Part shown: positions 1 through 51,444 of the stretch, piece by piece
How the letters are laid out: every line of letters begins with the position of its first letter
Position numbering within the stretch: position 1 is the first letter of the stretch
Virus record (IMG/VR): IMGVR_UViG_3300036770_003993
Span: 1-51,444 of that record
From: a virus
Direction: 5' to 3' (one strand)
DNA: 51,444 nucleotides
Made by a program: the position numbers and the translations under genes
The notes under the pieces: model-generated
Told to the model about the DNA's origin: nothing
Seen by the model: only the letters and a program-made list of their open reading frames with translations
Database searches by the model: none

Positions 1-630
1 GCCGCAAAGGAATTTTTATATTTTGTTGAGATTGATGTTGTAATATCCGACATTTATTTAATGGGGTCATTGGTTAATTACAATTGGTCTGAGTATTCTG
101 ATTTTGATTTACATTTAATTGCCGATTTCACACAATACCCTGACGACCAAGTCAAACTTTATGAAGAATTATTCGACCTTAAAAAAACATTGTTCAATCT
201 TAAACACGATATTAAAATAAAAGGGTTTGACGTTGAGCTTTATCTACAAGATGAAAATTCAGAAGCATTTAGTGATGGTGTCTATTCATTACTACACGAT
301 GAATTTGTATCTAAACCAAATAAAGGTAATACAAAAATTGACAAGAAATTAATCCAATCCAAATCAGAACAGTGGATGAGAATTATCGATGAGTGTATTG
401 ATATGGCGGAAAACGAAGAACTCGAGGAGTCACAAGAAATTCTTAAAAAGTGTTACAAAAAAATTAAAAAATATAGACAATCAGGTTTAGAAACCGGAGG
501 AGAGTTTTCAATTGAAAATTTGGTTTTTAAATATCTACGAAGAAATGGGTATATCGGAAAGTTATTAGAAATGAGAGATAAGTTATTAGATAAAAACTTA
601 TCACTACAAGAAATCAATATTAATTTTTAA
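1..630 (+). CDS. Nucleotidyltransferase-fold protein, 5' end outside window
   Basis: The reading frame is open from base 1, so the gene starts upstream; the ATG at base 61 is probably internal. The codons before it encode a hydrophobic strand (FLYFVEIDVVISDIYL) leading straight into the signature. That signature is a Gly-Ser followed about ten residues later by Ser-Asp-x-Asp-x-His (GSLVNYNWSEYSDFDLHL), matching the hG[GS]...DhDh motif of the polymerase-beta-type nucleotidyltransferase superfamily. The two Asp would bind metal. The C-terminal half is charged and helical. Proteins of this kind occur in large phages as uncharacterised nucleotidyltransferases; the substrate is unknown. It could also be an RNA- or protein-modifying enzyme or a toxin-like NTase. 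The fold call is fairly safe, the function is not. Confidence 0.7.
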   Translation, partial: AAKEFLYFVEIDVVISDIYLMGSLVNYNWSEYSDFDLHLIADFTQYPDDQVKLYEELFDLKKTLFNLKHDIKIKGFDVELYLQDENSEAFSDGVYSLLHDEFVSKPNKGNTKIDKKLIQSKSEQWMRIIDECIDMAENEELEESQEILKKCYKKIKKYRQSGLETGGEFSIENLVFKYLRRNGYIGKLLEMRDKLLDKNLSLQEININF

Positions 631-648
631 AATATTGAAATAACGATA

Positions 649-656
649 TATTTATA
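649..656 (+). promoter_or_regulatory. Putative late promoter box TATTTATA
   Basis: Exact TATTTATA, 13 bp before the ATG at 670. It belongs to a set of at least 13 such boxes placed just before genes on either strand in the gene's own direction. Confidence 0.55.
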
Positions 657-669
657 AAGAAAAAATATT

Positions 670-852
670 ATGGCAGTATTATCTTCGGGAACCTATACTT
701 ATGTTGTTATAAATACATCATCTGGGGATTGTGGAACTTGTACATCTACATTACAACCACATCCAATATATAGTGATATTACAAATTCAGCAAATACTGT
801 CGTACAATTAAACGCTGTAACCCTTGGGGGATTTAACGGATTAAATAATTAA
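670..852 (+). CDS. Small protein of unknown function, 60 aa
   Basis: I do not recognise this protein. It is 60 residues long, rich in Ser, Thr, Asn and beta-branched residues, with one CxxC pair (GDCGTC) near residue 20 and a glycine/asparagine-rich tail. The composition suggests a small beta-structured virion accessory protein rather than an enzyme. It starts 13 bp after a TATTTATA box and ends 14 bp before the next gene, so it looks like the first gene of the rightward structural operon. There is no signal peptide or membrane segment. Expression is supported by the promoter and spacing; function is open. Confidence 0.6.
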   Translation: MAVLSSGTYTYVVINTSSGDCGTCTSTLQPHPIYSDITNSANTVVQLNAVTLGGFNGLNN

Positions 853-866
853 AACAATTTATAAAA

Positions 867-2120
867 ATGAGTGGATTAAGACCAATAGGAAGTGAAAAAT
901 TACAAGGTGATGACAAAATCAAAAGAATTTTGGAAATTGCTCACTATAAAGAAGTAACACCTAACCCTGTAAACGAAACTGTTAAAACAGACTATGTAAC
1001 TAAATTGGCTGACGGTAATGTTTATGTTATCGACAAAGAAAAAATGGGTTACATCATTAAAAAACAAATTAGTGAAGGTGTTAATGAGTACACTAGTCCT
1101 ATGAAGAATAGAAAGTACTTTAATTCTTATGCTGATGCTATGAAGTCTTTGAACTTAATGGCGAAAGACATTAACCAATTGGCAGGTGTTGAGGAAGGTA
1201 TTTCTTTATTTACAGAACAAAAAAAATACTTCTTAAAAACACCAAAACCCGCAGCACCTCCTGTTGAAGATACCCCACCTGTTGAGGACGCTGCTCCATC
1301 AACAGATATGCCTGAACCTCCTATGGATGTTACACCAGAGATTGATGCTCCATTGGAGCCAGATACTGACATGCCAGCTGATGATATGGGTATGGACGAT
1401 ATGGGTGGTGAAGATATGGGTATGGACGATATGGGGGGTGAAGATACTCCTGAAAATCCTGAGGAAAACGACGAAAATATTACATTTAAGACAATTCAAA
1501 AACTTACAGGTAAGTTAGGTCAAAAAATTAGAGCAATGGAAGATGCAGGTCAAGAAATCTCATCCAAAGATGCCAAGTATGTTATTAATTCTATCTTATC
1601 AGCATTAGAAGACAATTTAGACGAAGATGATAAATTGGATATTGTTTCAAAATTAGAAGGTGAAGAAGAAGGTGGTGGTGAAGATATGGACATGGGTGAC
1701 GAAATGGGTAGTGAAGATATGGGTATGGACGACGAAATACCATCTGAGGACGAGACTTCAATGGAAGAACCAACTGAGGGAGAAATGACTGAAAAATTCT
1801 TGTCATCTGCAATGAGTAGAGTGTTCAATGAATCAAAAGTTGATAAAGTATTGTCAAAATATTTTACAATAACTGAAAATGAAAAGAAATTTATTGAAAA
1901 CAAAAAGAAAGTTAAAAAAACTATTGTTGAAAATAAGAAAAAAAATGATTTAAAAGAAATCATTAGATTATCTGAAAGTTTAAAACAAAAAAAAGTTGCT
2001 GAAAAGGTGATTAATAGTTTTCCAGAGGTTACCTTTGTTGGAAAAACAAATAAAGGTAATTTGGTATTTGAAAGTAAAAGTAAGCAATTGAAAGTTTCTC
2101 CTAATGGACAGATACTATGA
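867..2120 (+). CDS. Acidic virion-type protein with DMG repeats
   Basis: This 417-aa protein has three parts. Residues 1-115 are a mixed, probably folded N-terminal region. About residues 118-200 are a Pro/Glu/Asp linker that ends in Asp-Met-Gly repeats. A charged, mostly helical C-terminal half follows, with a Lys-rich coiled-coil stretch near residues 335-370 and a short beta-like end. A second acidic block rich in Glu, Asp, Gly and Met lies around residues 265-310. Low-complexity acidic proteins of this type occur among prohead core and internal head proteins of large T4-like phages, but I see no diagnostic domain. An AATTTATA sequence, one mismatch from the promoter box, lies 3 bp before the ATG. 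The stop overlaps the next start. Confidence 0.7.
   Translation: MSGLRPIGSEKLQGDDKIKRILEIAHYKEVTPNPVNETVKTDYVTKLADGNVYVIDKEKMGYIIKKQISEGVNEYTSPMKNRKYFNSYADAMKSLNLMAKDINQLAGVEEGISLFTEQKKYFLKTPKPAAPPVEDTPPVEDAAPSTDMPEPPMDVTPEIDAPLEPDTDMPADDMGMDDMGGEDMGMDDMGGEDTPENPEENDENITFKTIQKLTGKLGQKIRAMEDAGQEISSKDAKYVINSILSALEDNLDEDDKLDIVSKLEGEEEGGGEDMDMGDEMGSEDMGMDDEIPSEDETSMEEPTEGEMTEKFLSSAMSRVFNESKVDKVLSKYFTITENEKKFIENKKKVKKTIVENKKKNDLKEIIRLSESLKQKKVAEKVINSFPEVTFVGKTNKGNLVFESKSKQLKVSPNGQIL
1383..1442 (+). repeat. Two tandem 30-bp repeats encoding a DMGMDDMGGE decapeptide
   Basis: Two consecutive in-frame 30-bp units differ at one base (ggt versus ggg). They encode the acidic Asp-Met-Gly segment of the surrounding protein. 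Similar DMG blocks recur near base 1690 and in the scaffold gene near base 12430. Confidence 0.8.
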
Positions 2121-2503
2121 GTTATTTAGTGTTTGTTAATGGGTTAGGGGCGAATTATAAAGGGAATAAAACTTATGAGTTTGTATTCTCAAAAACGGAT
2201 GATGTGTGGGGAGATGATTGGGATACAAATCCCGCAAACGGAAACCCAACAACACCAGATATAAATGAAATTGAAAAGGTCGGAGTATTGAACAGAGAGG
2301 GTATTGAAATGGAACTCGTTCAGAACTCTGATTTTTTTTGTATGAAGGATGCGGTAGATAGAGTTGTGGCGTTGGCGTGGGAAGAAGATAAGGATATTGA
2401 AAACAGATTGGTATTCCATTACGGAATGACAGAACAAGAGGTGAAAGATAAATTGTACGAAAAAGACATAATTTTAGAGTTTTATAAAGAATTTGAAATA
2501 TGA
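2117..2503 (+). CDS. Conserved-looking acidic phage protein, unknown function
   Basis: A 128-residue acidic protein. It starts with a beta-rich segment (SYLVFVNGLGANYKG), then has a Trp/Asp/Pro-rich loop (DVWGDDWDTNPANG) around residues 38-50, then a helical C-terminal half. I recall a comparable Trp-Asp loop in uncharacterised proteins of other T4-like phages, but I cannot name a family. It overlaps the preceding gene by 4 bp (ATGA) and the following gene by 4 bp, which indicates translational coupling and co-expression with putative virion proteins. There is no transmembrane segment, signal peptide or catalytic motif. Confidence 0.65.
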   Translation: MSYLVFVNGLGANYKGNKTYEFVFSKTDDVWGDDWDTNPANGNPTTPDINEIEKVGVLNREGIEMELVQNSDFFCMKDAVDRVVALAWEEDKDIENRLVFHYGMTEQEVKDKLYEKDIILEFYKEFEI

Positions 2504-3336
2504 AAAAACATAGTCAAAAAATTAACGACATTTTGAAATTGGGTTTTAGTAAAAGAACCCTTTCTGTTATGACAGAATCCCAAATCAGTGCATTACATAA
2601 CAGATTAGTTGAATCGAAAAAAGAAACTAAGGAAGAGGTTAAGCCGGTTCAAAAAACTTCATTTGAAATATCAGGTGACGGTTCAGGTACTTTACCACCA
2701 AATCCTAAGGGATATCAGGTAAGTACAAAGGCAGGTAAAACTGTTGCAACTCCTATGGAAGAAAACAAAACTAAAAAAAGTAAAACAGAAAAAAACCCAT
2801 GGGCTATCTGTACATCTAGTTTATCTGATGAATTTGGAACTTCTGAAAGAAGTGATTGGTCAAAAAAACAAATGAATAAGTATGAGAGATGTGTTAAGGG
2901 AGTTAAAAAAACAATTGATGAAGGTAGAAACCCATACGAGTTTTTAATTGAACAAAAAATGGGGGAGATTGTTGAAAGGCATTTGGCTCCGAAGATTTCA
3001 AAGGCAGATTTGTTAGAAGCAGTTAGAAACAAAATGATTTCAGAACAACCTGCTCCTACCACAAAACCAAAACCAGGTACAAAACCATCTCCAACCACTG
3101 ACCCAAACTTTGACCCATTTATTAGTCCCGACCCAGATGACCAACCTGAAGCAAACTCACCTGAACCAACTACAAAACCAAAACCTGGTACAAAACCTGC
3201 ACCGACAACAAACCCTGACTTCGACCCATTTATTAGTCCTGACCCAGATGACCAACCTGAGGCAAAAGGATTGGATAGTTTCATGAATAAAGTAAAATTG
3301 ATGGGACTTATTAAGAAACATACAAAAAGAAAGTAA
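2500..3336 (+). CDS. Pro/Thr-repeat protein, putative internal head protein
   Basis: A 278-residue protein with an N-terminal helical region that ends in the tripeptide Leu-Val-Glu at residues 36-38, a possible prohead-protease site. A Lys-rich middle follows with two Cys (WAICTSSL and YERCVKG). The C-terminal region has two near-identical 37-residue Pro/Thr/Asp units (PTTKPKPGTKP, then FDPFISPDPDDQPE), and the end is basic. I recognise no enzyme domain. It is coupled to the preceding gene by an ATGA overlap and lies 1 bp from the next. The context is a structural operon upstream of terminase, so an internal head or decoration role is plausible but unproven. Confidence 0.6.
   Translation: MKKHSQKINDILKLGFSKRTLSVMTESQISALHNRLVESKKETKEEVKPVQKTSFEISGDGSGTLPPNPKGYQVSTKAGKTVATPMEENKTKKSKTEKNPWAICTSSLSDEFGTSERSDWSKKQMNKYERCVKGVKKTIDEGRNPYEFLIEQKMGEIVERHLAPKISKADLLEAVRNKMISEQPAPTTKPKPGTKPSPTTDPNFDPFISPDPDDQPEANSPEPTTKPKPGTKPAPTTNPDFDPFISPDPDDQPEAKGLDSFMNKVKLMGLIKKHTKRK
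3055..3264 (+). repeat. Two copies of a 111-bp in-frame repeat
   Basis: The unit starting with Pro-Thr-Thr-Lys-Pro-Lys-Pro-Gly begins at 3055 and again at 3166. The copies differ at scattered positions, many of them silent, so the duplication is not recent. Each encodes an extended Pro-rich arm followed by FDPFISPDPDDQPEA. Confidence 0.8.
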
Positions 3337-3337
3337 T

Positions 3338-4897
3338 ATGAGATTGAATAATAAAAAAGTTGTAGAAAATCATTTAATTAATAAAGTATTAAATTTATTA
3401 AATGAGGCACCACCCATGTCTTTTGGACCTGAGGTTGGAGGAGCAAGACCAAGTAGTTCATTAAAGGGAAAAATTGAAAGAGGCGAATTGCCTTTAAGTA
3501 AATTTGGTTTGACTCAACCACAAGTAGATTTCTTTACATCTCAAGCGTTTAAAGATTCGATTGTTAGTTTAGAAAAATTATTGGATGATTATTCAGGTAT
3601 TGATAGAAGATTAACACTTGCAAACCAATCATTAAAAACTGACGCACAAACTGCGTTTATGAGATTATATAGTTTAGTTTCTGAATTATTAGGTGAGTTA
3701 GTTAGATTACAAAGTAGAAACGCAAAGGCATTAGAAGAAATTGCTAGTGAGTCTGTTGAAAAGGCAATGGGTATTGACAGAGAGTTTTTCAGTCAAAAAC
3801 TTCAATTAGATGGAAAATTTACAACATCGATGTTAAATAAATTGAAGGGAATGAAAAACAGAATTGAAAATATTTCTGATGAAGAAATAATGGAAAAGTT
3901 TTCAGACATCGATGAACAGAAAAAAGAACAATTAGAGCAATTAAAACAAGAATTTGAAAGTGAAGGAATGGAGTTTGACGAAGAAAAGGCGTCAGAAGCA
4001 ATCAGTTCAAATTTCCAAGCATCCCCTGAAACAATAGAAAAAGCGAAAAAAGAATTCTCTGATGAAGTATCTAGAAGAATGATTGTTAATATGTTCAGAA
4101 GAGGTATGGCTCTTTATTACGCAAAGGCTTACGATATATGTAAAGACCAAATAATGGAATTACCTGATGGTGAAAAAATTATACAATTATCAAATGTAAT
4201 CCAACCAATTATGTTACACCTATATTGGTTATTCCCCGATATTGGTGATGTTGGTTCATCTGGTGGTGGACAGATAGGTCAAATTGAAGTAGTTCCACCA
4301 AAAGGTAATCAAGGTGGTGGAAATGATGAAGAGGGTGAAGAAGAAGATGAGGACGAAACTCCACAACAAAGACAACAACCTCAACAACAAGAAACCCCAA
4401 AACCCTCTGCGTCAGGTCCTTTTATAATTAGAGCAAGAGCAATGACTTTACCACTTTTGGTCCACGAATTGGTTAAGGGTGTGGTTATGTTCTTTACATC
4501 TGCGGGTGGTGAAAATTCTGAAAAAGGAAGAATTGCAAAAAAACAAGCAAGTTCATTAGAAATTGAGGCATATGATTTAGTATATAGTGAAAAATTCTAT
4601 AAGGAATTTTACAAAGTGTTTAATCAACTAGTTCCTGACGCACAAGAACAAAGAGATTTAACTCCATTTATGTTAAAATTCTTATCAGAAGAAAAATATG
4701 ATACTCTTGTAGAACTTGCAAAATCTTTATTCACATTAGGTTTGGAAAATCCTGAATTTGCGGAAGATTATATTACTGATTTGGTTGACAGGTCAAGAAA
4801 ACTACAAAATAAGATGGGGCAAAATCCATCCTATGCTAAAAAGAAATTATACGGACAGACAGGTGACGATGACTACCTATCGAGTTTAGGACTTTAA
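3338..4897 (+). CDS. Large coiled-coil protein upstream of terminase
   Basis: A 519-residue protein of unknown family. The N-terminal helix ends Leu-Leu-Asn-Glu-Ala at residues 20-24 and contains an (I/L)xE tripeptide like T4 prohead-protease sites. Residues 60-280 are mostly charged helix with coiled-coil character. Around residues 310-350 is a Gly/Glu/Gln-rich linker, followed by a helical C-terminal domain. It occupies the place next to the large terminase where T4 has the small terminase gp16, but it is about three times longer than gp16, and I see no sequence reason to call it that. It is followed by a terminator-like hairpin. A virion or packaging-associated role is inferred from context only. 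Confidence 0.65.
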   Translation: MRLNNKKVVENHLINKVLNLLNEAPPMSFGPEVGGARPSSSLKGKIERGELPLSKFGLTQPQVDFFTSQAFKDSIVSLEKLLDDYSGIDRRLTLANQSLKTDAQTAFMRLYSLVSELLGELVRLQSRNAKALEEIASESVEKAMGIDREFFSQKLQLDGKFTTSMLNKLKGMKNRIENISDEEIMEKFSDIDEQKKEQLEQLKQEFESEGMEFDEEKASEAISSNFQASPETIEKAKKEFSDEVSRRMIVNMFRRGMALYYAKAYDICKDQIMELPDGEKIIQLSNVIQPIMLHLYWLFPDIGDVGSSGGGQIGQIEVVPPKGNQGGGNDEEGEEEDEDETPQQRQQPQQQETPKPSASGPFIIRARAMTLPLLVHELVKGVVMFFTSAGGENSEKGRIAKKQASSLEIEAYDLVYSEKFYKEFYKVFNQLVPDAQEQRDLTPFMLKFLSEEKYDTLVELAKSLFTLGLENPEFAEDYITDLVDRSRKLQNKMGQNPSYAKKKLYGQTGDDDYLSSLGL

Positions 4898-4901
4898 GTT
4901 T

Positions 4902-4925
4902 AAACCCCTCACAATTGAGGGGTTT
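4902..4925 (+). terminator. Terminator-like hairpin
   Basis: A 10-bp perfect stem (AAACCCCTCA / TGAGGGGTTT) with a CAAT loop lies 4 bp after the preceding stop codon. The T-tract downstream is weak (attattt), so termination may be partial. A promoter box starts 12 bp further on. Confidence 0.7.
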
Positions 4926-4937
4926 ATTATTTCCAAG

Positions 4938-4945
4938 TATTTATA
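4938..4945 (+). promoter_or_regulatory. Putative late promoter box TATTTATA
   Basis: Exact TATTTATA only 6 bp before the terminase ATG. If transcription starts a few bases after the box, the mRNA is nearly leaderless. Confidence 0.6.
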
Positions 4946-4951
4946 GGATAT

Positions 4952-6703
4952 ATGAGTTTAACAAAAGAACAAGTTTTAATAGAGTATGGTAAGTGCATGA
5001 AATCAACAGAATATGCACTTAAAACTTATTTACAGACTTATGACAATACAGTATCAAAGTATGTTCCATTAGAATTATTTCCTGACCAAGTTTCATTATT
5101 GGAGGATTATGAGAACTATAATGAAAATATTGCATTGAAATATCGTCAGGCGGGTGTATCAACAGTTACCGCGGCTTGGACATCAAAAAGATTAGTTTTT
5201 GCAAGAAAAACCAAACCTGAAAAGATTTTGATTATTGCAAACAAATTGGATACTGCGGTTGAAATGGCAAATAAAATCAGAGGTTTTACTGAACAATGGC
5301 CAAAATGGGTTGGTGTTACATTCTCTTCTGAAAAGAACTCACAGAGACACTTCAAATTAACAAATGGATGTGAGGTAAAGGCTGTTGCAACATCAAAGGA
5401 TGCTCTTCGTGGTTATACTCCTACAATACTTGTATTTGACGAGGCGGCTTATATTGAAGCCGACGGAGACTTTTGGGCGGCTTGTATGGCGTCCTTATCA
5501 ACAGGAGGTAAGGTAATTGTGGTATCCACTCCAAATGGGTATGACCCAATCTATTATGAAATTTACGACCAAGCATTAAAGAACATGAACGAGTTTAAAA
5601 TCTCGGAAATGGTTTGGTTTAAAGACCCAAGATATACAAAGGATTTTTCATTAATAAAGGTTAACGACATCATTCATTACTACTTAAATAGGGATGAGTA
5701 TAGTGATGTTGAAACAATTGATTACCAAGACATACCTCCAAGAGAAAGGAATTATGATGATATTAAAGCGTTAATCTCTAATGGGTATAAACCTCACTCT
5801 TCTTGGTATGAGTCGATGGTTAAAAAACTTAAATACGACAGGAGAAAGGTTAATCAGGAGTTGGAATGTGCGTTTTTGGGTTCAGGGGATAATGTATTTG
5901 ATAATAACACATTAGACAATATACGAGTAAATGGTGTTAAAGAACCTCAGAATAAATTTATGGGGGGTTCATTGTGGATTTGGAAAGAACCTGAAATAGG
6001 TCATAAGTATGTGATGGGTGTCGATGTAAGTAGAGGTGATAGCGAAGACTTTTCAACATTCCAAATTGTTGATTTTGATACAAGAGAGCAAGTCGCCGAA
6101 TATATTGGAAAAATCCCACCTGATACACTTGCCGAAATTTGTTATAAGTGGGGAAATATGTATTCCGCGTTTATTGTTATTGATATTACTGGTGGTATGG
6201 GTGTGACAACATCAAGAAAATTACAAGAATTGGGATACCGTAATCTTTATGTCGATGGAGTTGATTATCAGAACAAATGGAAATACGATGCAAAGGCGAT
6301 GGATAAGATTCCTGGTCTAAACTTTAACGCCAAAAGAGTACAGATTATTGCAACATTTGAAGAATATTTGAGACACGGATTTAAAGTATATTCTGCACGT
6401 TTACTTAATGAAATGTCGACGTTTGTTTATGTTAATGGAAGACCTGACCACCAGAAAGGTCATCATGACGATTTGATTATGGCAACTGCAATGTGTGTTT
6501 ATGTTGCCGAGTCATCTTTCACATCAATGACAAAGGTTACTGAACATACAAAAGCAATGATTGACTCTTGGCAAATTAACACAAATACCCAACCATCATC
6601 CGCTTATTTTAACCCAGTTATGGGTGAAAATACACAAGTAAGAAATCAACCAACTAAACAAGATTATATGAGCCATTCGTGGTTATTTGGAGGAATGAGA
6701 TAA
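4952..6703 (+). CDS. Terminase large subunit (gp17-like)
   Basis: The ATPase-nuclease motor that packages DNA into the prohead and cuts the concatemer. At 583 residues it is close to T4 gp17 (610). The N-terminal ATPase has a Walker A variant YRQAGVST at residues 64-71 and a Walker B LVFDEA at 160-165, with Glu164 as the catalytic carboxylate. The C-terminal RNase H-like nuclease shows Asp358 (GVDVSRGD), Asp411 (VIDITGG) and the terminal HHDD at 504-507, which together make the metal site. It starts its own transcript after a hairpin and promoter box, and its stop overlaps the next start (TAATG). No small terminase is evident next to it. Identification is secure. Confidence 0.96.
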   Translation: MSLTKEQVLIEYGKCMKSTEYALKTYLQTYDNTVSKYVPLELFPDQVSLLEDYENYNENIALKYRQAGVSTVTAAWTSKRLVFARKTKPEKILIIANKLDTAVEMANKIRGFTEQWPKWVGVTFSSEKNSQRHFKLTNGCEVKAVATSKDALRGYTPTILVFDEAAYIEADGDFWAACMASLSTGGKVIVVSTPNGYDPIYYEIYDQALKNMNEFKISEMVWFKDPRYTKDFSLIKVNDIIHYYLNRDEYSDVETIDYQDIPPRERNYDDIKALISNGYKPHSSWYESMVKKLKYDRRKVNQELECAFLGSGDNVFDNNTLDNIRVNGVKEPQNKFMGGSLWIWKEPEIGHKYVMGVDVSRGDSEDFSTFQIVDFDTREQVAEYIGKIPPDTLAEICYKWGNMYSAFIVIDITGGMGVTTSRKLQELGYRNLYVDGVDYQNKWKYDAKAMDKIPGLNFNAKRVQIIATFEEYLRHGFKVYSARLLNEMSTFVYVNGRPDHQKGHHDDLIMATAMCVYVAESSFTSMTKVTEHTKAMIDSWQINTNTQPSSAYFNPVMGENTQVRNQPTKQDYMSHSWLFGGMR

Positions 6704-7959
6704 TGGGACTAAGTAGTAGAAAAAGAACAAACAGAAGATTTAACGGTACTAAAATGGTGGTTAATAATACGGGAACTGCTTCTACAATTGTACCTAAAAA
6801 TGATTTTTCACAAACAAATCAATACAATCAAATCGCGCCTGATGAAAATAATTTTGTACCATGCACAACAGGACAGGGGTTATATAACTCTGAATTTTCA
6901 TTCAATGGTTCTACATTTATATATTCGGTGTGTGATATTAATAATTTTTACGAAAAAAACAAACTATTAGTATCATTTGGAAATAGTAGTCAAAGATTGT
7001 TAAATGTGGTTAATTCACAAACAGGAGAACTAATCAATAGTCGTGAATTTGATGGGTTCATTACTAATATTTCAAAAATTGGTTTGAATAGACATCTCAT
7101 TAGTGGTAATTTTTCAGGATTTGCAAAAATCATTAATTCAGATTTAACCAACGACAATAGTTTTATTTCACCTTTTAATATTGTAAGTAATAGTAACTCT
7201 GTTTTTTCGGCTCCAACCATTGACGGGAAATTTATAATTGCAGGCACGGCCAGTAACTCTCCATATAAAATATCTGCGTCAAATAGACCAACATATTACC
7301 AACAAATATATCGATTAAATTCTAATGGGACTGTTGATACAACTTATTATACAAATACAACATTTGGACTTGATTCATCAACCCAATTATTCCCATATTC
7401 ATCAACATTAAGGGGAATATTACCTTTAAATGATGGTTCAGTAATATTATGGGGAAATAAAATACAATCTTATAGAAATGTTGTTAGACCTGGAATTTTT
7501 AAATTAAACAATGTTGGGAATGTTGATGAAACATTTGATTGTGAATTAGATTATTTTGATGGGAATAACGTTACTTCAGTCATTAGAAAATCAAATGGTA
7601 ATATTGTATTTTGTGGGAATTTTAGACATTCAACATCATCTAATAGTAATCTGTTAGAGGTTGATTCCAGTGGAAATACTATTAATGATTTAACAATTCC
7701 TGACAATTTAAATGCTCAGTTTTTAGTATTAGATGTTGATGATAAAGTTATTGTGGTAAGTTCAAATTTTAATTCTCCTTATGTGAGATATAATAACGAC
7801 TGGACAATTGATACTACATTTAATACTGAAACAATTAAAAACGGTTCATTTGTTAGTGGGATGTATAAGTCATCTAATGGTGGATACTTTTTATATGGGA
7901 TAATACAGTCAATAAATAATAACCCAATTAATAATTTGGCAAAACTAAAAGGTTGCTAA
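6703..7959 (+). CDS. Delta-60-repeat beta-propeller protein
   Basis: I place the start at 6703, where the ATG overlaps the terminase stop, rather than at an in-frame ATG 24 bp earlier that would run inside terminase; this gives 418 residues. After a basic N-terminus (SSRKRTNRRF), the protein is built of repeats with an Asn-Gly/Asp-Thr-x-(Phe/Tyr) signature: LNSNGTVDTTYY, LNNVGNVDETFD and NNDWTIDTTFN. Each is followed by strands such as GNIVFCGNF or GGYFLYGII. This is the delta-60 repeat pattern found in bacterial beta-propellers. A phage propeller is most likely a virion surface or fibre component that binds glycans or host protein. It lies where T4 has tail sheath and tube genes. Confidence 0.8.
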   Translation: MGLSSRKRTNRRFNGTKMVVNNTGTASTIVPKNDFSQTNQYNQIAPDENNFVPCTTGQGLYNSEFSFNGSTFIYSVCDINNFYEKNKLLVSFGNSSQRLLNVVNSQTGELINSREFDGFITNISKIGLNRHLISGNFSGFAKIINSDLTNDNSFISPFNIVSNSNSVFSAPTIDGKFIIAGTASNSPYKISASNRPTYYQQIYRLNSNGTVDTTYYTNTTFGLDSSTQLFPYSSTLRGILPLNDGSVILWGNKIQSYRNVVRPGIFKLNNVGNVDETFDCELDYFDGNNVTSVIRKSNGNIVFCGNFRHSTSSNSNLLEVDSSGNTINDLTIPDNLNAQFLVLDVDDKVIVVSSNFNSPYVRYNNDWTIDTTFNTETIKNGSFVSGMYKSSNGGYFLYGIIQSINNNPINNLAKLKGC

Positions 7960-7971
7960 ACTATTTCTTAC

Positions 7972-7979
7972 TATTTATT
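7972..7979 (+). promoter_or_regulatory. Putative late promoter box TATTTATT
   Basis: TATTTATT, 19 bp before the portal ATG and 12 bp after the preceding stop. It has the widest spacing of the set. Confidence 0.45.
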
Positions 7980-7998
7980 ATTAGTTATTATTTAAATT

Positions 7999-9819
7999 AT
8001 GAGTGAACAAAATTTAACAGTTTGGCAAAGATTATCACAAGCATTTGGTCCTAATTCATTATTAGGGCAGGATTACCCCACTTATAAGTTTGATAAAAAA
8101 GAACTTTTAAAAACAACTTCAAAACAAGAATATGAGAAGGAAAAATTAGAAGCAAGACAAACTTATTATTTGGCAAACCAATGGGCAAAAATTGAAAACA
8201 ATTTATACACCCAAGCAGTTTATTATGAACCAACAAGGTTGGCATCTTTTTATGATTATGAGTCTATGGAGTTTACTCCTGAGATATCGGCAGCGTTGGA
8301 TATATACGCTGAGGAATCCACAACTCCAAACCAAGACGGATATATCTTACAGATATACTCAAATTCAAAAAGAATAAAATCCATATTGGTAGATTTATTT
8401 ATTAATTCATTAGACATTAACACCAATTTACCAATGTGGACAAGAAACACATGTAAGTATGGTGATAACTTTGTGTTTTTAAAATTAAATCCTGAAAAAG
8501 GAATTGTTGGATGTATGCAACTTCCCAATATTGAGATTGAAAGATTAGAAGCCGGAATGGGATTGAAAAAAACTGACCCTGAGGTCGACCCGTCTAAAAA
8601 AGCGTTGAAGTTTAAATGGAAACAAAAAGACATGGAGTTTAATTCATGGGAAATTGCCCATTTTAGACTTTTGGGTGATGATAGAAGATTACCTTATGGA
8701 ACTTCTATGTTAGAAAAGGCTCGTCGTATATGGAAACAATTATTACTATCGGAAGATGCGATGATGATTTATAGAACATCAAGAGCCCCTGAAAGACGCG
8801 TATTTAAAGTATTTGTTGGTAATATGGATGATGCCGATGTTGAACCATATATCCAAAGATTTGCAAATAAATTTAAGAGGTCACAAACTGTGGATTCTCA
8901 AACAGGTAATGTGGATATGAGATTTAACCAAATGGCGGTTGACCAAGATTACTTTGTACCTGTTCGTGACCCGGCCGCACCATCTCCAATTGAAACTTTA
9001 CCTGGCGCTCAGAACTTATCCGAAATTGCGGATATTGAATACATACAAAAGAAATTATTAACAGCATTAAGAGTACCAAAAGGATTTTTAGGATTTGAGG
9101 AGACCGTTGGTGATGGTAAGAATTTAGCGTTAATGGATATTCGTTTTGCAAGAACAATTAATAGAATACAAAAAAGTATGTTGCAAGAATTAAATAAAAT
9201 TGCAATTATTCATTTGTTTTTATTAGGGTTTGAAGATGAGATATCTAATTTTACTTTATCATTAACTAATCCATCAAAACAAGCTGATTTATTAATGATT
9301 GATGTATGGAAGGAAAAAGTACTTCTATACAAAGATATGGTAACAGGAATTGAGGGTATTGCTCCAACATCAGTATCATGGGCTAAGAAACATATTTTAG
9401 GATTTTCTGATGAAGATATTAAACTCGATTTACAACAACAAAGAATTGAAAAGGCGGTTGGTGCTGAACTAACTAATACCGCTCAAGTTATTACACATAC
9501 AGGTCTATTTGATAATTTGGATAGATTATATGGTAAGAAAGATGGTGAACAACCTGCTCCTCCGGCAGAAGGTGGAGAATCTGGTGGAGGAATGGGAGAT
9601 ATGGGACTTGGAAGTCCACCACCACCTTCGGGAGAATCACCACTACCACCTGAACCACCGGCAGCCGGCCCTGAATTGGCTCCTGAGACAAGAGAATCGA
9701 GACTTAATATAATCTTAGAAGGAGATTGGTCAAATGATAATGATGAGATTGATTTAAGTAGGGCAAGAAAATCTTTAAATGAAATGGACGAAACTCTTAA
9801 AAACTTATTAAATGATTAA
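7999..9819 (+). CDS. Portal protein (gp20-like)
   Basis: The dodecameric head-tail connector through which DNA is packaged and ejected. The 606-residue length fits T4 gp20 (524) with a longer tail. Features typical of T4-type portals are the N-terminal helical region, EFTPEISAALDIYAEE near residue 95, RNTCKYGDNFVFLKL near residue 150, LPYGTSMLEKARRIWKQL near residue 235, and a crown or stem region ending ALRVPKGFLGFEE. The last 80 residues are a Pro/Gly-rich linker and a charged end containing RLNIILEG, whose ILE could be a prohead-protease site. It is preceded by its own promoter box and followed closely by a small gene and the prohead protease, the T4 head order. Confidence 0.93.
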   Translation: MSEQNLTVWQRLSQAFGPNSLLGQDYPTYKFDKKELLKTTSKQEYEKEKLEARQTYYLANQWAKIENNLYTQAVYYEPTRLASFYDYESMEFTPEISAALDIYAEESTTPNQDGYILQIYSNSKRIKSILVDLFINSLDINTNLPMWTRNTCKYGDNFVFLKLNPEKGIVGCMQLPNIEIERLEAGMGLKKTDPEVDPSKKALKFKWKQKDMEFNSWEIAHFRLLGDDRRLPYGTSMLEKARRIWKQLLLSEDAMMIYRTSRAPERRVFKVFVGNMDDADVEPYIQRFANKFKRSQTVDSQTGNVDMRFNQMAVDQDYFVPVRDPAAPSPIETLPGAQNLSEIADIEYIQKKLLTALRVPKGFLGFEETVGDGKNLALMDIRFARTINRIQKSMLQELNKIAIIHLFLLGFEDEISNFTLSLTNPSKQADLLMIDVWKEKVLLYKDMVTGIEGIAPTSVSWAKKHILGFSDEDIKLDLQQQRIEKAVGAELTNTAQVITHTGLFDNLDRLYGKKDGEQPAPPAEGGESGGGMGDMGLGSPPPPSGESPLPPEPPAAGPELAPETRESRLNIILEGDWSNDNDEIDLSRARKSLNEMDETLKNLLND

Positions 9820-9827
9820 TATTTATT
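9820..9827 (+). promoter_or_regulatory. Putative late promoter box TATTTATT
   Basis: TATTTATT starts one base after the portal stop codon and lies 15 bp before the next ATG. Confidence 0.5.
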
Positions 9828-9842
9828 AAGAAATACGAAATA

Positions 9843-10550
9843 ATGAAATTTGGAGAATTAAAAACTTTGGTAGAAAATAAATTGACAAGTTCTTTTGCTA
9901 ATAAAGAATTAAGAAATGATGTCAAAATTTTCAAAAAAATATTGAAAGAGGATTCCTCATTTGCAAAGATGATGAATAACTATGATGTCTTAAACGAGAA
10001 TAAAGGTTTATCTAATGATGTTGCATCATTTTTATTTGATGAAACAATTAGTGAAACTAAATTTTTAAAGATTAAAGAATCCACAATCAATAAAATAAAA
10101 AATTGGGCAAAAGGAATTAAGTCTGAAAATAACTATAAAAATATTGATGACTTTATTTTCTCCAAGTCCATTACCGTTGAAGAAAAATTCCAAATTAAAA
10201 AAACTATTGTTGAAGGATTAACTAAAAAAGTAGTTAAAAAGGATTCTCCAAATGTTCCAATTAGTATATTAGTGAATGCGGCTAATAACACAATCAAAAA
10301 ACACATTGAGAGTTTAAATGAAGAAGATAAAACAAAAGTATTACAAGTTTTAAAATCTGACGAAACTCTTAAAGAAAATTATAATTCTTTAAAAGAAAAC
10401 ACAATTAAAAAAATTGAAACTTTAATATCTGAATCTGATGAGAGTGTAAAAAATGTTTTGTTTGAAACAAAAAACAAAATAGAAAAGACCGAGTATTCAA
10501 AACAAGAGTATTTGAAATTACTTACATTAAGTGAAGGGTTAGTTAAATAA
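9843..10550 (+). CDS. Lys-rich helical protein in the prohead-core position
   Basis: A 235-residue Lys/Glu/Asn-rich protein, almost entirely helical in appearance, with no recognised domain. It lies between portal and prohead protease, where T4 carries the small core genes 67 and 68. The N-terminus reads MKFGELKTLVEN; the Leu-Val-Glu at residues 9-11 is a candidate (I/L)xE cleavage site. I infer an internal core or DNA-associated head protein, but sequence similarity to gp67 or gp68 cannot be claimed. It has its own promoter box and is followed by a strong terminator, so it may be a single-gene transcript. Confidence 0.65.
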   Translation: MKFGELKTLVENKLTSSFANKELRNDVKIFKKILKEDSSFAKMMNNYDVLNENKGLSNDVASFLFDETISETKFLKIKESTINKIKNWAKGIKSENNYKNIDDFIFSKSITVEEKFQIKKTIVEGLTKKVVKKDSPNVPISILVNAANNTIKKHIESLNEEDKTKVLQVLKSDETLKENYNSLKENTIKKIETLISESDESVKNVLFETKNKIEKTEYSKQEYLKLLTLSEGLVK

Positions 10551-10575
10551 CAATATAAAAACATATTTTAAAATG

Positions 10576-10601
10576 GTCCGTAATATACGGACTTTTTTTT
10601 T
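10576..10601 (+). terminator. Rho-independent terminator
   Basis: A 7-bp stem (GTCCGTA / TACGGAC) with a 3-nt loop is followed immediately by nine T. It lies 25 bp after the preceding stop codon. Confidence 0.85.
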
Positions 10602-10632
10602 GACAAAACAATTTTTTTAGTATAAATTTATT
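10600..10632 (+). promoter_or_regulatory. Candidate promoter between terminator and 10663 gene
   Basis: TTGACA (10600-10605), 15 bp, then TATAAA (10621-10626). It overlaps AATTTATT (10625-10632), one mismatch from the late box. The spacing is short for a sigma70 promoter, and the host may use TTTG/TAnnTTTG elements instead, so this is tentative. Confidence 0.3.
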
Positions 10633-10662
10633 AAACAAATAAACTCTGAATCGTGGTGATTA

Positions 10663-11118
10663 ATGAAGAAAGGAAAATCTTGTACCCTGAAAGGTTACAG
10701 AAATTTTAAGTGTTCGTATGGAACAGTAGATGCTAAAAATTTAAAATCAATTTACATAAACGTACAATCTTGGGTAAAACCAAAAAAATATAGTGACAAT
10801 TGGGAAAGAGTAGTGTCACTTTTTCACAAGAAAGTTAAGAACTTTATAAATGATATTCTAAACCAATTTATGTATGAGAATAAATTTATTGTTGATTTAG
10901 ATTTAAGGTCAAGTGGTATATCAATTGACAAAAAATCATTTATGAATTTAGAAATCACATTATTTGTGAAGGGTGACCATGACTTTAAATCTGTCAAAAT
11001 TAAAAATTCAGTAAAAGAAATTGTTGACTCAATACAAAAAGAAATAATGAGAAATAATGATATCTTCTCATTCCATCTTACTAAAAACGATAAAAAGGCT
11101 AAAATAGAAGTTTCATAG
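10663..11118 (+). CDS. Unknown 151-aa basic protein
   Basis: Not recognised. The protein is basic, begins MKKGKSCTLKGYRNFKCSYG, and continues as alternating strands and helices (residues 28-60 and 70-100) with a Lys-rich end. The short conserved-looking core around WVKPKKYSDNWERVVSLFHKKVKNF could bind nucleic acid, but there is no named motif. It sits alone between a terminator and the promoter box of the prohead protease. Its insertion between the portal and protease genes is not part of the T4 head order. Confidence 0.6.
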   Translation: MKKGKSCTLKGYRNFKCSYGTVDAKNLKSIYINVQSWVKPKKYSDNWERVVSLFHKKVKNFINDILNQFMYENKFIVDLDLRSSGISIDKKSFMNLEITLFVKGDHDFKSVKIKNSVKEIVDSIQKEIMRNNDIFSFHLTKNDKKAKIEVS

Positions 11119-11126
11119 TATTTATA
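11119..11126 (+). promoter_or_regulatory. Putative late promoter box TATTTATA
   Basis: Exact TATTTATA, starting one base after the preceding stop and 15 bp before the protease ATG. Confidence 0.6.
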
Positions 11127-11141
11127 TATAAAACTTCTGAA

Positions 11142-11861
11142 ATGCAAAATTATAAAATATTAGGACCTAGTGACATAGGTAAAGGAATTCTTGTTGAGTA
11201 CGACGCGGGATATGTGTCACCAGTAGAATTTTCAAATGATAGAATAATTAAAGAATCCTTTGAGGTTGGTGACTATTCAAAACCATTTGAGTTTTATGCT
11301 GTACTACAAAAATATAATACCCCAAACAGAAATGGAAGGGTTTATCCTGAAAGAGTATTAAAAAGAGAATCTGAAAATTATATAAGAAACTATATAAAAA
11401 AGAACACTGCTCTATCTGAATTAAATCACCCTGAATCATCATTAATTGACTTAGATAGAGTGTCTCACATCATTACTGATATTTGGTGGGATAAAAACGT
11501 TTTAGTTGGTAAATTAAAACTATTAACATCACCAGGTTTCCATGAAAGAGGTATTGTATCAACTAAGGGTGACCAAGCGGCGAATCTATTAAGACTTGGT
11601 GTTACATTAGGTATATCTTCTCGTGGAGTTGGTTCTCTTAAAAAGGTAGGGGAACAAAATGAAGTTCAAGATGATTTTGAATTAATCTGTTTTGATTTAG
11701 TACAAGCACCATCAACACCAGGTGCATATCTTTTTAAAGAAAAAAATGACCAATATAAGTTTGAAGAAAACTTACAGGAAGAAAAAGAATTAAAAGCTCA
11801 ACAATCATCCTCAAAGTCACTTGATTTAATGAATAAATTATCCGATTATTTAGGAAAATAA
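11142..11861 (+). CDS. Prohead core protease (gp21-like)
   Basis: The serine protease that digests the scaffold and trims head proteins during maturation. At 239 residues it is close to T4 gp21 (212). The catalytic His is in SELNHPES (His96), and the Ser lies in GISSRGVGS (Ser159/160), the usual signature of the herpesvirus-like prohead protease fold. The N-terminal FYAVLQKYNTPNRNGRVYPE segment (residues 51-70) is also typical. It lies upstream of the scaffold and major capsid genes, as in T4. Enzymes of this family cut after (I/L)xE, and such tripeptides occur near the N-termini of several proteins in this window. Confidence 0.93.
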   Translation: MQNYKILGPSDIGKGILVEYDAGYVSPVEFSNDRIIKESFEVGDYSKPFEFYAVLQKYNTPNRNGRVYPERVLKRESENYIRNYIKKNTALSELNHPESSLIDLDRVSHIITDIWWDKNVLVGKLKLLTSPGFHERGIVSTKGDQAANLLRLGVTLGISSRGVGSLKKVGEQNEVQDDFELICFDLVQAPSTPGAYLFKEKNDQYKFEENLQEEKELKAQQSSSKSLDLMNKLSDYLGK

Positions 11862-11867
11862 TTTATT

Positions 11868-12083
11868 ATGGAAATGGACGAAAAATATTTTGTGGCAAAA
11901 GTACAGTATGACTTGCCAGATGAAAATTCAGGAAAAATCAAAAAAGTGAGAGAAGAAAAATTGGTTAAAGGTTATAATGTAACCGATGTTGAGGCCAAGG
12001 TAACTAAAGCTTACGAATCATTTTCTTATGATTGGAGAATTACTTCGGTCGCTGAAAGTAAAATTGATGAAATTTTTGAGTAA
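11868..12083 (+). CDS. DUF4494-like small protein
   Basis: A 71-residue protein with the layout of DUF4494: an N-terminal strand KYFVAKVQYD, a charged EEKLVKGYNVTDVEAKVTKAYE stretch in the middle, and a short C-terminal strand. DUF4494 proteins are small and common in Bacteroidetes and their phages, and their function is not established. The start may be 11868 or the second Met at 11874; AATTTATT ends directly before the first. It follows the protease by 6 bp and precedes a strong terminator, so it probably shares the protease transcript. Confidence 0.65.
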   Translation: MEMDEKYFVAKVQYDLPDENSGKIKKVREEKLVKGYNVTDVEAKVTKAYESFSYDWRITSVAESKIDEIFE

Positions 12084-12110
12084 TTAAATCTGAAAAGTTT
12101 AAACTTATAA

Positions 12111-12135
12111 AGGGGACATTTCGTCCCCTTTTTTT
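12111..12135 (+). terminator. Rho-independent terminator
   Basis: A 7-bp stem (AGGGGAC / GTCCCCT) with an ATTTC loop is followed by seven T. It lies 27 bp after the preceding stop. Confidence 0.85.
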
Positions 12136-12175
12136 GTTTTTTACCATTAAAAATGACTTTTTTTAATAGTTGATA

Positions 12176-12183
12176 TATTTATT
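12176..12183 (+). promoter_or_regulatory. Putative late promoter box TATTTATT
   Basis: TATTTATT is 15 bp before the ATG at 12199 and 6 bp before an in-frame ATG at 12190. The 15-bp spacing matches other head genes, so it favours the second start. Confidence 0.55.
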
Positions 12184-12198
12184 AAAAAAATGCACAAA

Positions 12199-13662
12199 AT
12201 GGCAGAAAAAAACTTAGTTGAAGAAACATTTATCCAAATTCAAAATTTGGAGAACGTTATTAACGAAAACGCAAAAGAAATACTTGCTTCTACAATGAAG
12301 GGAGAAATTAGCGAATTAGTAAAAGAGTCTATGAAAGAAGAGACTGATGAACAAGTTGAAGACATCGATATGATTGATGTTGAAGACGAAGATGATGATT
12401 CCGAAATCACTGGTGATGAATTATCTATTGACGATATGGGAGACATGGAAGACATGGGTGGTGACACTGACATGGACGATATGGACGACATGGAAGACAT
12501 GGGTGATATGATTGGTGGTGACTTAGAGGATGTTGATGTTGATTTTGACGATGAAACTATCGACTTAACCGACGCGTCTGACGAAGAAGTTTTAAAAGTA
12601 TTTAAAGCAATGTCTGCTGATGATGAGATTACTGTTACACAAGACGGTGATTATATTCATTTACAGGATGATTCTGAGGATGTTGAGTATTTAATCCAAA
12701 CTGAAAGTGAAGACGAATTAGAAGAGTCTTGGCTTGAAGAAGAATTAGATGAAGTTGAAGAGAAACCATCAAAAAAACAAGACAAAAAATCTGATGCAAG
12801 ATTTGTACCAAAATCAAAAATGATGGAAGAAATGGACGAAGAAATGGATATCACAGTTGCTGATGATTCAGAAGAATTGGTCTATGAAATTGAAATGGAT
12901 GAGGAAATGGACGAAGAAATGGAATCTGACACATACGAAAATGTGGATATGATGGAATCTAAAATGGTATCAAAACCAAAGGTAGGAAAAGGAGCGAAGA
13001 CTGGTTCAGCTTCAAAGTTCTCTTATAAGAAATCAACAGGTGGATTTAAGGAAACAATGAAGAAAGCAAACCCAACTAAGGGTACAGGTAAAGCTAAATT
13101 CGAATTTAAAGAAAACGAGTCTATTATGGATATGCCAAGTAGAACTCCAAAATTGAGTAAAGAAGAAGCCAAAGAGGCGGCTCGTACTTACGGTACAGGT
13201 TGGAGAAAGGGAGCATTACCAAAAGGAGCTAGAGCAGGTCAGGAAGCTGCAAGACTACAAACCGAATCAACTGAAATTGAAATGTTGAAGGCTAAAAATG
13301 AAGAATATAGAAAGGCTCTAAATATGTTTAGAGATAAACTTAACGAAGTTGCTACATTCAATTCAAATTTGGCATATGCTACAAGATTGTTCACTGAACA
13401 CTCAACGTCAAAGCAAGAAAAAATTAACATTTTGAGAAGATTTGATACAGTTGAAACCATTAAAGAATCCAAAGCACTTTATAAGACAATTAAAGATGAA
13501 CTTTCAGGAAGTGATGTTAGAAAACCTGTTACAGAATCAATTGATAGAATTATTGAATCTGACCAAAAGTCAGGGTCGGCAATTAATTTGATTGAATCTA
13601 AGACATATGAAAACCCACAGTTCCTAAGAATGAAAGACATCATGTCAAAAATAACAAAATAA
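12199..13662 (+). CDS. Prohead core scaffold protein (gp22-like)
   Basis: The scaffold around which the capsid shell assembles, later degraded by the protease. I choose the ATG at 12199 (MAEKNLVEE, 487 aa) because its distance from the promoter box matches neighbouring genes; an in-frame ATG at 12190 adds three residues. The first half is extremely acidic with DMEDMG and EEMDEEMD repeats. The middle is basic and Gly/Lys-rich. The C-terminal part has the typical scaffold coiled coil (residues about 355-435), with a sequence like KNEEYRKALNMFRDKLNEV and FNSNLAYATRLFTE. Position between protease and major capsid protein matches T4 gene 22. It is much longer than T4 gp22 (269 aa) because of the acidic arm. 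Confidence 0.85.
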   Translation: MAEKNLVEETFIQIQNLENVINENAKEILASTMKGEISELVKESMKEETDEQVEDIDMIDVEDEDDDSEITGDELSIDDMGDMEDMGGDTDMDDMDDMEDMGDMIGGDLEDVDVDFDDETIDLTDASDEEVLKVFKAMSADDEITVTQDGDYIHLQDDSEDVEYLIQTESEDELEESWLEEELDEVEEKPSKKQDKKSDARFVPKSKMMEEMDEEMDITVADDSEELVYEIEMDEEMDEEMESDTYENVDMMESKMVSKPKVGKGAKTGSASKFSYKKSTGGFKETMKKANPTKGTGKAKFEFKENESIMDMPSRTPKLSKEEAKEAARTYGTGWRKGALPKGARAGQEAARLQTESTEIEMLKAKNEEYRKALNMFRDKLNEVATFNSNLAYATRLFTEHSTSKQEKINILRRFDTVETIKESKALYKTIKDELSGSDVRKPVTESIDRIIESDQKSGSAINLIESKTYENPQFLRMKDIMSKITK

Positions 13663-13697
13663 ACAATAAACTAAAAAAATAATAAAAACCAAATAAA

Positions 13698-15539
13698 ATG
13701 GGAGCATTATTAGAATCAGGTCTTGTTGGTAACATCGGTCTTAAGCACCTTAAAGTTATCAAAGAAGATACTATTACAAAATGGGACAAATTAGGGTTCC
13801 TAGAAGGTCTTAAAGGCCACCTAAAAGAAAACGTAGCTCAATTGTATGAGAACCAAGCTTCTCACTTAATCAATGAGTCTTCATCAACTGCGGATTCAGG
13901 TTCTTTCGAAACTGTTGTATTCCCAATCATCAGACGTGTATTCTCTAAATTGTTAGCGAATGACATCGTATCTGTACAAGCTATGAACTTACCAATCGGT
14001 AAATTGTTCTACTTTGTACCTCAAATCCAAGGATATAGTGGTGGTAACGCTTACTATACAAGTGATGGTTATAGTGGTGAACATTATCCACCAGTTGGTG
14101 GTCCTGGTAACCCATACGGTGACCCAAATGCGGGATATGGAACAAGTTCAGGAGCGTATCAGAAAAATCTTTATGATTTATTTTATGAAGGTACTGAACC
14201 TGGATTAAATCCTGGTGGTTTATTTGACTATTCAAAAGGACCTTTCTATGTTGTTACTGCGGCTACTAACACTTATGGATGGAACACTGCAGGACAATTA
14301 GTGCAAAGTGCCTTTACAGAAGCGAACTATCGTAAAATTATCATAGGTATGAGTGGTTTCTCCTCATCAGGAATTGGTAAATTAATCGGACCTGACGGAC
14401 AAGAAATTGATAATGAATCATTCTTATCAGATTTAAGAATTGTTGGTGCTACTACAAATGCAAATACAACTGCAAATACTGCAAAACCTTATTTGTTTAG
14501 AGTTGTCACTCAACAATATGGTCAAGGTATTGTTAATTTAGGAAATACTCAATCAACTACTACTTGGAACAGTTCACAAGGTGCTGGAACAGGAAATGGA
14601 GGTTCTTATAATAATCTTTGTAGTGCAAATGGGGTAATTTATTTAGAAGTTGATTTACAAGTTCCAGCATGTATTTCTTGTGGTGGAGATTCTCCTGATG
14701 GATACACTGGTTCAACATTCTCATCAACAACTGCAACTAATCAAGCATTCATTGCTTTATATAGAAGATACAGAGAATTAGAATTTGAAGACAAAATTGG
14801 TGAAGTTTCTTTCAATTTAGAATCTGTTACAGTTTCTGTTACTGAAAGAAAGTTAAGAGCACAATGGTCTCCTGAATTAGCTCAAGACGTTGCAGCATTC
14901 CACAACATCGACGCTGAGGCTGAATTAACAGCTTTATTGTCTGAACAAGTTGCCGCGGAAATTGACCGTGAAATCTTACGTGACTTACGTAAAGGTGCAG
15001 CTTGGACATTACGTTGGGATTACAACGGATGGAAGAGACTGAACAATCAAGCTACTCCATACACTCAAAAAGACTGGAACCAAACTTTGATTACTGCGAT
15101 TAACCAAATCTCAGCTCAAATCCACAAGTCTACTTTGAGAGGTGGTGCTAACTGGATTGTTGTATCTTCTGAAATCTCTGCGATTTTTGATGATTTGCAA
15201 TACTTCCACGTATCAAACGCGGCTCCTGAGCAAGACCAATACAACATGGGTATTGAGAGAGTTGGTACATTAAGCGGTCGTTACCAAGTATACCGTGACC
15301 CATACTTCCCACCAAACACAGTTTTGATTGGACATAAGGGTACATCTTTATTGGATACTGGTTACATCTACGCTCCATACGTACCACTTCAATTAACTCC
15401 AACTATGTATAACCCATTCAACTTCACACCTATCAAAGGTATCATGACTCGTTACGCTAAGAAGATGGTTAATAACCGTTTCTTCGGACGTATCATCGTT
15501 GATGGAGTTCGTACATTTGACTTAAACGAATTAAGATAA
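13698..15539 (+). CDS. Major capsid protein (gp23-like)
   Basis: The shell protein of the head; 613 residues against 521 in T4. The conserved region FPIIRRVFSKLLANDIVSVQAMNLP (residues about 75-99) aligns with the T4 segment that follows its maturation site. Ile58-Asn-Glu60 then Ser61 is a good (I/L)xE site, which would remove a 60-residue propeptide. Residues 115-330 are a Gly/Ser/Asn/Tyr-rich expansion. The C-terminal half has the usual LSEQVAAEIDREILRDLR and WIVVSSEISAIFDDL blocks. No TATTTAT box precedes it, only an A-rich leader. Codon use is richer in C-ending codons (TAC, ATC, CGT) than in neighbours, as in highly expressed genes. It is followed by a bidirectional terminator. Confidence 0.96.
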   Translation: MGALLESGLVGNIGLKHLKVIKEDTITKWDKLGFLEGLKGHLKENVAQLYENQASHLINESSSTADSGSFETVVFPIIRRVFSKLLANDIVSVQAMNLPIGKLFYFVPQIQGYSGGNAYYTSDGYSGEHYPPVGGPGNPYGDPNAGYGTSSGAYQKNLYDLFYEGTEPGLNPGGLFDYSKGPFYVVTAATNTYGWNTAGQLVQSAFTEANYRKIIIGMSGFSSSGIGKLIGPDGQEIDNESFLSDLRIVGATTNANTTANTAKPYLFRVVTQQYGQGIVNLGNTQSTTTWNSSQGAGTGNGGSYNNLCSANGVIYLEVDLQVPACISCGGDSPDGYTGSTFSSTTATNQAFIALYRRYRELEFEDKIGEVSFNLESVTVSVTERKLRAQWSPELAQDVAAFHNIDAEAELTALLSEQVAAEIDREILRDLRKGAAWTLRWDYNGWKRLNNQATPYTQKDWNQTLITAINQISAQIHKSTLRGGANWIVVSSEISAIFDDLQYFHVSNAAPEQDQYNMGIERVGTLSGRYQVYRDPYFPPNTVLIGHKGTSLLDTGYIYAPYVPLQLTPTMYNPFNFTPIKGIMTRYAKKMVNNRFFGRIIVDGVRTFDLNELR

Positions 15540-15560
15540 TATATCTTAATAAAGATAAAA

Positions 15561-15587
15561 AAAGGTCAGAGAAATCTGACCTTTTTT
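15561..15587. terminator. Bidirectional terminator between convergent genes
   Basis: A 10-bp perfect stem (AAAGGTCAGA / TCTGACCTTT) with a GAAA loop is flanked by an A-run on the left and a T-run on the right, so it can end the capsid transcript and the opposing small gene. Confidence 0.88.
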
Positions 15588-15831
15588 ATTTTTCCAAAAT
15601 CCTTATTGATTTTGACACAATCTCACTTTCTATCATATTAAAAGAACCCCTTTCATATGATTTTTTACAAGCTTCTATTAGACAAAAAATTGCCTGTTCG
15701 TTACTCATAGTATCTATGAATATACTTAGTTCTTCATTTGAATTATAAAAAATTGCATTAAAAATGTTTTTATCTGAATTTATTTCAGAAACTTTATCTT
15801 GTATTTGGGTTAATAGTTCGTCATGTTCCAT
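15586..15831 (-). CDS. Small helical protein, unknown function
   Basis: An 81-residue acidic, helical protein that I do not recognise (MEHDELLTQIQDKVSEINSD at the start). It has one Cys in FCLIEACKKSYERG. It converges on the major capsid gene and shares its terminator. On the other side it is divergent from the gene at 15853, 21 bp away. The only box in that gap, at 15841, points to the plus-strand gene, so the promoter of this gene is not identified. The reading frame is intact and the spacing clean, which supports it as real. Confidence 0.55.
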   Translation of the reverse strand: MEHDELLTQIQDKVSEINSDKNIFNAIFYNSNEELSIFIDTMSNEQAIFCLIEACKKSYERGSFNMIESEIVSKSIRILEK

Positions 15832-15840
15832 AGTAGTTAA

Positions 15841-15848
15841 TATTTATA
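15841..15848 (+). promoter_or_regulatory. Putative late promoter box TATTTATA
   Basis: Exact TATTTATA only 4 bp before the ATG at 15853, which implies a leaderless or nearly leaderless transcript. Confidence 0.55.
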
Positions 15849-15852
15849 GTAT

Positions 15853-16794
15853 ATGATAACCAATTTAAATGAAATAATCAATAAGGTATTCACTAAGAAT
15901 ATTAATGAAGCAACAGGTGATTCATCAGGAAGTAAGGGTTCTTATATTGCTCCAATAATGCCGGAGTTTAGAAAGTTTAAAAAATCTCAGTTATCACCGT
16001 TTGACACACCTGTCTCTAAGTATGATGCGGCAGATTTAGCCTACGATAGTTATGACGGTACAATGGAAACACCAAAATCTAAAATAAAAAAATTAGAAAA
16101 AGAGGCTGAAAAATCATCAAATTATCTTGCAAAACATTTTACGGCAAATGATGATGATGGGGACATTATAAATAACAATCCAATTATTAAAAATAAAAAT
16201 AAAAACATTTCTAAACCATTTGTTTCAGAGGCTGACTCTTCAATTACTGCGGGGGTATATAACGCTCCGTTAGAAATAGGATTAAAAAAATGGAGAAAAC
16301 AAGAATTAGGACCTTTTACAGAGTTTTCGACACATCCTGTAAATAAAACTAAAAAACAAAAAACTTTAAAAAATAATATAAAAAGAAATGTTGGAGTTTG
16401 GGAAAAACATCCTGAAAGTGGTTATGATATTCCAAAACATGAAGCCCACACTATTAATGAAGATTTAGGAGTTTGGTTTGGAACTAAGAAAAAACCTAAG
16501 GGTAGTAAACAACCAAAAGGTCCGTGGGTAAATATATGTAAAAAGGTTGATGGTAAGCATCCGCCTTGTGGGAGACCTGAGGCGTCCGATAAGTCTTATC
16601 CAAAATGTAGAGCAGCAGGTGTTGCTGGTAAAATGACGGACGCTCAGAAAAAATCAGCATGTTCTCAAAAAAGAAGAGCTGAAAAATCAAACCCTAAAAT
16701 AGGAACAGGTAATAAACCTAAGATGGTTTCTTACAAACCTAAGAAAAAAACTAATGAATCAATTATTATTGATTTAATTAAAAAAATTATATGA
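15853..16794 (+). CDS. DUF5872-like C-terminal module protein with internal duplication
   Basis: A 313-residue basic protein. The N-terminal helix ends Ile17-Asn-Glu19-Ala20, a candidate prohead-protease site. Two related segments follow: YIAPIMPEFRKFKKSQLSPF near residue 34 and YNAPLEIGLKKWRKQELGPF near residue 136, an internal duplication. The C-terminal third has a module with conserved Cys, Pro and Lys (GPWVNICKK, HPPCGR, YPKCRAAG, SACSQKRRAEK) that recurs in many phage and giant-virus proteins, annotated DUF5872 or similar. The four Cys could bind metal. It overlaps the next gene by 4 bp (ATGA). I infer an internal head or virion-associated protein; the module's function is unknown. Confidence 0.65.
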   Translation: MITNLNEIINKVFTKNINEATGDSSGSKGSYIAPIMPEFRKFKKSQLSPFDTPVSKYDAADLAYDSYDGTMETPKSKIKKLEKEAEKSSNYLAKHFTANDDDGDIINNNPIIKNKNKNISKPFVSEADSSITAGVYNAPLEIGLKKWRKQELGPFTEFSTHPVNKTKKQKTLKNNIKRNVGVWEKHPESGYDIPKHEAHTINEDLGVWFGTKKKPKGSKQPKGPWVNICKKVDGKHPPCGRPEASDKSYPKCRAAGVAGKMTDAQKKSACSQKRRAEKSNPKIGTGNKPKMVSYKPKKKTNESIIIDLIKKII

Positions 16795-17183
16795 AGATTT
16801 GTTTTAAAATAAATAAGGGTACTGTTAGTAAAAAAGAAATTGAAATAATTAAAAAATTTTGTTCTTTATTAATGAAAAAAATGAAATTGTCTAATGATAT
16901 CACAATTGAATTTTTAAATAAAAAAGTTAAGGACATGACCACTGGTTCATATAATAACGGTAAATCAAGAATAAGAATATTAAGTAAAGGTCGAATGCTT
17001 GCCGATATATTCAGAACATTGTCACACGAATGGGCACATGCTTATGACAATGAAAAATTAAAAATTAAGGACAGAAAAGATATTGGTGGAGAATCTGAAA
17101 ACTTTGCAAATGCAAAGTCAGGTGAATTAACTAAACTTTTTATAAAGAAGAACAAAAATAAAGAAAAAGAGATTTTTAATTAA
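16791..17183 (+). CDS. Small HExxH putative zinc metallopeptidase
   Basis: A 130-residue basic protein with a clear zinc-protease motif HEWAH (His79-Glu80-x-x-His83) in the helix TLSHEWAHAYD. About 20 residues later, GGESENFANAKSG offers Glu101 or Glu103 as a third ligand. The central SYNNGKSRIRILS segment would be the strand before the active-site helix. The length suits minimal metallopeptidase domains such as SprT- or ImmA-like ones, but I cannot assign a family. It is coupled by an ATGA overlap to the preceding putative head protein and converges with a minus-strand gene, the stops overlapping by 4 bp. Proteolytic activity is inferred, and the substrate is unknown. Confidence 0.6.
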   Translation: MKICFKINKGTVSKKEIEIIKKFCSLLMKKMKLSNDITIEFLNKKVKDMTTGSYNNGKSRIRILSKGRMLADIFRTLSHEWAHAYDNEKLKIKDRKDIGGESENFANAKSGELTKLFIKKNKNKEKEIFN

Positions 17184-17371
17184 TCTCTTTTATACATAGT
17201 TGATGGGAATTGAGAATTAAACTCTTTTAACGCATTAACATATTCGTCTTCGTATTGACCAACTCTGTCCAATACATCTTGGATTATCATCGCTCTCTCA
17301 AATTTAGAGTATTTTGCAAAACCTTCTCTAAGGTGTTTTCTTATTGTTTTTTTCAAATCAAGATTGTTCAT
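17180..17371 (-). CDS. Small protein with capsid-targeting-like N-terminus
   Basis: A 63-residue protein. I use the ATG at 17371 rather than a GTG one codon earlier, because the ATG is 15 bp from an exact promoter box. The N-terminal amphipathic helix MNNLDLKKTIRKHLRE ends Leu14-Arg-Glu16-Gly17, fitting the (I/L)xE prohead-protease pattern. The remainder (FERAMIIQDVLDRVGQYEDEYVNALKEF) is a pair of helices. The start overlaps the end of the upstream gene by 14 bp. It could be a small internal head protein; no known domain is recognisable. Confidence 0.55.
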   Translation of the reverse strand: MNNLDLKKTIRKHLREGFAKYSKFERAMIIQDVLDRVGQYEDEYVNALKEFNSQFPSTMYKRD

Positions 17372-17774
17372 CACTTACTATTTTATTATAAATATCACTT
17401 AATGAATCTTTTATCTGTAAAATCATCTCAGTATCATACATTTCACCTCTTTTTTCCAATTCGTTCTCAAATGCGTTAGTGAGTTTCCTTTCATTATTAG
17501 GGGTTAATTTAATTTCATATGAATATCTATGATTGGCAACTGACAATATATTATCGCAAATCACCATATAGACCCCTAATTTTTCATTTTTAATGTAGTA
17601 CTTAACACTTTTAGGGGTATAGACTAAAATGGACGAATTATCCCTTATTAATGACTTTGCAACCTGAACACAAAGGGATTCATATTTCTTTTGTTCGACA
17701 ATGTGGTTAGGTCGACTGATTGAATTTCTTATTAAAATTCTAAGTTTGTAGTACTGTTTCTTTATTGGGTTCAT
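17358..17774 (-). CDS. Unknown 138-aa protein with host-type promoter
   Basis: A 138-residue basic protein, unrecognised. It has an N-terminal Arg/Lys-rich helix (KKQYYKLRILIRNSISRPNHI), a central beta-rich region (SILVYTPKSVKYYI, LGVYMVICDNIL, SYEIKLTP) and a C-terminal helix. There is no motif that fixes a function. Unlike most neighbours it lacks a TATTTAT box; instead TATCTTTG lies 19 bp before the start, resembling the Bacteroidetes housekeeping promoter. This suggests early expression by host polymerase and perhaps a host-takeover role. Confidence 0.55.
   Translation of the reverse strand: MNPIKKQYYKLRILIRNSISRPNHIVEQKKYESLCVQVAKSLIRDNSSILVYTPKSVKYYIKNEKLGVYMVICDNILSVANHRYSYEIKLTPNNERKLTNAFENELEKRGEMYDTEMILQIKDSLSDIYNKIVSDEQS
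17387..17394 (-). promoter_or_regulatory. Putative late promoter box TATTTATA (minus strand)
   Basis: On the plus strand this reads TATAAATA. It lies 15 bp upstream of the minus-strand ATG at 17371, within the 3' end of the preceding gene. Confidence 0.55.
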
Positions 17775-17793
17775 ATTATTGATGAATATGAAA

Positions 17794-17826
17794 CAAAGAT
17801 AAGCAAAAAACTAATACTAACAATAA
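17794..17826 (-). promoter_or_regulatory. Candidate Bacteroidetes-type promoter (minus strand)
   Basis: Read on the minus strand: TTATTG, then 19 bp, then TATCTTTG. The latter fits the Bacteroidetes -7 consensus TAnnTTTG exactly, and the former partly fits the -33 TTTG element. It lies about 20 bp before the ATG at 17774. Confidence 0.45.
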
Positions 17827-17831
17827 GGTTG

Positions 17832-18320
17832 TTAAGATTTAATAAACAATTTAATAAAGGATTCCCAAGTTTCTAAATCATTTTCATTCCTACCAATATT
17901 TGCGGAATAACAAGTGAGAACTACATTATCTTTTGTATAACCTTTGTCCCTATCTAATCTATCTAATGATGGTTGTTGTGGATGTTTTGATTTATCTGAT
18001 GGAACCAAAGGTGTTTTAAACCAATAACATAATCCATTTTGATTCTCAAACATTTCGTTAATGTCATTAACTGTTAATGTATTTTCTACGTCTCGGTGTT
18101 TTGAATCGTTAATTAAAGTATTTTGCCAAAGCCTAACTCTTCTTTCTTTTTGTTTTTTCCCTTCAGTTTTTCTAAACTCAGAATCTTTCCTTTTTTGTCT
18201 TTTGTATTCTCTTGTTACATTAAGGACACATAATTTGCATTTTGTCCCTCTTTGTGATTTGTAAAAATCATCTTTATTTTTTGTTTTACCGCAAATACTA
18301 CAAGTTTTATGTATTTCCAT
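17832..18320 (-). CDS. HNH homing-type endonuclease
   Basis: I place the start at 18320 (MEIHKTCSICG, 162 aa); the frame is open for another 99 bp upstream but that part looks non-coding. The N-terminal CSICGKTKNKDDFY...CKLC is a four-Cys zinc knuckle, followed by a basic Lys/Arg helix. The C-terminal nuclease region has GLCYWFKTPL and SLDRLDRDKGYTKDNVVL, the pattern of HNH endonucleases that nick or cut DNA. The second half of the usual C-x-x-x-N-x-x-K is replaced by SANIGRN, so activity may be altered. Such genes are mobile in T4-like phages. A TATTTATA box lies 3 bp upstream. No adjacent intron is visible. Confidence 0.8.
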   Translation of the reverse strand: MEIHKTCSICGKTKNKDDFYKSQRGTKCKLCVLNVTREYKRQKRKDSEFRKTEGKKQKERRVRLWQNTLINDSKHRDVENTLTVNDINEMFENQNGLCYWFKTPLVPSDKSKHPQQPSLDRLDRDKGYTKDNVVLTCYSANIGRNENDLETWESFIKLFIKS

Positions 18321-18323
18321 ATA

Positions 18324-18331
18324 TATAAATA
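18324..18331 (-). promoter_or_regulatory. Putative late promoter box TATTTATA (minus strand)
   Basis: TATAAATA on the plus strand, 3 bp upstream of the HNH ATG at 18320. It would give a leaderless transcript. Confidence 0.5.
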
Positions 18332-18352
18332 TATGGGTATACATAAAAATAC

Positions 18353-18381
18353 AAAAAAAAGAAGAATTATTTCTTCTTTTT
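18353..18381 (-). terminator. A/T-rich hairpin terminator (minus strand)
   Basis: In the minus direction an 11-bp stem (AAAAAGAAGAA / TTCTTCTTTTT) with a 4-nt loop runs into eight T. It overlaps the last codons of the 18876 gene. The stem has only two G:C pairs, so strength is uncertain. Confidence 0.5.
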
Positions 18382-18876
18382 AGAACCACAATACGGAGGG
18401 GAACATCTTTTTTTACCATCTAATCCTGGCATTCTACCTTGACATACTTGAACTCCGTAACCATTCGAATAAGCTGAGGGGTGTACTTTAAATTTAGATT
18501 TTGCGGCAGCATAACCACGAGAACAAAGTTTTGTACCTGCCTTTTTACGACCCTCAGTCATAGATAATGCAAGTGCTTTATTTGGGTTCATACCATCTGC
18601 CTCATCCGCAAGAGCTAAGTCTTCTAAACCAGTATCTTCCATCATATCACCACCTTGTGTTTCATTCATTATGAAATCAAAAACTTGGTCCATGTTGTTC
18701 TTCGCTTCAGCAATATGGTCCTGAGCCCAATCGTGACCATTTGTTAAAATACCTTCAACCATATTACGGTCTAATTCTAACAACAACTCGCATTGTCTCT
18801 TCATTTGTTCTAAATTACTGAAAAACATATATCTTTCAGATTCTTCTTTTAAAATTTTTTTAATTAATTTTTCCAT
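18367..18876 (-). CDS. Putative internal head protein with Cys-rich C-terminal module
   Basis: A 169-residue protein. The N-terminal helix MEKLIKKILKEES contains Leu9-Lys-Glu11, a candidate (I/L)xE cleavage site. The middle is acidic and Met-rich. The C-terminal module, about residues 113-165, has the pattern KLCSRGYAAAKSKFKVHPSA, GYGVQVCQG, RCSPPYC, with conserved Cys, Lys and aromatic residues. I recall the same LC-x-RG-x-AAAK-x-KF arrangement in many marine T4-like phage proteins of unknown function. The basic tail is SKKKK. It lies 4 bp from the next upstream gene. A DNA- or virion-associated role is inferred from composition and context only. Confidence 0.65.
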   Translation of the reverse strand: MEKLIKKILKEESERYMFFSNLEQMKRQCELLLELDRNMVEGILTNGHDWAQDHIAEAKNNMDQVFDFIMNETQGGDMMEDTGLEDLALADEADGMNPNKALALSMTEGRKKAGTKLCSRGYAAAKSKFKVHPSAYSNGYGVQVCQGRMPGLDGKKRCSPPYCGSKKKK

Positions 18877-18880
18877 ATTA

Positions 18881-19387
18881 TTAAGTCATTAAATCACCTT
18901 TTAAATCGTCACATACCGTACTTAAAAACGCTTCAATTTCACGTTCTAAGCCTTCGTATGTTTCAAATAAGTTCACACTTTCATCAGATTCAAAATTACA
19001 CATAGAATAATTACCTTCTGAGTCACAATATATCTCACCATAAAATGGGTCATTATTAACAGTTAAAAAACCGGTGTGAACTATCTCGTCAATATTTTCT
19101 TCAGTTGTTTCATATTGAAATTCCATTGTTGGTATTCCTTGTACACCATCAAAAACCCAAGTCTCACCTGAGGGTGCTCTGTCAGTTGATGTTATTAATT
19201 CTTCATCGTCTAAATAATCACCAGTGTTTGCATGATAGTCCAAGTATTCTTTTTCTTTCTTGGATAGTCCCCCAACACCAACTTTATTTATTTTATCTAA
19301 AATTGCGTCAATTTCGTTCTGACCTTCTTGAAGTATTCTTTTAACTATATTTAAAATTTGTTCTTCGGTTATACTAATTTTTTTCAT
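18881..19387 (-). CDS. Acidic protein with rhomboid-tail-like segment
   Basis: A 168-residue acidic protein. It begins with a helix ending Ile18-Leu-Gln-Glu21-Gly22, a candidate prohead-protease site. Then comes IDAILDKINKVGVGGLSKKEKEYLDYHA (residues about 26-53), which strongly resembles the short C-terminal motif (ILDKIsksGydSLtkeEKefL, DUF6576) of Bacteroidetes rhomboid proteases. The rest is a beta-rich acidic domain with FYGEIYCDSEGNYSMC and an acidic C-terminal helix. It overlaps the upstream gene by 4 bp. The rhomboid-like segment without a rhomboid is unusual and points to gene exchange with a Bacteroidetes host. Confidence 0.65.
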   Translation of the reverse strand: MKKISITEEQILNIVKRILQEGQNEIDAILDKINKVGVGGLSKKEKEYLDYHANTGDYLDDEELITSTDRAPSGETWVFDGVQGIPTMEFQYETTEENIDEIVHTGFLTVNNDPFYGEIYCDSEGNYSMCNFESDESVNLFETYEGLEREIEAFLSTVCDDLKGDLMT

Positions 19388-20892
19388 TTCTGGTTAACTA
19401 TTTGAAATCTAATTTGTTGTTTATAAGTATTAACCTCACCTGAACTTAAAACTTTTAAATCAATAAAATATTCGTTAGGTATTTTATCTCTTGTATCAAA
19501 CATAAAAAAGTATTCGTTGGATGATTTACTAATCTTTGTCCAATCTTGTACATCGACCTCAGTAGTACCTTCTTTAACGTACACTCTATAATAAGCCGAC
19601 ACATCATTTAATACTTCTTGTGTTGAATATGCCTTCTTAATTGAAACACCGACCTTTCTTAAATCATTATTAACTATTTTTTCATCTTGCTTTAAACCGT
19701 AAAAATCAAATCCGTAAATTGATGGAGATTTACTCTTGAAACCTAAATCAAAATAGGATTCAAAGGGATACATAATAACCGAATTAACTATTTCAGGTAG
19801 TTGAACTCCATTATAACTAATCGGTCTCCAAACGTCGTAGAATGTACATGGGGCAGATGCACTTAATGCGGGAATAGTTACCTCATAAATTCCTTTTGTT
19901 TTTAAACAAGTTGAAAGTTCTGTTACCCCACCTCCAAAATTTACAAAATTGTTATTACTATCTAATAACGAGAAAATTGGTGCTGAATCCAAATTTGTTA
20001 ATTCACCGTTGATGTATGAATATAGATACAATTTATTTTCTTTATATTGACTAAAATTATTTCTATTATCATTTATATAATCGTCGTAAGTTGTTTCTAA
20101 CTTTGGTTCGTAGAATGTTTGAGTATGTCTTGTAAAGAAACCTACTGAGTAGTTTGAAGTAAGCCCTGACATATTTTCCACATCAGGTAAAAACGCAATA
20201 CCCCAACCTGTGATACCTGTTAAAGTCCCATTTAAGATTGAATTAATTTCGTTAGTCATGTCAAACTCAATATTTTCATTTCCAAATTGGAAATGTTGAG
20301 TATCAATAACTGTTAATCCACTATAATTAACTAACCCTGTATTTGTGTTTGAATAAATTCCACTTTGAGACCATCCTGAAATTGTCGTTGTATGAAACCA
20401 ATTAGAAGGTCTTTGAGAAAAACTTTTGTTATCAGGTAATAAAACAGGTGTTAACAATGAGTTGGATGAGTTGATTGTTTTTTTAACATCGTAATAATCC
20501 GAACCAACTCCCTCATCCCAATTTTGATATATTCCAGTATCACCTGATGTTTTTGGTATTCTGAATAAAAATAAATCAAAAGAAGTTGCTCTTAATCTAC
20601 CATCAGATGTTTCAGTATTTAATAAACCATCATCAAAACTAGACGTGTTAGTCATTTTAAGTTTGTGTGACATTGGTGTAATAGTACACGCGGTTGAGAT
20701 AGTTGTACCTGTGTACTTATCAATTAAACTTGTTAAATCCAAATCAAATATAAATCTACTAAATCCTGGTGATGAGATTCCATCCTCAGAACTACCAAAA
20801 TAAAGTTGAGTATATGGGGCTCTACCAGTATTAGTAAAACTATTATAGAGTATTGTATTATTCTTTTTAAAATATGAAAAATGAACTGACAT
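19384..20892 (-). CDS. Large beta-rich structural protein, tail or baseplate type
   Basis: A 502-residue protein rich in Ser, Thr, Asn, Tyr and Phe, with long beta-prone stretches and few charged helices, as in phage fibre or baseplate proteins. I find no named domain. The N-terminal 40 residues (HFSYFKKNNTILYNSFTNTGRAPYTQLYFG) look like an attachment strand region. A second domain starts near residue 290, and a C-terminal part from about residue 415 resembles an Ig-like or fibronectin-like sandwich (YYRVYVKEG, YFFMFDT, EYFIDLKVLS). It has a TATTTATT box 12 bp upstream and is coupled to the following gene by ATGA. It probably forms part of the tail tip or fibre. Confidence 0.65.
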   Translation of the reverse strand: MSVHFSYFKKNNTILYNSFTNTGRAPYTQLYFGSSEDGISSPGFSRFIFDLDLTSLIDKYTGTTISTACTITPMSHKLKMTNTSSFDDGLLNTETSDGRLRATSFDLFLFRIPKTSGDTGIYQNWDEGVGSDYYDVKKTINSSNSLLTPVLLPDNKSFSQRPSNWFHTTTISGWSQSGIYSNTNTGLVNYSGLTVIDTQHFQFGNENIEFDMTNEINSILNGTLTGITGWGIAFLPDVENMSGLTSNYSVGFFTRHTQTFYEPKLETTYDDYINDNRNNFSQYKENKLYLYSYINGELTNLDSAPIFSLLDSNNNFVNFGGGVTELSTCLKTKGIYEVTIPALSASAPCTFYDVWRPISYNGVQLPEIVNSVIMYPFESYFDLGFKSKSPSIYGFDFYGLKQDEKIVNNDLRKVGVSIKKAYSTQEVLNDVSAYYRVYVKEGTTEVDVQDWTKISKSSNEYFFMFDTRDKIPNEYFIDLKVLSSGEVNTYKQQIRFQIVNQK

Positions 20893-20904
20893 TATCTTTT
20901 ATTA

Positions 20905-20912
20905 AATAAATA
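20905..20912 (-). promoter_or_regulatory. Putative late promoter box TATTTATT (minus strand)
   Basis: AATAAATA on the plus strand, 12 bp upstream of the ATG at 20892 and directly adjacent to the stop codon of the upstream gene. Confidence 0.5.
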
Positions 20913-22508
20913 TCAATTAATTCGAATATTTGGGTTTAAAACTTTACTGTTAAATTGTGCGAGTTCAGAAGTGATATCTGATTTGGTTATTTGTGAATCT
21001 CCAGCCAACGCTTCGTTATATGGAGGTCGTTGAGAAAATGGGTGACTATGATTAACTAAAAAGTATACAATCATCTCTAAAAGTTCTTTTAAACTCTCAC
21101 CCCTAACCATAGATTGCGTTTTTGGATAAATCTCATCAACTATTGTGTCAGATGGAATACCATAAAAATCTTTCTTTTTTAATTGTATTCCTTCTTTTTG
21201 ACTTTGTAGTTTTGTATCGTGACTCAATAAATAAACATAGTTACTTGCAAATAATGTTGCACTTGTTGGTTTATTATCGTATTTGTGTGCAGGATTTTTT
21301 TCTTTAACTTTTTTAGTCCCCTGTCCAAATTTATTTTTACCTCTAACCAACCCAAATCCTGAAATATTAAGTGACCCACTTAATTTGATATCACTATATA
21401 TTGATATTGTATTCGCCTTTTTAAGAAAGTCTGTTGGATTACTAGTAGGATTTGCCAATGACGATAAAATATCTCTTAAATTAATTGACGGACGATAAAA
21501 AAATGGGAATATTGGTTCTGTTGGTGTGTATGTTGTTTTGTTTTCATCGTTTAACTCAATTAGCCCATCATTTAATCCTTGTAAAATATTACTAACAAAC
21601 TCAGATGCTCCTGAGGCAGGTAAACCTGTAAATGTAAATTCTTTAATTGGAGTTTTTACTTGTGATGGAATAGGCGTTAAAAATCCAAATAAATTTTGAG
21701 CCATTTCTTTTAACGAAGGGACATTGTAAATTTTTACACTTCCGTCATAAGAATCTACCCCATCCTCTAAACCTGATGTTATATCATACTCAACAATCTT
21801 AGAAATTGGCGAAGTTTCGGGAACATTATTAACAATTTCGTTATCTTTAATTTTAACTTTATTACCGTCAAAATGAGATAACTGAATAAACCCCATATTT
21901 TCATTTATTTCAGGCACCTCTTTGTTTTCCATATTTAGACAACTACCTGACCTAAATAATATGTCATTCTTTTTTAATATAATATTAGTAGTACCTTTAC
22001 CATAGATTGCGTTATCCTGAGGTTCTGCAAAACAACCAAAACATTTTTTATTATTATATTCGTTGTTTCTATTTTTAAGAGGTTTTCTTGATGAAAAATT
22101 AATGCCCTCCGCTAAATTTCCTTTTGTTTTACTTGCGGTTTCAGACGCAATGTTTTGTATTGAATGTTTTGGTGCGGGAATATAATATTGATTTTTTCTA
22201 CCCGTATTATCTTCTTTATTTGAATAAATTAATAAACAAAGGTCATTAACTTCTGGTTGGAAACTAAGTGATGATGTCCCGAACTGTTGAAAAACAAATG
22301 GGTCATTGTTTGTATAATAAAGTTGTTGATTAATATCTCTTTTGTCAGGTGAATAAAATTGTTTTTCGGTAAGGCCAGATTTTTTAAAATAGTCACTAAG
22401 TAAGGCTTGAACATCCTCAGCTTGGTCAGGGATAATTCTAACCATGCCTGTGACATATATGTCCTGATTATTAACTACTTTACCTGTATATAATATTTTT
22501 TTATCCAT
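20913..22508 (-). CDS. Probable baseplate or tail-hub structural protein
   Basis: A 531-residue protein. The N-terminal region (ILYTGKVVNNQDIYVTGMVRIIPD) begins with beta strands, followed by NNDPFVFQQFGTSSLSFQPEVNDLCLLIY near residue 67. This pattern recalls OB-fold or baseplate-hub proteins of T4-like phages. Near the C-terminus, VRGESLKELLEMIVYFLVNHSHPF (residues about 462-485) resembles the His-containing segment often seen in phage spike or hub proteins. The middle is Asn/Ser-rich and less ordered. It is surrounded by other structural-type genes and overlaps the small upstream gene by 8 bp. Function is inferred from pattern and context. Confidence 0.6.
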   Translation of the reverse strand: MDKKILYTGKVVNNQDIYVTGMVRIIPDQAEDVQALLSDYFKKSGLTEKQFYSPDKRDINQQLYYTNNDPFVFQQFGTSSLSFQPEVNDLCLLIYSNKEDNTGRKNQYYIPAPKHSIQNIASETASKTKGNLAEGINFSSRKPLKNRNNEYNNKKCFGCFAEPQDNAIYGKGTTNIILKKNDILFRSGSCLNMENKEVPEINENMGFIQLSHFDGNKVKIKDNEIVNNVPETSPISKIVEYDITSGLEDGVDSYDGSVKIYNVPSLKEMAQNLFGFLTPIPSQVKTPIKEFTFTGLPASGASEFVSNILQGLNDGLIELNDENKTTYTPTEPIFPFFYRPSINLRDILSSLANPTSNPTDFLKKANTISIYSDIKLSGSLNISGFGLVRGKNKFGQGTKKVKEKNPAHKYDNKPTSATLFASNYVYLLSHDTKLQSQKEGIQLKKKDFYGIPSDTIVDEIYPKTQSMVRGESLKELLEMIVYFLVNHSHPFSQRPPYNEALAGDSQITKSDITSELAQFNSKVLNPNIRIN

Positions 22509-22704
22509 TACCTGTTCTATTATTATATTCTCTTAAAATTTTATTATAATTCGACTCAACATTATCTAAGTGTTTGGATAACTTAATTATTAATTTTTTT
22601 GTTTCCTCAAATTCTAACCCCAATCCTTTTAAAGTGTACTCCAAATCTTTATTTGATTTGTTTTCAAAATCTAAAATAGTTTCCTCAATTATTTTCTTAT
22701 CCAT
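22501..22704 (-). CDS. Small coiled-coil protein
   Basis: I place the start at 22704 (MDKKIIEETILDF, 67 aa) instead of an in-frame GTG 18 bp upstream, because the GTG would lie inside the preceding gene. The whole protein is a charged amphipathic helix with heptad-like spacing (residues 5-60), and it ends in Arg-Thr-Gly-Asn-Gly. It sits between two large structural-type genes, starting 1 bp after one and overlapping the next by 8 bp. Such small coiled-coil proteins in tail operons are often chaperones or minor baseplate subunits; this one cannot be assigned further. Confidence 0.55.
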   Translation of the reverse strand: MDKKIIEETILDFENKSNKDLEYTLKGLGLEFEETKKLIIKLSKHLDNVESNYNKILREYNNRTGNG

Positions 22705-22705
22705 A

Positions 22706-24694
22706 TTATAAAAATTTACCACCTAATTTAACCACAGTAGGAGTTCCTGGTGGTGATGATGTAAATACTGCTGCACCACTCATTTTACCATTTTGTATCA
22801 TTTCTTTATGAAATGCGCTTATAATTGAGAAGTCTTTCATTAATTCTAAATTTGGACTTCCATCGGGACCTGGCCCCGTAGGTAGACCTAATTTTTCCAT
22901 ATTTTCAATATGATTAACAAATGCCCTTGTTGGTGAAAATCCTGGTAACAAATCTGTTAGAAGTAATAAAGGTGTTGGTATAAAATTAGATGCTGCGTTC
23001 TTTGCTAAATTTAAAAGAGCCAAAATACCATCAATGATACTTTTACATCGTTTATAATCTTTAATTAACGCGGCCACAATTAACGTTAGTGAAACTAATT
23101 GTTCAACAATTATATATGCCGAGGCCGTGGCATCCCCACTTATATCAATGTATAATGCTTTGACTAAATTTTTAATATCTTTTTTTATTTCTGTATATAA
23201 AATTTTAATAAAGTGAGACATTATTTTTGACGATATACATTCAAAAAATTTTCTAAACTCAACCATAAAATCAACTCTACTATTAATATTAAATTCTCCA
23301 AAATCAATATTAAGGGCTTTTAACATTACAAATAGGGGTAAAATTTGTTTTGGACCCATTACTGACATAGTAACGGATAATGGAAATTCAGATATTATTC
23401 TTCGTAAAAATGATATTTTTAATCTATTTGGATAAGGAAATGTAAGTGACCATGATGGGTCAGTAGAAAGTGTTGTTATAATTGTATTAGATAGATAATT
23501 CTCAATATTAGTCTCAGTTACGGACTCATTTAAAGAATATAAATAATCCAACTGTTCGTCCGCAATCGGTAACTCAACTTTATCACAATTTTCAAATACA
23601 ACGACTCCTTTTCTTATTAATGCGTTTTTTGCCTCAATAAAAATTTCCTGGTTATAAGTTAAATCAAAAAAACGATTTGATGTGTCATCCAGTTCAGGTA
23701 GTTTTGAATTACCCGCAACAGATATTTCAGTGTCATTATCATAACATTGACCTAACATCCTTTGAACAAATAATCCAAATTTGGTTTTATCTGTTAATGT
23801 TTTTGTACCATATTTTAAATCAATATCAACCATATTAAATTGATTATCTAATAATGCGTTGAAGAAAGATTTGATGTCAAAAACATCAATTGTGTTATAA
23901 TAACTTTTTAAAAAATCATGTACCTTAAATTTATTTTGATATTGTCCCTGAGCATTTATTGGTTTTTTAAATTTAACCTCAAAAAAATCACCGAAAATTT
24001 GTCCCCCATTCGCATCGGTAATTTCACTAACATATTTTATATCAAATAATTTTTGGTTGTTACTTCCTTTATAAACACCACCATTATATAAAGTTGACAT
24101 CCAAACATTTGGGTTTTGAAGTAAATTCCAAAGTAAACTATTAACACTTTTAGGTGATGAATTTACTTGAGTTGTGTTAAATGGTACTCTTTCGTACCTT
24201 ACTTTACCTGTTCGTGAATTTGGGTCTATCTTTAAAATTTGTTGGAAATCCATACCCTGTATTCTAAAAGAAATAGTGTTACCATCTTCATTTGCAGGGT
24301 TATCGTCACCTATTGAGTATTCTGAATCGTAGTCACAATTTAATTTTTCTAAAATACAACTTATAAAAATGTCTTTTAATTGAGGTCTTAAAACTTTAAA
24401 TGATTTTATAAATTTAGTTAAAAGGAATGATACAGTTGCTTGACCTGGTTGTTGTGAGTTAGTGTACATGTTAATCAATTTATCTAATTGATTAAATGCC
24501 TCATTTTTTGCATATGAAAATGACTCACCAGGGTTTACTGGTATTGTATTTTTTAAATCGTCAGTTTGTTGTACTAAATCACTTTGTGCTGATTTAAATC
24601 TTTTTTTGATTTCACTTCTAGAATCTTTATAAGTGTTGTACGATTTAATTTTACTATTTGCATCATTAAAACTTTTATTTAAATCTAATGACAT
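22706..24694 (-). CDS. Very large structural protein with hydrophobic C-terminal helices
   Basis: A 662-residue protein without a recognised family. It has a charged helical N-terminus (residues 1-90), a mixed alpha/beta middle with many Asn, Phe and Asp residues (100-400), and a C-terminal third. The C-terminal third carries hydrophobic helices, notably YIIVEQLVSLTLIVAALIKDY (around 537-557) and GILALLNLAKNAASNFIPTPLLLLTDLLPGF. These could insert in a membrane or pack in a baseplate core. The end is Gly/Pro-rich. It is one of the longest genes in the window and is embedded in a minus-strand operon of tail-type genes, so a tail or baseplate component, possibly involved in membrane penetration, is plausible. 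Confidence 0.6.
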   Translation of the reverse strand: MSLDLNKSFNDANSKIKSYNTYKDSRSEIKKRFKSAQSDLVQQTDDLKNTIPVNPGESFSYAKNEAFNQLDKLINMYTNSQQPGQATVSFLLTKFIKSFKVLRPQLKDIFISCILEKLNCDYDSEYSIGDDNPANEDGNTISFRIQGMDFQQILKIDPNSRTGKVRYERVPFNTTQVNSSPKSVNSLLWNLLQNPNVWMSTLYNGGVYKGSNNQKLFDIKYVSEITDANGGQIFGDFFEVKFKKPINAQGQYQNKFKVHDFLKSYYNTIDVFDIKSFFNALLDNQFNMVDIDLKYGTKTLTDKTKFGLFVQRMLGQCYDNDTEISVAGNSKLPELDDTSNRFFDLTYNQEIFIEAKNALIRKGVVVFENCDKVELPIADEQLDYLYSLNESVTETNIENYLSNTIITTLSTDPSWSLTFPYPNRLKISFLRRIISEFPLSVTMSVMGPKQILPLFVMLKALNIDFGEFNINSRVDFMVEFRKFFECISSKIMSHFIKILYTEIKKDIKNLVKALYIDISGDATASAYIIVEQLVSLTLIVAALIKDYKRCKSIIDGILALLNLAKNAASNFIPTPLLLLTDLLPGFSPTRAFVNHIENMEKLGLPTGPGPDGSPNLELMKDFSIISAFHKEMIQNGKMSGAAVFTSSPPGTPTVVKLGGKFL

Positions 24695-24695
24695 G

Positions 24696-25061
24696 TTATT
24701 TCATACTAAAATTTTGATTATCAGAATCGATATCTTTTGCAATTAGACCCTGTAATAAACTGTCGTCCATTTCAGAAATATCAAAATCTTCATCTTTTGA
24801 GTTTTGTTTTTCCCATATAGATGATTGTAATTTGGATAACTGTAATTTCTTATCAACACAATCGTTAATTATTTTTTGTTGTTTTTCAATTACAGGACCA
24901 ATTAAAGTCATATCCTCAGGTTCTTTCATCATAGAAACCATTTTATTTTGAATTCTAATTGCTGTAGACCTTTGCTCAACAAGTTCATTATAAATTTCTT
25001 GCATTAAAGTCAAAATAGAATCTTTTGTAAAATTAATTTCCTTTCTTTTTGGTTTACTCAT
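24696..25061 (-). CDS. Small helical protein opening the minus-strand structural operon
   Basis: A 121-residue, charged, helical protein with likely coiled coil at residues 12-85 and an acidic tail (SKDEDFDISEMDDSLLQ). I do not recognise it. It starts 3 bp after a TATTTATT box, so it appears to be the first gene of the leftward late operon that continues to about 18.4 kb. The next gene begins 1 bp after its stop. It could be a chaperone or minor structural protein of the tail assembly. Confidence 0.55.
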   Translation of the reverse strand: MSKPKRKEINFTKDSILTLMQEIYNELVEQRSTAIRIQNKMVSMMKEPEDMTLIGPVIEKQQKIINDCVDKKLQLSKLQSSIWEKQNSKDEDFDISEMDDSLLQGLIAKDIDSDNQNFSMK

Positions 25062-25064
25062 ATT

Positions 25065-25072
25065 AATAAATA
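25065..25072 (-). promoter_or_regulatory. Putative late promoter box TATTTATT (minus strand)
   Basis: AATAAATA on the plus strand, 3 bp upstream of the ATG at 25061 and 7 bp beyond the end of the sigma-like gene. It separates the glycan/sigma run from the structural run. Confidence 0.55.
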
Positions 25073-25079
25073 TCTTTTT

Positions 25080-25826
25080 TTAATTTTCATCAATTTTAAT
25101 GATATTTAAATACAGTTTTTTGTATCTTTTCATCGACGCTCTAATTTCCTTAGTCGACAGATTTGTCATTTCCCTCAAAGAAAGTAAGATTACATTTTTG
25201 TTGAATTTGTTGTTGTCAGTTGCTGGAAAAATAGTTTTGTAGTTTTCAAAAATATCACATAATGATAACCCTAATTTATATTCGTTATCATTTAAATCCT
25301 CTTCTTCTAAAACAACCTTAACACTATCTAAAATAATCTGTATATAGTTTTCATCCTCAGCAGGTTCATCGTCGAGATAGTAAACCATGTTTGGATTATT
25401 TTCTAAATCACTACTAATGTCTTCGTAAGATATTTTTCTATTTGTTTCTTTTTGGTCTTTTAATATTTGACCCATAAGATAATTTTTACAAATAGTTCCA
25501 AAATACGAGTAAGCCTTTTTTTCTTTACTAGGTACAAACTTATCGACCTTTGTCATTAGAAATGAATGAGTATCAGTATGAATCTCAATGAAATCCATAT
25601 CTTTTCTATATAACTTGTATCTTCTAATGATTGATGAAATCATTTTATCTAACGGCTCTCTTAAAAAGTCGTTATAAATCTTATTTTTTTCATCAAAAGT
25701 AGTAGCGGTCAGATACATTCTGACCGCCGTCTCTTCTCTTACATCGAAATAGTTTTCACCTGATTTTTTTTTTACTTTTTTGGGTGAAATTACTGTTTCA
25801 TTTACTGATGTTGCAGTTATTATCAT
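25080..25826 (-). CDS. Late-transcription sigma factor (gp55-like)
   Basis: A sigma-type protein that would direct host RNA polymerase to late promoters; 248 residues, against 185 for T4 gp55. The region-2-like core spans about residues 50-130, with LREPLDKMISSIIRRYKLY, a segment with acidic and aromatic residues, then AYSYFGTICKNYLMGQILKDQ (105-125). This closely follows the gp55 pattern (aYfTqiiknaFlqrI.Ke). An acidic linker follows, and the end (NLSTKEIRASMKRYKKLYL) looks like a helix-turn-helix, which T4 gp55 lacks. It is the last gene of the tight 28-gene minus-strand run, overlapping the upstream glycosyltransferase by one base (TAATG). It is the obvious candidate to read the TATTTAT(A/T) boxes. 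Confidence 0.8.
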   Translation of the reverse strand: MIITATSVNETVISPKKVKKKSGENYFDVREETAVRMYLTATTFDEKNKIYNDFLREPLDKMISSIIRRYKLYRKDMDFIEIHTDTHSFLMTKVDKFVPSKEKKAYSYFGTICKNYLMGQILKDQKETNRKISYEDISSDLENNPNMVYYLDDEPAEDENYIQIILDSVKVVLEEEDLNDNEYKLGLSLCDIFENYKTIFPATDNNKFNKNVILLSLREMTNLSTKEIRASMKRYKKLYLNIIKIDEN

Positions 25827-26629
25827 TAAACATTTTCAGTATATTTTATGTCCCTATCGGATGTGAAGAAATATTCTTTTTTCGCAGTTGACACCCAAAA
25901 CTTCACCTCAGAGTCTGATAATTTTTGTGAACCGTTTTTATATTCCCAAAACAAAGAGTCTTGTCTCAAATTAGTATGCTTATAACCTAATTTTGGTATT
26001 GTCATGATTTTAACAGAGTTATACGTCATTCTCAACAAGAATTCATAACCAAATGTTAATTTCATAGACGGTTTAAAACCTCCAAAGTCTTCAATTGATG
26101 ACTTTTTAATTACCATTCCCGAAATTTGAAAATTCTGATATTGGTGTAGAGTGTCATTTGTTAATATACCTGACTCTTGTGAAAAATTATTTGCAAAAGT
26201 GGCCTCATTTGTAAAACCCGCAAACACTAATTTATCATCAACATCAACAACGATTGGTAAAAATGCATCCACATCAGTATAAACATCTGAGTATTTTTTT
26301 ACATTCTTAAACCATATTTTAGAAAACTCGTCATCAAATTCTAAAATACTAACCCACTCAGATGATGAATTTTCAACCCCAAAATTAACCTGACTTCCAA
26401 AATTAGATTCACCTTCATATTTTAATACTTTAACATTTAGTTCTTTAAAATCATATGAATTTAAAAATTCAACTAATGTTTCGTCACCTGTATGAACAAT
26501 CACTAATTCTTTTGGTTGAACTTCCTGAATTTGTAAAGACTCAATTGATTTACCGAAGAACTCGACAAAGTCTTTCTCTTTATTGTTTTTAATTGGTAAT
26601 ATTACCGATATGTTTAAATAGTTTTCCAT
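25826..26629 (-). CDS. Family 2-type glycosyltransferase
   Basis: A GT-A fold glycosyltransferase of 267 residues. The N-terminal strand YLNISVILPIKNN (residues 4-16) and PKELVIVHTGD (38-48) are the nucleotide-sugar binding half. EWVSILEFDDEFS (around 90-102) holds the metal-binding acidic motif, EFDDE in place of DxD. FGYEFLLRMTYN (around 203-214) corresponds to the catalytic-base ED/EF region. There are no membrane helices, so it is soluble. It is 2 bp from the next glycosyltransferase and overlaps the sigma gene by one base. The acceptor is unknown. Confidence 0.8.
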   Translation of the reverse strand: MENYLNISVILPIKNNKEKDFVEFFGKSIESLQIQEVQPKELVIVHTGDETLVEFLNSYDFKELNVKVLKYEGESNFGSQVNFGVENSSSEWVSILEFDDEFSKIWFKNVKKYSDVYTDVDAFLPIVVDVDDKLVFAGFTNEATFANNFSQESGILTNDTLHQYQNFQISGMVIKKSSIEDFGGFKPSMKLTFGYEFLLRMTYNSVKIMTIPKLGYKHTNLRQDSLFWEYKNGSQKLSDSEVKFWVSTAKKEYFFTSDRDIKYTENV

Positions 26630-26631
26630 AA

Positions 26632-27690
26632 TTACACTGTTTCTTGTTTAATTTTATTTAATTCCATTTCAAAATTTGAACTTCTAATTTGTTGATATCT
26701 CTCAAAGGTATTAATTACTGACTTTTCAAATTTTTCAGAATCCTGGTATTTTTTAGCGGTATTAATTGACTTTTCATATAACTGTTCTGAAATGTTATCT
26801 TCTAACCAATTTTGAATATATTCGGCAATTATATCAACCAATTTATGTTGTTCTAATGTCCAAATACCATTATCTTCTGTCATCCATTCCGGTTGAATAG
26901 AAGGTGCCAAACCAATCACAGGGACTCCACAAGACATACTTTCAATTGGGAAAGTACCAAAGCTACTAGTTTTGTCAATCCACACACATCCCATTGATTC
27001 TTTAATTCCATTTGCAAATTGTGAAATTGACATACCTCTCATGTCTCTAAACGATATCCATCTATATTGAGGGTATTTTACATAGAAATTTTTAATTAAA
27101 TTAACTGTATCTCTTTGTTCTCTTGAATGTACAGATATAACAGGTTTTGCGGGGTACTTTGATACTGTAAAGTCATTAGTGATGAATGGTTCAATAATGT
27201 CAATTGAAACTCCTCTCATAGTTTGAGAAATTTGAGTTTTTAATTTCTCACTTGTTGTAATACATTTTGTAAACCCTAATTGAGACCATGTTTGACCAGG
27301 CTCCAAAGTTTCAAATATATAGTCATAAGATTGACAAAGTACAATTTTTGCACAAGGTAAATTTGAAATTTGAGACATCACATATCCAAAAATTTCAGGA
27401 ACAATAATTGTGTCCTCAGGAGAAATTGCTAAATTCTGACCTTCAACATACTGATGAGGTAGTTTTGACATGTATTCTTCTCCAAGCCAAGAATCGACAC
27501 CAAAGTAATCTGATTTTTCATGTAAAATAATTGAGTTATATCCTGACTCTTTTAAAGTTAATGCCAAATCATAGGTGTATTTAACTGATGCCTTAGCATT
27601 TCCCTTAGTGTCCATTACGAAAAAATAAATTCTGGCAGATTTATTCTTAAGGTTTTCAATAGACGATTCTAATTTTTGAATTGTTTCCAT
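26632..27690 (-). CDS. GT-B glycosyltransferase (GT4-like)
   Basis: A 352-residue GT-B-type enzyme. The first half is a Rossmann-like acceptor domain (ARIYFFVMDTKGNAKASVKYTYDLALTLKE). The second half begins around residue 185 (KPVISVHSREQRDTVNLIKNF). The donor-site signature SFGTFPIESMSCGVPVIG (around 265-282) matches the GT4 ExxxxxxxE loop, with Glu at IES. There is no signal peptide or membrane segment. It is adjacent to another glycosyltransferase and shares one base with the small gene upstream. It probably transfers a hexose from a nucleotide sugar, but donor and acceptor cannot be read from the sequence. Confidence 0.8.
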   Translation of the reverse strand: METIQKLESSIENLKNKSARIYFFVMDTKGNAKASVKYTYDLALTLKESGYNSIILHEKSDYFGVDSWLGEEYMSKLPHQYVEGQNLAISPEDTIIVPEIFGYVMSQISNLPCAKIVLCQSYDYIFETLEPGQTWSQLGFTKCITTSEKLKTQISQTMRGVSIDIIEPFITNDFTVSKYPAKPVISVHSREQRDTVNLIKNFYVKYPQYRWISFRDMRGMSISQFANGIKESMGCVWIDKTSSFGTFPIESMSCGVPVIGLAPSIQPEWMTEDNGIWTLEQHKLVDIIAEYIQNWLEDNISEQLYEKSINTAKKYQDSEKFEKSVINTFERYQQIRSSNFEMELNKIKQETV

Positions 27691-27968
27691 TATATGTCGT
27701 ATTTTTTAATAATTTTATTTTGTAATAATGTGTTAAAAGAAATTTTAAATGGAATCGTAGTCCCGTTAGATGACTGTATTCCCAAACTATCATCAACTTC
27801 TTCACGTTCAGTTAGAACTGTTTCTAACATCATTTTAATTATGTCATATTTAACAAATTTAATTTGTTGTTCAGATGACCCTCCTGATAATTGGACAATT
27901 TCCAAATTCACCACATTTTCGATTTCATCTAAATCGACATAGTAATGATTATTGAATAGTTTTAACAT
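27690..27968 (-). CDS. Small protein of unknown function, 92 aa
   Basis: A 92-residue protein with a beta-hairpin-like N-terminus (MLKLFNNHYYVDLDEIENVV), a Ser/Gly loop, then helices. I do not recognise a family. It overlaps both neighbours (by 20 bp with the degenerate HAD gene and by 1 bp with the glycosyltransferase), so it is translated within the same run. The reading frame lacks low-complexity bias and looks genuine. The segment LNNHYYVDLDEIENVV could be a short ligand-binding sheet, but this is only a description. Confidence 0.5.
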   Translation of the reverse strand: MLKLFNNHYYVDLDEIENVVNLEIVQLSGGSSEQQIKFVKYDIIKMMLETVLTEREEVDDSLGIQSSNGTTIPFKISFNTLLQNKIIKKYDI

Positions 27969-28563
27969 TATTTGTTTCTTTAATTACTTTGGGTAATTCT
28001 GATAATGAATTAATTTCCAAAGAGTGGTTTATTTTAGTATTATACTCAGTATTAAATTTAATAATATTTAAATCATTTTTGTAGTCAATAATAATATTTG
28101 GATTTGACGTAATTAAAGTATCGAATTGAGACAATACTTCCTTTTTATTTTTTTCATTGTAAAAAATATAATTCTCAATTAAACAACTAAACTTTGATAA
28201 AAAGAACAATGTTGCTGGTTTTGATTTACCCACCTCATCAGATATGATGTAAATTTCGTTATCATATTTAAACTCATTGTAAAAATCATTTAAATAATTA
28301 AATGTCATCATTTCAGTTGACATCGCATGACCAAATATTTCCATTGGACAATCTTCATACATAAACTCAATTAATTCCTCATCATCTTTAAACGTAAAGT
28401 GATTTTTTAGTACAGGAGTGTCAATCGGCTCTGAAATTTTATATTCAAATTCAGAATCATCGTTTAAATTATACTCATTTGGCATTAGAAATTTTTCATA
28501 ACACATTTTGAATTTACCAATTGTATCACGAAGAACTCCATTAATCTCAATCCCTATCTTCAT
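27949..28563 (-). CDS. HAD-like protein with degenerate catalytic motif
   Basis: A 204-residue protein. The N-terminus MKIGIEINGVLRDTIGKF is a HAD-superfamily motif I (hhhhDxDGVhxD) in which both catalytic Asp are changed: nucleophile Asp to Glu, and +2 Asp to Asn. The middle has EIYIISDEVGKSKPATLFFLSKF (around 100-122), matching motif II/III Ser and Lys. LITSNPNIIIDYKND near residue 150 corresponds to the region of motif IV. I therefore expect a HAD fold without normal phosphatase activity. It overlaps PhoH by 17 bp at its start. A binding, regulatory or pseudo-enzyme role is inferred. Confidence 0.65.
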   Translation of the reverse strand: MKIGIEINGVLRDTIGKFKMCYEKFLMPNEYNLNDDSEFEYKISEPIDTPVLKNHFTFKDDEELIEFMYEDCPMEIFGHAMSTEMMTFNYLNDFYNEFKYDNEIYIISDEVGKSKPATLFFLSKFSCLIENYIFYNEKNKKEVLSQFDTLITSNPNIIIDYKNDLNIIKFNTEYNTKINHSLEINSLSELPKVIKETNNVKTIQ

Positions 28564-29278
28564 ATCTTTTTAACAATTCTGTAATTATTGGATTTCTAAC
28601 AACATCCTCATCTCCGAATTGGTGAACCCCAACTTCCGACATGTTTGTTAATCTTTCCAATGCATCCCAAAGACCTGAGTGTTTTTTATCTTTATATCTA
28701 TCAGTCTGTTCCAAGTCACCTGATATAAAAAATTTACTGTCAGTACCAATACGAGTAAGAAGTAATTTCATTTGTTTTGGAGTTGCGTTTTGAGCTTCTT
28801 CAAAAATTAAAATAGAATTATCAATGTTCATACCTCTCATATATGCCAATGCGAATACCTCAATGACTTCCATTGCTTTTAATTTTTCACGAGCTTCCTT
28901 ACCTATGATTTTATTTAATAAGTAATATGATGGGAAGATATAAGGGTCTAGTTTTTCCTCAACATTACCAGGTAATGAACCCAATTTTTCTTCCGCCTCA
29001 ACTGCCGGTCTTACAATAATAATTTTTTCATATGGGGAATCGTGTTCAGCAAGTAAGTCAACTGCTGCTTTCATTGCAATAAAACTTTTACCAACACCCG
29101 CAGGTCCTGAACAAACAGTAATTTGGTTTCTCCTAAGTTTATCGTAATATTCTCTTTGGCTTTGAGTTAAAAATTTGTCTTTTCCTTTTTTTATAATTCT
29201 ACAAATTTGGTCTTTTTTTGAGATTTTAATTTCCCCCCCGAAATCCACCGGGTCTTTTGTTGTTTTTTTTCTTGTCAT
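28547..29278 (-). CDS. phoH: PhoH-like ATPase
   Basis: A PhoH-family P-loop ATPase of 243 residues, a very common auxiliary gene in marine and freshwater phages. Walker A is GPAGVGKS (residues 58-65). The Walker B region is ILIFEEAQNATPKQMKLLLTR, where the usual Asp is Glu160, followed by Glu161. RIGTDSKFFISGDLEQTD is the conserved sensor region. The first 45 residues are Lys-rich and may bind nucleic acid. The biochemical role of phage PhoH is not settled; the link to phosphate stress is by name only. It overlaps its two neighbours by 1 and 17 bp inside the glycan/sigma run. Confidence 0.9.
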   Translation of the reverse strand: MTRKKTTKDPVDFGGEIKISKKDQICRIIKKGKDKFLTQSQREYYDKLRRNQITVCSGPAGVGKSFIAMKAAVDLLAEHDSPYEKIIIVRPAVEAEEKLGSLPGNVEEKLDPYIFPSYYLLNKIIGKEAREKLKAMEVIEVFALAYMRGMNIDNSILIFEEAQNATPKQMKLLLTRIGTDSKFFISGDLEQTDRYKDKKHSGLWDALERLTNMSEVGVHQFGDEDVVRNPIITELLKRYEDRD

Positions 29279-30252
29279 TATTTAATTGTATAATAATCCA
29301 TCCAGTAGTCAATCATTTCATCTAACATACTTTCAAATGTATATTCATGAGTCCATCCTGTGTGTTTAATTAATTTAGACGAATCGCCCTTTAAATCGTG
29401 TAATTCTTCGGGTCTTAAAAATTTTTCATCTTGTTTAACATATTCAGACCAATGTAATCCCAATCTTGTAAAAACATAGTTAACCAATTCTCTAACTGAA
29501 TGAGAAACACCTGTTGCACACACAAAATCATCAGGTTTGTCTAATTGTAAAATTTCCCACATTGCTTTAACATAATCTTTGGCGTGTCCCCAATCTCTTG
29601 TTGCATCAAGATTACCTAATTTTAATTCATTAGATAATCCTAATTTAATTTTAACCGCTTCTTTACAAACTTTATTAGTGACAAAATTTGTTCCTCTTCT
29701 TGGTGATTCGTGATTAAATAAAATCCCATTTGAAATAAACATTCCATAAGAATTTCTATAATTACGACAAATATTATAACTAAATACTTTTGCACAACCA
29801 TACGGGGACACCGGATTCATTGGGGTGGTTTCTCTTTGATACCCGTCAGAATCAATTGAATTACCAAACATTTCTGATGAAGACGCTTGATATATTTTTG
29901 TGTCAGGTTTAATTAATTTAACGGCTTCTAAAAGATTTAACGTACCTAAACCTGTAACATTTGCGGTGTAAATTGGTTGGTCAAATGAAATTCTGACATG
30001 GGATTGCGCGGCTAAATTATAAATTTCATCGGGCATTACTTTTTGTATTACAGATATTAGAGATGACATATCTGTTAAATCTGAATAATGTAATGTAATT
30101 TTATCATAAACATTATTTAATCTGGCAGTTTGATTTTCAGCGACTGAGTTCCTTTTTAAAATTCCGTGAACTTCATATCCTTTATCTAATAAAAATTCGG
30201 CTAAATATGAGCCATCTTGACCGTTAATTCCGGTTATTAAAGTTTTTTTCAT
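29278..30252 (-). CDS. gmd: GDP-mannose 4,6-dehydratase
   Basis: Converts GDP-D-mannose to GDP-4-keto-6-deoxy-D-mannose, the common precursor of GDP-fucose, GDP-rhamnose, GDP-perosamine and GDP-colitose. It is an extended SDR of 324 residues (the family is about 350). The NAD(P) motif TGINGQDGSYLAEFLL is at residues 7-22, ILKRNS near 32-37 binds cofactor, and DLTDMSSL follows. The catalytic YxxxK is in SPYGCAKV, with the SSSEMFG Ser/Glu and RRG/FVTNK substrate loop present. All catalytic residues look intact. In this island a ColD-type dehydratase and an SDR downstream could use its product. Confidence 0.93.
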   Translation of the reverse strand: MKKTLITGINGQDGSYLAEFLLDKGYEVHGILKRNSVAENQTARLNNVYDKITLHYSDLTDMSSLISVIQKVMPDEIYNLAAQSHVRISFDQPIYTANVTGLGTLNLLEAVKLIKPDTKIYQASSSEMFGNSIDSDGYQRETTPMNPVSPYGCAKVFSYNICRNYRNSYGMFISNGILFNHESPRRGTNFVTNKVCKEAVKIKLGLSNELKLGNLDATRDWGHAKDYVKAMWEILQLDKPDDFVCATGVSHSVRELVNYVFTRLGLHWSEYVKQDEKFLRPEELHDLKGDSSKLIKHTGWTHEYTFESMLDEMIDYWMDYYTIK

Positions 30253-30258
30253 TTTAAT

Positions 30259-30708
30259 TTATTTTCGATTTAAATTGTATTTTTCAATATAATCACTACA
30301 AATTCCTAAACATTCTGATATGTCATCATCATTTAATTCAGGCATAACTGAGATACTATTTTTTATTGGTTGTTTTCCAGGGTATACCCAAATATAACTT
30401 TTACTTGTCAATGTTAAAGTGTCATTTTCATGCCAAAAATAATTAAAATTTAAATTTAAATTTTTAAAAAAAATAATTGACTCAATATTTTTACAATGTA
30501 TCCATAATTTATCAATTCTATTTTCAAACCATTCTAAATTAATTTTGTATTGAGGATAGTCATGACCAAGATGTAAAAAATTATTAAAATACCAAACATC
30601 TACCTCAACATTATATCCTTTATTTATTGATAAATCAACATAGTCAGGAGAATTTTCAAATAATGGAAAAGAACCGTTAATATTTCCTCTGTGGGATATT
30701 AATATCAT
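30259..30708 (-). CDS. GDPD-like (glycerophosphodiesterase fold) protein
   Basis: A 149-residue protein with the glycerophosphodiester phosphodiesterase-like active-site pattern. ISHRGN gives His6-Arg7, ENSPDY gives Glu18-Asn19, GYNVEVDVWYF gives Glu35 and Asp37, and LGHDYP gives His49-Asp50. It is shorter than the usual GDPD barrel (about 240 residues), so it may be a minimal or incomplete barrel. Enzymes of this fold hydrolyse phosphodiesters, for example glycerol-phosphate. In a polysaccharide locus it could process phosphate-linked glycans. It overlaps the next gene by 4 bp. Function is inferred from the motif only. Confidence 0.7.
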   Translation of the reverse strand: MILISHRGNINGSFPLFENSPDYVDLSINKGYNVEVDVWYFNNFLHLGHDYPQYKINLEWFENRIDKLWIHCKNIESIIFFKNLNLNFNYFWHENDTLTLTSKSYIWVYPGKQPIKNSISVMPELNDDDISECLGICSDYIEKYNLNRK

Positions 30709-32060
30709 ACTTCATAATTTTCTAAAAAATAATTTAAATCTTCTGGAGTGCCAATCCCCCACATTTTTTTGATGTTAAATGTACTGATTTTTTTACCATC
30801 AGTGATTGCCTCATTAAATACTGGACAAACATAAAACTCATTATTTACCCTAATATTTTTTTTAATCATGTTTTCGGCATATTTTACAAAGTCTGAACCA
30901 TGTTTCCAATAATAATAACCAACAGTTGCGATATTTGAAATTGGATTTTTTTCCGCGACTTCAGTTGCATATCCGAAATCATTAACTTTAACAAACGACC
31001 ACTTTGGGTGAGTTGATTCAAAAGTAACTATTCCACCGTCAACTTGGGTTTCTTGCATTTTATACATAAATTCATTAGACTCCCACTCAACAAATTGGTC
31101 AGAGTTTGCAAAAAACAAAGGATTTTCATTATTAATATATTCTTTAGCCAATAGAGCTGTACATGCGGCTCCTTCAGTTATCCCATCAACTTCAACTATA
31201 GTACATTTTGGAGTTATTAAATTTAAAAGTGTATCTAAATTATATTTTTCCCTATGTGATTTTTGAACTACATATATGTAATTGGCATCTAATGATAAAT
31301 TGTCAATTACTACTTGAATCATGGGTTTACCATTCACATCAATTAATGGTTTTGGAAAAGAGTATCCGGCCTTTTCAAAACGACTTCCAGCACCAGCCAT
31401 AGGGATTAGTACATTTAATTTTTCATTCTTCCATTTTAATTTAGTTTCCATAGTATTTTTATCTAAATATTTTTTTATGTTATCAATAGTCACATCATAA
31501 GGTGAGGAAACTCTCATTACGTTTGACTTACTTCTACTTGCCGCCAATAAACCAAATGGAGAGTCTTCAACAATCAAAGTATCTTCAGGGATTACTCCCA
31601 TTTCAGACATTACTTTCCAGTACATTTCAGGATGAGGTTTACTATTTTTAACATCTTCATTTGATACTATGTAATCAAAAAAATGAATAATATTTAATTT
31701 TGTTAAAACTCTTACCACGGTTTTTCTAATACTATTCGAACAACATGCAATTTTGAATCCAAGATTACTTAATTCATTAATACACTCAAATAAATGCTTA
31801 GATGGTGTCAAACTATTTAGTTTTTCTAATGTTATTTTTTGTTTCATTTCCCAAATACTATCATACATCTCAACCGGTAATCCCTTTTCTTTGGTTAACA
31901 TTTCCAATTTTTGTTTGGTTTTTAACCCATCATATTTACTTAAATGTTCATCCCATTCTATTGAATACCTTTCACCTAAAGATTCGTTTAGTGAATCATA
32001 ATGAATTTTTTTAGCCTCAACTAAAACACCGTCTAAATCAAAAATTATTAATTTAATCAT
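30705..32060 (-). CDS. HAD phosphatase fused to sugar-1-phosphate nucleotidyltransferase
   Basis: A 451-residue two-domain enzyme. Residues 1-205 are a HAD phosphatase of the beta-phosphoglucomutase type: Asp8 and Asp10 in IIFDLDGVL, Ser109 in CCSNS, Lys141 in NSKPHP, and Asp166 in IVEDSPFG. Residues 215-451 are a nucleotidyltransferase: LIPMAGAGSRFEKAG (219-232), then FPKPLIDVNGKPM with Lys237. The pair recalls phosphatase plus guanylyl/cytidylyltransferase steps of sugar activation, as in heptose or mannose pathways. A mannose-1-phosphate or related guanylyltransferase would feed the Gmd enzyme in the same island. The exact nucleotide is not readable. It overlaps the methyltransferase gene by 8 bp. 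Confidence 0.85.
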   Translation of the reverse strand: MIKLIIFDLDGVLVEAKKIHYDSLNESLGERYSIEWDEHLSKYDGLKTKQKLEMLTKEKGLPVEMYDSIWEMKQKITLEKLNSLTPSKHLFECINELSNLGFKIACCSNSIRKTVVRVLTKLNIIHFFDYIVSNEDVKNSKPHPEMYWKVMSEMGVIPEDTLIVEDSPFGLLAASRSKSNVMRVSSPYDVTIDNIKKYLDKNTMETKLKWKNEKLNVLIPMAGAGSRFEKAGYSFPKPLIDVNGKPMIQVVIDNLSLDANYIYVVQKSHREKYNLDTLLNLITPKCTIVEVDGITEGAACTALLAKEYINNENPLFFANSDQFVEWESNEFMYKMQETQVDGGIVTFESTHPKWSFVKVNDFGYATEVAEKNPISNIATVGYYYWKHGSDFVKYAENMIKKNIRVNNEFYVCPVFNEAITDGKKISTFNIKKMWGIGTPEDLNYFLENYEV

Positions 32061-32784
32061 TTTTATATTTTTTATTTAAAAAAATAATATCAAATTCTGT
32101 GAATTGATTTGGAGTACCAATATATTTGATTGGTATAAACCCTTGATTATTCATATATAATAGTAAATCGTCTAAATTTGTACCATCTTTATAGTGACTA
32201 TCCATAGCAATTTCAGTGTATATTGCTTTAACATTTTGTATATTTTTATTAAATCCATTCAGTACAAACTTTTCAGCTCCTTGAACGTCCATCCATATTA
32301 AATCAATTTTTGGTATTTGATATTCATTTATGAAATCATCCCCTTTCATAGAGTCTGCAACTATTTTTAGTTGTTCTCCGTTACCTAGTATAATACTATC
32401 ATTATTTTTAACTTCTAAAATTGAACTGTCCCCAATGTTACCATTTATCACTTCATAAAAATCAATTTTACCTGTGACATTACTTAAAACCATTTTATGA
32501 CATTTGATATTAGGTCGATTAACCGTTTGTGTCTGACTACAATAATTAAAACTATATTCAACAGGTTCAAATAAATGTATTGTTGAGTTTGGAAACCAAT
32601 CAGATAATTCCATAGATTGACATCCGTCCCGACTACCAATTTCAAATATGATATCAATTTCTTCCATATTTAGATATGGTTCTAGTGATTTGACAAAATC
32701 ATAAGTATACACCAAAGAATACCCATCCCAATTATGGTATTTTCTATCTTCAACATTATTAAAAGCATTATTGTTATAGTTCAT
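32053..32784 (-). CDS. FkbM-family methyltransferase
   Basis: A 243-residue SAM-dependent methyltransferase. The SAM motif is IIFEIGSRDGCQSMELSDWF (residues about 44-63). HLFEPVEYSFNYC is motif II with Glu binding ribose. PKIDLIWMDVQGAEKFVLNG (around 157-176) is the FkbM signature (hDvqGaE). FkbM enzymes methylate hydroxyls of sugars and secondary metabolites. It overlaps the carbamoyltransferase gene by 11 bp and the nucleotidyltransferase fusion by 8 bp, so the two decorating enzymes are co-translated. I infer O-methylation of a glycan residue; the position is unknown. Confidence 0.85.
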   Translation of the reverse strand: MNYNNNAFNNVEDRKYHNWDGYSLVYTYDFVKSLEPYLNMEEIDIIFEIGSRDGCQSMELSDWFPNSTIHLFEPVEYSFNYCSQTQTVNRPNIKCHKMVLSNVTGKIDFYEVINGNIGDSSILEVKNNDSIILGNGEQLKIVADSMKGDDFINEYQIPKIDLIWMDVQGAEKFVLNGFNKNIQNVKAIYTEIAMDSHYKDGTNLDDLLLYMNNQGFIPIKYIGTPNQFTEFDIIFLNKKYKND

Positions 32785-34297
32785 AATTTTTTTTAACTAA
32801 AATATTAAATTCTCTGAAATAAAGATAGTTTATTTCAGTATTAAGGAAACAATTTATTGCGTCTTTTGGGGTTTCAACAATAGGTTCTTTATCGTTAAAA
32901 CTTGTATTTAGTAAAATTGGTACTCCTGTTTTATTATTAAAAATGTTAATAAAGTTATAATACCACTCATTACTTTTTTTTGTGACTGTTTGTAATCTAC
33001 CTGTCCCATCTAAATGGACTACTGCGGGGACTAAATGCTTTTTTTCATTTTTGAAAGGTATTGCAAAACTCATATATGGACTATCAACATCCTCAACAAA
33101 CCATTCACTAACATAGTCTTTCAATATTGAAGGCGCAAAGGGTCTAAAATTTTGTCTATGTTTTACTTTTTGATTTATTAAATCTTTAATATCTGAATGT
33201 CTTGGGTCGGCTAAAATAGACCTATTACCTAATGCTCTTCTTCCTGACTCACTACCACCACCAAATACACTAATAATATTTTTATTAATTAATAAATCTA
33301 TAACTAATTCATCAGTAACAATTTCATATTGTAAATTATTTTTTTTGATTGACTCAATTACCAAATCTTTATCATATTTTCTTCCTAAATATGGACTATT
33401 ATAAAGACCTTCTTTCGGTCTTTGTATATTTTTAACAGAATGTAAATAATACTGAGCGCATCCAATTGCCAAACCTGCGTCGTATGGCACTGGAGGAACA
33501 AAAACATTTTTAATTTCCGGAAACCAACTTTTTATTTTGCCCATCATAACACAATTTAATGCTACTCCTCCTGATACACATAAATTTTCATATTTATACT
33601 TTTCTAAGTATTCTTTTAATAATGAATATATCACGTCTTCAGTTATTTTTTGAATTCCGGCTGCCAAATTAAATTTAGTTTGAGTATCTGAATTAGAATA
33701 TTGATTAAATGGTCGTTCAGGTATTAGAATTTCATCACTCATTGATGTCATTGCCATAACAGTTCCTGCTTGAGAGCCGTATGGAGGTCCTCCACTAGAT
33801 AAATTAAATATTTCTCTAACACAATCTGACCAAATACCACCTAAATTAGGTTCGTATGTATGGTATAATAGATTTAAATTATTTTCAGACCCTTCCCATA
33901 TAGTCAATGTACTAGGTGTCATATTATCATTAAAAACATCCCAACCTCCACCATCAATAGTTAAAATTAAAGAGTTATTAAAATCACTTGAAAAAAATGC
34001 GTTAGCCGCATGTGATGTGTGGTGACCAACCTCAATACACTTATTAGGATTTTTTGATTTATATTCTAAATATTTTGGAGAATAAAAAATATAATCATTG
34101 TGTGGAAACGTTAATACATAATCAAAATCGTCTAAAAAATGTCCAATTGACTCAAGATATGTGATTATACATTCATTTGTTTCTTTTATTCTATTTATTC
34201 TTTCTAATTCCTCGTGAATCACTAAATTGTTATTTTCAAAAATTGCATAACTACTGTCATGTGAACCCATGGAAAGTGATAGTATTTTATTTTTCAT
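32774..34297 (-). CDS. O-carbamoyltransferase (NodU/CmcH family)
   Basis: Transfers carbamoyl from carbamoyl phosphate to a sugar hydroxyl through a carbamoyl-adenylate. At 507 residues it is somewhat shorter than the 550-600 usual for the family. The N-terminal Kae1-like domain has VGHHTSHAANAFFSS (metal-binding His) and ILTIDGGGWDVF, then VSGGVALNC near residue 245. The C-terminal YrdC-like domain has SGRRALGNRSILADPR and FRPFAPS, all typical. A segment around residue 125-150 looks shortened. It sits between an FkbM methyltransferase and a WavE-like gene in the island, so a carbamoylated glycan is predicted. Related enzymes occur in other large phages. Confidence 0.9.
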   Translation of the reverse strand: MKNKILSLSMGSHDSSYAIFENNNLVIHEELERINRIKETNECIITYLESIGHFLDDFDYVLTFPHNDYIFYSPKYLEYKSKNPNKCIEVGHHTSHAANAFFSSDFNNSLILTIDGGGWDVFNDNMTPSTLTIWEGSENNLNLLYHTYEPNLGGIWSDCVREIFNLSSGGPPYGSQAGTVMAMTSMSDEILIPERPFNQYSNSDTQTKFNLAAGIQKITEDVIYSLLKEYLEKYKYENLCVSGGVALNCVMMGKIKSWFPEIKNVFVPPVPYDAGLAIGCAQYYLHSVKNIQRPKEGLYNSPYLGRKYDKDLVIESIKKNNLQYEIVTDELVIDLLINKNIISVFGGGSESGRRALGNRSILADPRHSDIKDLINQKVKHRQNFRPFAPSILKDYVSEWFVEDVDSPYMSFAIPFKNEKKHLVPAVVHLDGTGRLQTVTKKSNEWYYNFINIFNNKTGVPILLNTSFNDKEPIVETPKDAINCFLNTEINYLYFREFNILVKKNYEL

Positions 34298-34298
34298 A

Positions 34299-34895
34299 TT
34301 ATTTTTTTATTATAAACAAATTATCATTTTGGTACGATGATAATTTAATTGAATTATTATTTTTTTCCCATATTATATTATTTTCAAGTGTTAATTTATC
34401 CCCCATACAATTAATCTGTAAATTATGTTTTATTATTTGACTTGTGATTACTTGTTCAGGGTAGGATATTGATGCATCGGTACAATTAAAATCCCAAATT
34501 AACATCATATCATCAACAGAACCATACATGAAATAATCAACATAATATCCGTGTTCATGATTATGCCAATATAATGAATTAGTTTTATCTTTATCAAATA
34601 ATTTAATTAACTCATTTGAGTTAATTGGATATTGGTCACTTCTCCATTTTAAACATTTAGTATAACCTAATTCTTTGGCTTTAATTATTCCTGATAAAGT
34701 ACTCTTTTGTTGATAACAAATATTCATAACTCCTGAATTATGAGGAGGAACATTGTAAACAACTGGAAAATTAGTTTTTATTTTTTCATAGTCCCAAGTA
34801 CTCCATATTAAATTAAATCCTTCCCATTGTTTTTCCATAAAAGAAGGTTCTAGTCTTATGGGACCTTGTATTATTATTACTAAATCTTTATTCAT
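34299..34895 (-). CDS. WavE-like lipopolysaccharide synthesis protein
   Basis: A 198-residue protein similar in pattern to WavE, a putative glycosyltransferase of Vibrio LPS core synthesis. It has the initial DLVIIIQGPIR (residues 4-14) and LIWSTWDYE (around 29-37). A block then follows, NICYQQKSTLSGIIKAKELG with CLKWRSDQYP (around 58-90), in which the acidic Asp after Arg-Ser replaces the family's usual Lys-Arg-Thr-Asp. It is shorter than the usual 300 residues, so it may be a minimal catalytic domain. No membrane segment. It probably transfers a sugar in the same glycan; donor unknown. It lies 1 bp from the carbamoyltransferase gene. Confidence 0.7.
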   Translation of the reverse strand: MNKDLVIIIQGPIRLEPSFMEKQWEGFNLIWSTWDYEKIKTNFPVVYNVPPHNSGVMNICYQQKSTLSGIIKAKELGYTKCLKWRSDQYPINSNELIKLFDKDKTNSLYWHNHEHGYYVDYFMYGSVDDMMLIWDFNCTDASISYPEQVITSQIIKHNLQINCMGDKLTLENNIIWEKNNNSIKLSSYQNDNLFIIKK

Positions 34896-34900
34896 TTAAA

Positions 34901-35563
34901 CTATTGGTTTTTAATTTTGGATAATATTTCATAGTATTCATCGTTCCATTTACCTTTAACTACCGCCGTGGCAACATAAGGGTATATCCCACTGTCCCAA
35001 TGATTACTACCTCTTTTAGGTTTATTATCATATATGAATAAATTTACTAATCCCCAATTATTAATTAAATTCATAGTATTATGTTCAAATTCCCAAATAG
35101 TATTTCCATAAATTTCTGAAAAAATTCTTTTCAATGTTTTTACTTTTATGATAGTTGGTTGTATTGAAAATCCAAATTTATTATGAAACAAATAATCATA
35201 CCCATCGTATTGTTCTAAAATATCACCATTACGTAAAAGTTTAACTAAATGGACTAAATCATTTTCAACTAAAGTTATTATTTCATTTAATTTGTTATAA
35301 TCAGGTAAATCGTATAAAAACATATCCTCATGATTAAACATTACCACTTCATTATCATCTAAAAATGATAAACAATCTAATACACGATATCTATAAGTTT
35401 TCCTGTCATCATATTGAATAATTCTATAATCATTTCTATCAATACTATTAGGATTATTTATAAATAATATTTTTTCATAATCCTTCATATATTTATCAGT
35501 TTGTTTAAACCAAAAAGGTAAAACCCAATTTACATCAGTATGTGTATAAACAATTAATTTCAT
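34901..35563 (-). CDS. GT-A-like glycosyltransferase, unassigned family
   Basis: A 220-residue protein with a GT-A-like opening (KLIVYTHTDVNWVLPFWFKQTDKYM) and an acidic motif EVVMFNHEDMFLYDLP (around residues 72-87), where HEDM could serve as the DxD site. Also visible are the aromatic-rich substrate region HNKFGFSIQPTIIK and the late WDSGIYPYVATAVVKGKW, a loop with Asp-Ser-Gly. I have seen comparable proteins described only as hypothetical glycosyltransferases in giant viruses and large phages. Context in the island supports the call. No signal peptide or membrane helix. Confidence in the exact family is low. Confidence 0.6.
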   Translation of the reverse strand: MKLIVYTHTDVNWVLPFWFKQTDKYMKDYEKILFINNPNSIDRNDYRIIQYDDRKTYRYRVLDCLSFLDDNEVVMFNHEDMFLYDLPDYNKLNEIITLVENDLVHLVKLLRNGDILEQYDGYDYLFHNKFGFSIQPTIIKVKTLKRIFSEIYGNTIWEFEHNTMNLINNWGLVNLFIYDNKPKRGSNHWDSGIYPYVATAVVKGKWNDEYYEILSKIKNQ

Positions 35564-35586
35564 ATTATATAATTTTTTTAAATTAA

Positions 35587-36303
35587 TTAAAAATGACAGT
35601 TTTTATTACTACATTCTCCATTTGTTTGGTAATCTCTTAAATTTCTACCAAACCAAGGATTTAAAGTTGACCCAATATCAATATAGGTATTTTCTTTATT
35701 ATTATTCCAAAGTCTATGAGATAAAATGTTGCCCATAGGACCTGCACAAAATAAAAACAAGGAATTATCAATTTTCTCTGAATTTATTTTTTCAATTAAT
35801 TTATTAGGTAAATCTAAATTAGTTTTAAATGCCTCAGGACCGATACCAAAAAAATCTGTAATTTTTAAAATTTTTTTTAATTCTAAAAGATTAGAATTCT
35901 CATTTGCAACTAAAAATATTTTTTCATAACTGTTGAATAATGGTAATAATTCATTTTTAAATGTATTGTAATTCCCATTAACAAAAATATTAGCAAATGT
36001 TGTATTATTATCATTAGAACCTTTATTTTCTTTAAACCAATTATAACTGTGTAAATCGCAACATGGACATGATATACCAATATAGTAACCCGAATCATTA
36101 TATTTAAACGATTCCATTAACATCTGTTGAAAAACGTTGTCTGAGTATGGGTCAAATTTCCAATTGTCAATATTAGTAATTGGTAATGAATTTAAGATAT
36201 ATCTTTCTCCATCGGCATATTTACTAAATGAAAATTTTTCTTTTTTTAATATTGCATTTTTTATAATTTGAATGTCGTTTGTAAAATCTTTTGTAAATAC
36301 CAT
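35587..36303 (-). CDS. GT-D-fold-like glycosyltransferase
   Basis: A 238-residue protein. FSFSKYADGERYIL (residues 24-37) holds Asp31-Gly-Glu33, the DGE motif of the GT-D (DUF1792) glycosyltransferases. Later FGIGPEAFK and FLFCAGPMGNILSHRLW, then YIDIGSTLNPWFG (around 210-222), fit the donor-binding and DIG/DxGH region of that fold. The C-terminus is Cys-rich (GECSNKNCHF), and CPCCD occurs mid-protein, so metal or disulfide binding is possible. It is separated by 6 bp from the WecB-like gene. I infer a soluble transferase in the same pathway. Confidence 0.65.
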   Translation of the reverse strand: MVFTKDFTNDIQIIKNAILKKEKFSFSKYADGERYILNSLPITNIDNWKFDPYSDNVFQQMLMESFKYNDSGYYIGISCPCCDLHSYNWFKENKGSNDNNTTFANIFVNGNYNTFKNELLPLFNSYEKIFLVANENSNLLELKKILKITDFFGIGPEAFKTNLDLPNKLIEKINSEKIDNSLFLFCAGPMGNILSHRLWNNNKENTYIDIGSTLNPWFGRNLRDYQTNGECSNKNCHF

Positions 36304-36309
36304 ATTATT

Positions 36310-37299
36310 TTATAAATTTTCTAAAATTTTTATTATTTTTTTTGTTGAATACCCGTCCCCATATGGGCATTCTTTATTAATTACAAAATTATCTATTAAA
36401 TCATAAAATAATTTTGATAAATCATTAGGTGTTTTACATAAAAATGAATGTTCACCTAATGACTCAATTCTTTCAGTAATTTTACGACAAATAATTACTT
36501 TTTTATTTAAAAATGACCCTTCTTCTTGTAACCCTCCACTATCCGTTATGCAAAGTTTACATCTACTTAAATAATCTATTAAATCTTCATGATTTAGTGG
36601 GTCAACTACTTTAACATTTTTTAAAATTATTGAATGTTTTTTTACGTTTGGATTAGGATGAATTGGTAATAAAAACTCAAACTTAGGATTTTCTTCTGCC
36701 AATTTATCTATTGATTTAAACCATTTATCAATATTTTCATGGTTTTCTCTACGATGAAGTGTTATTAAAATTTTATTTTCATAACTAGTATCAGTGCCAA
36801 TTAGATTATCTAATACAGTATTACCTACAACATATTTATCTCCTAATATTTTTTCAGATAATAAATTATCGTAGTTTAATTTAGTGGGGCATAAATGTAT
36901 ATCAGCTATTTTAGATATAATTTGTCGATACACTTCTTCAGGGTATGGGTTTTCTTTATCATAAGTTCGTAGACCTGACTCCAAATGAATAACTTTTATT
37001 TTTCTATGGTAACAAGCTAAAGCGATGGATACGGCAGTTGCGGTATCCCCTTGAACTAAAACGTAGTCAAATTTGTTATTTAAAATGTCTGATATTTTAT
37101 CAGACATTACAGATGAAAAAATAGAGTCTAGCCTATTTTCAAAATTTAAAATTTCTAAAAAATAATCATACTTACCTAAAACTAAATTTTCATGTTGTTT
37201 AACAAATAAAAATTCAAATTGTATTTTGCCTACGTATTCAAAAAAGTTTTTAATTTTTATAAATTCAGGTCTTGTACCATAACATATTAAAATTTTCAT
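36310..37299 (-). CDS. wecB: UDP-GlcNAc 2-epimerase (WecB-like)
   Basis: Interconverts UDP-GlcNAc and UDP-ManNAc, the precursor of ManNAc-containing glycans. At 329 residues it is slightly short against about 375. Family blocks are present in order: ILICYGTRPEFIKIKNF (residues 3-19), VLVQGDTATAVSIALACYH (around 79-97), VIHLESGLRTYDKENPYPEEVYRQIIS, GNTVLDNL, ILITLHRRENHEN (around 176-188) and LCITDSGGLQEEG (around 251-263). The conserved Arg, Asp, Glu and His residues of the active site are present. It lies between the GT-D-like gene and a family 2 transferase. Confidence 0.9.
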   Translation of the reverse strand: MKILICYGTRPEFIKIKNFFEYVGKIQFEFLFVKQHENLVLGKYDYFLEILNFENRLDSIFSSVMSDKISDILNNKFDYVLVQGDTATAVSIALACYHRKIKVIHLESGLRTYDKENPYPEEVYRQIISKIADIHLCPTKLNYDNLLSEKILGDKYVVGNTVLDNLIGTDTSYENKILITLHRRENHENIDKWFKSIDKLAEENPKFEFLLPIHPNPNVKKHSIILKNVKVVDPLNHEDLIDYLSRCKLCITDSGGLQEEGSFLNKKVIICRKITERIESLGEHSFLCKTPNDLSKLFYDLIDNFVINKECPYGDGYSTKKIIKILENL

Positions 37300-37320
37300 A
37301 TTTAATTTAAAAAATTAAAT

Positions 37321-38049
37321 TTAATTAATTATTTTAAAACCTTCATTTATTATTTTTTTGTAAAATATATCCATTAAAGGAATTGCCATTGGTGCGGTAG
37401 CATTTATGTTACCATAATGCATCCCTTTCAGACTACCCCACAAAGACCTATCAGATATAGGATGAGGAGGAACATATGTTTTTAAATCACTGTACTTTTG
37501 TAACATGTGTGAAAAATGCATGTCCTCACCGACATATATATCATTTGGGTCTTGTAATTCTCTAAAAAAATATGATAACATTTCCTTACTAAAAAACCAA
37601 GAATGCCCAACAATATCGACTTCTACAATTTCTTCATTATTTGTTCCATCCCATCCATATCTATTGGCACCTAAATATGTTGTAGAATCACTAAACCTTA
37701 AACCAATTGTTCCGTACAGACCCGGTTTTTGTTTGAATGAATTTAAACAATTTTCAATCCATCGATTACCAGGTATTGTATCATCGTCAATTATACAAAC
37801 GTATTCTGATTTAGCATTCAATGCGTATGTGAATCTAGACCAAACTCCAAAATTGTAATTACTTAATGATGATTTACATTTATTTATTAAGTCCGAATCA
37901 AAATTCATATTATCGTGATGATTTCTCCAAAAAAGAATTTCATCCACTTTGATAGATTGATTTTCAATTGAGTTTATTTGTTCTCTTAAAAATTCAGGTC
38001 TTCTATATCCTGATAATACTACTGTTACACTATCCTTTTTGTATTTCAT
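37321..38049 (-). CDS. Family 2-type glycosyltransferase
   Basis: A 242-residue GT-A enzyme. SVTVVLSGYRRPEFLREQINSI (residues 7-28) is the start of the nucleotide-binding fold. YVCIIDDDTIPGNRWIE (83-99) holds Asp88-Asp90, the DxD motif. VGEDMHFSHMLQKY (around 173-186) matches the (E)D of the catalytic base. The region EVDIVGHSWFFSKEMLSYFF may contact the acceptor. The end is basic and hydrophobic but not membrane-spanning. It shares a base with the GT-B gene that precedes it in the run. Donor and acceptor unknown. Confidence 0.8.
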   Translation of the reverse strand: MKYKKDSVTVVLSGYRRPEFLREQINSIENQSIKVDEILFWRNHHDNMNFDSDLINKCKSSLSNYNFGVWSRFTYALNAKSEYVCIIDDDTIPGNRWIENCLNSFKQKPGLYGTIGLRFSDSTTYLGANRYGWDGTNNEEIVEVDIVGHSWFFSKEMLSYFFRELQDPNDIYVGEDMHFSHMLQKYSDLKTYVPPHPISDRSLWGSLKGMHYGNINATAPMAIPLMDIFYKKIINEGFKIIN

Positions 38050-38897
38050 TATTTTGATTCAAAAATGTTTATTAATTCTTTTACTTGTTTAGAAACACTT
38101 AAATTATTTACAACAAAATTTCTTGGTTGGTATAAATGTAAATTTTCCATGAATTTAGTAAAGGTTTCATTTAATGATGAAACGGAATAAAATTTTTCAC
38201 CACAACTATTATCCCAATATGGTACTGATGATGCGGGTACCTTGAATTGTTCTCCATAATCCGCCCATTCACTAACATCCCAAACTAAAATTGGTAGATT
38301 ACTACTCATTATTTCACCTACGGCGATTCCCTGACTTTCAGTTGAGTCAATCATTATACAATATCTACTTTCACTAAGTAGGTTAATAAACTCACTTTCA
38401 TTATATGAACCATATGATATTATTTTATACGTTTGATTTTTTGACTCTAAAAAATTTTTAATAGTTTCTAAGTCAAAACTATTTCTTCGTTTAAAGTATA
38501 TTAAACAATCATTGTTTTTTTTATGATTTAATGTGTCTTTAAAAAGGTTAGTGTCAATCCCGACTGGCCAGATAGATAATTTATCTTCAGATATCCATTT
38601 TTTATACTTGTTATAAACCCATTCAGATGGGACCACACATTTTTTATAATTCATCTCCATTATTTTACCATTTTCAAATGGTAAAACGCAGACATTTGGA
38701 CCAACAAGTAATTCTCCAATAAAACTACTATCCATAATTGGATTTGGAGTTAATGAAATTTTGTAAGAACCTTCAATAGGAGGCTCATTAAATGTATATG
38801 GTATGTTTAATTCATCTAATCCTAACATTATATTTTTTAAAACTTTACCAGGACCATTGTTTAAAACATCCCCATATATTTGAAATACCTTATTCAT
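38049..38897 (-). CDS. GT-B-like glycosyltransferase
   Basis: A 282-residue GT-B-type protein. The first half (KVFQIYGDVLNNGPGKVLKNIMLGLDELNIPYTF) ends in KKCVVPSEWVYNKYKKW and LSIWPVGIDTNLFKD (around 107-116), the usual link to the donor domain. The donor half has ISYGSYNESEFINLLSESRYCIMIDSTESQGIAVGEIMSSNLPILVWD (around 155-200), with the SQGIAVGEIMS acidic loop replacing the GT4 motif. It is short for GT-B, suggesting a minimal transferase. It is part of the island run, sharing one base with the family 2 transferase gene downstream. Confidence 0.75.
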   Translation of the reverse strand: MNKVFQIYGDVLNNGPGKVLKNIMLGLDELNIPYTFNEPPIEGSYKISLTPNPIMDSSFIGELLVGPNVCVLPFENGKIMEMNYKKCVVPSEWVYNKYKKWISEDKLSIWPVGIDTNLFKDTLNHKKNNDCLIYFKRRNSFDLETIKNFLESKNQTYKIISYGSYNESEFINLLSESRYCIMIDSTESQGIAVGEIMSSNLPILVWDVSEWADYGEQFKVPASSVPYWDNSCGEKFYSVSSLNETFTKFMENLHLYQPRNFVVNNLSVSKQVKELINIFESK

Positions 38898-38909
38898 ATT
38901 CTATTTTTA

Positions 38910-39704
38910 TTATATTTTAATCCAATTTTTAGGGTGCATTGTAGACACATCAATGTATGAAAACCAATTATTTGGTACTATCACTTTTTTATTTTTGTTT
39001 TTATTTAATAGTGCTCCCCACCAACTAAATGAAGAATTTGCGATTATATTATTGGTACAAAAACTCATTAACCATAAATCAGTTACTGAATTGTTATTTT
39101 CAACAAAAGTCATATTTTTAAATTTTAAATTTTCTTTACACCAATTAATGTCGTCAGAAAAAACAAATATATTGTCATATTCACCAATAATTTCTAATGC
39201 TCTTTCATAGTAAGATATTGGTTGAACTGGATGGAATCCATTCGAGGTTAAATAATCAGTTCTTCGAATATGTATTGAAACGCTATTATTTGAAATGTTT
39301 GGATATTTTTTTAGTAAATTTTCAGTAATTGGGTCTGTACAAGATAACTCAGAAATTATTTCATTAATATAATTTTCAATTAAATAATATTTTTGCCAAT
39401 AATCAAAAAGTACGTAATTTTTTTCTTTATCTAATTCAGAACTATAAGTATTGAAATTTGATTCTGTTAACTCGATAACTTCTTTTTGGTAAATTTCATT
39501 AATTGTAGAATCATCAATTAATTTATAATTTATATTTGGAAAAATAGACAGTTCAAATTCTCTTTTAGTAATTCCATTCTGAATTGACATATGTCTTAAA
39601 TCTAAATATGTATCACATCCATATTTAATTTCAATTGCCCTTCCAATTGACCATTGAAAAAGTTGATTACCTATTCCTCCTCGTATGTAGTTTAATACTT
39701 TCAT
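38910..39704 (-). CDS. Alpha-1,2-fucosyltransferase family protein (GT11)
   Basis: A GT11 enzyme of 264 residues. Motifs present are IRGGIGNQLFQWSIGRA (residues 7-23), the family N-terminal signature; HIRRTDYL (145-152), the GDP-binding HxRRxDY motif; and the C-terminal SSFSWWGALLN (around 225-235). These transfer L-fucose, or its 3-deoxy relative colitose, from the GDP-sugar to the 2-OH of an acceptor, as the E. coli O55 enzyme WbgN does. Because the next gene is a ColD-type dehydratase rather than a GDP-fucose synthase, a colitose donor is more likely than fucose here. The ORF is complete and sits 1 bp from the dehydratase gene. Confidence 0.88.
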   Translation of the reverse strand: MKVLNYIRGGIGNQLFQWSIGRAIEIKYGCDTYLDLRHMSIQNGITKREFELSIFPNINYKLIDDSTINEIYQKEVIELTESNFNTYSSELDKEKNYVLFDYWQKYYLIENYINEIISELSCTDPITENLLKKYPNISNNSVSIHIRRTDYLTSNGFHPVQPISYYERALEIIGEYDNIFVFSDDINWCKENLKFKNMTFVENNNSVTDLWLMSFCTNNIIANSSFSWWGALLNKNKNKKVIVPNNWFSYIDVSTMHPKNWIKI

Positions 39705-40862
39705 TTATAAATTTTTATTAACAATTTTAATTACTTTTTCAATTTCATCATCTTTCATTTGGTGATTGTTTGGTAAATACAATCCATATTCATGAACCAT
39801 TTTAGAAATTGGTAACTCTTGTTTTCCGTATCTTTCATACCAAAATGGATGCTCGTTAATTGACCCACAAATTAAAGGACGACATTCTATATTATTATCC
39901 ATTAAATCTTTAATTATTGATTTTATATTTTTAGAAATAATTGGATACGCAAAATTTGAAATGTACATATTCTCATTTGGATTTATATTCCAAAATGAAT
40001 TTTTAATATTTTCTTTGTATTTTAAATAATTTTGATTTCTATTCTTTACAATATCATCTAATTTACTCATTTGACCTAAACCAATAAATGCTTGTAAATC
40101 TGTTGACCTAAGATTAAATCCAGGATAATAAAAGGTGTATAATGACCTAAAATCAGTAATGTTATACTTTAATCTGAGTTCATTTTGTTTTGAAGGTGAT
40201 AAGTCTCTATCCCATCCATGTGACCTTATTGATAATAATATATTATACAATTCTTCATCATTTGTAGATATCATCCCACCTTCAATTGTTGACATATGAT
40301 GACCAAAATAAAATGAAAATGTTGATAAATCACCAAATGTGCCTAGTAACTTATTGTCATATTTTGAACCAATAGACTCGCAGGTATCCTCAATTAATAA
40401 AATATTGTTTTCATGACAAAGATTTATAATTTCATCCATGTGATTAGGGAACCCTAAGACGTGAACTAAGATTATTACAGATGGGGATTCTTCTAATATA
40501 ATCTTTTTTAAATGATTAATATTTAAACCTAAATTATCAACATCACACTCGCACATAATTGGTTCTAAACCCAACTGTATTGCTGGAGTTACAGTAGTAA
40601 CCCAAGAAACTGCAGGAACAACTATTTTTTTATTTTTTAATCTGCCTGATAATATTAAGGAATAAACCGCTGCTAAATTTGCGGATGAACCCGAGTTAAC
40701 AAAAACTGAAAATTTTGTACCTAACCACTCAGACCATTTTTTTTCAAATTCAACAGTTAAGTCTCCTTTTGTTAATTTTGGATTAGTTTTTAACCACAAT
40801 ATTAATTTTTCAATATCATCTAAATCAATAGTGTCTTTAACTAATTTTATTATTTTTGACAT
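39705..40862 (-). CDS. colD: GDP-4-keto-6-deoxy-D-mannose 3-dehydratase (ColD-like)
   Basis: A PLP enzyme of the DegT/aminotransferase fold, 385 residues (E. coli ColD 388). The internal aldimine Lys is replaced by His188, within SFYFGHHMSTIEGG (residues 183-196); this His for Lys change marks ColD and related 3-dehydratases, where the His acts as the catalytic base. Other conserved parts are NSGSSANL (56-63), VPAVSWVTTV (82-91), LIEDTCESIG (156-165), IRSHGWDRD and ECRPLICG. ColD removes the 3-OH from GDP-4-keto-6-deoxymannose, the product of Gmd, giving the colitose precursor. The gene overlaps the SDR gene upstream by 26 bp. A CDP-sugar E1-type dehydratase is the main alternative, but those enzymes are larger. 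Confidence 0.88.
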   Translation of the reverse strand: MSKIIKLVKDTIDLDDIEKLILWLKTNPKLTKGDLTVEFEKKWSEWLGTKFSVFVNSGSSANLAAVYSLILSGRLKNKKIVVPAVSWVTTVTPAIQLGLEPIMCECDVDNLGLNINHLKKIILEESPSVIILVHVLGFPNHMDEIINLCHENNILLIEDTCESIGSKYDNKLLGTFGDLSTFSFYFGHHMSTIEGGMISTNDEELYNILLSIRSHGWDRDLSPSKQNELRLKYNITDFRSLYTFYYPGFNLRSTDLQAFIGLGQMSKLDDIVKNRNQNYLKYKENIKNSFWNINPNENMYISNFAYPIISKNIKSIIKDLMDNNIECRPLICGSINEHPFWYERYGKQELPISKMVHEYGLYLPNNHQMKDDEIEKVIKIVNKNL

Positions 40863-41622
40863 CTCTAATTGTTAAATTTAAAAGTTCATCATAATTTGAA
40901 AACCCGTTTTTAGAAAAATAAAAATTTCTTTTTTGGGGTAGGGTATAATTTTTGTCAATTGAAATATACTCATCAAATTCCATATTGGAAATAGAAAATA
41001 AATCTTTTACAAAATTATGAATGTCTATCAATTCTCCTGACCCCACAATCAAATCAGAATTTGATTTTATTGATTCATTAACAATTACTGATGGATGAAT
41101 AATGTCTCGTTTTAAATTGATGTCACCTATTACATTTTTATTTTTATTAATTAATGAATCAAATATTTTAGAAAATAAAAAACCTTTTTTTCTAAATGGA
41201 GAATTAAAATTAAAAGGGTATATTATATTAACATTATTATATTTATCTTTATTTCCATTAATTATATTTGAAATAATTTCTTTTGACTTTATATATGGTG
41301 AATAGTTATACCTATACGGGTCTGATAAAGACACCTCTCCGTCATAGTCGTTCCAAAGCTCACTTGTCGAGTATATTTTTATACTATTAACATAGTCCTT
41401 AATATTTTCAATAACTTTTAATGTGTAGTCAACATTAACTTCATTAAAGAAATTTTCAGATTCATTTAAAAACGTCCTTTGCTCCGCAAATAGCACGTAT
41501 ACTGAGTCATAATTATTTTTCCTTATTGTCTCAAAATCTATATTTCTGGAAGAAATTTTATGAAAAGTATTTGGAAAATAATGTGATAATTGGGACGAAT
41601 CCCCAATAACTAAATTATTCAT
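40837..41622 (-). CDS. Extended SDR, candidate GDP-colitose synthase (ColC-like)
   Basis: I start at 41622 (MNNLVIGDSSQLS, 261 aa), which overlaps the upstream stop by 8 bp; a longer frame opens 48 bp earlier inside that gene. Residues 3-14 (NLVIGDSSQLSH) form a degenerate nucleotide-binding turn. IKIYSTSELW (81-90) has the SDR catalytic Ser/Thr region. Tyr110-x-x-x-Lys114 in SPYIKSKEI is the catalytic pair. KRDIIHPSVIV (171-181) equals the RDhhHhxDhh element. It lies directly upstream of the ColD gene, where a C5-epimerase/4-reductase completing GDP-colitose would be expected. The identity of the reaction is inferred from position; the GxxGxxG motif is weak. Confidence 0.6.
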   Translation of the reverse strand: MNNLVIGDSSQLSHYFPNTFHKISSRNIDFETIRKNNYDSVYVLFAEQRTFLNESENFFNEVNVDYTLKVIENIKDYVNSIKIYSTSELWNDYDGEVSLSDPYRYNYSPYIKSKEIISNIINGNKDKYNNVNIIYPFNFNSPFRKKGFLFSKIFDSLINKNKNVIGDINLKRDIIHPSVIVNESIKSNSDLIVGSGELIDIHNFVKDLFSISNMEFDEYISIDKNYTLPQKRNFYFSKNGFSNYDELLNLTIRDVKNNKIS

Positions 41623-41962
41623 TAAACCCTTTATAAAATTTAACAGAATCTTCAGCAACTGATTTTCCACTCATTATTGAGTTATCTATCATTTTGTTAA
41701 TTGCCTGAACGTATTTTGGTCGTTTTATTTTAAAACATATGTCTATTTTTCTTTTTAAATTTGCAATCTCGGAATCATCTTTCGCCTCACTTATAGCGTC
41801 CTCCAAATACCACATTCGGCAATGTAATATTGATAATTTCTCAATTACTTCACCTAAATTATCTGTTTCGATAATGTCCTCAGGTAGGTCAACGTTTTTG
41901 TTTTTGTTTAATGACTCAACAATTTTTGAGTGTATTAAACTTTCTATTTTTTCTCCAATCAT
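41615..41962 (-). CDS. DUF4254-like small helical protein
   Basis: A 115-residue helical protein. The central LSILHCRMWYLEDAISEAKDD, followed by LKRKIDICFKIKRPKYVQAINKMID, resembles DUF4254-type proteins, which are often found in lipopolysaccharide and capsule loci and in phage genomes. DUF4254 has no known activity; the helical pattern suggests a scaffold or regulator. It has one Cys and no membrane segment. Its end overlaps the SDR start by 8 bp and its start lies 1 bp from the neighbouring transferase. The family match is tentative. Confidence 0.55.
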   Translation of the reverse strand: MIGEKIESLIHSKIVESLNKNKNVDLPEDIIETDNLGEVIEKLSILHCRMWYLEDAISEAKDDSEIANLKRKIDICFKIKRPKYVQAINKMIDNSIMSGKSVAEDSVKFYKGFNE

Positions 41963-41963
41963 A

Positions 41964-42614
41964 TTAAAATATTGTTATAAAATTATTTTTTCCTTTACTA
42001 TTTAAGTATTCATCATAACCACGGATATATTGGTGATAATAAAATTTTGGTTTACTAAATACATACGAGTTAACTAAACATTTTATACTTGATTCCATGA
42101 TATGAACCTCGGTTGCATTTTCGATTAACTTTAATATATCAAATACTCCATAATTTGTTGGATTATCGATAATTTTTAAATCTTTTCTAACTTTTTTTAG
42201 GTCAACTCCACCATGTGTGAATACGTATTCTTCATTATTTGGATTTAAATTTTGATAAACCTCATTTTCTTTGTCTAAATCTCTTAAAAATTTAAACTTT
42301 GAATACCTAAACTCAAAAGGAAACCCTGCTTGTTTATAGAAAGATTCGTCAAAAGTGGAACAAGAGTAATCCGCAGTAATCCGTATGGTATCTTTTTCAA
42401 TGTTATTAGTTAGAATGTATGAATCAACATCCCATACTTCTCCAATTGGTAACACAATAATATTATCATCATCCCTGTACATGTATTCAACATTTTTAAA
42501 ATTATGAGGTTTACAAAATACAGTTACTTTACCATAAATTTGTTTATAGTTTCTGACCATTCCATTACAAATAATATGGTCACCTAATCCTAAATGGTGA
42601 AAAATATACTTCAT
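41964..42614 (-). CDS. GT-B-like glycosyltransferase (GT9-like fold)
   Basis: A 216-residue protein. It starts with YIFHHLGLGDHIICNGMVRNYK (residues 3-24), where the GLGDHI turn is the GT9-like N-terminal motif (hGDhhhshPhhr) of heptosyltransferase-type enzymes. EEYVFTHGGVDLKKVRKDL (around 136-154) corresponds to the donor-half start, and EVHIMESSIKCLVNSY (around 177-192) corresponds to the later glutamate/serine loop. It is shorter than heptosyltransferases (about 320 residues), so it is minimal. It lies 1 bp from the neighbouring genes on both sides. Donor and acceptor unknown. Confidence 0.65.
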   Translation of the reverse strand: MKYIFHHLGLGDHIICNGMVRNYKQIYGKVTVFCKPHNFKNVEYMYRDDDNIIVLPIGEVWDVDSYILTNNIEKDTIRITADYSCSTFDESFYKQAGFPFEFRYSKFKFLRDLDKENEVYQNLNPNNEEYVFTHGGVDLKKVRKDLKIIDNPTNYGVFDILKLIENATEVHIMESSIKCLVNSYVFSKPKFYYHQYIRGYDEYLNSKGKNNFITIF

Positions 42615-43238
42615 TTATATACTGTTTAATAATATTTCCATTTCATTTTTTGTTTTGATATAATGAAATGATATATAATTTTTTATTTCAGATAGACCAA
42701 ATCCAAAAAATGAAGGTGGTTGTGACCTAAACATAATAGAATCTTTTGATGAGATTCCTAACTCTCTTAAACATATTCCTAAACTTACGTCAGAATATCC
42801 GGAATTTAAAAATTTAACGTGATTAATTATATTTTTAAGTAACTCTGAATGTATTAAATATCCAGCACCTCCTGAACAATAATTAAGACTTCTATCACCC
42901 GGCCAAGTACCTTCAAGTACTGAGCCATGTACTGAATTTTTATCAGAAGACTCTATAAATTCCTCTAATTTTTTAGTATTAACAAATGTATCATCATCAC
43001 AAAAGAAAAACCATTCATAACCTTCAACATTATTTGATACATAATGTAACACATTGATGTGTTTATCTTCATTTGAATGATAATCTGTTCTATTTGAAAC
43101 TTTTACAATGTTTTTTTCATTATCCTCATGGTCTGAATAGAATAAACAATCCTCATTTTTTCCCCATGTTTCTTTAACGTTATAATACCTATCAGGATTC
43201 ATTGACCCGTGTAATATTACATATAGTATTTTTTTCAT
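42615..43238 (-). CDS. Fringe-like (GT31-type) glycosyltransferase
   Basis: A 207-residue protein with the motifs of the Fringe/beta-1,3-galactosyltransferase fold in order: VKETWGKN (Glu23-Thr-Trp-Gly26), the WFFFCDDDTFV metal-binding motif (Asp81-Asp83), NYCSGGAGYLIH (119-130) and SGYSDVSLGICLRELGI (147-162), then a late FRSQPPSFF. The cofactor would be Mn2+ with a UDP-sugar donor. This combination is best known from eukaryotic core-1 and Fringe transferases, with sparse bacterial and viral relatives. There is no N-terminal membrane anchor, so it is cytoplasmic. It overlaps the next gene by 4 bp. Confidence 0.8.
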   Translation of the reverse strand: MKKILYVILHGSMNPDRYYNVKETWGKNEDCLFYSDHEDNEKNIVKVSNRTDYHSNEDKHINVLHYVSNNVEGYEWFFFCDDDTFVNTKKLEEFIESSDKNSVHGSVLEGTWPGDRSLNYCSGGAGYLIHSELLKNIINHVKFLNSGYSDVSLGICLRELGISSKDSIMFRSQPPSFFGFGLSEIKNYISFHYIKTKNEMEILLNSI

Positions 43239-43894
43239 ATTACTAATTTATAGTCTTCACCAACAAAATTGTCATTTTCATCAATTCTATCCCCAACGAA
43301 TCTTCCAAATTCTCTTTTAATGGGGAATGGTTTATTTTCAAAAAATTCATCATGAGTAAATCTATCATCTTTAAAAATAGAGTAAATGGTCTTCAAAAAT
43401 GTTTGGTCAGAACCGTATTCTAAATTTTTATTTTTTGTAAATTTATCAATCATTTCGGTTAATGGGATTATCCCTGATTTAATCCCCCACATCCCTCCTA
43501 AAATTCCCAACCCATCATTACCGTAAGGTATTCTATGAGCCGGATGGTCTCTCATAACATGTATCGATTTACCTGAATTAATCCATTCATCTACCGCCAT
43601 TTTTTCTCTAATCGTTATTCTTGAATCGGAATCTCTAAACACACAATATTGGGCATTTTCTAAATCGTGAGCAAAAAATCTCCAAAACATTCCATAGATT
43701 TTCTTTTCAGTAAAATTTATGGTTAAAACTCCAAATTCGTTTAATTTATTAATTGTCTCAATTGGCACAGTATTATCATAATATACCACCATTTGCCAAT
43801 CTGAATAAATTGTTTTCCATAGTTCAGCATTTTTAATTGCTCCAATATTGTATATTGGAGAATCTCCCCAAAGACTAAAACTTAAATAATTCAT
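43235..43894 (-). CDS. Glycosyltransferase-like protein with DSD motif
   Basis: A 219-residue protein. It has a GT-A-like fold: LWKTIYSDWQMVVYYDNTVP (around 26-45), ENAQYCVFRDSDSRIT (79-94) with the metal motif Asp-Ser-Asp, HVMRDHPAHR (112-121), GNDGLGILGGMWGIKSG (125-141), and YGSDQTFLKTIY (around 160-171), which resembles a transferase active-site DQ loop. I have seen similar proteins annotated as hypothetical in phages and giant viruses. It is coupled to the upstream gene (ATGA, overlap 4 bp) and to the Fringe-like gene (overlap 4 bp). Sugar donor unknown. Confidence 0.65.
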   Translation of the reverse strand: MNYLSFSLWGDSPIYNIGAIKNAELWKTIYSDWQMVVYYDNTVPIETINKLNEFGVLTINFTEKKIYGMFWRFFAHDLENAQYCVFRDSDSRITIREKMAVDEWINSGKSIHVMRDHPAHRIPYGNDGLGILGGMWGIKSGIIPLTEMIDKFTKNKNLEYGSDQTFLKTIYSIFKDDRFTHDEFFENKPFPIKREFGRFVGDRIDENDNFVGEDYKLVI

Positions 43895-45318
43895 ATTTTA
43901 TTTTCGGTCAATTCTTTTATGTTTTTTTCATAATCGACATAATGTCCTTGGGTTCCATGAGAATCCATTTGGTAGTGTTTGATTAAGCCTTGAGTCAACA
44001 TAACGTTAATCTTATTAAAAATATAATAAAAACTAATTGACCTTTCATGTGCATGTCCGGCAGTTTTTGAGGATTTAATTAACTCACTAATTGGGACAAA
44101 CCATTTCATATATGAATTAAAATAGTCATATGACATTGTTGAATTACTTGTAGATGACCACATCATATTTGGACTACTTTTTATATAAAATCGAATAGTT
44201 TTTTCCAAATCTAAATTATAAATTTGTTTAACAGAATTAAAAAATTCTCCGACCCAATCTTTATTATCAATGTAATGAAAATTAGAACAAGGAAACGGAA
44301 TATACCCAACCATAGGAACCTCATCATAAACAAATTTTGAAATAATTTGACCTAAATTATCATGAGTGATTAAGTCGTATTCAAATAGGTTTACATACTT
44401 GGTGGTTATTAGATTATTTTTCCACAATGCGTACCATCCTGTAAATGCGTTTAATGTTGGATACTCCTCCATATTAAACTCCAAATTACGTGCTATTATC
44501 ACATCTTCCCTACCCTCAATTTTGTCAGTAGGTCGGTTACCTAAAAACATATATTTTAAATTAGATAAAGAACTAAATTTACCATTATCAATATAATTTA
44601 ATATAATGTCTTGGTCGTGACAAAAGATAAATGTTGAGTATGTATTATTTTTATTTGTAATGTCTATTGGTAAATGTTCTTTGTAAATTTCAGAAAATTT
44701 AATTCGGTTTTGTTCCCATTGGTCATTAGTCATACCAATAGATAAGTGAGTTAATCTAATATCTGAAATAACCCCAATTTTAACTCCATCGACATAGTTT
44801 GGGATACAAAAAGACAAGTCATAAAAATGGAAACCATCAAAATCCGTATTAAACTTATGTTTAATTTTATTCTTATCAAACGAAATAAACAAACCATCAA
44901 TTAAAACAGCTTCTTCAATTTTATTATTTAAATGTTTTGAATAAGTACTAGTCCATTTTTTACCTTCGTGTTTGTGATTCACAATACCATACATTGTATG
45001 TGGGACTTCCCACCATTTACCTGATGATGGTAAGTATTTTGACCCTGCCATACCAAGTACACCGTATTCAGGGTTTCTTTGGTAATGTTTAAGTAATTTT
45101 ACTCCCCAATTATTTGTATCAAACTCAATATCATCGTGACATAACACAACAATATTATTACTACTCTGTTCAATAATTTCATTATAAACTTGTGGTAATG
45201 ATTTAACACCATTATTAACAACTTCAATTAATTGGACATTTTTAATTCCACAAGTTTTTTTAATATATTCCTGAAATTCAGGTTTAGTTTCTCTGGTACT
45301 ATATCCTATTGTTATCAT
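43891..45318 (-). CDS. Two-domain protein, GT2-like N-terminal transferase
   Basis: A 475-residue protein. Residues 1-215 resemble a GT2-like family: MITIGYSTRETKPEFQEYI, NIVVLCHDDIEFDTNNWG (around 54-71) with Asp-Asp as the metal site, GVLGMAGSKYLPSSGKWW, and GFHFYDLSFC (around 162-171). The rest (about 230-475) begins again with TYSTFIFCHDQDIILNYI and contains VNLFEYDLITHDNLGQI and a Trp/Ser-rich part, then the TAGHAHERSISFYYI helix. This second half could be another transferase domain (galactofuranosyl-like or DUF4422-like), but I cannot say which. It is the last gene of the sugar island before dUTPase, with a 4-bp overlap. Confidence 0.7.
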   Translation of the reverse strand: MITIGYSTRETKPEFQEYIKKTCGIKNVQLIEVVNNGVKSLPQVYNEIIEQSSNNIVVLCHDDIEFDTNNWGVKLLKHYQRNPEYGVLGMAGSKYLPSSGKWWEVPHTMYGIVNHKHEGKKWTSTYSKHLNNKIEEAVLIDGLFISFDKNKIKHKFNTDFDGFHFYDLSFCIPNYVDGVKIGVISDIRLTHLSIGMTNDQWEQNRIKFSEIYKEHLPIDITNKNNTYSTFIFCHDQDIILNYIDNGKFSSLSNLKYMFLGNRPTDKIEGREDVIIARNLEFNMEEYPTLNAFTGWYALWKNNLITTKYVNLFEYDLITHDNLGQIISKFVYDEVPMVGYIPFPCSNFHYIDNKDWVGEFFNSVKQIYNLDLEKTIRFYIKSSPNMMWSSTSNSTMSYDYFNSYMKWFVPISELIKSSKTAGHAHERSISFYYIFNKINVMLTQGLIKHYQMDSHGTQGHYVDYEKNIKELTENKI

Positions 45319-45899
45319 ATTCCCGTACTTCCAAATCCATTATTACCCCTTTCGGTATTTCCTAATTTCTCAACCTTCTCTAAGTTTATCCATCTGCCTG
45401 TAACACATCTTGCGACAACTGCTTGTGCAATTTTCATACCTCGGGTAATTGTAAATGGTTCAGGGTTTGTATTAAACACGATAACTTTGACTTCCCCATT
45501 ATAACCCTCATCTATTGTTCCAGGAGTGTTTAAAACAGTTAATCCATGATTTAGGGCTAACCCACTTTTAGGTCTTATTTGTATTTCAAAATCCTGAGGG
45601 ATTTGAAAACTAATTCCTGTTGGTATTAACATTCTACCAAATGCGGGAATAGTGTATTCATCTGAGGAGTATAAATCAAATCCACTATCGGAGTCGTAAT
45701 TATACATTAAATTTTTGCCTGTTGAGGAAGTGTACTTTAAAGTTACTTTTTCAGAAGACATTTGTTCCATCTCCCTTTCTAATTGCTCTAAATCAATACC
45801 TAACTTATCCGTTATTTTTTTGTACATATCCCCATAATTTTCATCCTGAGATAAATCGGGTATAATCTTATTTAATTCTGACATAAACTCATCTTTCAT
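45315..45899 (-). CDS. dut: dUTPase
   Basis: Hydrolyses dUTP to dUMP and pyrophosphate, preventing uracil incorporation and feeding thymidylate synthesis. All five trimeric dUTPase motifs are present: SDSGFDLYS (70-78), RPKSGLA (109-115), the VLNTPGTIDEGYNGEVKV block (122-139) with the catalytic Asp130, RGMKIAQ (153-159), and the C-terminal ERGNNGFGSTG (183-193). At 194 residues it has about 50 extra N-terminal residues that are helical and acidic, not seen in the minimal enzyme (about 150). It is coupled to both the exonuclease gene (4 bp) and the glycosyltransferase gene (4 bp). Confidence 0.95.
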   Translation of the reverse strand: MKDEFMSELNKIIPDLSQDENYGDMYKKITDKLGIDLEQLEREMEQMSSEKVTLKYTSSTGKNLMYNYDSDSGFDLYSSDEYTIPAFGRMLIPTGISFQIPQDFEIQIRPKSGLALNHGLTVLNTPGTIDEGYNGEVKVIVFNTNPEPFTITRGMKIAQAVVARCVTGRWINLEKVEKLGNTERGNNGFGSTGI

Positions 45900-46594
45900 A
45901 AACTTTTAATTTTACTTATAACATTTATTAAAACTTCAACATCCTTTTCACAATATTCTTGGATTTCATCATATTTGTTCTCAAACCAAAACGCATCGTG
46001 TACTTTATTTCCAGTCACTTCCATATTCTTAGAACTTTCAATTCCCAAAGAAATACACATTAATTCTAATGAACCAATTGCTCCAAATTGACCATATTGC
46101 CAAATTTCTTTGGTGTCAATTGCTTTAACTTCCCACGGTTTTGTATCGTAAGATGGTAGAATTGACGGTGGTAAAATACCATTGATTAACATTCTTTTGG
46201 CGAGAACAGGAATATCAAAGTTTTTTATATTATGACCACATAGGACAAACCCCAACTTATCAATTCGCTTTAATAAATCTCTAACATCTGTCAATAATTG
46301 GGTTTCATCCGAATTGAAAAAACTTTGTGTTTTTTTCTCTCCTTTTGGGTCAACAAACCCAACAGACACGCATACAATTTTACAAAACTCAGGGACTAAT
46401 GCCGCCCTATTTACAAAGATATCCTCCTTTGAATTTCCCAATTCCTCAGGAAACTTTTTTTGAAACCAGTCTAAATAATGTTCAAATTGGTAACAAAGTT
46501 CAGGATAGTCTCGTTGGAAATTTTCAAAATTACTCGAAATCCCAACTGTTTCAATATCAATAAATAAAATTTTTTGTAATGGTGTGTTTATCAT
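45896..46594 (-). CDS. DnaQ-like 3'-5' exonuclease
   Basis: A 232-residue DEDD exonuclease similar to the predicted polysaccharide-locus and PolB-related exonuclease family (PF10108). Motif Exo I is FIDIETVG with Asp13 and Glu15. Exo II is CGHNIKNFDIPVLAKRM (around 118-134), holding the catalytic Asp. Exo III is EYCEKDVEVLINV near 210-222, with Asp. KAIDTKEIWQYGQFG and GSLELMCISLGI are also typical. It would degrade single-stranded 3' ends and could proofread or process DNA. It overlaps its neighbours by 4 bp on each side. Confidence 0.88.
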   Translation of the reverse strand: MINTPLQKILFIDIETVGISSNFENFQRDYPELCYQFEHYLDWFQKKFPEELGNSKEDIFVNRAALVPEFCKIVCVSVGFVDPKGEKKTQSFFNSDETQLLTDVRDLLKRIDKLGFVLCGHNIKNFDIPVLAKRMLINGILPPSILPSYDTKPWEVKAIDTKEIWQYGQFGAIGSLELMCISLGIESSKNMEVTGNKVHDAFWFENKYDEIQEYCEKDVEVLINVISKIKSL

Positions 46595-47805
46595 AAAATG
46601 GATTTATAAAATTCTGCTCTATTTTTTGTAACAACTCTTAGGTCGTATCTTTCAGATACGTGTTCAAATAATCTTTCACCCATATCCTTAACCATATTTG
46701 GATTATCAATTAATTTTTTAATGTATTTTGACCAATCCGAATGATTTCTTTGCTCATCAACCAACAATGCGTTACCGTCAACAAAATTACCATTTTTTAA
46801 GCAATGTGTCAAGTCGATGGTGTACGGTCCGTAGTTTGATGCGATTAAAGCTTTCTTATAAAACCCTGCTTCAATAACTTTTAATTGAGATTTAACCTTA
46901 TTAAACGTATGGTGTTTAATTGGTGCGATTGATACGTCAAATTTAGAGTAGTTTTTTGCATATGATGTTACAGGTTTTGTCCAAACTCTTAAATAATGTT
47001 TATCCATCTCATTCTCGTAAGATGTGTTCTCAAATTTCATCAAATAGTTTTTATAATCCTCATCAACTATTGAGTAGTTGTTTGTAAATATTTTTTCATA
47101 CTCATACCAAACACTCTCATGTGGTTTAATTGGTCTTTGTTTTTGTTCACCCGTTTGTTGATTGATTTCAGTGATTGTTCCTCTTGTGTCAAACCCACAC
47201 AAAACAAATTGTAATTTGTCTTTCTTATCATTCAATTTTGCAACCATTCCATCAAGTAACATTAAATCATGTAAGTGAGATGAACCACCTAACCAACCAA
47301 CTCTTAATCTATCAGATTCGGGAGTTTTTTCTTTGAATTGAGATTCATTTGGGTCAATTGCATTTGGGAAAATGAATACGTTTGGATTGTGTTTCATAAT
47401 CTCATCGGCGAATAATGTTGTGGTTGTTGTCACATATTTTGCAGCCTTAATGTTTGCAACAATCTTCTCGTGAATTTTGTTTGTGACAATAATCTGATGA
47501 AGTGGATGCTCTTTTCCTGGTAACCAATAATCATCAATATCACAGATGGTTATGATACCTTGTGAATTTAAGTAATTGATTACGTCAACTGACTTATCCA
47601 TATCTTGTCCAATACTTCTATGGAAGTGAACAATTGGATACTGCTTCCAAAAATTAATATCATTAAAATCGATATCATATACAATATCGACATGAAACTC
47701 ATCAGGATATAGATTTTGTAAAAAAATGTGAGGGTCGACAGACCTAAATTTACCAACACCAGTACGGTCAGATGGGACAACTAAAACTTTAATTTTTTCT
47801 TTCAT
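46591..47805 (-). CDS. GT-B glycosyltransferase (GT4-like)
   Basis: A 404-residue enzyme. N-terminal half: IKVLVVPSDRTGVGKFRSVDPH (residues 4-25) and PIVHFHRSIGQ (57-67), where His-Phe-His-Arg sits in the acceptor half; the DIDDYWLPG (89-97) and VFIFPNAIDPNESQF elements follow. Donor half: LRVGWLGGSSHLHDL (168-182) and a late VIEAGFYKKALIASNYGPY (around 313-331), which is the E-x-x-hhh-K/P region of GT4. It is the first gene of the 28-gene run. The start codon overlaps an inverted repeat that could regulate its translation. No membrane segment. Confidence 0.82.
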   Translation of the reverse strand: MKEKIKVLVVPSDRTGVGKFRSVDPHIFLQNLYPDEFHVDIVYDIDFNDINFWKQYPIVHFHRSIGQDMDKSVDVINYLNSQGIITICDIDDYWLPGKEHPLHQIIVTNKIHEKIVANIKAAKYVTTTTTLFADEIMKHNPNVFIFPNAIDPNESQFKEKTPESDRLRVGWLGGSSHLHDLMLLDGMVAKLNDKKDKLQFVLCGFDTRGTITEINQQTGEQKQRPIKPHESVWYEYEKIFTNNYSIVDEDYKNYLMKFENTSYENEMDKHYLRVWTKPVTSYAKNYSKFDVSIAPIKHHTFNKVKSQLKVIEAGFYKKALIASNYGPYTIDLTHCLKNGNFVDGNALLVDEQRNHSDWSKYIKKLIDNPNMVKDMGERLFEHVSERYDLRVVTKNRAEFYKSIL

Positions 47806-47829
47806 AATTGTTTTCTATTCAACAATTAT
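47804..47829 (-). promoter_or_regulatory. Hairpin covering the start codon of the first gene of the run
   Basis: A 9-bp perfect inverted repeat (ATAATTGTT / AACAATTAT) with an 8-nt loop. On the minus strand its right arm contains the A and T of the ATG at 47805. It could hide the start codon in mRNA. No TATTTAT box is nearby; the upstream 35 bp are A/T runs. Confidence 0.4.
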
Positions 47830-47864
47830 AAAAAAATAAAAATAAAATTCAATTAAAAGTCAGA

Positions 47865-48446
47865 TTATTTAATCTTTTTAATCTTGGTTACAGTACCTTC
47901 AAATATGTGTTTACCAACTCTGAATTGGAATGTGTCCTTTGTTTTAGATTCAGACTCACTTAATATCCCGTGTTCGGATAGTATCTCCTCCAAAGTTTCT
48001 CTAATAACTGATTTTAAATCAGAGTTATTAGTTTTTGGTTGATTGTAATTTGTATTTGTTTGTTTTGAATTTTGAGTAACCCCCTTTTCCTCATTCATTA
48101 ATCTCGCAGCCTTTTCTAAAATATCGTTAGAAATTGTTGGTGAGTAAGACTCAGGTTGTCTGATTGGGTGTTCAATCATTAATTTTTTAATTGCGTCAGG
48201 TAGTTTTGAATTTTGAATTCTATCTGGGGTCATTTGTGACGGTGTGATTGGTTTTGGTGTTGGGGTAGATGTTTCTAATAATTCCTGAGGTAAATTATAC
48301 GTAGCATTAATAGGTTCCGCACTATATAGTTCAGGCACACCTACTGATGATTCGGAAATTGCTCCATTTGTGTTTCTAGGAATATCTTTATGTCTATCCA
48401 TAATTTTCTTAGAAATCATTAATTTTTGTATAAAATCTTCGTTCAT
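47865..48446 (-). CDS. Unknown protein with Pro-rich middle
   Basis: A 193-residue protein. The first part (MNEDFIQKLMISKKIMDRHK) is helical. The middle (residues 40-110) is Pro/Thr/Ser-rich and disordered. A helix LKSVIRETLEEILSEHGIL is near residue 145, and a short beta-rich C-terminal module FQFRVGKHIFEGTVTKIKKI ends the protein. I recognise no named domain, although the C-terminal module is like those of many phage proteins that carry a helix-linker-sheet layout. It overlaps the next gene by 4 bp. Probably a virion-associated protein. Confidence 0.55.
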   Translation of the reverse strand: MNEDFIQKLMISKKIMDRHKDIPRNTNGAISESSVGVPELYSAEPINATYNLPQELLETSTPTPKPITPSQMTPDRIQNSKLPDAIKKLMIEHPIRQPESYSPTISNDILEKAARLMNEEKGVTQNSKQTNTNYNQPKTNNSDLKSVIRETLEEILSEHGILSESESKTKDTFQFRVGKHIFEGTVTKIKKIK

Positions 48447-48841
48447 ATTTCTTCTCCTGTTAATTCAAATTCTGCACACACTTTTAATCCAACCATTCCT
48501 TTATCATTCGGATTGTATAGTGGTCTTGGTTCGGTAAAATTTTCTCTTGGGTTTGGGACATAACTACCCATCCTATCCAAACGAAACAATCTCCAACCTG
48601 GTAATGGTTGGTCACCTATCGATGCGGTATGTGACGCTCCCTCTCTTTCAAACGCTCTTAAAACTTTGTTACCTTTTTTAGAAGTACCAACGCAAAAAGG
48701 TTCGATAACCCGTAAACCTCTTCCACCATTTTCGTCACCATAATAATATATCGTAGTAACGTTTTTATTTTTAATGGAATTGGATACTTCACCAAAACTT
48801 ACTTCTAAAATAATATCTTTTAAAACGTTGTAAAGTTTCAT
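48443..48841 (-). CDS. WYL-like small protein
   Basis: A 132-residue protein. The N-terminal helix MKLYNVLKDIILE contains Ile11-Leu-Glu13, a possible prohead-protease site. Residues 25-105 have the WYL-domain-like order: TTIYYYGDENGGRGLRVIEPFCVGTSKKGNKVLRAF, then PLPGWRLFRLDRM and FTEPRPLYNPND. WYL domains bind ligands or nucleic acid in bacterial regulators; in phages such single-domain proteins are common and uncharacterised. It starts 6 bp from the gene above it in the run and overlaps the gene below by 4 bp. Function is open. Confidence 0.65.
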   Translation of the reverse strand: MKLYNVLKDIILEVSFGEVSNSIKNKNVTTIYYYGDENGGRGLRVIEPFCVGTSKKGNKVLRAFEREGASHTASIGDQPLPGWRLFRLDRMGSYVPNPRENFTEPRPLYNPNDKGMVGLKVCAEFELTGEEI

Positions 48842-48847
48842 TTTATA

Positions 48848-49138
48848 TTATTGTGGGTTTGTATTGTATGGATTTTTTGGGTTAAATTTGTTCATTGCAA
48901 AATCCTCTGTCCTAATAATAGTATCTAATAAAGTACCACCATTAAGAGTATCTAAGTAAGTACCTGTACCTCTACCCATATTATCTCCATCAGAGATTGC
49001 GTCAGGGTTAGTTTGAGAATACTCATTATCACTTATTGCATAGTCATTTTTAGTAACTAGTTCTTTTCTTTTTTGCTCCGCAATTTGAGTTAATTTATTT
49101 TGCGGTTGTGTTAATTCTAACGGAATGTATGTTGCCAT
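48848..49138 (-). CDS. Small protein, unknown function
   Basis: A 96-residue, Asn/Thr/Asp-rich protein that I do not recognise. It opens MATYIPLELTQPQNKLTQIAEQKRKELV and continues as a mostly disordered region (NEYSQTNPDAISDGDNMGRGTGTYLDTLNGGTL), ending in a Pro/Asn-rich tail. Such short proteins near virion genes are often minor tail or baseplate proteins. It is 4 bp from the upstream gene and 6 bp from the next, so it is within the same operon. There is no other evidence. Confidence 0.5.
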   Translation of the reverse strand: MATYIPLELTQPQNKLTQIAEQKRKELVTKNDYAISDNEYSQTNPDAISDGDNMGRGTGTYLDTLNGGTLLDTIIRTEDFAMNKFNPKNPYNTNPQ

Positions 49139-49142
49139 AATT

Positions 49143-49592
49143 TTAAATTAATTTTTTCATTATTTCGTTTATTATTTTTAACTCATCAATAACTCTTTGT
49201 TCTAATTTTAAAAAAGAATTATCAGTTGCCGATGAATGTCTTTCTGAACTTTTTCTATGTCTCTCAGATGGTCTTATGCTATTTTTATCTCTTTTTTCAT
49301 GAGTGCTAATAAATGCATTTTCCTGACCTGATTTCATTTTTGCTCTTTTTGAGGTTGTTGAGTTATCTCTATTTGTAGATAATGTGTTACTAACCCAGTT
49401 CTCAAAAAATTCCCCACCCAAAGAATCCTTTTCACCATTTTTCATATCGTGTAAAAATTTCTTTAAGTTTGAATAAGAGATTTGTTTCTTATCAATTAAA
49501 TTTTTAACCCTCTCATTTCCTGAATATGATTGTAATTTATTCAGTACGTTATCGGGTATATCATAAACTTGTCCGTAAAGTTCTCTATTCAC
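49143..49592 (-). CDS. Basic helical protein, unknown function
   Basis: A 149-residue basic protein. The N-terminal part (MNRELYGQVYDIPDNVLNKLQSY) is followed by a Lys-rich helical region (NLIDKKQISYSNLKKFLHDMKNGEKDS) and a Ser/Arg-rich stretch around 90-125 (RDKNSIRPSERHRKSSERHSS), then a C-terminal helix. The basic region may bind nucleic acid. No family is recognised. It overlaps the upstream gene by 8 bp and is 4 bp from the next. Confidence 0.5.
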   Translation of the reverse strand: MNRELYGQVYDIPDNVLNKLQSYSGNERVKNLIDKKQISYSNLKKFLHDMKNGEKDSLGGEFFENWVSNTLSTNRDNSTTSKRAKMKSGQENAFISTHEKRDKNSIRPSERHRKSSERHSSATDNSFLKLEQRVIDELKIINEIMKKLI

Positions 49593-50463
49593 CTGATTTT
49601 AAAATTTTAATTAACTCGTTTATTGATATCCCTTCTTTTTTTGCTAATTTCTTTAATGATGATAAATTTTTAGTAATCAAAGAAGTTAGGTTCTTTGATT
49701 TTTTTCTTATTTCACCATCATTATCTTTTTTTTTATTTAAAATATCTTCCACCATTTGAAGTGCCTTTGTTTTTCTAGACTCTTCAATCTTCTCCTTCTC
49801 AACTAATGTCATTCTATCAATAAAATTTGGGTCATCTTTAATCTTCTTTGGAACTCTTTTCAATTTCTTTTTATGTTCCTCTTTATCTGGTATTTTTCCT
49901 TGTTGTAAAGTTCTTTCCTTGGCATCATCAGGACTCATTCCCAATTCTTTAACATATGTTTTAAAAGTTTCAGGACCTGATAAATCTTCGGTTTCGTCAA
50001 ACCCAAATGAACCTGATAAATCAATTTCAGATACAACATCGTCACCCTTTTCTTCACTTTCTCCCCAATAAACACGGTAACCTCTCCAAAGTGGATTTCC
50101 TGGTTGCATTGTTTGTACGACTTCTTGGTCTAACGTACCTTTTGGTGCGAGTTTTGGATTTAAAATTGGGATACTCGAATCTTTAAAACTACCATCAGCA
50201 TCAACAAGTTCCTCTAACTCATCTTTTGTTTTTAATAAAGTATTTTTGATTTCCTTTGTTGATTTATCTTGTCTTGATTTAATAATTTTCTTTATTTCTT
50301 TCTCTAATTTTGGTTTGTCTTTTTTACTGAATTTTACAACATCGTCATTTTTTCTAGACTCTGTTAAAGTCTCAGAATAAGAAAAATATATAGAAATATC
50401 GTCTTTACCTTCAACAAGATAAAAATAGTATGGATTTTTAAAATATTCTTTTCCGTATTCCAT
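49585..50463 (-). CDS. Long charged coiled-coil protein
   Basis: A 292-residue protein. Residues 1-30 (MEYGKEYFKNPYYFYLVEG) are beta-rich and aromatic, with a possible LVE protease site. Residues 40-110 are Lys/Glu-rich and helical. Acidic segments in the middle (DVVSEIDLSGSFGFDE) and the PDPNF/Lys-Lys-rich end follow. Late residues 180-260 are a KK-rich coiled coil. I recognise no domain. It opens the minus-strand group after a TATTTATA box 14 bp upstream, which argues that it is a late virion or chaperone protein. Confidence 0.6.
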   Translation of the reverse strand: MEYGKEYFKNPYYFYLVEGKDDISIYFSYSETLTESRKNDDVVKFSKKDKPKLEKEIKKIIKSRQDKSTKEIKNTLLKTKDELEELVDADGSFKDSSIPILNPKLAPKGTLDQEVVQTMQPGNPLWRGYRVYWGESEEKGDDVVSEIDLSGSFGFDETEDLSGPETFKTYVKELGMSPDDAKERTLQQGKIPDKEEHKKKLKRVPKKIKDDPNFIDRMTLVEKEKIEESRKTKALQMVEDILNKKKDNDGEIRKKSKNLTSLITKNLSSLKKLAKKEGISINELIKILKSGE

Positions 50464-50477
50464 TTGGTTTTTTATTA

Positions 50478-50485
50478 TATAAATA
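50478..50485 (-). promoter_or_regulatory. Putative late promoter box TATTTATA (minus strand)
   Basis: TATAAATA on the plus strand, 14 bp upstream of the ATG at 50463. It is back to back with a plus-strand box 12 bp away. Confidence 0.6.
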
Positions 50486-50497
50486 CACTAAAAAGTA

Positions 50498-50505
50498 TAT
50501 TTATC
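50498..50505 (+). promoter_or_regulatory. Putative late promoter box TATTTATC (plus strand)
   Basis: TATTTATC, 5 bp before the ATG at 50511; the last base differs from the others. Confidence 0.5.
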
Positions 50506-50510
50506 AATAA

Positions 50511-51444
50511 ATGTCGCAGCAGGATATAAATCAATATGTGTATAAAAAATGGTTTATTACTAATAGTAAGCCAATTTTTGATATTTCCTTAGCATCAGAT
50601 GAAAGAGATTACAATGAAGAAGTAGTTTTTTCAAACCAATTAATTGGTGTAAATGATGGAAACAGATTACCAATCCATTTTGATTTGAACAATTCAGGGT
50701 CATCTCAAATGATGACAATTAATTATGGTGATTATTTTACAGGTAATACATTAGTTTCTCTAAACTATTATAATCCAAATAATGATGATTTAAATTGTTA
50801 TACAGCATCCACTTTATGTGATATAGGACTAACAGGTATTGACAATGGGTTAACCACACAAATATCAGGTGAAACTCTGTATTACACAATGGGGTTATTT
50901 ACGGGTACTTCTAAATGGGATAGATATCATTATGATAGACGAATGAAATTAATTCCCGTTACGGCCAATACCACAACACCAATAGTACTGACTTTGGAAT
51001 CACTAATTGAGCCTGGGTCAGTAATATCTCAATATAATTTATTTGCTAATGATAATTTGGTCGAAGATTTAACGGTTAGTTTCTCAAACAGGCTAGGTTT
51101 ACAAAATGGTGATAGTATTTTAATTGTAACAGGTGTTACAATTCCACAAGGTCAAAATAGCGGAACAACAACTGTAACTGTTAATGAAGATTTTAATAAT
51201 TTAGATAGGACAAGTGTTATTAGTGGGGTTACATTTAGCAGTGATGAAGGATTTTATTTACCACAAATAACGCCTGACATCATATTTGCCTCCCAAACCC
51301 CAACACCGACAGCAACACCCACTATGACTCCAACCCCAAGTGTAACTCCTGGTGAAAGCCCGACCCCAACTAACACACCAACAAGTACAATGACCCCAAC
51401 GGGAAGTATTACACCAACAGTTACTCAAACTCCTACAAGTACTA
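50511..51444 (+). CDS. Structural protein, 3' end outside window
   Basis: The frame opened by the ATG at 50511 runs without a stop for 311 codons to the end of the window, so the gene is cut off. It begins MSQQDINQYVYKKWFITNSK and continues as a beta-rich Asn/Thr/Asp-rich chain with FSNQLIGVNDGNRLPIHFDL, a YNPNNDDLNCYTASTLCDIG loop and WDRYHYDRRMKLIPV. The last 50 codons are a Thr/Pro linker (TPTPTATPTMTPTPS...). This pattern is typical of phage fibre or baseplate proteins in which a Pro/Thr arm joins modules. It starts only 5 bp after a promoter box, with a back-to-back promoter for the minus-strand genes. Confidence 0.75.
   Translation, partial: MSQQDINQYVYKKWFITNSKPIFDISLASDERDYNEEVVFSNQLIGVNDGNRLPIHFDLNNSGSSQMMTINYGDYFTGNTLVSLNYYNPNNDDLNCYTASTLCDIGLTGIDNGLTTQISGETLYYTMGLFTGTSKWDRYHYDRRMKLIPVTANTTTPIVLTLESLIEPGSVISQYNLFANDNLVEDLTVSFSNRLGLQNGDSILIVTGVTIPQGQNSGTTTVTVNEDFNNLDRTSVISGVTFSSDEGFYLPQITPDIIFASQTPTPTATPTMTPTPSVTPGESPTPTNTPTSTMTPTGSITPTVTQTPTST
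51297..51444 (+). repeat. Thr/Pro-rich low-complexity tract
   Basis: Codons for Thr-Pro repeats (ACN CCN) with Ser, Met, Val and Ala interspersed fill the last 148 bases and continue past the window end. Such tracts are typically extended, flexible linkers and are prone to length change. Confidence 0.75.

Follow-up and report, generated by a model that had tools for sequence, protein, structure and literature searches.

A predicted soluble glycosyltransferase of the GT31 family and its neighbouring partner gene in a sugar-gene block of T4-like phages

The window, that is, the whole 51,444-base record that was analysed, carries T4-type genes for terminase, portal, prohead protease and major head protein that match PHROGs of these functions and mark it as DNA of a T4-like phage; the origin of this DNA from a phage, as given in the preliminary description, was thus borne out. 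The portal and the capsid protein each matched, at low identity, some 2,500 phage records, most of which are T4-type, and their nearest relatives were found in a Microcystis phage, in Flavobacterium phages and in one uncultured phage (34-45% identity). A cyanophage host was considered and rejected, given the absence of psbA (PF00124) in 14 related records and these nearest portal and capsid relatives. Because open reading frames (ORFs) run off both ends, the window is probably an incomplete genome.

A minus-strand block of sugar genes, roughly 25 kb long and common to related viruses, occupies about 25-48 kb of the window. The features in and near this block were as follows.

28547-29278, PhoH-like ATPase inside the sugar block (212 bits)
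29278..30252, minus strand, GDP-mannose 4,6-dehydratase-like protein (PF16363, 400 bits; TIGR01472, 401.7, just below its cut-off of 415)
30705..32060, minus strand, HAD hydrolase fused to a sugar nucleotidyltransferase (PF13419 and PF00483)
32053..32784, minus strand, FkbM-type methyltransferase (PF05050, 57 bits)
32774..34297, minus strand, carbamoyltransferase (PF16861, 207 bits)
36310..37299, minus strand, UDP-GlcNAc 2-epimerase-like protein (PF02350, 211 bits; TIGR00236, 208.1, just below its cut-off of 210.15)
38910..39704, minus strand, GT11-type (fucosyl) transferase (PF01531, 85 bits; phrog_2644)
39705..40862, minus strand, DegT/DnrJ sugar aminotransferase (PF01041, 238 bits)
41615-41962, small conserved protein without a database family
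41964..42614, minus strand, conserved protein of 216 aa downstream of the GT31 gene, with no Pfam match and no database family
42615..43238, minus strand, predicted GT31 (Fringe/Galactosyl_T) glycosyltransferase of 207 aa (Pfam, alignment, AlphaFold, Foldseek, pN/pS)
43235..43894, minus strand, unclassified GT-A-like protein with an 'SLWG' N-terminus (homologue alignment, model, Foldseek, synteny)
43891..45318, minus strand, Glyco_tranf_2_5 glycosyltransferase (PF13712, 91 bits, cut-off 27)
49143-49592, weak sub-threshold RelE match (PF06296, 17 bits, cut-off 27)

The block further contains GT2 and several other glycosyltransferases, and dUTPase, exonuclease and the PhoH-like ATPase are interspersed among its sugar genes. 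The Glyco_tranf_2_5 gene lies upstream in the same overlapping run as the GT31 gene and was matched in the L003-L017 and L019 loci that reach that far. The gene at 41964..42614 immediately follows the GT31 gene in L002, L003, L005, L017, L018, L020 and L024, and its product, judged by the N-terminal 'HHLGLGDHIICNGM', is a probable GT-B-type transferase. The small protein is 61-72% identical across otherwise diverged loci. Both of these genes accompany the GT31 gene in many loci.

All transferases found in the block were soluble by hydropathy. Simple hydropathy, which is indicative only, predicted no multi-span membrane protein among the 39 minus-strand ORFs at 17-50 kb; a lone hydrophobic stretch was seen in one ORF of 662 aa. 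Genes for a membrane transporter, a flippase, a polymerase or a ligase were not detected in the sugar block. Since the window may hold only part of the genome, membrane genes could be situated beyond its ends.

The GT31 ORF begins with ATG and spans exactly 42615-43238. The four motifs named in the preliminary description were present in the order given there: ETWG at residue 23, DDD at 81, GGAGY at 123 and SDVSLG (SDVxLG) at 149. An additional C-terminal FHY, which that description lacked, was located at residue 191. The claimed absence of a membrane anchor also held, the maximum 19-residue Kyte-Doolittle mean being 0.74. Animal GT31 members usually have a type II membrane anchor, although membership of the family does not require one. 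Pairwise pN/pS of the gene was 0.21-0.45, which shows purifying selection.

The proposed GT31-type assignment was checked by profile searches and by structure prediction. The ORF scored 46.0 bits with PF02434 Fringe (curated cut-off 21, E=5.5e-12) and 41.6 bits with PF01762 Galactosyl_T (curated cut-off 23, E=1.6e-10), whereas GT2 Pfam models remained below their own cut-offs; a better match to a bacterial glycosyltransferase family lacking the motifs was looked for and did not appear. All nine close homologues searched matched both the Fringe and Galactosyl_T models. Among solved structures, the best relatives in a sequence search were the GT31 enzymes B3GLCT, C1GalT1 and CHSY3; in a profile search, the matches to B3GLCT and C1GalT1 became stronger and B3GNT2 rose. 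An AlphaFold model computed with 26 phage homologues as input reached a mean pLDDT of 95.6 and a pTM of 0.92. When this model was compared with the PDB by Foldseek, ranks 1-38 were all GT31 (E from 9e-14 to 4e-8) and included B3GNT2, B3GalT5, C1GalT1, CHSY3/CHPF, B3GalT6, Manic Fringe and GfsA. The solved GT31 structures found were all eukaryotic. Profile and predicted fold therefore support the assignment of the 42615-43238 product to GT31.

That the protein belongs to another GT-A family and shares with GT31 only the motifs appears highly improbable. DxD and xED are common to GT-A families, and motif-based Fringe calls have failed before: the N-terminal domain of PBCV-1 A064R (2p6w/2p73), likewise a soluble viral GT-A domain without an anchor, was called 'fringe-class', yet its crystal fold is nearest to the retaining family GT34 (PMC5408694), and for this reason the fold ranking matters here. 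In that ranking, A064R (2p73) was the first match outside GT31, at rank 39 with E=5.7e-7 and TMq 0.57, against 9.2e-14 for the top GT31 structure, a gap of nearly seven orders of magnitude; both GT31 Pfam models also exceeded their cut-offs. A misassignment of the A064R type was thus ruled out by the fold ranking, and the phage protein, as modelled, passes the fold test that A064R failed.

The label 'Fringe' should be taken here to mean a fold and a catalytic site of the GT31 kind; it does not imply the activity of Fringe itself, which is the β-1,3 transfer of GlcNAc to O-fucose. Manic Fringe (2j0a) shares the fold (TMq 0.71, E=1.7e-9) and the Pfam Fringe model with the phage protein, but it was a weaker fold match than B3GNT2, B3GalT5 and C1GalT1, at rank 37 only, and nothing pointed to activity on O-fucosylated EGF repeats.

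In an alignment of 26 homologues, down to 27% identity, 13 columns were invariant, among them D81, D83, G124, G126, D150 and H192. In Drosophila C1GalT1, the landmarks of the active site are the DxD at 181-183, a glycine-rich loop, the xED base D255 and the metal-binding His324, and the D255A variant is inactive (PMC9065035). D81/D83, the glycine loop, D150 and H192 of the phage protein correspond to these four GT-A landmarks, and the catalytic site, made up of D81/D83, the GGAG loop, D150 and H192, is complete. Drosophila C1GalT1 (7q4i) and the human-type β-1,3-glucosyltransferase B3GLCT (12em), the best solved sequence relatives, have counterparts of the DxD, the glycine loop, the catalytic Asp and the C-terminal His. 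C1GalT1 matched the phage model with a TMq of 0.81-0.83 at about 22% identity. Unlike both enzymes, the phage protein has no membrane anchor, and it is shorter (207 aa).

It is quite likely that the phage protein works as a soluble GT31-type glycosyltransferase with a metal-dependent, inverting mechanism; this degree of confidence applies to the enzyme assignment and mechanism, and the target of the enzyme is graded apart. In the proposed mechanism, D81 and D83 of the DxD together with H192 would hold the metal and the diphosphate of the nucleotide sugar, and D150 would act as the catalytic base on the acceptor hydroxyl, like D255 in C1GalT1. A hexose or N-acetylhexosamine would most likely be moved from a UDP-sugar into a β-1,3 linkage; the inverting chemistry, the UDP donor and the linkage are what we infer for this enzyme. 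The acceptor would most likely be a glycan that the neighbouring phage sugar-nucleotide enzymes and glycosyltransferases assemble in the cytoplasm of the host. The GT31 family spans β-1,3-Gal, GlcNAc, GalNAc and Glc transferases. It also includes GfsA (8yrl), a β-1,5-galactofuranosyltransferase (PMC11538602). Because activities are mixed within the family, the donor and linkage are not readable from family membership, and the β-1,3 linkage is a guess extrapolated from the family majority.

The distribution of this protein was studied in phage and bacterial sequences, and the counts given here depend on the patterns and thresholds chosen. A pattern scan of IMG/VR yielded at least 46 loci (contigs) with GT31 relatives, several of them near-identical, on contigs of up to 304 kb; a second scan with one pattern from a wider alignment returned 40 loci, none of which was new. 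Of the relative-bearing IMG/VR records, 20 were searched with the Fringe model, and 18 of them contained a match that exceeded its Pfam cut-off. With at least 46 contigs, this is therefore a real phage family and not a one-off. In INPHARED, only one of 50,697 records was matched, that of an uncultured phage of 634 kb (25% identity), and three more divergent GT31 queries gave no match; neither PHROGs nor NCBIfam holds a model matching the protein. The statement that such enzymes are rare in prokaryotic viruses thus broadly holds, set beside the IMG/VR contigs. In bacteria, as far as they were sampled, the protein was rare. A search of about 85,000 genomes with a strict pattern gave one confirmed locus. 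GT31 was found in 2 of 395 genomes of the phylum of a Bacteroidetes metagenome-assembled genome (MAG; L048) and in none of 14 control genomes. Weak bacterial matches were also seen in G195, G199 and G343 (E about 5e-5). In a tree of the phage sequences and one bacterial sequence, the bacterial domain grouped with two phage sequences, on long branches.

GT31-like proteins of other viruses were found in BFVD, where the predicted fold was shared by proteins of the eukaryotic viruses Pithovirus LCPAC001 (625 aa, E=3.1e-12) and elephant endotheliotropic herpesvirus 4 (414 aa, E=4.9e-14). A phage protein annotated as Fringe-like, A0A8S5QEQ3 of Myoviridae sp. ctn8H20 (UniProt/BFVD), also matched in predicted fold (E=9.7e-10) but differs in length (612 aa), identity (15%) and architecture. 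Because giant-virus, herpesvirus and phage proteins of this kind are already in BFVD, the phage GT31 is not the first viral one. No open-access literature on GT31 in phages was found. What is new here is the presence of relatives on at least 46 IMG/VR contigs, together with their usual proximity to a second, unclassified GT-A-type protein.

The gene for this partner protein lies upstream of the GT31 gene and overlaps its start by 4 nt (ATGA). R87-D88-x-D90 is invariant in the 18 homologues of the partner, as is R-x-x-x-R-E. The protein had no match in the PDB, Pfam, PHROGs or NCBIfam. Its model reached a pLDDT of 87.4, and the best Foldseek match was glycogenin (GT8). The partner is thus a probable GT-A enzyme by its model, for which no family is named because the TMq of about 0.5 with glycogenin is too weak. 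In most distinct phage loci, the partner adjoins the GT31 gene or lies within about 5 kb of it, usually upstream and sometimes downstream; within the DNA retrieved around each locus, it was not found in L028, L037, L038, L040, L042 and L044-L046. Partner homologues were also noted in Synechococcus phage S-SRM01, in two 735-kb uncultured phage records and in Acinetobacter phage MD-2021a.

The two genes were seen again as a pair in one lineage of phages and in a single Bacteroidetes genome. The phage contig G003 (294,914 bases) carries a second, divergent copy of the pair (L102, 3892-5279), which is arranged as in the window, lies next to other sugar genes and is separated from the first copy by about 22 kb. 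In the Bacteroidetes MAG (L048, 4564-12612), a homologue of the partner directly precedes, in the same order, an open frame of 3071 residues that contains a Fringe domain (PF02434, 40.9 bits) and several other glycosyltransferase-like domains; in contrast to the phage protein, with which it shares 27% identity, the Fringe domain is fused within this multidomain frame. We infer that the partner and the GT31 enzyme are paired and act on the same glycan, the GT31 enzyme probably one step before or after its partner. The uncharacterised, conserved partner is a more interesting lead than the GT31 enzyme itself.

Because the GT31 gene lies in a large sugar block common to related viruses, phages that carry this block probably build their own unusual glycans. 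As no membrane transporter, flippase, polymerase or ligase was detected in the block, it is more likely that the glycan would be placed on phage proteins or on a carrier handled by the host than exported by phage machinery. Decoration of virion proteins (capsid or fibres) with the phage-made glycan, as in chloroviruses, is a serious possibility, at somewhat under even odds. In their predicted solubility, the transferases of the block resemble chlorovirus enzymes that are expected to glycosylate the capsid protein Vp54 (PMC5408694), and structural genes are located in the same window; however, no glycosylated protein was identified and no protein-glycan ligase was recognised, and the chlorovirus transferase A064R belongs to a different fold family. 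The enzyme could instead modify the O-chain of host lipopolysaccharide or the capsule against superinfection, by way of host lipid carriers and flippases, a reading to which we give slightly less credence than to virion decoration. Such a role was proposed for the glycosyltransferases of pelagimyophages, T4-like phages whose hypervariable region encodes numerous enzymes of this kind (PMC7029224). O-antigen blocks typically contain genes like those for the GT11 enzyme, the aminotransferase and the GDP-mannose dehydratase-like protein, but no flippase, polymerase, ligase or other multi-span protein was detected in the phage block. Moreover, seroconversion modules usually need one or few genes, a number that the steps of the block exceed.

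Protection of the phage DNA from restriction by glycosylation of its modified bases, as carried out by the T4 α- and β-glucosyltransferases, is the least likely role and seems quite improbable. Nucleotide-metabolism genes (dUTPase, exonuclease) do flank the GT31 gene, and T4-like phages do glycosylate modified bases. However, the T4 base glucosyltransferases are GT-B enzymes, whereas GT31 enzymes use glycans or glycoconjugates, and none of the genes examined was recognisable as a base hydroxymethylase. With virion decoration as the target, it may be speculated, rather tentatively and at a somewhat lower likelihood than either surface reading, that the GT31 gene and the 'SLWG' gene, the latter representing a new GT-A family, form a two-gene phage cassette that builds a defined disaccharide onto a virion-decorating glycan encoded by the phage and moves between phages and Bacteroidetes, and that the phage reservoir of soluble GT31 exceeds that of bacterial genomes.

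GT31 enzymes are best known from eukaryotes, where they synthesise Fringe-modified Notch glycans as well as mucin core 1 and chondroitin. A minimal, soluble, anchorless GT31 family in T4-like phages would serve enzymology and glycan synthesis and fills a gap in PHROGs and NCBIfam, neither of which covers it. It raises the question of whether GT31 originated in a phage, a bacterium or a eukaryote, and it points to phages assembling complex glycans.
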